In this document: piece by piece, positions 1 to 34,463 of the stretch
How the letters are laid out: every line of letters starts with the position of its first letter
Position numbering within the stretch: position 1 is the first letter of the stretch
Assembly: GCA_028684435.1 (NCBI GenBank)
Contig: JAQUFX010000001.1
Location: 1 to 34,463 of the forward strand
Length of the DNA: 34,463 nt
Direction of reading: 5' to 3'
Origin: Bacilli bacterium
GTDB lineage: Bacteria > Bacillota_I > Bacilli_A > RF39 > UBA660
Made by a program: the position numbers and the translations under genes
The notes under the pieces: model-generated
Seen by the model: only the letters and a program-made list of their open reading frames with translations
Database searches by the model: none
Told to the model about the DNA's origin: nothing

Positions 1-1
1 A

Positions 2-274
2 GTATTACCAATTATCATTTACTTTTTATTAATAATATTGTTAATAGTTGTAATTATTTTAGGTATTAAGCTTATAATAACAATAGATAAAGTAAATGTA
101 ATAGCAGAAGATATTAGAGAAAAAGTTAAATCATTAAATACTATTTTTGAACTTATAAACTTTACATCTAATAAATTTAGCTATTTAAGTACTAAAGTAA
201 TAGATTCAATTACTAGTTTAATAAACAAGGTATTTGGATTAAGAAGTGGAAAGGATGATGATGATTATGTCTAA
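2..274 (+). CDS. DUF948/YtxG-like membrane protein, 5' end truncated by window start
   Basis: Frame open from base 2 (VLPIIIYFLLIILLIVVIILGIKLIITIDKVN...), N-terminal TM then amphipathic helix; directly followed by YtxH-like gene. Confidence 0.6.
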   Translation, partial: VLPIIIYFLLIILLIVVIILGIKLIITIDKVNVIAEDIREKVKSLNTIFELINFTSNKFSYLSTKVIDSITSLINKVFGLRSGKDDDDYV

Positions 275-701
275 GAATAGAACGTGTAATCTTGTAAAAG
301 GACTTGTTATTGGAGCTGGGTTAGGATTGCTATTTGCACCTAAAAAAGGGTCTGAAACTAGGAAGGATTTAATTAAAAAAATTAATGAATTATCTGAGAA
401 AATAAAAGATATTGAATTTCAAGATGTTAAAGAAACCTTATCAATTAAAATTGATGAATTAAAATTAGAACTAACTGATTTAGATAAAGAAAAAGTAGCC
501 GCTATTACAAGAAAAAAAGCCGAAGATATTAAAAATAAAGCCGAAGAATTATATAAAGTAGCAGTTGAAAAAGGTACTCCAGTATTAGAAAAAGCAGCTG
601 AAGAAATTAGAAATAAAACTGCTGAGTTATTAAAAAATACAGCATCTAAAATTGAAAATAATAAAAAAGAAGATACTTTTAAAAAAACAACAAAAAAATA
701 A
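267..701 (+). CDS. YtxH-like protein
   Basis: MSKNRTCNLVKGLVIGAGLGLLFAPKKGSETRKDL: typical YtxH Gly-rich TM plus 'LFAPKKGSETR'; long Lys/Glu-rich helix follows. Start chosen at ATG 267. Confidence 0.8.
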   Translation: MSKNRTCNLVKGLVIGAGLGLLFAPKKGSETRKDLIKKINELSEKIKDIEFQDVKETLSIKIDELKLELTDLDKEKVAAITRKKAEDIKNKAEELYKVAVEKGTPVLEKAAEEIRNKTAELLKNTASKIENNKKEDTFKKTTKK

Positions 702-756
702 TAATTTAAAAAAGTGAATTAGTCAATAAAGTAGACATATTTTAAAAAATTAGAAT

Positions 757-788
757 CCCAATTCAATTTTATATTGAATTGGGGTTTT
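757..788 (+). terminator. Intrinsic terminator
   Basis: CCCAATTCAAT-TTTAT-ATTGAATTGGG followed by GTTTT. Confidence 0.8.
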
Positions 789-934
789 ATAATTTAACCT
801 TAAAAATATTGTTATTATATTTTCGATGTCATAAAACGTTGCATCAAAAAAAGATACGTGCTTGGCCTTTTGCTTTCCCTTTATTGATAAATCATCAATT
901 CGAATAATAAACAAGATTAAATGAAATATCATGA

Positions 935-963
935 TTGACTTAAAAAATATATTTTGTTATACT
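935..963 (+). promoter_or_regulatory. SigA-type promoter for T-box/dut/tyrS transcript
   Basis: TTGACT (935-940), 17-nt spacer, TATACT (958-963). Confidence 0.85.
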
Positions 964-969
964 TAATTT

Positions 970-1105
970 GTTAATGAAGAAAGGATTTACACTCCTGGAG
1001 TTAAAACGTATTCTTGCGTTAAAAGATAAAGAGCATGCAATCATGAATTAAGGTGGTACCGCGGCATTAGTCGTCCTTTAGTTTATGATTTTTTAATTGG
1101 AGGTT
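970..1105 (+). promoter_or_regulatory. T-box leader (tRNA-sensing), probably regulating translation
   Basis: Hallmark 'AAGGTGGTACCGCGG' at 1050-1064 with 3' partner 'CGTCCTT' at 1072-1078; short leader from the predicted TSS; SD GGAGG 1099-1103 can pair with 1075-1083. Confidence 0.85.
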
Positions 1106-1110
1106 AGAAA

Positions 1111-1590
1111 ATGAGAAAGTTTGAAAAGATATCATATAAGCAATTTAAGAAAGATATAAAGGACGATAAAGAATTATATAATAGTTTCTTTTTACCACAA
1201 AGAAAAACTAAATATTCAGCAGGATATGATATAGTGTCTTTAATTGAAAATGAATTATTACCAGGTGATAGTATTGTAATTCCTACAGGGTTTAAATGTA
1301 TATTTCCCGAAGATGAATTTTTAATGATTGTCATAAGATGTTCATTAGGTATTAAGTATGGTATTAAATTAGCTAATCAAGCTGGTATAATTGATGCTGA
1401 TTATTATAATAATGTAGATAATGAAGGTCATATTTTAGTTAAACTAGAAAATACTAGTAAAGAACCCTTTAAAATAAATATTGGTGATCGAATAGCTCAA
1501 GGTATATTTATAAAATATAATATCGTTGATAATGAAGAAGAAATAAAAGATATAAGAAAGGGTGGATTTGGTTCCACAACATGTAATTAA
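1111..1590 (+). CDS. dut: dUTPase (deoxyuridine 5'-triphosphate nucleotidohydrolase)
   Basis: All five dUTPase motifs: AGYDI, RCSLGIKYGI, NQAGIIDADYYNN, DRIAQGIF, RKGGFGSTT. SD GGAGG upstream. Confidence 0.88.
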   Translation: MRKFEKISYKQFKKDIKDDKELYNSFFLPQRKTKYSAGYDIVSLIENELLPGDSIVIPTGFKCIFPEDEFLMIVIRCSLGIKYGIKLANQAGIIDADYYNNVDNEGHILVKLENTSKEPFKINIGDRIAQGIFIKYNIVDNEEEIKDIRKGGFGSTTCN

Positions 1591-1591
1591 G

Positions 1592-2767
1592 ATGAAATTA
1601 TTTGATGAATTAAAATGGCGAGGATTAATTCAAGATGTAAGTAGTCCTAAATTAGAAGAAATGATTAATAATGGTGGTTTAACTTTTTATATTGGTACTG
1701 ATCCGACTGCATCATCAATGCATATTGGTCATTATTCTTCTTTTTCCGTAGCTAAAAGACTTGCTGATGGGGGACATAAACCGATTTTGTTAGTAGGTGG
1801 GGCTACAGGTTTAATAGGGGATCCAAAACCTAATAGTGAAAGACCTATGATTACGAAAGAAGAGTTAGAAAAAAATTATAAAGGATTGAGAAAACAAGTA
1901 GAAGATATATTTGGTTTTGAGGTTGTTAATAATTATGATTGGTCTAAAAATATTAATTTTATAGATTATTTAAGAGATTATGGTAAATATTTCAGTTTAA
2001 ATTATATGCTTTCAAAAGAAACAGTTAAATCCCGATTAGATATTGGTATAACATATACTGAATTTTCCTATATGATTCTTCAAGCTTTAGATTTTTTATG
2101 GTTATATGAAAATAAAAATTGTCTTTTGCAAATAGGTGGACAAGATCAATGGGGAAATATTACTGCAGGAATAGAACTGACTAGAAAAAAGGTGGGTGCA
2201 GAAGTATTCGCATTTACTATGCCGCTTATATTAGATGCTAACGGAAATAAATTTGGTAAAAGTGAAGGTAATGCTATTTGGCTTGATAAAAATTTAACTA
2301 CTCCATATGAATTGTATCAATTCTTTATCAATCAAGAAGATAAAATGATTATTAAGTATTTAAAAATGTTATCTTTTCTTACTCCTGATGAAATTATGGA
2401 AATTGAGAAAATTCATAAGCAAAAACCAGAATTAAGAATTGCCCAAAAAGCTTTAGCTGAAAATATAATTAGCTTTTTACATGGTAAAGATGAATTTATT
2501 AAAGCCAAAGAAACTAGTGAAAAAATATTTAAAGGTGAAATTACTGATATGATGCCAACTGTAGTAGTTACTGGTAGTAAAAATATAGTTGATGTTTTAA
2601 TTAATGCTAATTTAGCACCGTCTAAAAGTGAAGTTAGAAGACTTATTACTCAAGGTGGAATTGAAATAGATAAAGTAAAAATAACTGATCCTAATTATGA
2701 AATTATTAAAGATGAAGTTATAATAAAAAAGGGTAAAAAAAGTATAATTAAGATTATTTTAAAATAA
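1592..2767 (+). CDS. tyrS: Tyrosyl-tRNA synthetase
   Basis: IGTDPTASSMHIGHY (HIGH), GGQDQWGN, KFGKSEGNA (KMSKS-like), C-terminal S4 domain. ORF track starts at 1562; ATG 1592 (MKLFDELKWRG) is the likely start. Confidence 0.95.
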   Translation: MKLFDELKWRGLIQDVSSPKLEEMINNGGLTFYIGTDPTASSMHIGHYSSFSVAKRLADGGHKPILLVGGATGLIGDPKPNSERPMITKEELEKNYKGLRKQVEDIFGFEVVNNYDWSKNINFIDYLRDYGKYFSLNYMLSKETVKSRLDIGITYTEFSYMILQALDFLWLYENKNCLLQIGGQDQWGNITAGIELTRKKVGAEVFAFTMPLILDANGNKFGKSEGNAIWLDKNLTTPYELYQFFINQEDKMIIKYLKMLSFLTPDEIMEIEKIHKQKPELRIAQKALAENIISFLHGKDEFIKAKETSEKIFKGEITDMMPTVVVTGSKNIVDVLINANLAPSKSEVRRLITQGGIEIDKVKITDPNYEIIKDEVIIKKGKKSIIKIILK

Positions 2768-2769
2768 AA

Positions 2770-2809
2770 ATACATAAGTGATTATTTCATTTCACTTATG
2801 TATTTTTTT
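2770..2809. terminator. Convergent-gene terminator (tyrS / EIIB-like)
   Basis: 12-bp stem ATACATAAGTGA / TCACTTATGTAT followed by T-run; encodes the last codons of the minus-strand gene. Confidence 0.85.
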
Positions 2810-3090
2810 AATGTTCTAGCATTAGGTTTAAAGATTATTTTTAATTGATTATCAATTTCAACTATACCTTTAGCACCTAATTTTTGAATTGCATCTTTAT
2901 CAGCAAGAGCAACATCTTTCAAAGTTACTTTTAATCTAGACATATTTATTTCAGTATCTAGTATATTATCTTTTCCACCTAGATACTGAACTAATTTATT
3001 AATTTCAAAAGTAAAGTTTTTTTTGTTTAATTTTAAAACAATTAAAGATATTATTGCTAATACAAAAAATATAATTATATATTGCCACAT
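2782..3090 (-). CDS. Membrane-anchored PTS EIIB (glucose-family)-like protein lacking the active-site Cys
   Basis: N-terminal TM, then 'KLVQYLGGKDNILDTEINMSRLKVTLKD...LGAKGIVEIDNQLKIIF', matching EIIB 'LGGxxNI...aCiTRLRVxvkD...lGakGvv..g..vQvIfG', with Cys position = Asn. Confidence 0.75.
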   Translation of the reverse strand: MWQYIIIFFVLAIISLIVLKLNKKNFTFEINKLVQYLGGKDNILDTEINMSRLKVTLKDVALADKDAIQKLGAKGIVEIDNQLKIIFKPNARTLKKYISEMK

Positions 3091-3138
3091 AATTCATCAC
3101 CATGATTATTATACACTATTTATAAGAAAAATTAAATC

Positions 3139-3165
3139 ACTATTTTGTAAAACCTACATAAAATA
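3139..3165 (+). promoter_or_regulatory. SigK-type (mother-cell) promoter for coat gene
   Basis: AC (3139-3140), 16 nt, CATAAAATA (3157-3165), matching AC-N16/17-CATANNNTA. Confidence 0.6.
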
Positions 3166-3197
3166 TATTGAGTATATATATGAAAGGGTGAAAATAT

Positions 3198-3653
3198 ATG
3201 TGTAATAATGAAAAACGCGGTGGTGAAAATTGCATTGCGGAAATAATAAATGTGATAAACATTTTACAACAAAATGCCTGTCCTAATAATTGTACTGATT
3301 CATGTGATCGACCAACATTAGGTGGGGGACCAAGTTGTTTAGTTTGTAATACTCGACCAATTCAATTGTTTACATGTTGCGGGAACGGTGTACCATTTAG
3401 TATGCCAGTATGTAAAGATAATGTTGAAGTCTGCTCTAACACTGAAGAAATAAAACCTTCTAATGAATGTTCTTCAGTATTTAGAGTTGAAAAACTAGAA
3501 GGTAATTGTGCTACATTTAGAGTATTAATACCTAATATAGGTTCTGATAATTGTAATATGCCATGGCTTGCTACAAATAGCTTCTTTACAATGGATTTAG
3601 ACTGTGTTTGTGCAGTAAGATGTTTAAATGATGCTTTTGTTGAATGCATATAA
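3198..3653 (+). CDS. Spore coat protein, CotY/CotZ family
   Basis: Cys-rich; '...SSVFRVEKLEGNCATFRVLIP...FFTMDLDCVCAVRCL' matches the CotY/CotZ C-terminal signature; SD AAAGGGTG upstream. Confidence 0.85.
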   Translation: MCNNEKRGGENCIAEIINVINILQQNACPNNCTDSCDRPTLGGGPSCLVCNTRPIQLFTCCGNGVPFSMPVCKDNVEVCSNTEEIKPSNECSSVFRVEKLEGNCATFRVLIPNIGSDNCNMPWLATNSFFTMDLDCVCAVRCLNDAFVECI

Positions 3654-3679
3654 AAACGAGTTTCAAACTCGTTTTTTTA
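3654..3679. terminator. Bidirectional terminator
   Basis: AAAAACGAGTT-TCA-AACTCGTTTTTTT. Confidence 0.85.
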
Positions 3680-4393
3680 TTCATAAAAATTATTTATATA
3701 TTCTTGATAGGCCTTATACTCATAAGTATCAGTTATTTCCTTAAATTTTATTTTCTTTTTAATTAAAATATCTTTTACGATATAATCAGTGAAATGAGGG
3801 TTCCTTATTAGTAAAGGTCCAATTAAATATGTTGCTAAAAAATTATTCTCTCTATATCCCTCATATGATGATTTATAATTATCAGCATATCCATTTATAA
3901 CGCTGAATAAGTGATTATAATTATTTTGCATTACGCAAGCTCTATTTTGAAATCCGACAATGGGAGGTAAATCTTTAAATCCCATTATTGATTCTCCAAC
4001 TATTCTAACGGGATTTTGTTTAGAATAATAATCGAATATATTTAAAGCTTTATATTTGGAATTATTTATTTGGATAAATTTACCGAATAAATCTTTGGAA
4101 TTACCAGTTGAAATAAAATATTTATCTTTTTTTATATATTCTTTTATTTCTTGAGTATCTTTTTTCAAATCATTAAGGGCTAGTAATAGGTTTTCTTCAC
4201 TACCGCTACCGATATAAATAATATCATATTTATTAAATTTTTTATTATCTTCAATTGATAATAAATCGACAGTTACATTTATCTTTTGTTTATTAAAAGC
4301 ATTTGTTAAAGCAAGAATATTTCCTTGTTCACCATATAAATTTAATAAGTCATAATAAAGGTGGGCTATTTTAATTTTCATCATTTTCACCAT
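3677..4393 (-). CDS. gatD: GatD-like type-1 glutamine amidotransferase domain protein (MurT partner), catalytic residues apparently missing
   Basis: 'HLYYDLLNLYGEQGNILAL', 'YDIIYIGSGSEENLLLALNDL', 'IVGFQNRA', 'NNFLATYLIGPLLIRNPHFTDYIV'; start overlaps the MurT 3' end. Confidence 0.82.
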   Translation of the reverse strand: MVKMMKIKIAHLYYDLLNLYGEQGNILALTNAFNKQKINVTVDLLSIEDNKKFNKYDIIYIGSGSEENLLLALNDLKKDTQEIKEYIKKDKYFISTGNSKDLFGKFIQINNSKYKALNIFDYYSKQNPVRIVGESIMGFKDLPPIVGFQNRACVMQNNYNHLFSVINGYADNYKSSYEGYRENNFLATYLIGPLLIRNPHFTDYIVKDILIKKKIKFKEITDTYEYKAYQEYINNFYE

Positions 4394-5723
4394 TTTCTTC
4401 TTTTAGAAATAAATTCTTCAATATTTCAGTCATATCAAAACATACCATTGTAAATATAGTGCCAGTACTATTTTCTTTTAACATATCAATAATATTATTG
4501 ATATCATTAACTAAAATAATTTTATTTTCATTTAAGCCAGAATTTATTAATCGAGCAGCTATGTCAAATCTAAATCTTCCAATACAAAATATACGATCGA
4601 TATTATCGGTATTTAAAATATTAAAGTCAATATCATAAAGCCATGATAAATCATTATATTTATAACGTCTTGATACATTATTAAAACCTAAAATAATAGT
4701 TTTATTGTTCTCATATTGATTAATTATATTTAAACTTTGTAAATAACTCAAATTATTTTCATTTTTTGATTCAAGCATAATAACTTCACGATTATCTAGT
4801 TTTAAGTTTTGCATTCTTTTTGGTTTAGATATATTTTCATTAAGTGATTTTAATATATATTCCTCTTTTAAACCTATTATTTTACATAAAGTATAAGCTG
4901 CTAAAGTATAATAGGCTGCAAATAATACATTTGTATTTAAATGGACTTTATTATTATCTATAATTATTTCTGAGAAGTTTAAATTTACCTTTTTCCCTTT
5001 ATAATCTAATTTTCTTTGATAATTACAATTATAACATTTATAATTTCCTAAATGTCCATAGTGATAAAACCTATAATTTAATTTTTTATTACATACTGGG
5101 CAGTAAGCTGCATCAATATTATTGCTTATTGGTGTATTTATACTATAAATTGTTTTATCTAATCCATAAGTGGTTATTTTCCCTTTATGTTTTAAGGTCA
5201 TTTGATTTACTAAAGAATCATCGCCATTTAATATTAAATGAGTATCGTTAGTAATTGATGTTAATATTTTATTAAAAATAGATTCTGGTGTGCTATTTCT
5301 AGCAGGTTGATCTCTAGTAATATTAGTAACTATTAAATGAGTTAAAGTACTTTTTTTAAAAATTTCTCTAATAAATGATTCATCTAATTCTAAAAGTAAA
5401 ATATCAGCTTTTATTTTAGTTGTTAATATACTACTATTATTTAGTATTAAGGTGGCTATTCCATTTAATAAATTACTTCCTGACTTATTCCATACTACCT
5501 TATAATTATTTTCTTTTAATATATGGGCTATTAAACTGGTAGTAGAACCTTTACCTGATGATCCAGTAATACCAATAACATATTTAGGATATTTTATTTT
5601 TTCTAATATATTATTATCTAGTTTTAATACTAAACTTGCTGGAAAAACACTAGCATTTCTACCTAATAACCTGCATACTAAGGTAATTAATTTATTTAGT
5701 AATATTATTATTCTTAATTTCAC
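4371..5723 (-). CDS. murT: Lipid II isoglutaminyl synthase subunit MurT
   Basis: Mur ligase P-loop 'GITGSSGKGSTTSLIAHIL', zinc ribbon CPVCNKKL...YKCYNCN, C-terminal MurT-like domain; operon with gatD. Confidence 0.9.
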   Translation of the reverse strand: MKLRIIILLNKLITLVCRLLGRNASVFPASLVLKLDNNILEKIKYPKYVIGITGSSGKGSTTSLIAHILKENNYKVVWNKSGSNLLNGIATLILNNSSILTTKIKADILLLELDESFIREIFKKSTLTHLIVTNITRDQPARNSTPESIFNKILTSITNDTHLILNGDDSLVNQMTLKHKGKITTYGLDKTIYSINTPISNNIDAAYCPVCNKKLNYRFYHYGHLGNYKCYNCNYQRKLDYKGKKVNLNFSEIIIDNNKVHLNTNVLFAAYYTLAAYTLCKIIGLKEEYILKSLNENISKPKRMQNLKLDNREVIMLESKNENNLSYLQSLNIINQYENNKTIILGFNNVSRRYKYNDLSWLYDIDFNILNTDNIDRIFCIGRFRFDIAARLINSGLNENKIILVNDINNIIDMLKENSTGTIFTMVCFDMTEILKNLFLKEENGENDEN

Positions 5724-5835
5724 TGCATTTCACCTAACTAAATTATAACATATATAATTACTATTATTATACACTCTCTTATCTTTTTGACACCTAATAA
5801 GACATTTTTTTTAATTTTTATCATTTTGGTTACAA

Positions 5836-5864
5836 TTGAAATAAATTATTATCTATAGTATAAT
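5836..5864 (+). promoter_or_regulatory. SigA-type promoter for ftsA-ftsZ
   Basis: TTGAAA (5836-5841), 17 nt, TATAAT (5859-5864). Confidence 0.75.
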
Positions 5865-5891
5865 TTAAAATGTAAAAATAAGAGGGAATAT

Positions 5892-7133
5892 ATGAGAGAA
5901 ATTATTAGTAGTATTGACATTGGAACCGATAAAATTAAATTAGTAGTCGGAGAATATTTAAATAATGATTTTAATATTTTGTGTGCTTTAGAAGAAACTA
6001 CCATTGGTTTTGAAAATTATAATATTATAAATGAATATGATCTTATAAAAGCTATTAAAAAAATTATTGATCAAGCGCATCGAAAATTAAATTTTAAACT
6101 TAAAAAGATGATTGTTAATATACCTACATATTTAAATGATTTTGTAATTAGTGATGCTACTTTGTCTATTAAGAATGAAGATTTAACTGTTTCAAGTCAA
6201 GATATACTAAAAGTAATTAAGAATACTGCTTATAATAAAATAAATATTAATAATGAATTAATTAGTGCGATTCCTATTTATTTTAGAGTTGGAGATAATG
6301 AAACTAAAGATCCGTTTAATAAAAAAGGTAAAAATATAAGCACTAAAACAGTCTTAGTAACTGCTACTAAAAGAGAAGTTTATGATATTATATCGATTAT
6401 TGAAAAATGTGGTTTAGAAGTAATAGATATAACATCAACTGGTTTAGTAGATTATTATAATTTTAGAAATGATTATTTAGATAGTAAAACTGGTATTATA
6501 GTTAATATAGGTCATTCTAAAACTCAAGTTAGTGTTTTTAGTAAAGGAATATATATAAATAATGAAGTCCTTCCAGTGGGAGGAGCAAACATAAATAAAG
6601 ATATTTCTTTTATTTATAAAGTAAAAAGAAAAGATGCTAATATATTAAAAGAAAATTTAGCCCTTGCTAATATTAGAAGAGCAAACCCTAAAGAAAAGAT
6701 GACATTAACTAATAGAGCAGGAGAAAAACTGGATATAAATCAGTATGAATTAACGGAAATTGTCTCTAGTAGAGTCATGGAAATACTAAAATTAGTTAAA
6801 ACTTCAATTAACCACTTAACAAAAAAGAAAATTAGTTATATAATTATAACAGGAGGCTTAACGGAATTAAAAGATTTTAACATTTCTTTAACATCTTTAT
6901 TTGGAGACACCGCTCAAATAGGAATAATAAACAATTTAGGTGTTCGTAATAATAAATATAGTGTATGTATTGGAATGATAGAATATTTTAAAGATAAGCT
7001 TAGATTAAGACATAGGAAGTATTCAACTGTAGGTAATATTGATAGTGAATTAATGTGTAATACCGATTCTAAAATATCGGGACTAAATGATTCAATATTA
7101 GGAAAAGTATTTGGATATTTTTTTGATAATTAA
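5892..7133 (+). CDS. ftsA: Cell division protein FtsA
   Basis: Actin-fold 'SSIDIGTDKIKLVVGE', 'GIIVNIGHSKTQVSVF', 'IIITGGLTELKDF'; C-terminal amphipathic helix ILGKVFGYFFDN; adjacent ftsZ. Confidence 0.92.
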   Translation: MREIISSIDIGTDKIKLVVGEYLNNDFNILCALEETTIGFENYNIINEYDLIKAIKKIIDQAHRKLNFKLKKMIVNIPTYLNDFVISDATLSIKNEDLTVSSQDILKVIKNTAYNKININNELISAIPIYFRVGDNETKDPFNKKGKNISTKTVLVTATKREVYDIISIIEKCGLEVIDITSTGLVDYYNFRNDYLDSKTGIIVNIGHSKTQVSVFSKGIYINNEVLPVGGANINKDISFIYKVKRKDANILKENLALANIRRANPKEKMTLTNRAGEKLDINQYELTEIVSSRVMEILKLVKTSINHLTKKKISYIIITGGLTELKDFNISLTSLFGDTAQIGIINNLGVRNNKYSVCIGMIEYFKDKLRLRHRKYSTVGNIDSELMCNTDSKISGLNDSILGKVFGYFFDN

Positions 7134-7145
7134 GGAGAGATTACA

Positions 7146-8195
7146 GTGTTTGGATTAGAAATGGATCAAATTGCAAAAATTAAAGTAATAGGAGTTGGCG
7201 GTGGCGGATGTAATGCCGTTAATCGCATGATTGAATCTGGTGTTAAAGGAGTCGAATTTATTGTAGCTAATACTGACTTGCAAGTATTAAATGCTTCTAA
7301 AGCTACTAATAAATTACAAATGGGAGAATCCATGACTGGAGGACTTGGTGCTGGTGCTAACCCTGAAGTAGGCCGTGAAGCTGCTCTTGAAAGTAAAGAA
7401 GAAATTAAAGAAGCTTTAAAAGGAGCAGATATGATTTTTGTTACTTGTGGTATGGGTGGAGGAACTGGTACTGGTGCAGCACCAATTATTGCTGAAATAG
7501 CACAAGATTTAGGAGCTCTAACAGTAGGCATCGTAACTAAGCCTTTTAGATTTGAAGGAAAGAAAAGAACTGAACAAGCAGTAATAGGTATAGATGAATT
7601 AAGAAAACATGTTGATACATTAATAGTTATTCCTAATGATAGATTAAGAGATATAATTGATAAAGCAACTCCAATGCTAGATGCCTTTAAGGAAGTAGAT
7701 AATGTTCTTCATAGAGGGGTTCAATCTATAAGTGATTTAATAGCAGTATCTGGTTTAGTTAACTTAGACTTTGCTGATGTTAAAGCTGTTATGGAAAAAA
7801 GAGGTAACGCCTTAATTGGTATTGGTTTAGGAGTTGGAGAAAATAGAGCTGTTGAAGCTGCTAAACAAGCTGTATCGTCACCACTTTTAGAAACGAGTGT
7901 AAGTGGAGCAAAAGATGCGATTGTAAATGTAACTGGAGGAATAAACTTAGCATTATTTGAAGTCGAAGATGCTGTTGAAGTAGTAAGACAATCAGCTAAT
8001 ACGGAAATAAATATTATCTTTGGAGCAGTAATAAATGAAAACTTAACTGATGAGGTAATTGTAACTGTAATTGCAACTGGATTTGATGATGATCATGATA
8101 CCATAAGTAAAATAGAAGAAAGACCAAGATCAATTATTGATGATGAAACAGATTTTGATATCCCACCATTTTTAAGAGATCGCGAAAATTTATAA
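7146..8195 (+). CDS. ftsZ: Cell division protein FtsZ
   Basis: [30 protein letters not shown]-terminal peptide [12 protein letters not shown] start with AAGGAGAG SD. Confidence 0.99.
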
Positions 8196-8209
8196 TATAT
8201 AAGAAAATA

Positions 8210-8236
8210 TGACACAAAATACGGTGTCTTTTTTTT
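8210..8236 (+). terminator. Intrinsic terminator after ftsZ
   Basis: GACAC-AAAATACG-GTGTC followed by T8. Confidence 0.8.
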
Positions 8237-8252
8237 ATAATAAATTTAGGTG

Positions 8253-9023
8253 ATGCCTATTATTATTTATATTGATTTAGTAATATTAATTAATTTTATT
8301 ATTGATTTATTACTTCTTATTAGTGTCGATTTACTTTTAAAAAGAAAAGCAAAATTTAAAAGAATAATTATAGCATCTATATTAGGGAGTATATCAACCT
8401 TGTTATTATTTTATATTAATAATAATTTTATGTTATTAATATTTAAACTGTTTATTAGTATATTAATGGTTATTATAGCTTTTAAATATGAAACATTTAA
8501 TTATTTTAAAGATAATATTATATGGCTTTATATATTAGGAATAATATTAGGAGGAACAATTTTTCTTCTTAATAATCAAATAGCTTTAGTTAATAATGGT
8601 TTAGTTTTTTCAGAAAGTGGTTTTAAAATTAATATAATTATTTTATGTATTATTAGTCCAATAATAATTTATAAATATTTACAATATCAAAAAAGTTATC
8701 AAAATATTTATTCTGAAACTTATGATGTTGACATATATTATAAAGGAATAAAAATAACTGGTACTGGTTTTTTAGATACTGGTAATAAAATAAAAGATCC
8801 TTACTTTGGAAGACCAATTATATTAATTAATAAAGATCTTATTAAAAAAGAAGTCAATACTTTTTTAGTCCCTTATAATTCAGTTGGATATAAAGGTATG
8901 CTTAAAGTATTTAAACCGGATAAAGTTAAAATAAATGAAAAAATTACTAAAAAAGTCTTAATTGGTTTAGCTGATGTTAATTTAAATGGCATAAAAATAG
9001 TTTTAAATACGGAGGTAGTGTGA
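8253..9023 (+). CDS. spoIIGA: SpoIIGA, sporulation sigma-E processing aspartic protease
   Basis: Five-TM N-terminus, aspartic protease motif 'GTGFLDTGNKIKDPYFGRPIILINK', immediately upstream of sigE. Confidence 0.9.
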   Translation: MPIIIYIDLVILINFIIDLLLLISVDLLLKRKAKFKRIIIASILGSISTLLLFYINNNFMLLIFKLFISILMVIIAFKYETFNYFKDNIIWLYILGIILGGTIFLLNNQIALVNNGLVFSESGFKINIIILCIISPIIIYKYLQYQKSYQNIYSETYDVDIYYKGIKITGTGFLDTGNKIKDPYFGRPIILINKDLIKKEVNTFLVPYNSVGYKGMLKVFKPDKVKINEKITKKVLIGLADVNLNGIKIVLNTEVV

Positions 9024-9202
9024 GATATAAAACATAAAAATAAGACACAAAAAAATGAACACCGTTATTACCATGTTTTAACATGTTAATTTAAATTAAA
9101 ATTATGCTGTTTGCTCTTGGGTAATATTATAAATAAATAGAAAGGAAAAGTCAAAAAGGAGTAAATCCCATTCCTTTTTGAGAAGGTCGTTTTACGATCT
9201 AT

Positions 9203-9907
9203 ATGGTAGTTAATATGAAAAAGATATTATTATGGTTATGTAAAGTATTTAAAATAAGAAGTGAATTATTATTTGTCGGTAGTACTGATATTCTCCCTCC
9301 CCCTTTATCAAAAGAAGAAGAATTAAATTATATTATAAGATTTAAAGAAGGAGACCAGCTAGCTAGAGATAAACTTATTGAACATAATTTAAGATTAGTT
9401 GTTTTTTTAGCTAAAAAATATGAAAGTACGGGTTATGATATTGAAGATTTAGTAAGTATTGGCTCAATTGGTTTAATTAAAGGTATTCAAACTTACAAAC
9501 CAGATAAAAACATTAAATTAGCAACTTATTCAAGTCGATGTATTACTAATGAAATATTAATGTTTATTAGAAAAAATAAACGCAGAAAATCTGAAATTAG
9601 TTTTGAAGATGCTATTAATTTCGATACAGAAGGAAATGAACTTCATTTAGAAGATATTTTAGGTACCGAAGAAGATATTGTTTATAAAAGCTTTGAAGAA
9701 AAAACTGATAAAGAAAGTTTAGAAAAAGAACTAAATTTACTTACCGAGAGAGAAAAAATCATTATGACTTTAAGATATGGTTTAAATAATACTGATGATT
9801 ACACCCAAAAAGAAGTAGCTGAAATGTTAGGAATAAGTCAGTCTTATATATCGAGAATCGAAAAAAAGGTTATTAAAAAAGTTAAGTCATTATTAGAAAG
9901 TAGATAA
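9203..9907 (+). CDS. sigE: RNA polymerase sporulation sigma factor SigE precursor
   Basis: Pro-sequence plus 'LPPPLSKEEELNYIIRF..GDQLARDKLIEHNLRLVVFLAKKYESTGYDIEDLVSIGSIGLIKG', 'QKEVAEMLGISQSYISRIEKK'. Confidence 0.95.
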   Translation: MVVNMKKILLWLCKVFKIRSELLFVGSTDILPPPLSKEEELNYIIRFKEGDQLARDKLIEHNLRLVVFLAKKYESTGYDIEDLVSIGSIGLIKGIQTYKPDKNIKLATYSSRCITNEILMFIRKNKRRKSEISFEDAINFDTEGNELHLEDILGTEEDIVYKSFEEKTDKESLEKELNLLTEREKIIMTLRYGLNNTDDYTQKEVAEMLGISQSYISRIEKKVIKKVKSLLESR

Positions 9908-9914
9908 TCTGAAT

Positions 9915-9959
9915 AAAAAAAGCTCCTTAAAACCAAGATAACTTTGGAAGGAGTTTTTT
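9915..9959 (+). promoter_or_regulatory. Terminator-like hairpin sequestering the sigG SD
   Basis: CTCCTT (9923-9928) pairs with AAGGAG (9948-9953), CCAA (9933-9936) with TTGG (9944-9947); flanked by A-run and T-run. Confidence 0.8.
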
Positions 9960-9961
9960 AT

Positions 9962-10735
9962 TTGAGTAAATATAAAGTAGATATAATAGGAATTGATACT
10001 AATAATTTAAAAGTACTGAAAAAAGATGAAATGAATGTCTTATTTAAAAAATTTCAAAATGGTAATAATAATGCCAAAGAAGAATTAATAAATGGTAATT
10101 TAAAATTAGTTCTCAGTATTATTAAAAAATATAATAATGGTAAATATGATATGAATGATTTATTCCAAATTGGATGTATTGGTTTAATTAAAGCAGTTGA
10201 TAATTTTTCTCTTGATTATAATGTCATGTTTTCAACCTATGCTGTTCCTCTTATATTGGGAGAAGTAAAAAGATATATTAGAGATTCCAGTGTTGTAAGA
10301 ATTAGTCGCAGTATTAGAGATAATGCTTATCAAATATTAAAGTATAAAGATAAATATTTACTCGAACATGGTATTGAACCAACTTATGATGATATATGTA
10401 ATTATTTAGGAATAACTGAATATGAATTATCTTCAGCTTTAGAAAGTTTAATTACTCCAATTAGTATCTTTAGTCCGATATATAATGATGGGGGAGATAC
10501 AATATATTTACTTGATCAATTACCTGATAAAAAAGAAAAAGTTGATAAAGATGATTCAATAAGTTTACAAAGAGCATTAAATAAAATTAATGAAAGAGAA
10601 TCAAGTGTCCTTTATGCTAGATATATTTATGGCAAAACCCAAATGGAAATAGCAGATGACTTAGGTGTTTCACAAGCCCAAGTATCAAGAATAGAAAAAA
10701 ATGCTATCAAGAATGTCAAACGCTTAATGAAATAA
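9962..10735 (+). CDS. sigG: RNA polymerase sporulation sigma factor SigG (TTG start)
   Basis: 'YKVDIIGIDTNNLKVLKKDEM', 'FSTYAVPLILGEVKRYIRDSSVVRISRSIRDNAY', 'QMEIADDLGVSQAQVSRIEK'. TTG 9962 is 8 nt after AAGGAG. Confidence 0.93.
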   Translation: MSKYKVDIIGIDTNNLKVLKKDEMNVLFKKFQNGNNNAKEELINGNLKLVLSIIKKYNNGKYDMNDLFQIGCIGLIKAVDNFSLDYNVMFSTYAVPLILGEVKRYIRDSSVVRISRSIRDNAYQILKYKDKYLLEHGIEPTYDDICNYLGITEYELSSALESLITPISIFSPIYNDGGDTIYLLDQLPDKKEKVDKDDSISLQRALNKINERESSVLYARYIYGKTQMEIADDLGVSQAQVSRIEKNAIKNVKRLMK

Positions 10736-10771
10736 TATAAGTTTATTACCATATAATTAATTGGTGGTAAT

Positions 10772-11002
10772 ATGTTAATGAGCGATCTTCAAAGAAAAGA
10801 TATAGTTAATATTATAAATGGAGCTAGGTTAGGTAAAATTGTCGATATAGATGTAACTAAAGAAGGTTATATTAATAGTTTAATAGTTGAATCAGCTAAA
10901 TTAATGAGAAAAATAAGTTATGGTAACGAAGTAAATATTACCTTTAAACAAATAGTTACTATTGGAAGTGATGTAATATTAGTTGATTTATCAATTAAAT
11001 AA
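10772..11002 (+). CDS. ylmC: YlmC/YmxH family PRC-barrel sporulation protein
   Basis: 'MSDLQRKDIVNIINGARLGKIVDIDV'; canonical position after sigG. Confidence 0.85.
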   Translation: MLMSDLQRKDIVNIINGARLGKIVDIDVTKEGYINSLIVESAKLMRKISYGNEVNITFKQIVTIGSDVILVDLSIK

Positions 11003-11052
11003 TTCATCTTTTTTTAATTTCTTTTTAATGATAAAATAATAATGAGGTAATT

Positions 11053-11526
11053 ATGAATAAGAAAATATTAATTTCTGCCAGTATAATTTTATTTTTAGAT
11101 CAAATTTCGAAAATATTAATTGATTTATATTTAAGTATCAATGATTCATTTACTATTATTAACAATTTTTTTCATATTACTTATGTAAATAATTATGGAG
11201 CTGCTTTTGGAATATTAAATAATAAAATTTGGTTATTAATTATATTTACATTATTAACTGTTTTTATTGTATATAGATATATAAATACATTTAAAATAAA
11301 TAAAAGAAACGAAATTGCTTTCAGTTTTTTATTAGGTGGAATATTAGGAAATTTAATTGATCGATTATTTCTAGGTTATATTAGAGATTTTTTAGATTTT
11401 AAGATCTTTGGATATAATTTTCCGGTCTTTAATTTAGGAGATACATTTATCTTTTTGGGAGCAATTTTATTAATAATAGCAATTTATAAAGGAGAAGACA
11501 ATGCAAATAGTAGTAAATCAAAATAA
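11053..11526 (+). CDS. lspA: Lipoprotein signal peptidase
   Basis: Asp motifs 'LDQISKIL', 'NYGAAFGIL', 'GNLIDRLFLGYIRDFLDF', 'FNLGDTFI'. Confidence 0.95.
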   Translation: MNKKILISASIILFLDQISKILIDLYLSINDSFTIINNFFHITYVNNYGAAFGILNNKIWLLIIFTLLTVFIVYRYINTFKINKRNEIAFSFLLGGILGNLIDRLFLGYIRDFLDFKIFGYNFPVFNLGDTFIFLGAILLIIAIYKGEDNANSSKSK

Positions 11527-12385
11527 TATTAGAATTGATAAATATTTAAGTAATATTACTGAATATTCCCGTGCTTTAATCCAAAAAATGATTGAAGGAG
11601 GATATATATTAGTAAATAATAATAATATTAAAGCCAAACATTTACTTCAAAATGGCGATATTATAATTATTAAGGATGGATTTATCAAAAATCATCATTT
11701 AGAACCAGAAGAAATAAAATTAGATATTGTCTTTGAAGATCAAGATTTAATTGTTATTAATAAACCTTCAGGAATGGTAGTTCATCCTGGTAATGGCAAC
11801 AAATCAGGTACTTTAGTTAATGCTTTACTTAATCATACTAATAAATTAAGTAGAGATGAAGTAAGACCAGGCATTGTTCACCGAATTGATAAAGATACTA
11901 GTGGATTAATATTAATTGCTAAAAATGATAAAGTTCATGAATTATTAGCGGCCAAATTTAAAAATAAAACTATAACCCGCGAATATATTGCTCTATTAAT
12001 TGGAGAATTAAAAACAGATACGGCTACAATTGATGCTCCAATTGGAAGAGATGTTCATGATCGCATGAAAATGAATGTAACTAATATTAATGCTAAAAAA
12101 GCTATTACTCATTTATCAGTACTAAAAAGATATCAAGGTTATACTTTAGTAAATTTCAAATTAGAAACTGGACGAACTCATCAAATAAGAGTGCATGCTA
12201 GATATATAGGGTATCCAGTATTTAATGATCCAGTATATACCAAAAATAAAAGTACATCTTTTGGCCAGTATTTGCATTCAAGTAAATTAGAATTTATTCA
12301 TCCTGTTACAAAAGAACGCTTAATTTTTGAGTGTCCTTTACCAAAAGAATTTAATGATTTTTTAATTAATTTAGAAACCAAATAA
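11501..12385 (+). CDS. RluA/RluD family pseudouridine synthase
   Basis: N-terminal S4 domain; 'RPGIVHRIDKDTSGLILIAKND', 'LETGRTHQIRVHARYIGYPVFNDPVY'. Confidence 0.95.
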   Translation: MQIVVNQNNIRIDKYLSNITEYSRALIQKMIEGGYILVNNNNIKAKHLLQNGDIIIIKDGFIKNHHLEPEEIKLDIVFEDQDLIVINKPSGMVVHPGNGNKSGTLVNALLNHTNKLSRDEVRPGIVHRIDKDTSGLILIAKNDKVHELLAAKFKNKTITREYIALLIGELKTDTATIDAPIGRDVHDRMKMNVTNINAKKAITHLSVLKRYQGYTLVNFKLETGRTHQIRVHARYIGYPVFNDPVYTKNKSTSFGQYLHSSKLEFIHPVTKERLIFECPLPKEFNDFLINLETK

Positions 12386-12791
12386 TAGTAAATAGTATAA
12401 TATTATAAATAAGCCAAAATAGATAAAATATTATTACATATGATAAATTATTATTAATTTTATTAGTTTGAATAAATAAATATATTGCGCTTATGAATAT
12501 AACTATTATTGATATTAAGAATAATAATATATTATTAAAATCATAAATTATAAAACTATATAGCCAGCTTAATATTAAATTTATTAATAAAGCAAATATG
12601 TAATTATTATTAATATTTTCATATTTTATAATAGTAAAGATACTGGTTGTAATTAGAACAAAAGAAACAATCCAACCTAAATAATAAATAAATATATTAG
12701 GCATCAACCAAGGCAAATTTAATGTATTTAAATAGTTATGAAGTGGAAAAAATAAAAAAGAAGTGAAATATAAAAAGAAAATAATAGTCAT
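12366..12791 (-). CDS. TspO/MBR-like five-TM protein
   Basis: 'LNLPWLMPNIFIYYLGWIVSFVLI', 'LLINLILSWLYSFIIYD', 'FYLFWLIYNIILFTIIWFLN' resemble TspO PxW...LGW / LN..WS / W..yn....W.lN patterns. Confidence 0.65.
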   Translation of the reverse strand: MTIIFFLYFTSFLFFPLHNYLNTLNLPWLMPNIFIYYLGWIVSFVLITTSIFTIIKYENINNNYIFALLINLILSWLYSFIIYDFNNILLFLISIIVIFISAIYLFIQTNKINNNLSYVIIFYLFWLIYNIILFTIIWFLN

Positions 12792-12876
12792 TGAAAAAGA
12801 ATTTTTTATAATATTATCACCCTTTACATAACTAGAACTTTGTTATAAAATAATATATGCAAAAGGAGAATATAGT

Positions 12877-13995
12877 ATGAGTATAACCGTTAATACAAAA
12901 GATGAAATAATTATGAGATTAGTTCATTATTTTGTTACTGAAGAAAATTATCAACCAATTATTATAAATGGTGTTAAAAATGAAATCTGGCTTGAAAATT
13001 TAGAAGCTCAATATCGTATAATTCGGATTAATTCTAATTATATACATAATAAAGATCAATTAATTTTCGATAATTATAAAGTAAAAAGTATAGCTAAACA
13101 AGTAAAGAAAAAAACTTTATCTTTTAAAGTTAATATTTTAAATATTTTACTGGATTTAAATGAAGAAATAAATATTCAAAATGATAAAAATATTGATACC
13201 TTTAAAATTAAAACTTTAAAAGATGTTAGAAATGATAATGGAATTTCAAAATTATTTCCGAAATTAAAAACCTTTACATTAAGTAAAGAAAATAATGTTG
13301 AATTAATTGTTAATATAACTAATGATATAAATAAAAAAACTGAAAAAAATAATATTACTTATGATAATATTTTCAAACCTAAAAAGATAATAGTTACTAA
13401 AATTTTAATTATTATAAATGTTATTATGTTTATTTTTAGTACTATGTATCCTAATGTTTTTAATTTATTTTTTCTTAATTCTGATTTAGTTAAAATGGGT
13501 GAATACTGGAGATTGTTTACGGCAGCTTTTTTACATGCTAATGTTTTTCATTTACTAGTAAATATGTATTCTTTACACATTATAGGTACTCAAGTAGAAA
13601 CCTTTTTAGGGAAAAGAAAATTTTTAATTGTTTATTTTGGTTCAGCTATAGTAGCTAGTTTAATGTCAGCAGTTATTACACAAGGTAATAGCGTTGGGGC
13701 ATCTGGGGCTTTATTTGGTTTATTAGGATGCTTATTATATTTTGGTTATCATTATAGGATATATTTTGGTAGTGTTTTAACAAGTCAAATCGTGCCAGTT
13801 ATATTGATTAACTTATTAATTGGATTTACGATTCCTATGATCGATAATGCTGCTCATATAGGTGGTTTAATTGGCGGGTTATTTATAACTATGGCTATTG
13901 GAATAGGTAAGAAAGATAAAACAACAATGATAAATGGTATCATAGTTAGTTTTATTTATATCGCATTTTTAACATATTTATTATTTTTAAATTAA
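12877..13995 (+). CDS. Rhomboid-family intramembrane serine protease (GluP-like, N-terminal soluble domain)
   Basis: 'GEYWRLFTAAFLHANVFHLLVNMYSL', 'GASGALFGLLG', 'AAHIGGLIGG'. Confidence 0.93.
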   Translation: MSITVNTKDEIIMRLVHYFVTEENYQPIIINGVKNEIWLENLEAQYRIIRINSNYIHNKDQLIFDNYKVKSIAKQVKKKTLSFKVNILNILLDLNEEINIQNDKNIDTFKIKTLKDVRNDNGISKLFPKLKTFTLSKENNVELIVNITNDINKKTEKNNITYDNIFKPKKIIVTKILIIINVIMFIFSTMYPNVFNLFFLNSDLVKMGEYWRLFTAAFLHANVFHLLVNMYSLHIIGTQVETFLGKRKFLIVYFGSAIVASLMSAVITQGNSVGASGALFGLLGCLLYFGYHYRIYFGSVLTSQIVPVILINLLIGFTIPMIDNAAHIGGLIGGLFITMAIGIGKKDKTTMINGIIVSFIYIAFLTYLLFLN

Positions 13996-14030
13996 AATGC
14001 AGTAAAAAAAAATTATGAAATGATAAAGTA

Positions 14031-14070
14031 AAAAGTAGACACAAATAATAATAGTGGTCTACTTTTTTTT
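14031..14070. terminator. Convergent terminator
   Basis: AAAAGTAGAC (14031-14040) / GTCTACTTTT (14057-14066) plus T-run; overlaps the stop codon of the minus-strand 82-aa ORF. Confidence 0.8.
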
Positions 14071-14307
14071 AATGTTTATACAATCCGGGATATAAACAAT
14101 TTCTTTTTTGTCAGTTATTAAATAATTATTTGTTTTGGCAATTATTTTAGCATTAAAGATGTGATCTTTAGTTTCAATTATAGCATCAATAGGTAATTGA
14201 TTTAAACTTATATCATTAATACTTCTATTTGATAAACCATAAAATGTATATTGAGAGTTTTTGATGTTTTCATCTATTTTATTTTTAAATATTTCTGGTA
14301 AATTCAT
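14059..14307 (-). CDS. Hypothetical 82-aa protein
   Basis: Good SD on minus strand (GGAGGG) 5' of ATG; no family recognised. Confidence 0.6.
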   Translation of the reverse strand: MNLPEIFKNKIDENIKNSQYTFYGLSNRSINDISLNQLPIDAIIETKDHIFNAKIIAKTNNYLITDKKEIVYIPDCINIKKK

Positions 14308-14369
14308 CCTTATCCCTCCACTTATAATATTATATGTATATAAAGCTTAAATGAGATAAAAATAATAAT

Positions 14370-15437
14370 ATGAAAAAAAATATCCCCCTTATATTTATAC
14401 TTATTTTATTAATGATTTTTAGTTTAATTAATAATTATAGCGCTAAATATATAATGATAGAATATGATAATTATTTTATTAAACAATTAATATGGTATGC
14501 AATAGGTTTTATTATTATTTTTATTATGAGTAAAATTAATCTTAATTATCTTTTTAAATATAGCTTTTGGTTATACTTATTTGGTAATTTATTATTAATA
14601 ATTACCTTATTCTGGGGAGTTAATGTTAATGGAAGTACTTCATGGCTAAGCTTAGGTTTTATTAATTTTCAACCAAGTGAATTAGTTAAAGTTATTTTGA
14701 TAATATATTTATATTCATTTAGTAAAAAATATACTTACTATAGTAACTTAAAATATATTTTGCTTATTTCATTAATAATATTAATACCTAGTATACTAAC
14801 CTTTTTAGAACCTGATACTGGAGCTATAGTAATTTATATAATTATTTATATATCATTTTTAATATCGAGAAATTTAGATAAATGGTGGTATATATTAAGT
14901 GTTATTTTAATTGTTTTGGTAATTATTTCTTTTTTTATATTGTATTATTTTTTTCAAAATACTTTTATAAATATATTTGGGACTTCATTTTTCTATCGAA
15001 TGGATCGTATAACCGAATTTATTAAAGGGGAGGGTTATCAAATAAATAAAGCTTTAATTTCTATTGGATCATCAGGTTTATTGGGAAGAGGAATTAGGAA
15101 TATCCCTGAATATTTTCCTGAAGCTCCAACTGATTTTGCTTTTACTTTACTTGTTAATAATATAGGTTTAGCAGGTGGAGTTATATTCTTAACAATATAT
15201 TTTTATTTTATATATTTAATTATTAATAAATATTATATAAACAAAGATTTAATATTACCTATTATTTTGATATTAATGATTCAGTTTTCAATTAATGTAT
15301 TAATGAATATAGGATTGTTACCTATTATCGGAATAACCTTACCATTTATTAGTTATGGGGGAAGTAGTTTACTTTCTTATATGATTCTTATTGGTTTAGT
15401 TATTAATGTAAAAAAAGCATCAAATGATACTTATTAA
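14370..15437 (+). CDS. SEDS family protein (FtsW/RodA/SpoVE)
   Basis: 'GSTSWLSLGFINFQPSELVKV', 'LEPDTGAIVIY', 'GRGIRNIPEYFPEAPTDFAFTLLVNNIGL', 'LPIIGITLPFISYGGSSLLSYM'. Confidence 0.92.
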   Translation: MKKNIPLIFILILLMIFSLINNYSAKYIMIEYDNYFIKQLIWYAIGFIIIFIMSKINLNYLFKYSFWLYLFGNLLLIITLFWGVNVNGSTSWLSLGFINFQPSELVKVILIIYLYSFSKKYTYYSNLKYILLISLIILIPSILTFLEPDTGAIVIYIIIYISFLISRNLDKWWYILSVILIVLVIISFFILYYFFQNTFINIFGTSFFYRMDRITEFIKGEGYQINKALISIGSSGLLGRGIRNIPEYFPEAPTDFAFTLLVNNIGLAGGVIFLTIYFYFIYLIINKYYINKDLILPIILILMIQFSINVLMNIGLLPIIGITLPFISYGGSSLLSYMILIGLVINVKKASNDTY

Positions 15438-15640
15438 CGATAATAATAAGGATTATAATTATAACCACCATAATAATTGTATCCATAAGGATAGTAGGAA
15501 GGATAATATACTGGAGGATTAACATAAACAGGTCTAGGTCTAGCAGCTGAAGCAATAGCAGCTCCTCCTAAACCACCTAAAAGAAAAGGTACTAGAAAAT
15601 ATCTATCTCCATTATTATTTGGAATATTTGAATAATACAT
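15434..15640 (-). CDS. Small Tyr-rich protein, putative spore coat protein
   Basis: MYYSNIPNNNGDRYFLVPFLLGGLGGAAIASAARPRPVYVNPPVYYPSYYPYGYNYYGGYNYNPYYYR; SD AAAGGAGC; SigK-like promoter directly upstream. ORF track start 15766 is too far upstream. Confidence 0.75.
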   Translation of the reverse strand: MYYSNIPNNNGDRYFLVPFLLGGLGGAAIASAARPRPVYVNPPVYYPSYYPYGYNYYGGYNYNPYYYR

Positions 15641-15660
15641 AATAAAAGCTCCTTTCATTT

Positions 15661-15687
15661 TATTATATGAAAAGAGCTTATTTGTGT
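15661..15687 (-). promoter_or_regulatory. SigK-type promoter for Tyr-rich protein
   Basis: On minus strand: AC (15687-15686), 16 nt, CATATAATA (15669-15661), matching AC-N16/17-CATANNNTA. Confidence 0.6.
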
Positions 15688-16520
15688 TAGTTATTATATA
15701 AACGATAAAAATTAAATGAAGGTGAGTTAAATAATCTAATAGGGTATTTACTAGTACCAAGACCACTTGAAATATATATATCAGTATTATCTATTTTATA
15801 CTTTTCATCATAATATGTTTTAGCTCCCTCGGGGGTATATATGGTTCCTATAAAAGGAATTCTGATTTGACCATTATGAGAATGACCAGCTAAAACTAAA
15901 TCAACTTTTTGTTCAATATCTAATATTACATCGGGTTCATGAATTAGTAAAATAGTGTAATAGTCTTTATTATAATTCGCAAATGCTTTTGAAATATCTA
16001 TTTTATTTTTCAGTTTACTTTCAAGTCCAATAATATTTATAGGAGTATTATCTTGATAATAAAAAGTAATCAATTCATTTTTTAAAACCTTAAAAGAAGT
16101 ATTATCAATTAATTTATTAAAAGTTTCACTATAATCATGATTGCCTTTAATTAAATAATAAGCAATATTAGCTTTTACCTTATTAAATTCTTTTAAAAAA
16201 TCATTTATCTCATTATTTTTCATTATATAATGTTTATCAATTAAATCACCAGTAAAAACTATAATATCCGGATTTAATAAATTGATTTCACTAACAATTT
16301 TTTTTAAATCATTTAATTTTATAGTTGTTCCATAATGCATATCAGAAAAATGTACTATTTTTAAACCATGATGGTTAATATTTATTTTATTATTTATGAT
16401 TGCATATTCTTTGATATTTAAAGTCTTAATTGAAGTACTATATAAAATAGCAATCGTTAATAATACTATTAATAAATAAATTATTTTTCTAATAATTCTT
16501 TTTTTTTCTTTTTTTTTCAT
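15687..16520 (-). CDS. Calcineurin-like metallophosphoesterase (YkuE-type, membrane-anchored)
   Basis: 'KIVHFSDMHYGT', 'PDIIVFTGDLID', 'LIKGNHDY', 'LLIHEPDV', 'LVLAGHSHNGQIR'. Confidence 0.93.
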   Translation of the reverse strand: MKKKEKKRIIRKIIYLLIVLLTIAILYSTSIKTLNIKEYAIINNKININHHGLKIVHFSDMHYGTTIKLNDLKKIVSEINLLNPDIIVFTGDLIDKHYIMKNNEINDFLKEFNKVKANIAYYLIKGNHDYSETFNKLIDNTSFKVLKNELITFYYQDNTPINIIGLESKLKNKIDISKAFANYNKDYYTILLIHEPDVILDIEQKVDLVLAGHSHNGQIRIPFIGTIYTPEGAKTYYDEKYKIDNTDIYISSGLGTSKYPIRLFNSPSFNFYRLYNN

Positions 16521-16656
16521 TGGACCTCCTTATAAATAAATCAATTATTAATTTTATATTTTATTTATAAAATGATTTTATCATAATTTTTCATAATAAT
16601 GTTTTAAAAAAAAAAAGATTATGATATACTGTACATAATAATGAAGGAGTGTAGAT

Positions 16657-17385
16657 ATGAGTAAGATATATAAAATAGTATTTATCGTATTAATTACTTT
16701 ATTTATAAGCAATATAAAAGTGTTTGCAGTAAACACTACATGTACATATGAAGAGAAAGCAAATCTAAATGATATAGCAGGAAAAATTACTGCAAATTAT
16801 AAAATAGATGAAACAAAAGAGAAATATGAATTTACTAATCCTGATACGGGAGAAAAATCAATTGAAGAACAAATAAACACTAAATTTATTATTAGTATTT
16901 ATAATATTTTAGATGATGTTTATATTATTCAAACTAATGATGTTGATAGTGAAGAAGTAAGTATTCATTATGATGAAGCAACAAAAGGGGTATATACATT
17001 TGAAGCTAATAATACTTCTGATATTATAAAATATACCTATAATATTTATTCAAACTTAGAAGGGTGCCGAGGAGAAATATTAAAAACTTTTGTTTTTACA
17101 AAACCAAAAATTAATATGTATTCTCAATATGGAATATGTAAAGGCTTAGAAGATACTGATTTTTGTCAAAAATATATAACAGAGGAATTAAATCTTACTG
17201 AAAATGGTCTTTATGAAAAAGTTCAAGCAATGCAAAAATCAACAGTAAAAGTAAAAGAAAAGAATAATAAAGAGGGTATATCAGATTTTATAATTGATAA
17301 TTATATTTATTTAATAATTGGTACTATTGTAATAAGTGGGGCAGTTGTAGGGTATATAATTGTTAAAAAAAGGAGAGCCCTATGA
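16657..17385 (+). CDS. Exported protein with C-terminal TM anchor, unknown function (Tad-locus associated)
   Basis: N-terminal signal (MSKIYKIVFIVLITLFISNIKVFA), paired Cys, C-terminal TM 'YIYLIIGTIVISGAVVGYIIVKKRRAL'; ATGA overlap with next ORF. Confidence 0.75.
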   Translation: MSKIYKIVFIVLITLFISNIKVFAVNTTCTYEEKANLNDIAGKITANYKIDETKEKYEFTNPDTGEKSIEEQINTKFIISIYNILDDVYIIQTNDVDSEEVSIHYDEATKGVYTFEANNTSDIIKYTYNIYSNLEGCRGEILKTFVFTKPKINMYSQYGICKGLEDTDFCQKYITEELNLTENGLYEKVQAMQKSTVKVKEKNNKEGISDFIIDNYIYLIIGTIVISGAVVGYIIVKKRRAL

Positions 17386-20300
17386 AACAATTAAAATATG
17401 GAATATTTTTATTATTAAGTTTAGCATTTATTACTGTAGAAGTTAATGCTAATACGGGAATATGTGCTGGGAAAGATACAGATTCTTATGGTTATTGTCA
17501 AATTACACCTGTTAAAATAAATGGTTCAGCTATTGCAGAGCAACCAATAAAATTTACTGATGGTTCATCAGCTCTTATTAATAGTTATTCAGGTTTTGTT
17601 ATTGATAGAAATCAAATGATGTTTTGTATTGATGCTAATTATAATGCTCCGGGAGATCAATTATATGGTATTGCTAGACCATTTAATGTAAGTAGTTCAA
17701 ATTATGATCGTGCTATTGCTAAAGTTTATGGTGCTTATATTAATGAAGTAATATACTTAATGAATGAAGGCAATTCTAAAGAAGCAGCTTATAATCGATA
17801 TTTACAAATGATAAATGTAGTTATGAGAGCAATTACAATTAAATTTAACTATTATATGCAAGGGGGATCATCACAATATCTTATTAATAATTTATTAGCA
17901 TATCAAAATGTAGTTAAACAATTAGATGGTTTAAATCCTCCAGGTAAAAAATTAAAAGAAGATGCTGTTTATTATCCAATTCTTAAAAAATGGTATACTG
18001 CTGCATTAAGCAGTACTGAACCAGTTCAGATTAAAATTGATTTTAGTTCTAAAAATGAAGAAATAACTACTGAATATGTTGGTAATAATTTTACTCAAAC
18101 AATACCAGTAATAGTAAAAGGATTAAGTAAGTTTACTAATACTACTTATGCAATTACTAATCCTAGCTTTAAAATAAAATCCGTAAAATGTGAAAATGAA
18201 AAATTAAATTGTAGTTTAGAAAGTGCAACTCCAATTAATACAAATTTAATACCAAATATAACTGATGATAAATATGAATTTAAAGTAATAGTAAAAGGAG
18301 ATAAAACTAACTTTTTAGATGAAAGTGCAACAAAAGTTATTATTGAATATGAAAAATATCATATTTTAGATATTGATAATTTAGCCGCTTTAAGATATTC
18401 AAATACTAATCAAACAAGACAAAGAATGATTGTATTAATGCCTGAAACTCCTCAAACTGCTAATGTAAAAATAAATATATCTATACCATCTATGTGTGAA
18501 GCTGAAGTTACTGGTGGAGTTCAAAAATATTCTTATGGTGGCACCTCGATGAGTGAACTTCAATATCTAAAAACAGGATGTTGTAATGTAGAATATGATT
18601 ATTTAAAAGATAAGGATGCAAAAGAATATTATTTAGAAAATTGTTCTACTGGTGATGTAATTCATTTAGAAGATGTATGTAATAATGAAACTAATGAAAT
18701 GTCTCACTCTTATGTATATCAAACTACAATTGACAAGATAATGAATCAAGTTATCGGGGCAGAAGACATGTATATTAAAAAATCTTATTCTCTTAATACC
18801 TTAAAAAACATGTTAACTAAATATGATAATAATATTGATAATGTATATTCAGAAGATAATATATCTCGCCAAAATGATTATTGCAAAATGTATACTAGTG
18901 AAAAACAAGATATATATTATCCGGGAACTGCTGAGTCAACCGGTGGGCGATTTTTTGTATTTCGCGAAATCGGTACTAATAATTTTTTACAACCTAAAGT
19001 AAATGGGGAAATTTATGCTGATTTCCATACAGATGTGAATAGATGGTTTGAAGATTATGAAAAAGCAATAGAAATTGAAAAAATCACATATACTTTATGG
19101 CAACATGAACTTAACTTAGCTGATTCTGTTGCTGTCGCTTATTCTAATCCAGAAGATAAGGTATGTACTTATGAATGCGGAACTGAGGAAGAACCAGAAA
19201 CATGTGAGGCAGATTATACATATTATTCTGGAACATCTAAAGGAATATATTATTTCGCAAATGGAAATACTCAATCACGAGAATATTCGAGTTGGGAGAC
19301 TTATACACCATGTTCTGGATCACCTAGACCACACACAAATGTTCCGGGAAAAGAAAATGATTATAGACAAGCGAAGTCTAAAAGAGAAAATTTAGAAAAA
19401 TATAAAGAAGAATGTGAAGCGAAAACTAATATTAAAGATGATTGGAAATATCAATTATCTCCTGAATTAACATTTTATTATAAACAAAAAGTAAATGCTT
19501 TAAGTGATTCTAACTCTTCAGAAACTATAACTGAAACTGTACCTATGGAAATTTCTAAAGAAAATGTTAAATATTGGGAAGGAGTAAGTAAAAATCCTCA
19601 GTTAATTAATGGCTCACTTAAAGGAACTGAAAACATAAAACCATATTCATTTTGGTACGGTGGAGGTAGCTCTAAAGTTAGTAAATCTTTCCCTTATGAT
19701 AATAATATCGATTATCAAATAGGTTATACCCAAGAATTATTTTATAAGCCATCAACCTATTATTATAGTTTAGTCCCATCAGGTAAATATATAACATCAA
19801 AAGAGAAAAAAGAAGGAACAAGTGTCATAGATGTTGGATATGTATTTAATGTTGAAATAACAAATTATGAAGGTGTATATGAAACATGGTTTGAAATAGA
19901 AGATATTGGTCATTTAATGAAAGATCCATCTGATAAACCAAAATTAAAATCAAATGTTCAAAATTCTGTTGATGATTATATAGATAAAAATAAAGATAAA
20001 TATTTAGATCATGAAGATAAAGTAAATACTGAATTATTTGCAAGTAAATGCTTTTATGACAATAAAGAAGTATTATATCAAAGAGATTGTCTAGATTGTA
20101 CTGATCCTAATTTTGAAGCTCAATTCTTTTATCGCACTGTTTCAATCAATAATATTAATCCTAATAATCGTACTAATACTAATTGGACATCAAATAAAGG
20201 TAATCAAGCTAAAGGATCTGTTGAATCATTAGGTGATAAAATTTATAATGATAAAACTAAAAAATATTTAGAATATTCATTTACGTTAGATCCTAGTGAT

Positions 20301-20549
20301 ATGAATGAAATGAAAAAACATAATAAAGATAATAAATATACTAATTTTCAATTAAAATGTAAAAATGGTAAAGAATGTGAAAGTGATTTTCTTACTTTGT
20401 GGGCGAAAAAATCTAATACTGAAGATATACTAACTGATACTAGAAATAATAAATGGAAATATTTTATAAATGGTGCTTGGACTAGTGGTAAAATATCAGA
20501 TTATGGAGGATATCCTCCCGAAACAGAAATTCTAACTGATTGGCCATAA
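17382..20549 (+). CDS. 1055-aa secreted Cys-rich protein, possible degenerate thioester-adhesin-like N-domain
   Basis: Signal peptide (MKQLKYGIFLLLSLAFITVEVNA); 'MMFCIDANYNAPGDQLYG'; many Cys pairs (CCNVEYDYL, CTYECGTEEEPETCEADY, CLDCTDPNF); no C-terminal TM or LPXTG. Confidence 0.7.
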   Translation: MKQLKYGIFLLLSLAFITVEVNANTGICAGKDTDSYGYCQITPVKINGSAIAEQPIKFTDGSSALINSYSGFVIDRNQMMFCIDANYNAPGDQLYGIARPFNVSSSNYDRAIAKVYGAYINEVIYLMNEGNSKEAAYNRYLQMINVVMRAITIKFNYYMQGGSSQYLINNLLAYQNVVKQLDGLNPPGKKLKEDAVYYPILKKWYTAALSSTEPVQIKIDFSSKNEEITTEYVGNNFTQTIPVIVKGLSKFTNTTYAITNPSFKIKSVKCENEKLNCSLESATPINTNLIPNITDDKYEFKVIVKGDKTNFLDESATKVIIEYEKYHILDIDNLAALRYSNTNQTRQRMIVLMPETPQTANVKINISIPSMCEAEVTGGVQKYSYGGTSMSELQYLKTGCCNVEYDYLKDKDAKEYYLENCSTGDVIHLEDVCNNETNEMSHSYVYQTTIDKIMNQVIGAEDMYIKKSYSLNTLKNMLTKYDNNIDNVYSEDNISRQNDYCKMYTSEKQDIYYPGTAESTGGRFFVFREIGTNNFLQPKVNGEIYADFHTDVNRWFEDYEKAIEIEKITYTLWQHELNLADSVAVAYSNPEDKVCTYECGTEEEPETCEADYTYYSGTSKGIYYFANGNTQSREYSSWETYTPCSGSPRPHTNVPGKENDYRQAKSKRENLEKYKEECEAKTNIKDDWKYQLSPELTFYYKQKVNALSDSNSSETITETVPMEISKENVKYWEGVSKNPQLINGSLKGTENIKPYSFWYGGGSSKVSKSFPYDNNIDYQIGYTQELFYKPSTYYYSLVPSGKYITSKEKKEGTSVIDVGYVFNVEITNYEGVYETWFEIEDIGHLMKDPSDKPKLKSNVQNSVDDYIDKNKDKYLDHEDKVNTELFASKCFYDNKEVLYQRDCLDCTDPNFEAQFFYRTVSINNINPNNRTNTNWTSNKGNQAKGSVESLGDKIYNDKTKKYLEYSFTLDPSDMNEMKKHNKDNKYTNFQLKCKNGKECESDFLTLWAKKSNTEDILTDTRNNKWKYFINGAWTSGKISDYGGYPPETEILTDWP

Positions 20550-20566
20550 AAGGATGTGAATAATAA

Positions 20567-20980
20567 ATGAAAGAAAGTTTATGGGGCTACTGGCTTGTGG
20601 TTTTAGGTTTATTTATAATATCTGTAATGATGTTATTACAAAATTATACAACTACAAGCGAACAAGACTATTATTTACTAAAGGAAGTAACTGAAGCAGC
20701 TATGGCTGAATCATTAGATTTAGCTCATTATAGATTATATGGTGAAGTTAGAATTATTAAAGAAAAATTTGTTGAAAACTTTTTAAGGAGATTTTCAGAA
20801 ACAGTAAATATTAATAAAACTTATAAAATTGATTTTTATGATATCTATGAAGCTCCACCTAAGGTTAGCGTTAAAGTTACAACTAGCACTCAAGAATATG
20901 CCATTATGTCTGATGCAGGAGAATTTGGTGTTGTTAATAAAATAGATTCAATTATTGAAGTATTAAATGAGGAGGAATAA
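20567..20980 (+). CDS. TadE/minor-pseudopilin-like single-TM protein
   Basis: 'MKESLWGYWLVVLGLFIISVMMLLQNYTTTSEQDYYLLKEVTEAAMAESLD': N-terminal TM with following helix; in Tad operon. Confidence 0.6.
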   Translation: MKESLWGYWLVVLGLFIISVMMLLQNYTTTSEQDYYLLKEVTEAAMAESLDLAHYRLYGEVRIIKEKFVENFLRRFSETVNINKTYKIDFYDIYEAPPKVSVKVTTSTQEYAIMSDAGEFGVVNKIDSIIEVLNEEE

Positions 20981-20982
20981 AA

Positions 20983-21810
20983 ATGGGGAATATAGGGATA
21001 TCGATAAAAAGATTTTTAGGTAATAAAAATACGGTTACAATTTTAGGCGTTTTAATTGGAATAGGGGTAATATATTTTGGTTATAACTGGAGAGTAAATC
21101 AAGCGATTGAACCTCAAACTGTTCCTTTTGCTAAAGAAGAAATACTTGGTAATGAGCTTATTACTGATGAGAAAATAGGAACAGTTAAAGTTTCTAAAAA
21201 TATGGTTGAAACAACCGATAATCTAATTACTAATCAAGCCCAAGTAAGAGGAAAATATGTTAGGTATGATACAACAATTCCTAAAGGGGGACTATTTTAT
21301 AGTTCGCAATTAATGTTAGAAGAAGAATTACCTAATTCGGTTATAAAGGATATACCAGAAGGATACACTTTATATAGTCTAGCAGTAGATTTACATAGTA
21401 CTTATGGTAATTCTATAATGCCTGATGATTATATTGATTTATATTTTAAAGCTGTAAATGATAATAATTTTGTGATGTTTGGTAAATTTATCGAAAGTAT
21501 AAAAGTTTTAGCTGTAAAAGACTCGGCTGGAGAACATGTCTTTTCATCATCTTCGGATGGAGATCCTGCAGAATTACTATTTGCTGTACCAGATGATTAT
21601 TATTTACTTTTAAGAAAATCAGGTTTTATAAATACCAATAATATTGAAATAATACCAGTTCCAAGAAATAAAGATTATAGTGAAAATCCTACTGATACAG
21701 TTATTACTAGTGAAGAAATAAAAGCTTTTATAAATTCAAAAGCGGTTGATGCTAGACAAAATGTTGGAACTAATCCAATCGATACAGAATCAATAGAAGT
21801 AACAGAATAA
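20983..21810 (+). CDS. CpaB/RcpC-like SAF-domain protein
   Basis: N-terminal TM, SAF-like 'VRGKYVRYDTTIPKGGLFYSSQL', 'MPDDYIDLYF' and 'LFAVPDDYYLLLRKSG'; precedes the ATPase. Confidence 0.7.
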   Translation: MGNIGISIKRFLGNKNTVTILGVLIGIGVIYFGYNWRVNQAIEPQTVPFAKEEILGNELITDEKIGTVKVSKNMVETTDNLITNQAQVRGKYVRYDTTIPKGGLFYSSQLMLEEELPNSVIKDIPEGYTLYSLAVDLHSTYGNSIMPDDYIDLYFKAVNDNNFVMFGKFIESIKVLAVKDSAGEHVFSSSSDGDPAELLFAVPDDYYLLLRKSGFINTNNIEIIPVPRNKDYSENPTDTVITSEEIKAFINSKAVDARQNVGTNPIDTESIEVTE

Positions 21811-21838
21811 AGTTTAAGAATAAAAAGGAGGCCCAAAA

Positions 21839-22939
21839 ATGACAGATGCAATTTTTTCGCAATTAGATTTTGGTCCATTAAATGAATTTATTAACGATGA
21901 TAATATTACTGATGTTTCATACAGTAATAGTGGCCAAGTATGGCTTAAAACTCTCGATAAAGGGGTTTATCAAGTTCCAAGACCAGAGATTAATAATGCT
22001 TTAATGGAAAAGCTTGCTTTTCAGTGTTCAAATGTAATGGGAAAAACATTTAATATGGCTCATCCATTTTTAGATGCTGAAAGCGCTGAACTTCGTTTAA
22101 ATTTTGTTCATGATTCAATTGCAACAAATGGAATAGCTTGTGTTATTCGTAAAACTCCAGCAAAAATAAGATTAAAAAAAGAAAAATTATTAGATGAAAA
22201 ATATGTTACATTGCAAGTTCATGATTTTCTTATTAAATGTGTTGAAGGGCATTGTAACATTATTGTCAGTGGTGAAACTGGTTCAGGTAAAACAGAACTT
22301 GTTAAATATCTAGCAAGTCATACTAAAGAAAATGAAAAACTTATTACAATTGAAGATACATTAGAACTTCATCTTGATAGAATATATCCCCATCGAGATA
22401 TAGTGGCAATGAAAACAAATAATATTGCTTCTTATACTGATGTTCTTGTTACTTGTATGAGACAAAATCCAAGGTGGATTTTATTATCTGAAGTACGTAG
22501 TGCCGAAGCAGTAATGGCAGTTCGTAATTCGATTTCATCAGGTCATAATATTTTATCTACTATTCATTCCGATAAAGCTGAAAGTATACCAATGAGAATG
22601 TATTCATTACTTGAAGGAGATCAAGATATTGAGCAATTTTTATCTTCAATTCATAGGTATGTTCAACTTGGAGTATATGTAAAAGGATATATGAGTAAAG
22701 AATTAGGTAATTTTCATCGGGAAATAATGGAAGTTTGCGAATTCTATGTCGACGAAAATAATATTGCTCGTAAAAATATTATTTATAAAAAAATGATGGA
22801 TGGAACCTTCTTTATGAAAAATCCTACTAAATATTTACTTGAATATTTATCTATTCAAGGAGTAATTCTTCCTAATGATACATTTAAATTAGGCAGTGAA
22901 AATGATGGAAGTCAAAAAGAAGTTAAAATGAATTCATAG
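21839..22939 (+). CDS. tadA: Tad secretion ATPase (TadA/CpaF family)
   Basis: Walker A 'IIVSGETGSGKTELVKYLASH', 'LITIEDTLELHL', 'MRQNPRWILLSEVRSAEAVMAVRNSISSGHNILSTIHSDKAESIPMRM'. Confidence 0.93.
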   Translation: MTDAIFSQLDFGPLNEFINDDNITDVSYSNSGQVWLKTLDKGVYQVPRPEINNALMEKLAFQCSNVMGKTFNMAHPFLDAESAELRLNFVHDSIATNGIACVIRKTPAKIRLKKEKLLDEKYVTLQVHDFLIKCVEGHCNIIVSGETGSGKTELVKYLASHTKENEKLITIEDTLELHLDRIYPHRDIVAMKTNNIASYTDVLVTCMRQNPRWILLSEVRSAEAVMAVRNSISSGHNILSTIHSDKAESIPMRMYSLLEGDQDIEQFLSSIHRYVQLGVYVKGYMSKELGNFHREIMEVCEFYVDENNIARKNIIYKKMMDGTFFMKNPTKYLLEYLSIQGVILPNDTFKLGSENDGSQKEVKMNS

Positions 22940-22959
22940 TATAAAATGGAGGTGCAAAA

Positions 22960-23853
22960 GTGGAATTACTTGTTTTATTATTAATAGCAATATTTGTATT
23001 AACTTATCGAAAAAATACCGGCGATAATTTTTATAAATTTCTTATGAATGAATTAGGAAATATTTATGGTAAATATGCACCTTATAGTTTTCAAATGGTC
23101 CGAGAAAAAACAAAAGAATTAGGTCAAGAATATACTATGAAAGAATATATTTCTCAAATTGTTATATTTGGTTTCTTTGGAGCCGTAGTAGGTTTTTTAT
23201 ATTTTCAAAGTATAATATGGGCAATATTTTATGGTTTAGCTGCAATAGCTTTTATACCTTTTTTAGCATATTTAAGATGCCAAAGAGTATATAGTGAGTA
23301 CATATTTGAACAAATACAAGTATATACAACTAATGTTATTATGGAGTTTAATACAACTCAAAGTTTTGTTAGAGCACTAGAAGGAGTAGCTGAATCAGGA
23401 GTATTAGAAAGTCCAGTATTAGATGATGTCAAATTAATGATAGAATTATCTTATCAAAATGGTACAATAGATGAATCTATTCAATATTTTGATAATAAAT
23501 ATCCCTATTATATGGTTAAAAATATGCACCAATTATTTTTGCAAATAACTAAAGAAGGAGCTAAAGATTCAGGTGAATCTTTAGAGAATATGCTTTTAGA
23601 TATTGATATGCTCGTTGAAGGTGTATATAGAGATAAAATGGATAGAGCAACCTTTCATAAGAAATTTTTGACATTTGGTTTTGCCTTATATTTTTTAGTT
23701 ATGTTAACTCAATTTCTATTAGGTAGTGATAATTATATAAAAATGTTAGAAGAATGGTATGTTCAGTTTTTACTTCATACTATTTTAGTAATAAATACCT
23801 ACTTTTTGATAAATGGTGAAAAATTTTATAATGAAGATACGGGGGCTGAATAA
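22960..23853 (+). CDS. tadB: TadB-like inner-membrane platform protein
   Basis: T2SF-like layout: TM pair, cytoplasmic helical domain, C-terminal TMs; follows tadA. Confidence 0.75.
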   Translation: MELLVLLLIAIFVLTYRKNTGDNFYKFLMNELGNIYGKYAPYSFQMVREKTKELGQEYTMKEYISQIVIFGFFGAVVGFLYFQSIIWAIFYGLAAIAFIPFLAYLRCQRVYSEYIFEQIQVYTTNVIMEFNTTQSFVRALEGVAESGVLESPVLDDVKLMIELSYQNGTIDESIQYFDNKYPYYMVKNMHQLFLQITKEGAKDSGESLENMLLDIDMLVEGVYRDKMDRATFHKKFLTFGFALYFLVMLTQFLLGSDNYIKMLEEWYVQFLLHTILVINTYFLINGEKFYNEDTGAE

Positions 23854-23855
23854 CG

Positions 23856-24647
23856 ATGTTAATAGAAGTTTTACTATTAGGAGTCCTTTTATATATTATT
23901 TTAGAATATAATGGCAGTATTAGTACCAATAAATTTATTGTTGACAATAGTAGTATATTTATAAAATTAAAAGAAAAAGATTATGATTTTTATGTCAAAG
24001 CCAAATATGGAGACTCAATTGATGTAGAAAAATTATTTAATATTAGATTGAGAAATGGATTATTTGTAATATTAATAATGATCTTTCTTTTTATAACTAA
24101 TTTAAATTTTGCAAATATTTTATTTTGTATAATAGCAGGCTATGGGGTATTTAAATTATCTTATTTGTCATTTAAAAAATATTATAAAGCTCATTTACAT
24201 CAGATTGATTTAATGCTTCCATATTATTTAAAAAATTTAGAAATATTAGTTCAACATTATACTGTTCCAGTGGCATTAGGTAAATCAGTGTCAGATGCTC
24301 CTAAAATTTTTAGAGAAGGCTTAAAAACTTTAATTGAAAAAATTAATGCCGGTGATAGCACTATAAATCCCTATATGGAATTTGCAAGAGATTATCCTGT
24401 AAGAGATTCAATGAGAATGATGAGGTTGTTATACCGTTTAAGTTTAGGTAGCAATGAAAGAAAACAAGAACAATTATTAACTTTTTCTCGTAACATATCA
24501 AATTTACAACAAAAAGCTAGAGAATCAAGATATAAAGAAAGATTAGAAAAAATGGAAAGTAAAACAATGGTCATGTTAGTAACTACAGGGGTAGGGGTTA
24601 TGGCATTGTTAATTATTTCAATTTTAATGATGTTTACATCGGCGTAA
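23856..24647 (+). CDS. tadC: TadC-like inner-membrane platform protein
   Basis: 'DLMLPYYLKNLEILVQHYTVPVALGKSVSDAPKIFREGLKTL...RLLYRLSLGSNERKQEQLLTFSRNISNLQQKARESRYKERLEKMESKTMVMLVTTGVGVMALLII'. Confidence 0.75.
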   Translation: MLIEVLLLGVLLYIILEYNGSISTNKFIVDNSSIFIKLKEKDYDFYVKAKYGDSIDVEKLFNIRLRNGLFVILIMIFLFITNLNFANILFCIIAGYGVFKLSYLSFKKYYKAHLHQIDLMLPYYLKNLEILVQHYTVPVALGKSVSDAPKIFREGLKTLIEKINAGDSTINPYMEFARDYPVRDSMRMMRLLYRLSLGSNERKQEQLLTFSRNISNLQQKARESRYKERLEKMESKTMVMLVTTGVGVMALLIISILMMFTSA

Positions 24648-24674
24648 AACCTAGCAATTAAAACAAAAAAATAT

Positions 24675-24702
24675 AAAAATTGACATATTTGTCAATTTTT
24701 TT
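24675..24702 (+). terminator. Terminator of Tad operon
   Basis: AAAAATTGACA-TATT-TGTCAATTTTT plus further Ts. Confidence 0.85.
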
Positions 24703-24712
24703 CATTTTAGGG

Positions 24713-24741
24713 TTGATTTTTATAAAAATAATAGATATAAT
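24713..24741 (+). promoter_or_regulatory. SigA-type promoter for orphan ncRNA
   Basis: TTGATT (24713-24718), 17 nt, TATAAT (24736-24741). Confidence 0.8.
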
Positions 24742-24744
24742 ATA

Positions 24745-25140
24745 ATTGCTTAAGGTAAATTAGAACAATCAATTAATGACTTGCATAATTTTTCCATAAG
24801 AAAAGTTATGCATAAAAAATTATTAGAAATAATAATTTTAAAAATTTATTTATTAAATTTAACAAGATAATTTTTACTAAAATTAAAATTATTAAAAATT
24901 TAATAAATGATAATTAATTTTGTTTTAATTAGTAATGAAGTTTTACGAAAGTAAAATCTTATCTACGGTAAGCGGGACAATTGTTTTCGGAGAGTGTGTT
25001 ACTCCAAATGATAGGTAGTTACCGGGTTGTACTGATAATACTCCGCAATTATATATATTATTTTTTTAAATAAATATAATGTATATTGTAGCTATTCATC
25101 AAACCAAACTAGGTATTTTATCAGAGTATCTAGTTTTTTT
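24745..25140 (+). ncRNA. Structured non-coding RNA, family unknown (core approx. 24745-25055; transcript may run to the terminator at 25106-25140)
   Basis: 550-bp gap with no ORF; own promoter and terminator; 13-bp hairpin 24782-24812; GNRA hairpin 24940-24957; CGGTAA/TTACCG helix; end-closing AATTGC/GCAATT; locally GC-rich core in an AT-rich genome. Confidence 0.7.
25106..25140 (+). terminator. Intrinsic terminator
   Basis: AAACTAGGTA...TATCTAGTTT followed by T-run. Confidence 0.8.
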
Positions 25141-25143
25141 GTG

Positions 25144-25172
25144 TTGCAATAAGTTCTTCGATTTGTTATAAT
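25144..25172 (+). promoter_or_regulatory. SigA-type promoter for ATPase cassette
   Basis: TTGCAA (25144-25149), 17 nt, TATAAT (25167-25172). Confidence 0.75.
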
Positions 25173-25200
25173 TTATTATAGAATAGAGGTTTATTAAGGG

Positions 25201-26328
25201 ATGAATGATTGGATTAGTGTATATAAAAAAAATAAAAAAATCAATCTTTATCAATATATGTATTTAATATCTAACATATTGTCAATTGATAACAAAAAAA
25301 TCTTAGGCAGTAAAAAAAGAACCTCAGAAATTTTAGAAAAAATATGCGATATATATATAGACGAGATTTATTTAAAAAATAATAAGAAAAATAATTTAAG
25401 TAATATGTTTATTGAAAATAAATATATTGATGATTATAAATTACATAAAGAGATATATTCTACAGTTAAATATTTTATAAATAATAATATTGTACTTGAT
25501 ATTAAAAATAATGAAAGAGATATTATATTAATTGCTGTATTTATTAAATTAGTTATTAAATTAGATAGTTTAACTAATCCATTTACAAGTGAAAAAATAA
25601 ATATATATAATTTAGCTATTGAATATATAAATTTATATCATAAAATAGATTTTATTTATTTAATAGATGAAGGCAAGAAAAATACTAAATTATTAATTGA
25701 AACAATTAAAATAAACTCTATAAAAGAAAAAAAGTTTTTTAATATTTTAACCAATAATAACTCATTTAATAAATATATTAGAATAAATGAAAATGTTTCT
25801 TGTTATATTACTCAATATAATTACTATATCGAAAGATTAGAAAATTATGATATAAAACCAATTAAAAATGTGTATGAAACATCAAAAACAGATGAGCAAT
25901 TCACTTTTATAAGTATTGAATTAGCAATTATTACCTTATTAAAAGAAATGGCCGTTCAAAAAGATTTAAGCACATACTTAATCCCTGTTAAAAAAGATTT
26001 TTTTGAAAAAGACAAAAATATTAAGGATTTAAAATCGGTATTTGAATTAAAGATAATTAATAAAAAAATAAAATTACTTATAAATTATGATGACATAAAT
26101 AATAATTTACTTAATATATTAAAAAGAAATAAAATAGATTATTATATATATTGTAATAAAAATGCAACTATAACCACTTTTGACGAGAGTGAAAAATATG
26201 TTTTTAGTAAAGAATTTATTAAAAAACATCAACTTGAAGCAGCAAATAATGTTATACTAGAAACAATAAATGTATATATGAAAGATAATGATATAATATT
26301 TTTGAAAGATAAGGAGATTAAAATATGA
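25201..26328 (+). CDS. Hypothetical 375-aa protein, first gene of ATPase cassette
   Basis: Intact ORF, 4-nt overlap with next gene; no family recognised. Confidence 0.7.
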   Translation: MNDWISVYKKNKKINLYQYMYLISNILSIDNKKILGSKKRTSEILEKICDIYIDEIYLKNNKKNNLSNMFIENKYIDDYKLHKEIYSTVKYFINNNIVLDIKNNERDIILIAVFIKLVIKLDSLTNPFTSEKINIYNLAIEYINLYHKIDFIYLIDEGKKNTKLLIETIKINSIKEKKFFNILTNNNSFNKYIRINENVSCYITQYNYYIERLENYDIKPIKNVYETSKTDEQFTFISIELAIITLLKEMAVQKDLSTYLIPVKKDFFEKDKNIKDLKSVFELKIINKKIKLLINYDDINNNLLNILKRNKIDYYIYCNKNATITTFDESEKYVFSKEFIKKHQLEAANNVILETINVYMKDNDIIFLKDKEIKI

Positions 26329-27833
26329 ACATATATGGGGAATTTTTTCTGAAGTTTATGGAACCGTTTTTTGGAGGCATAATAAGCTTATTTGCTGAAT
26401 TAGGAAAGTCATTGTATAGAATATTTAATATCCTTACTTATATTGATATTATTAAAGAATATATAACTGAATTAAGTGGCATAGGAGTAGTAATGGTAGT
26501 CATAGCTACACTTTGTTTATTATTATTATTTGGTCTATTCTTCTTCTTTATTTATAAATTAATAACTAATTTTATAAAATATCGTCAAAGAATGAAACAT
26601 CAAGAATCATTAGTTGAAGAAATAGATAATTTAAATAATGAAGTTATAAAACTTAAAAGTGAAAATGAAAAATTTCTTAATATGACTGATCCTACTTCTG
26701 GTGAAATAGAATATGATGAAGATGGAAATGTAATTAATAAATTATCTGAAGGTGAAAGTAGATTTTTTAAATTATCTCAAGTAGATAATATGATGCAAAC
26801 TTACGAAGCAAAAATATATGCTGAAATAACATCATTAGAGAATTTATGTCAAGATTTTCTTTATTATTCAGCATCTAAATTAGGATTATATTATGATATT
26901 TCTTTAATAAGATTGTTTGTATCAGCATTTGCTTCTAATAAATTGATAATTTTGCAAGGTATATCTGGTACTGGTAAAACATCGCTAGCATATGCATGGG
27001 GTAACTTTATTAATAATAATACTATAATAGCACCTGTCCAACCATCTTGGCGAGATAGTTCAGAGTTATTTGGATATTTTAATGAATTTACGAAAAGATT
27101 TAATGAAACTGAAGTATTAACTAAAATGTATGAAGCTAAATATATAGATAATGTATACATAACATTGTTAGATGAAATGAATATATCACGTGTTGAATAT
27201 TATTTTGCTGAAATGCTTTCGATATTGGAACTTCCTTCATCTGATGAATGGGTTATTGATTTAGTGCCGAATACTTGGGATAATGATCCAAAGTTACTTG
27301 AAAATGGTCGTTTAAAAATACCTATTAATATGTGGTATATAGGAACAATAAATAATGATGATTCAACATTTATGATAACTGATAAAGTTTATGACCGTGC
27401 TATGCCAATAAATATAGATATAAAAATCCCTCCATTTGAAGCTCCTGATACTGAATCAATTAATTTATCTAGTAAAAACTTTATTGATTTATTAATTAAA
27501 TCAAGAGAAGAACATCCAGTTAGTGAAGAAACATTAAATAAAGTATCAGAAATGGATGATTATGTAATAAATCATTTCCGTATTGCATTTGGTAATCGTA
27601 TAGTTAAACAATTAAGAGATTTTATTCCTGCTTATGTTGCTTGTGGTGGCGACGAAATGATAGCAGTTGATTATATAATTGCTCATAAGATATTAAGAAA
27701 GTTTGACCAATTAAATTTATCATATATAAGAAATGAAATAGATGGATTTATTATCTTTTTAAATCAAACATTTGGACAAGATATAATGAAAGAATGTATT
27801 ATATACTTAGAAAGACTTAAGAAGACAATATAG
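26325..27833 (+). CDS. Membrane-anchored McrB/MoxR-like AAA+ ATPase
   Basis: TM 'VVMVVIATLCLLLLFGLFFFFIYKLI'; Walker A 'LQGISGTGKTSLAYAWG'; Walker B 'VYITLLDEMNISRVEYYFAEMLSILE'; sensor 'WYIGTINNDDSTFMITDKVYDRAMPINI'. Confidence 0.85.
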   Translation: MNIYGEFFLKFMEPFFGGIISLFAELGKSLYRIFNILTYIDIIKEYITELSGIGVVMVVIATLCLLLLFGLFFFFIYKLITNFIKYRQRMKHQESLVEEIDNLNNEVIKLKSENEKFLNMTDPTSGEIEYDEDGNVINKLSEGESRFFKLSQVDNMMQTYEAKIYAEITSLENLCQDFLYYSASKLGLYYDISLIRLFVSAFASNKLIILQGISGTGKTSLAYAWGNFINNNTIIAPVQPSWRDSSELFGYFNEFTKRFNETEVLTKMYEAKYIDNVYITLLDEMNISRVEYYFAEMLSILELPSSDEWVIDLVPNTWDNDPKLLENGRLKIPINMWYIGTINNDDSTFMITDKVYDRAMPINIDIKIPPFEAPDTESINLSSKNFIDLLIKSREEHPVSEETLNKVSEMDDYVINHFRIAFGNRIVKQLRDFIPAYVACGGDEMIAVDYIIAHKILRKFDQLNLSYIRNEIDGFIIFLNQTFGQDIMKECIIYLERLKKTI

Positions 27834-27848
27834 TAAAGGAGTAATATT

Positions 27849-28949
27849 ATGACTGAAAGATTTTTAGATTTAGTAAATAATGTACCAACTGATGATTTAG
27901 ATTTGTTTTCATCCAAAACAAAATCAACATTAACTGCTAAAAAATATGTTGAAAAAGTTTCAGTTGATTTTTCTTGGGTAGATGAAATTTATGAATCAAT
28001 TCCTTATATCGATAATATAATTCGTAATCCAAGAAGTTTTATTACTCAAGAAGAAGATATAATTAGAATTGAAAAAGTTAAAAAAGTTAGTGAAGAATCA
28101 GTAAAGCATTTAGCCCAGCATACTTCTTTAATTCAAAAAGTTGATCAAGATGGTACAGTAAAACCACTTAAATTATTAAATGTATTCAAAGAAGAAACAA
28201 TTGATTTATATGAAAATAGATTTATTTATTCATTAATAAAAAATTTAAATGTATTTATTCAAAGTCAGTTAATATATAAAGATGAAGAATCTTTTAATAA
28301 GGAAGTTAAAACAGTTAATTATGAAGCACAAACTAAATTTGAAAAAGAAGATATTACAATCAAAATTTTAATGAGGTCAGATAATTATGAAAACTTAACT
28401 GTATCTAGTGAAAAAGCTATTGATTTAAAAGAAAAATTAAATTATATCGCTGATATTATAGAAGATTTTATGAGTAGTAAATTTATGAAAACTATGAAAA
28501 ATGCTACTCCAGTAAGATCACCAATTAGAAAAACAAATATAATACTTAAAGATGTCAACTTTATTTATGCTTTAAAGTTATGGGAATTTTTAGAAGGTTA
28601 TCAAGTTGAAACACCTCTTAAAAAATATAAAGAAACAATTGATCTAGCTAGTAATAAACTTGATAATAATTATGCTTTAACTTATTATTTAAATTATTAT
28701 TTTTTAAATGATAGAGATAGAAATGAAAATGAAGAAACTAATAAACATGCCGGCTTAAAAAAAATAATATTTGATACTGCTAAAGATTTTGATAATGATG
28801 AAATTGAATTAAGAAAATTATTAAATAATGAGTTAGGATTAGCAGCAAAGTATAAACAAGATCAAATAAAAGGAATTAATTTAGCATTTAAAGATTTTAT
28901 TGATAATCATCATAAAAAGATGAATGAAGCATTATTTATCTTAAAATAA
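27849..28949 (+). CDS. DUF2357/McrC-N-like protein
   Basis: 'VFKEETIDLYENRFIYSLIKNLNVFI' resembles the 'DTyENRFvk..L' motif of DUF2357 proteins; no PD-(D/E)XK motif seen; pairs with McrB-like gene. Confidence 0.55.
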   Translation: MTERFLDLVNNVPTDDLDLFSSKTKSTLTAKKYVEKVSVDFSWVDEIYESIPYIDNIIRNPRSFITQEEDIIRIEKVKKVSEESVKHLAQHTSLIQKVDQDGTVKPLKLLNVFKEETIDLYENRFIYSLIKNLNVFIQSQLIYKDEESFNKEVKTVNYEAQTKFEKEDITIKILMRSDNYENLTVSSEKAIDLKEKLNYIADIIEDFMSSKFMKTMKNATPVRSPIRKTNIILKDVNFIYALKLWEFLEGYQVETPLKKYKETIDLASNKLDNNYALTYYLNYYFLNDRDRNENEETNKHAGLKKIIFDTAKDFDNDEIELRKLLNNELGLAAKYKQDQIKGINLAFKDFIDNHHKKMNEALFILK

Positions 28950-28975
28950 TTTTAAATTAATGGAAGGGAGAAAAA

Positions 28976-30265
28976 ATGGCTGATAAGAATAAAAAAGAAC
29001 CCAAAGCTAATCCGATATTGGGTCGAACTGGTCAATCTATTGATTTAGTTAAATTTAATATTAAAAATGAACAAGATCAGTTTACGGAAATAGAAAAAAT
29101 ATTAAAAGAAATATATCAAGATAATCTTAAAATTAGTAGAAAATATATTTTAAAATGTTTGAAATTAACATGGACTGTTAATGATAATTATATATTTCTC
29201 CCTTATAATTTAAAAGTTTCAAGAGAAAAATTCACTTTAAAATTTGATGTTCAACCGAAAAAAGGCATAAGTTTTGGTTGGATAATATTTGCTATTTGGT
29301 TATTTATATTTTCTATTATTGGTGCTACCTATGCTGGTTTTGCATATCTTAGTATTGCAAATTTAAATAAAGATATTGATGGAGATGGAATAGCAGATAT
29401 TAATATTGATATTAATAATGATAAATTAGCTGAAATTAATATTGATATAAATAATGATGATATACCAGATTTAAATATCGATTACAAAGGAAATCGGAGA
29501 GCGGTATTTAATATTGATACTGATGGTGATGAAAAAGCCAATTATAATTTAATAAATGATGCAACTGGTGGTAAATCATGCTCAATTAATTGTGATTTAA
29601 AAGGTGATGGATGGCCTGATATAAATTTAGATTTAGATGGTGATGGTATAATAGATACTGACATGGATACTGATAATGATAAAGTGCCAGATTTAAATTT
29701 AGATGTTAATGGTGATGGTCTTTGTGATATTATGTGTGATACAAATGGAGATGGAGTTTGTGATGTTAAGTGTATTAAAGCAGAAGAATTTAACAAAGAT
29801 ATAAAGACTGGAACATCTACCCAAACAGGATCAAGTAATATTGAAACTTCTACGCCATATTTATTAATAAATTATAATGACGGTATAACTGTAAATGTCA
29901 GAGGATTATTACCAGATGATCAACCTGAAACCTTTGGACTTCCGGTTTTAAAACCAGTTAAAGAATTTACTGTCGAAAATTTATCCGATTATCCCATATA
30001 TTATGGAGTAAGATGGAATGTATATACTAATACGTTTGTAACTAACAATTTAAAATATACAATTAAAGGTACAAATGGTGCTCCAAATCTAGAACCTACA
30101 ACAATGCCGTTAACGTCAAAATCTATATACGAAAGAGTATTAATTATGCCTAGAGTAAGTCAAAAATTCAAGGTTGAAATTAATCTACAAGGTACTGGAG
30201 TACCTCAAAATGATGATCAAGGAAAAGTATTTATAGGTCATATTGAAATTGATTTAAATAATTAA
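28976..30265 (+). CDS. Single-TM protein with extracellular Asp-rich 12-aa repeats and C-terminal beta-domain
   Basis: TM 'GWIIFAIWLFIFSIIGATYAGFAYL' then repeats NIDINNDDIPDL / NLDLDGDGIIDT / NLDVNGDGLCDI / MCDTNGDGVCDV. Confidence 0.8.
   Translation: MADKNKKEPKANPILGRTGQSIDLVKFNIKNEQDQFTEIEKILKEIYQDNLKISRKYILKCLKLTWTVNDNYIFLPYNLKVSREKFTLKFDVQPKKGISFGWIIFAIWLFIFSIIGATYAGFAYLSIANLNKDIDGDGIADINIDINNDKLAEINIDINNDDIPDLNIDYKGNRRAVFNIDTDGDEKANYNLINDATGGKSCSINCDLKGDGWPDINLDLDGDGIIDTDMDTDNDKVPDLNLDVNGDGLCDIMCDTNGDGVCDVKCIKAEEFNKDIKTGTSTQTGSSNIETSTPYLLINYNDGITVNVRGLLPDDQPETFGLPVLKPVKEFTVENLSDYPIYYGVRWNVYTNTFVTNNLKYTIKGTNGAPNLEPTTMPLTSKSIYERVLIMPRVSQKFKVEINLQGTGVPQNDDQGKVFIGHIEIDLNN
29368..29776 (+). 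repeat. About eleven degenerate 36-bp (12-aa) repeats encoding DxDxDGxxD Ca-binding-like units
   Basis: Translation shows recurring [N/D]-[I/L/M/C]-D-x-[N/D]-[N/G]-D-x-x-x-D-[I/L]. Confidence 0.8.
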
Positions 30266-30300
30266 ACACTATTAAATAAACTATTAAATAGTGTTTTTAT
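30264..30300 (+). terminator. Intrinsic terminator after repeat protein
   Basis: AAACACTATT / AATAGTGTTT followed by T-rich tract. Confidence 0.8.
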
Positions 30301-30362
30301 TTTACCATTAATCATTTTTTTCTAATATAACTTATGCTTGCATATAATTGATTGGTGATAAA

Positions 30363-32267
30363 ATGTTTTACTACAAAATTCAGAAAAGATTATATTTAAC
30401 TTTTGTAATATTATTATTAATTTTTTTAGCCATAATCTTAAGACTTTTTTATATTCAAGTATTTAAGACTAAAAGTTTAAATGAACTTGCTAGTAATTTA
30501 TGGAGTAGGAATTTACCTATTTTAGCTGATCGAGGCTTAATAACTGACCGAAATGGTATTATATTAGCTGAAAACATAACTACTACTAGTTTAGTAGTTA
30601 TTCCTAATCAAATTAAAAATAAAGAAAAAGTATCAGAAGATATTGCTAAAATATTAAATACTGATTATTTAAACATTTATAAATTTGTTAGTAAAAGAAG
30701 TTCAATAGAAAGAGTTCATCCCGTAGGTAGAGGACTCAGTTATGATGTAGCTGAGAAAATAAACAACTTAAATTATGATGGAGTATATTTGGTTAAAGAA
30801 TCAAAAAGATATTATCCTTATGAAACTATGCTATCTCATGTTTTAGGCTATGTAGGAATTGATAATCAAGGTTTATCAGGTATTGAACTAGAGTATGATA
30901 AATATTTAAAAGGAAATGATGGGGCAATCAAATATTTTTCAGATGGTAAAGGCAATCGACTGGACCTAAGCGAAGTTTATACTGAACCGGTAAAAGGTAA
31001 TAATTTAGCATTAACGATAGATGCTAAAATTCAAGAAATGGTTGAAAGAGAACTTGACAATGTAATGATTTCATTAAATCCTGATCAAGCTCTTGTCTTA
31101 ATAATGAATCCTAATACTTCAGAAGTTATTGCTATGAGTAGTAGACCTAATTTTGATAGTAATAATTATCAAGATTATGATATTGAAACTATAAATCGTA
31201 ACTTACCTATATGGGGAACATATGAACCAGGTTCTACTTTTAAAATAATAACATTAGCAGCTTCTTTAGAAGAAAAAACGATTAATTTATTTGAAGATCA
31301 TTTTTATGATAGTGGATCTGTCACAGTAGAAAGTGCCAGAATAAAATGTTGGAAATCGGGAGGTCATGGCTCTCAAACTTATTTAGAAGTAGTCCAAAAC
31401 TCATGTAATCCAGGCTTTGTATCTTTAGGCCAAAAACTTGGTACAAATCTTTTATATGATTATTTAATTAAATTTGGTTTTGGAACTAAAACTGGCATAG
31501 ATTTAAATGGTGAAAGTTCTGGTATTTTATTTAAACTTGATCAAATGGGTCCAATAGAAACGGCTACAACAGCTTTTGGTCAAGGAATAAGTGTAACTCC
31601 TTTGCAACAAGTAAGAGGTGTAAGCGCAGCTATTAATGGTGGAAAATTACATATTCCATATATTGTACGAAGTATAAGTGAACCAGAAACTAATGAAGTA
31701 ATAGTGCTTAATAAACCTAAATTAATTAAAAATGTTATTTCTGAAGAAACTTCTAAATTAGTCAGGTATGCTTTAGAAACAGTAGTAGCTCATGGAACGG
31801 GACGAAATTCTTATATTGAAAATTATCGAGTAGGTGGCAAAACTGGTACAGCTCAAAAAGTAAAAGATGGTGTTTATATGGTAGGTAATTATATATTATC
31901 ATTTATTGGTTTTTTTCCTGCCGATAAACCTGATTATATAATTTATGTAGCAGTAGATAATCCGAAAGGAATAACACAATATGGTGGAACAGTGTCAGCT
32001 CCCGTAGCTAAAAATATTATATTAAGTATTATAGACTATTTACATTATAAACCTATTAAAAATGAATTACAAAAAGAATATATGTGGCTTGATACGAAAT
32101 ATTTATATTTAGAAAATGTAGTCGGTAAAAATGTCAAAGAAATAAAAGAGCAATTAAAGAACTTTAAAATTGAATATAGTGGTAGTGGAACAAATATTAT
32201 TGAGCAAAATCCTAAGGGAGATACCTATGTTAAGGAAGGTAGTATTGTAAAGTTAATGCTTAATTAA
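30363..32267 (+). CDS. Class B penicillin-binding protein (PBP2/SpoVD-type) with C-terminal PASTA-like domain
   Basis: 'RGLITDRNGIILAEN', 'GSTFKI' (SxxK), 'SCNPGF' (SxN), 'GGKTGTAQK' (KTG); PASTA-like 'VVGKNVKEIKEQLKNFKIEY'. Confidence 0.93.
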   Translation: MFYYKIQKRLYLTFVILLLIFLAIILRLFYIQVFKTKSLNELASNLWSRNLPILADRGLITDRNGIILAENITTTSLVVIPNQIKNKEKVSEDIAKILNTDYLNIYKFVSKRSSIERVHPVGRGLSYDVAEKINNLNYDGVYLVKESKRYYPYETMLSHVLGYVGIDNQGLSGIELEYDKYLKGNDGAIKYFSDGKGNRLDLSEVYTEPVKGNNLALTIDAKIQEMVERELDNVMISLNPDQALVLIMNPNTSEVIAMSSRPNFDSNNYQDYDIETINRNLPIWGTYEPGSTFKIITLAASLEEKTINLFEDHFYDSGSVTVESARIKCWKSGGHGSQTYLEVVQNSCNPGFVSLGQKLGTNLLYDYLIKFGFGTKTGIDLNGESSGILFKLDQMGPIETATTAFGQGISVTPLQQVRGVSAAINGGKLHIPYIVRSISEPETNEVIVLNKPKLIKNVISEETSKLVRYALETVVAHGTGRNSYIENYRVGGKTGTAQKVKDGVYMVGNYILSFIGFFPADKPDYIIYVAVDNPKGITQYGGTVSAPVAKNIILSIIDYLHYKPIKNELQKEYMWLDTKYLYLENVVGKNVKEIKEQLKNFKIEYSGSGTNIIEQNPKGDTYVKEGSIVKLMLN

Positions 32268-32316
32268 TATTTACTTTATAGAAAAGAAGATAGTATAATG
32301 ATTATGAGGTGAAAAT

Positions 32317-33309
32317 ATGTTAATATTAGCTAAATCAATATTAGGTCTTATGTTAGGATTTGTTTTATCTTTAATAACAGCAGTAATATTAATACCCATA
32401 TTAAAAAAATTAAAAGCTGGTCAACCAGTAAGCAGGTTAATTAATAAAAGGCATTTAGAAAAAGATGGTACTCCTACTTTAGGGGGATTAATATTTATAA
32501 TTCCTACTATTGTTGTAATAGGCCTTTTATATTTAAGAGGAAGTATTGAAATTACGGCATCTTTAACTATTTTAATATTTGTTTTTCTTTCTTATGCATT
32601 TTTAGGTTTTATTGATGATTATAAAAAAATAAAATATAAGAACAATAATGGAATTTCAACGATTAATAAACTTATATTACAAACCATTATTGCCATTGTT
32701 TTTTATGTAATTTTTATTCAATATGGTGGAGATTCAGAATTAGTTATTTCATCTTTAGGTATAAATATTCCTTTAGGATGGTCATTTGGTCTTTTTATTT
32801 TATTAGTATTAGTTGGAACAACCAATGCTGTTAATATTACTGATGGTTTAGATGGTTTATGTGGAGGGCTTTCCGTAATGGCTTTTCTATCTTATGGAGT
32901 TATTGCATGGGGAACATCATGGCTTGCTGGATATCAAGAAATAGCTATATTCTCATTTGTTTTAATAGGAAGTATATTAGGCTTTTTAGTATTTAATACT
33001 CATCCAGCTAAAGTATTTATGGGTGATACAGGATCACTTGCTTTAGGTGGTGCATTAGCCACAATCGCAATATTAACAAGACATGAAGTATCTTTATTAG
33101 TAATTGGCGGAGTATTTGTGGTAGAAACTTTATCTAGTTTAATTCAAATAATAGCTATTAGAAGATATAATAAAAAAGTATTTAAAAAAGCACCCCTTCA
33201 TCATCATTTTGAAGAACTCGGATGGATTGAAACTGATATTGTCAAATTATTTTGGACTATAGGTTTATTACTTTCTATGTTAGGAATAATATATGGAGTA
33301 TGGATTTAA
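32317..33309 (+). CDS. mraY: Phospho-N-acetylmuramoyl-pentapeptide transferase
   Basis: 'GTPTLGGLIF', 'GFIDDYKKI', 'NAVNITDGLDGLCGG', 'FMGDTGSLALGG', 'PLHHHFEELGW'. Confidence 0.97.
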   Translation: MLILAKSILGLMLGFVLSLITAVILIPILKKLKAGQPVSRLINKRHLEKDGTPTLGGLIFIIPTIVVIGLLYLRGSIEITASLTILIFVFLSYAFLGFIDDYKKIKYKNNNGISTINKLILQTIIAIVFYVIFIQYGGDSELVISSLGINIPLGWSFGLFILLVLVGTTNAVNITDGLDGLCGGLSVMAFLSYGVIAWGTSWLAGYQEIAIFSFVLIGSILGFLVFNTHPAKVFMGDTGSLALGGALATIAILTRHEVSLLVIGGVFVVETLSSLIQIIAIRRYNKKVFKKAPLHHHFEELGWIETDIVKLFWTIGLLLSMLGIIYGVWI

Positions 33310-33338
33310 TAAATAAACAATTAATGGGGGGTTAAAAA

Positions 33339-34421
33339 ATGGTAAAGAATATAGGTATTATAATACCTACGATAATATTAACTTTATTTGGTTTATTAAT
33401 GGTGTATTCATCTAGTAATATTTGGAGTGAGTATAAATTTAATGATTCTTTTCATTATTTAAGACATCAAAGTATCTTTGTTGTTATTGGTTTTGTAATA
33501 ATGTATATTTTATCTAAAATAGATTATAAAATGTATTATAAAAAAGCAAATTGGATTTTATTAATTTGCTTTTTATTATTAGGGCTTGTCCTTATACCAG
33601 GTATTGGTATAATTAGAAATGGGTCAAGAAGTTGGTTTGGAATAGGTGCTTTTGGGATTCAACCTAGTGAGTTTGCTAAAATATGTTTAATTATCTTTAT
33701 GGCTAAGTATTTAAGTAATAATGTTAAAGATATGAGTGATTTTAAAAAAGGGGCATTACCGATATTAATAGTGATATTTATATTTTTTGGTCTTATTATG
33801 TTAGAACCTGACTTTGGAACTGGTATGGTTATAGTAATAAGTCTAATTGGAATGTTGTTTGTATCAAATATTAAACTGAACTTTTTTGCTTATACAGGTG
33901 TTGCTGGTTTAATTGGTATGGTAGGCTTAATTATAGCAGCTCCATATCGAGTAGCAAGAATAGTATCTTATTTAAATCCTTGGAGTGATCCTTTAGGATC
34001 AGGATTTCAAATTATTCAAAGTTTATATGCAATTGGACCAGGTGGTTTATTTGGCTTAGGACTAGGTAATTCAATTCAAAAACATTTTTATTTACCTGAA
34101 CCTCAAACTGATTTTATTTTTGCTATCATTAGCGAAGAATTTGGTTTTTTAGGGATTATAATCTTAGCTGGTTTATATTTATATTTATTTTATAAAGTAT
34201 TAAAAATAAGTGCTAATATAAATGATTTATTTGGTAAATATTTATCTTTTGGACTTATTTTTGGTATAATTTTTCAAACAGTATTAAATATAAGCGTCGT
34301 AATTGGATTACTTCCCGTAACGGGGGTAACTCTACCATTCTTTAGTTATGGAGGATCTTCTTTATTAGTGTCATTAGCAAGTATTGGAATTATTTTAAAT
34401 ATTGGGAAAAATGTAAAATAA
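33339..34421 (+). CDS. ftsW: FtsW/SpoVE SEDS glycosyltransferase
   Basis: 'GSRSWFGIGAFGIQPSEFAKI', 'LEPDFGTGMVIV', 'GLGNSIQKHFYLPEPQTDFIFAIISEEFGFLG', 'PVTGVTLPFFSYGGSSLL'. Confidence 0.93.
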   Translation: MVKNIGIIIPTIILTLFGLLMVYSSSNIWSEYKFNDSFHYLRHQSIFVVIGFVIMYILSKIDYKMYYKKANWILLICFLLLGLVLIPGIGIIRNGSRSWFGIGAFGIQPSEFAKICLIIFMAKYLSNNVKDMSDFKKGALPILIVIFIFFGLIMLEPDFGTGMVIVISLIGMLFVSNIKLNFFAYTGVAGLIGMVGLIIAAPYRVARIVSYLNPWSDPLGSGFQIIQSLYAIGPGGLFGLGLGNSIQKHFYLPEPQTDFIFAIISEEFGFLGIIILAGLYLYLFYKVLKISANINDLFGKYLSFGLIFGIIFQTVLNISVVIGLLPVTGVTLPFFSYGGSSLLVSLASIGIILNIGKNVK

Positions 34422-34463
34422 ATAATATCTTAATTATTTATTTTATAATATAATAATAATAAT

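Follow-up and report, generated by a model that had tools for sequence, protein, structure and literature searches.

The window (the whole 34,463-nt stretch of Bacilli bacterium DNA analysed here, contig JAQUFX010000001.1) contains 553 bases (24648-25200) between the end of a Tad-like locus (24647) and the start of an ATPase cassette (25201) in which no open reading frame exceeds 51 amino acids. Near the head of the Tad-like locus, at 17382-20549, a 1055-aa secreted-looking, cysteine-containing protein is encoded. The cassette 3' of this stretch (25201-30265) encodes a protein without a Pfam match, a P-loop ATPase resembling McrB by eye, a DUF2357 protein and then a membrane protein with acidic repeats; DUF2357 occurs in McrC-like partners, and the cassette is possibly an McrBC-like system. 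At 8250-10735 the window encodes proteins resembling SpoIIGA, SigE and SigG by eye; the genome measures about 0.95 Mb. With spoIVA present in 348 of the 386 genomes of the order, sporulation appears to be a trait of this small-genome gut clade.

A preliminary description of the intergenic stretch had proposed a highly structured RNA with its own promoter and an intrinsic terminator, and our analysis bore this out. The features of the locus are as follows.

24713-24741, + strand: sigma-A type promoter TTGATT-N17-TATAAT (sequence match; counterparts at homologous loci)
24748-25139, + strand: whole RNA gene, about 392 nt (predicted start based on the -10 box, predicted end on the terminator U-run)
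24748-24752, + strand: H1, the RNA 5' end GCUUA, partner of H1' (promoter-anchored covariation)
24753-24940, + strand: AT-rich 5' domain of hairpins, variable between genera (fold, alignment)
24941-24956, + strand: P0 hairpin TTTTAC-GAAA-GTAAAA, directly before P1 (sequence)
24951-25045, + strand: stretch matched by Rfam RF03040, PGK RNA (41.9 bits, E 0.001)
24958-24963, + strand: P1 5' strand CUUAUC (6/6 pairs changed on both sides, 94% paired)
24969-24973, + strand: H1', UAAGC inside the P1 loop, partner of the 5' end (promoter-anchored covariation)
24977-24984, + strand: self-complementary site ACAAUUGU, predicted dimerisation site, between H1' and P2 (inner 4 nt self-complementary across copies)
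24989-25005, + strand: P2 hairpin GGAG/CUCC with a conserved A/G-rich loop (99.6% paired)
25010-25015, + strand: P1 3' strand GAUAGG (aligned-copy pair counts)
25016-25022, + strand: P4 5' strand UAGUUAC (P4 permutation test)
25023-25045, + strand: P3 hairpin (CGGG/UCCG plus GUA/UAC) with the 7-nt loop CUGAUAA at 25032-25038 (aligned-copy pairing)
25088-25094, + strand: P4 3' strand GUAGCUA (G036, of the same genus, has the exact complement GTAACTA)
25106-25139, + strand: intrinsic terminator, its 7-nt loop UUAUCAG (25118-25124) complementary to the P3 loop (pairing in aligned copies)
25144-25172, + strand: separate promoter TTGCAA-N17-TATAAT of the next gene at 25201 (kept in the other four aligned loci)

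Folding of 24748-25140 gave -90.6 kcal/mol, compared with -59.0 +/- 4.4 for shuffled sequences (z -7.1). At homologous loci, a TTGACA-N15-19-TATAAT-like promoter upstream of the relatives scored 10.4 out of 12 on average, against 5.4 in shuffled sequence. The window terminator was overlooked by a simple terminator scan because its stem is AT-rich, and was revealed by the covariance model together with about 90 relatives; its stem was 97% paired in 90 aligned copies and showed two-sided changes at 8/8 pairs.

Searching the locus with Rfam cmscan returned a sole meaningful match, to RF03040, whereas raiA, 6S, RNase P, tmRNA, OLE and ROOL gave nothing significant. PGK RNA is a metagenome motif reportedly described by Weinberg and colleagues in 2017, and its name presumably reflects a position upstream of the pgk gene. 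The match spans the full model (1-92) and includes P1, P2, P3 and the conserved P2 and P3 loops, and its score falls below the gathering score of 50.8 bits. The homology is nevertheless established, because G036, which carries the same genes on both sides, reaches 54.4 bits and so passes the cut-off. These comparisons indicate that the window copy is a divergent homologue of the RF03040 core rather than a certified member. The raiA motif (RF03072), put forward earlier as a candidate, was not matched in 24600-25300 even at E up to 10; it had no match in 117 genomes of the order either, which is weak evidence, as control genomes also gave none.

The RNA had been regarded as an orphan without a family, a view that its distribution overturns. 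A search of 386 genomes of the order with RF03040 gave matches at E up to 0.01 in 80, of which 60 pass the cut-off, and the best relatives reach 98 bits; a retrained core model (R2) found copies in at least 89 of the 386. Because a copy is detectable in about a quarter of the sampled genomes, the RNA is either dispensable for the clade or has diverged beyond detection. Among 397 sampled genomes of the class, it was present only in the bacterial family of the host itself. The core pattern occurred in 112 stretches of GTDB genomes, and among the 80 matches listed nearly all were uncultured gut assemblies labelled Bacilli, Tenericutes, Bacillales or Erysipelotrichaceae. No match to the core pattern was found in viral contigs, and a viral origin was dropped. 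Scanning the loci of the relatives against Rfam gave no match other than PGK. One apparent copy (G307, L084) was discarded because it resembles part of a coding gene, and two poorly aligned copies (G028 and G357) were omitted from most tests.

In 90 aligned copies, standard pairs made up 95.8% of positions in P1, P2, P3, the terminator stem, the outer palindrome pairs and the loop contact, with the alignment itself fitted to all of these helices except the loop contact. The covariation score was 0.502, compared with 0.159 for shuffled copies and at most 0.08 when the strands were slid. H1, P4 and the loop contact lie outside the model and were assessed by permutation tests, which keep the pool of segments and are not fully corrected for shared ancestry. 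With 5' ends located by promoter score alone, H1 pairing in 55 non-redundant copies had a mean of 9.18 against 5.92 +/- 0.21 when permuted (0/2000), and H1 was also seen in 16/16 copies fetched later. P4 scored 6.16 against 4.31 +/- 0.15 (0/2000). Pairing between the P3 loop CUGAUAA and the terminator loop UUAUCAG scored 7.47 against 6.85 +/- 0.09 (0/3000) and was intact in 97.5%; one of its seven pairs changes from UA to CG in 11 copies while the others are nearly invariant, so that this contact shows the least covariation of all features of the structure. In the window itself, H1 comprises only 5 bp and P3 is weak.

Since H1 and P1 interleave, they form a pseudoknot. An A-B-A'-B' pseudoknot had been suggested from the window alone, and its P1 half (CTTATC at 24958 with GATAGG at 25010) is conserved together with the promoter and terminator in the relatives. 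The partner helix proved to be a different one, formed by the RNA 5' end and UAAGC rather than by TTACCG: the proposed CGGTAA (24966)/TTACCG (25019) pairing is present in the window but is broken in G036 (CGCTAA), and each of its strands is used by another supported helix, as it shares bases with H1' and P4. The 13-bp AT hairpin, the ATTTATTAAATTT/AAATTTAATAAAT helix and P0 are all present as described, with P0 only weakly supported in relatives (5.47 against 4.87 +/- 0.14 permuted). Two further pairings, AATTGC/GCAATT and TAGaACAATC/GGTTGTaCTG, were not conserved in the relatives.

The genes around the copies differ from genus to genus and include murG, EF-P with a spore-germination permease, spoIVA, a sigma factor, tgt, argS, metG, ffh, whiA, topA and others. 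With spoIVA so widespread in the order, its presence is uninformative about a link of the RNA to sporulation. Across about 90 copies in 386 genomes, pgk adjoins only two (G310 and G037), both of one genus, and the window copy is followed instead by a gene without a Pfam match. Most copies have their own promoter and the same kind of terminator. Because the neighbours vary, the next gene lies on the opposite strand in 9/81 cases, and promoter and terminator belong to the RNA, we conclude, as first proposed, that it is a stand-alone gene rather than a riboswitch acting in register with the gene that follows. Rfam takes PGK RNA for a cis-regulatory leader, which would sense something and control terminator read-through into the next gene. 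Such a leader would fit the same-strand next gene in 72/81 cases, the terminator after the motif, and pgk as the next gene in that one genus. Against it, the next gene changes between genera and strands, and the window and four aligned loci have a promoter for the next gene beyond the terminator. The conserved contact engages the terminator loop, and no competing strand that would make an anti-terminator can be seen. Nor was the conserved downstream gene or regulon expected of a cis-regulatory leader or riboswitch found among the neighbours. We consider a leader distinctly unlikely, and for most copies the Cis-reg type assigned by Rfam is probably wrong. Our comparison of the loci indicates instead that the PGK motif is a fragment (92 nt, one quarter) of an independent ncRNA gene.

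The stand-alone RNA carries a self-complementary site between H1' and P2, the inner four nucleotides of which were self-complementary in 45 of 53 non-redundant copies, compared with a mean of 19.3 and a maximum of 28 in 5000 permutations. The palindrome centres among the copies were AATT (the commonest form, and that of the window), ATAT, ACGT, GATC, GCGC, AGCT and GTAC, and CTAG, TATA and CATG were found outside the training set. As adjacent bases cannot pair within one chain, the retention of self-complementarity points to pairing between two chains. In seven genomes with two paralogues (G024, G086, G339, G274, G052, G057 and G136) the two palindromes differ, which would be expected of RNAs that each pair only with themselves; in four of the seven the P3 loops differ between the paralogues too. 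On this sequence evidence, the RNA has an OLE-like covarying self-complementary contact; the covarying-palindrome argument also supported intermolecular contacts of OLE and GOLLD RNA (PMC12286853). We strongly predict a homodimer joined through the central palindrome, and infer that two chains would pair in the cell.

The outer pairs of the site can also make a stem with a 4-nt loop, so that the palindrome might fold back as a small hairpin within a monomeric structured RNA and no dimer would form; the raiA RNA, which is similar and also stands alone, is monomeric (PMC12286853). We regard this as unlikely, given that the inner four nucleotides, unpairable within one chain, stay self-complementary through many sequences, that palindromes differ between paralogues of one genome, and that the A and B units described below exchange self- for cross-complementarity. 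The exposed palindrome or the P3 loop might also pair with mRNAs, as in a trans-acting antisense regulator, and short conserved exposed loops are typical of regulatory RNAs. This seems very improbable, because the palindrome drifts provided that its match to self or sibling stays, and the P3 loop is already matched in the RNA's own terminator.

One branch lacks the palindrome; its loci carry a pair of related units, separated by 184-549 nt and arranged in either order. Unit A has the P3 loop CTGATAA and unit B the terminator loop TTATCAG. Where the palindrome would lie, A and B are complementary to each other (TGTAATTT/AAATTACA, ACTGTAACT/AGTTACAGT, TATAATCTTTT/AAAAGATTATA, AATATTATA/TATAATATT and others): complementarity in 16 non-redundant pairs was 10.73 against 7.43 +/- 0.43 when permuted (0/5000), whereas the self-complementarity of A and B at the same site was only 6.0 and 6.7. 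In most A/B loci, B comes with a separate promoter and 5'-end helix. Four loci (L069, L085, L158 and L134) show no promoter between A and B, and the units look fused; there, the strand of B's 5'-end helix sits in the linker. The B units of L071, L126, L148 and L155 share a P3 loop resembling AATGA, and also a TTTAGCGGGTAG-like stretch that A units lack. Tandem copies of the RNA lie roughly 310 to 1230 nt apart (L045, L051, L070, L128 and L168).

Operators are often palindromic, and the site could be imagined as a DNA operator for a dimeric protein instead of an RNA feature. An operator would keep its sequence, whereas here the sequence drifts and self-complementarity alone is kept, and the A and B units are non-palindromic yet mutually complementary across 180-550 bp; we give this possibility practically no credence. 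For an RNA dimer, the A/B loci bear on the loop contact as well: the P3 loop sequence is kept only in A and its terminator-loop match only in B, so that the contact, if formed, joins two units there. We infer that the P3 loop and the terminator loop may likewise meet between chains in the homodimer. The direction of change, homodimer first and A/B heterodimer later, is assumed.

As a whole, the observations are best explained by an independent trans-acting structured ncRNA gene of ~390 nt whose product dimerises and is likely a scaffold or RNP core, an explanation that we hold to be probable. RNA polymerase would start at 24748, and the first nucleotides would fold back into the P1 loop to form the pseudoknot. 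The P3 hairpin would be enclosed by P4, and the terminator hairpin would be part of the fold, since its loop matches the P3 loop. Two copies would join at 24977-24984, probably aided by contacts of the P3 loop with the terminator loop between both chains. The dimer would most likely act as a scaffold or RNP core, like OLE, rather than control an adjacent gene as its leader; a scaffold is our guess, by analogy with that RNA. We also lean, though narrowly, towards a new class of RNA dimer: a stand-alone homodimer held by a palindrome and reciprocal P3-loop/terminator-loop contacts, with paralogues separated by different palindromes, that turned into a heterodimer or a single fused RNA in sister lineages.

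The gene shares with RF03040 the homologous core of P1, P2, P3 and conserved loops (24951-25045). Rfam models 92 nt as a cis-regulator, whereas the gene is roughly 250-400 nt long with its own promoter and terminator, and has in addition the 5'-end pseudoknot, P4, the match of the P3 loop to the terminator and the dimerisation site. OLE, ROOL and GOLLD are RNA-only homo-oligomers (PMC12286853). They are likewise stand-alone structured RNAs, and OLE and GOLLD also have a symmetric self-complementary site with inner nucleotides covarying between palindromes. In contrast to these three, the RNA described here is smaller, gives no match to their covariance models in the locus, and has its homodimer site replaced by an A/B heterodimer site in sister lineages. 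Like our RNA, the raiA motif, or ModT RNA, belongs to spore-forming Bacillota, stands alone and contains a pseudoknot, and in some species it ends in an intrinsic terminator (PMC11706538, PMC11751092). It differs in that it is monomeric (PMC12286853) and that its architecture rests on a terminal P1 stem (PMC11751092), whereas our RNA base-pairs its 5' end with an internal segment.

Few RNA oligomers occur in nature, and whether they matter biologically is contested (PMC12286853). In a single bacterial family, some 100 copies would allow dimerisation to be tested independently through evolution, with orthogonal palindromes and matched A/B pairs already supplied by nature. The database reading is corrected as well: the PGK motif appears to be one part of an independent gene, so that looking for a glycolysis riboswitch would be a false trail. 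If the dimer is true, its chains would be among the very few natural RNA partners open to direct testing. To our knowledge, this would also be the first time that evolution is seen to move an RNA between homodimer, heterodimer and fusion, a kind of change familiar from proteins.
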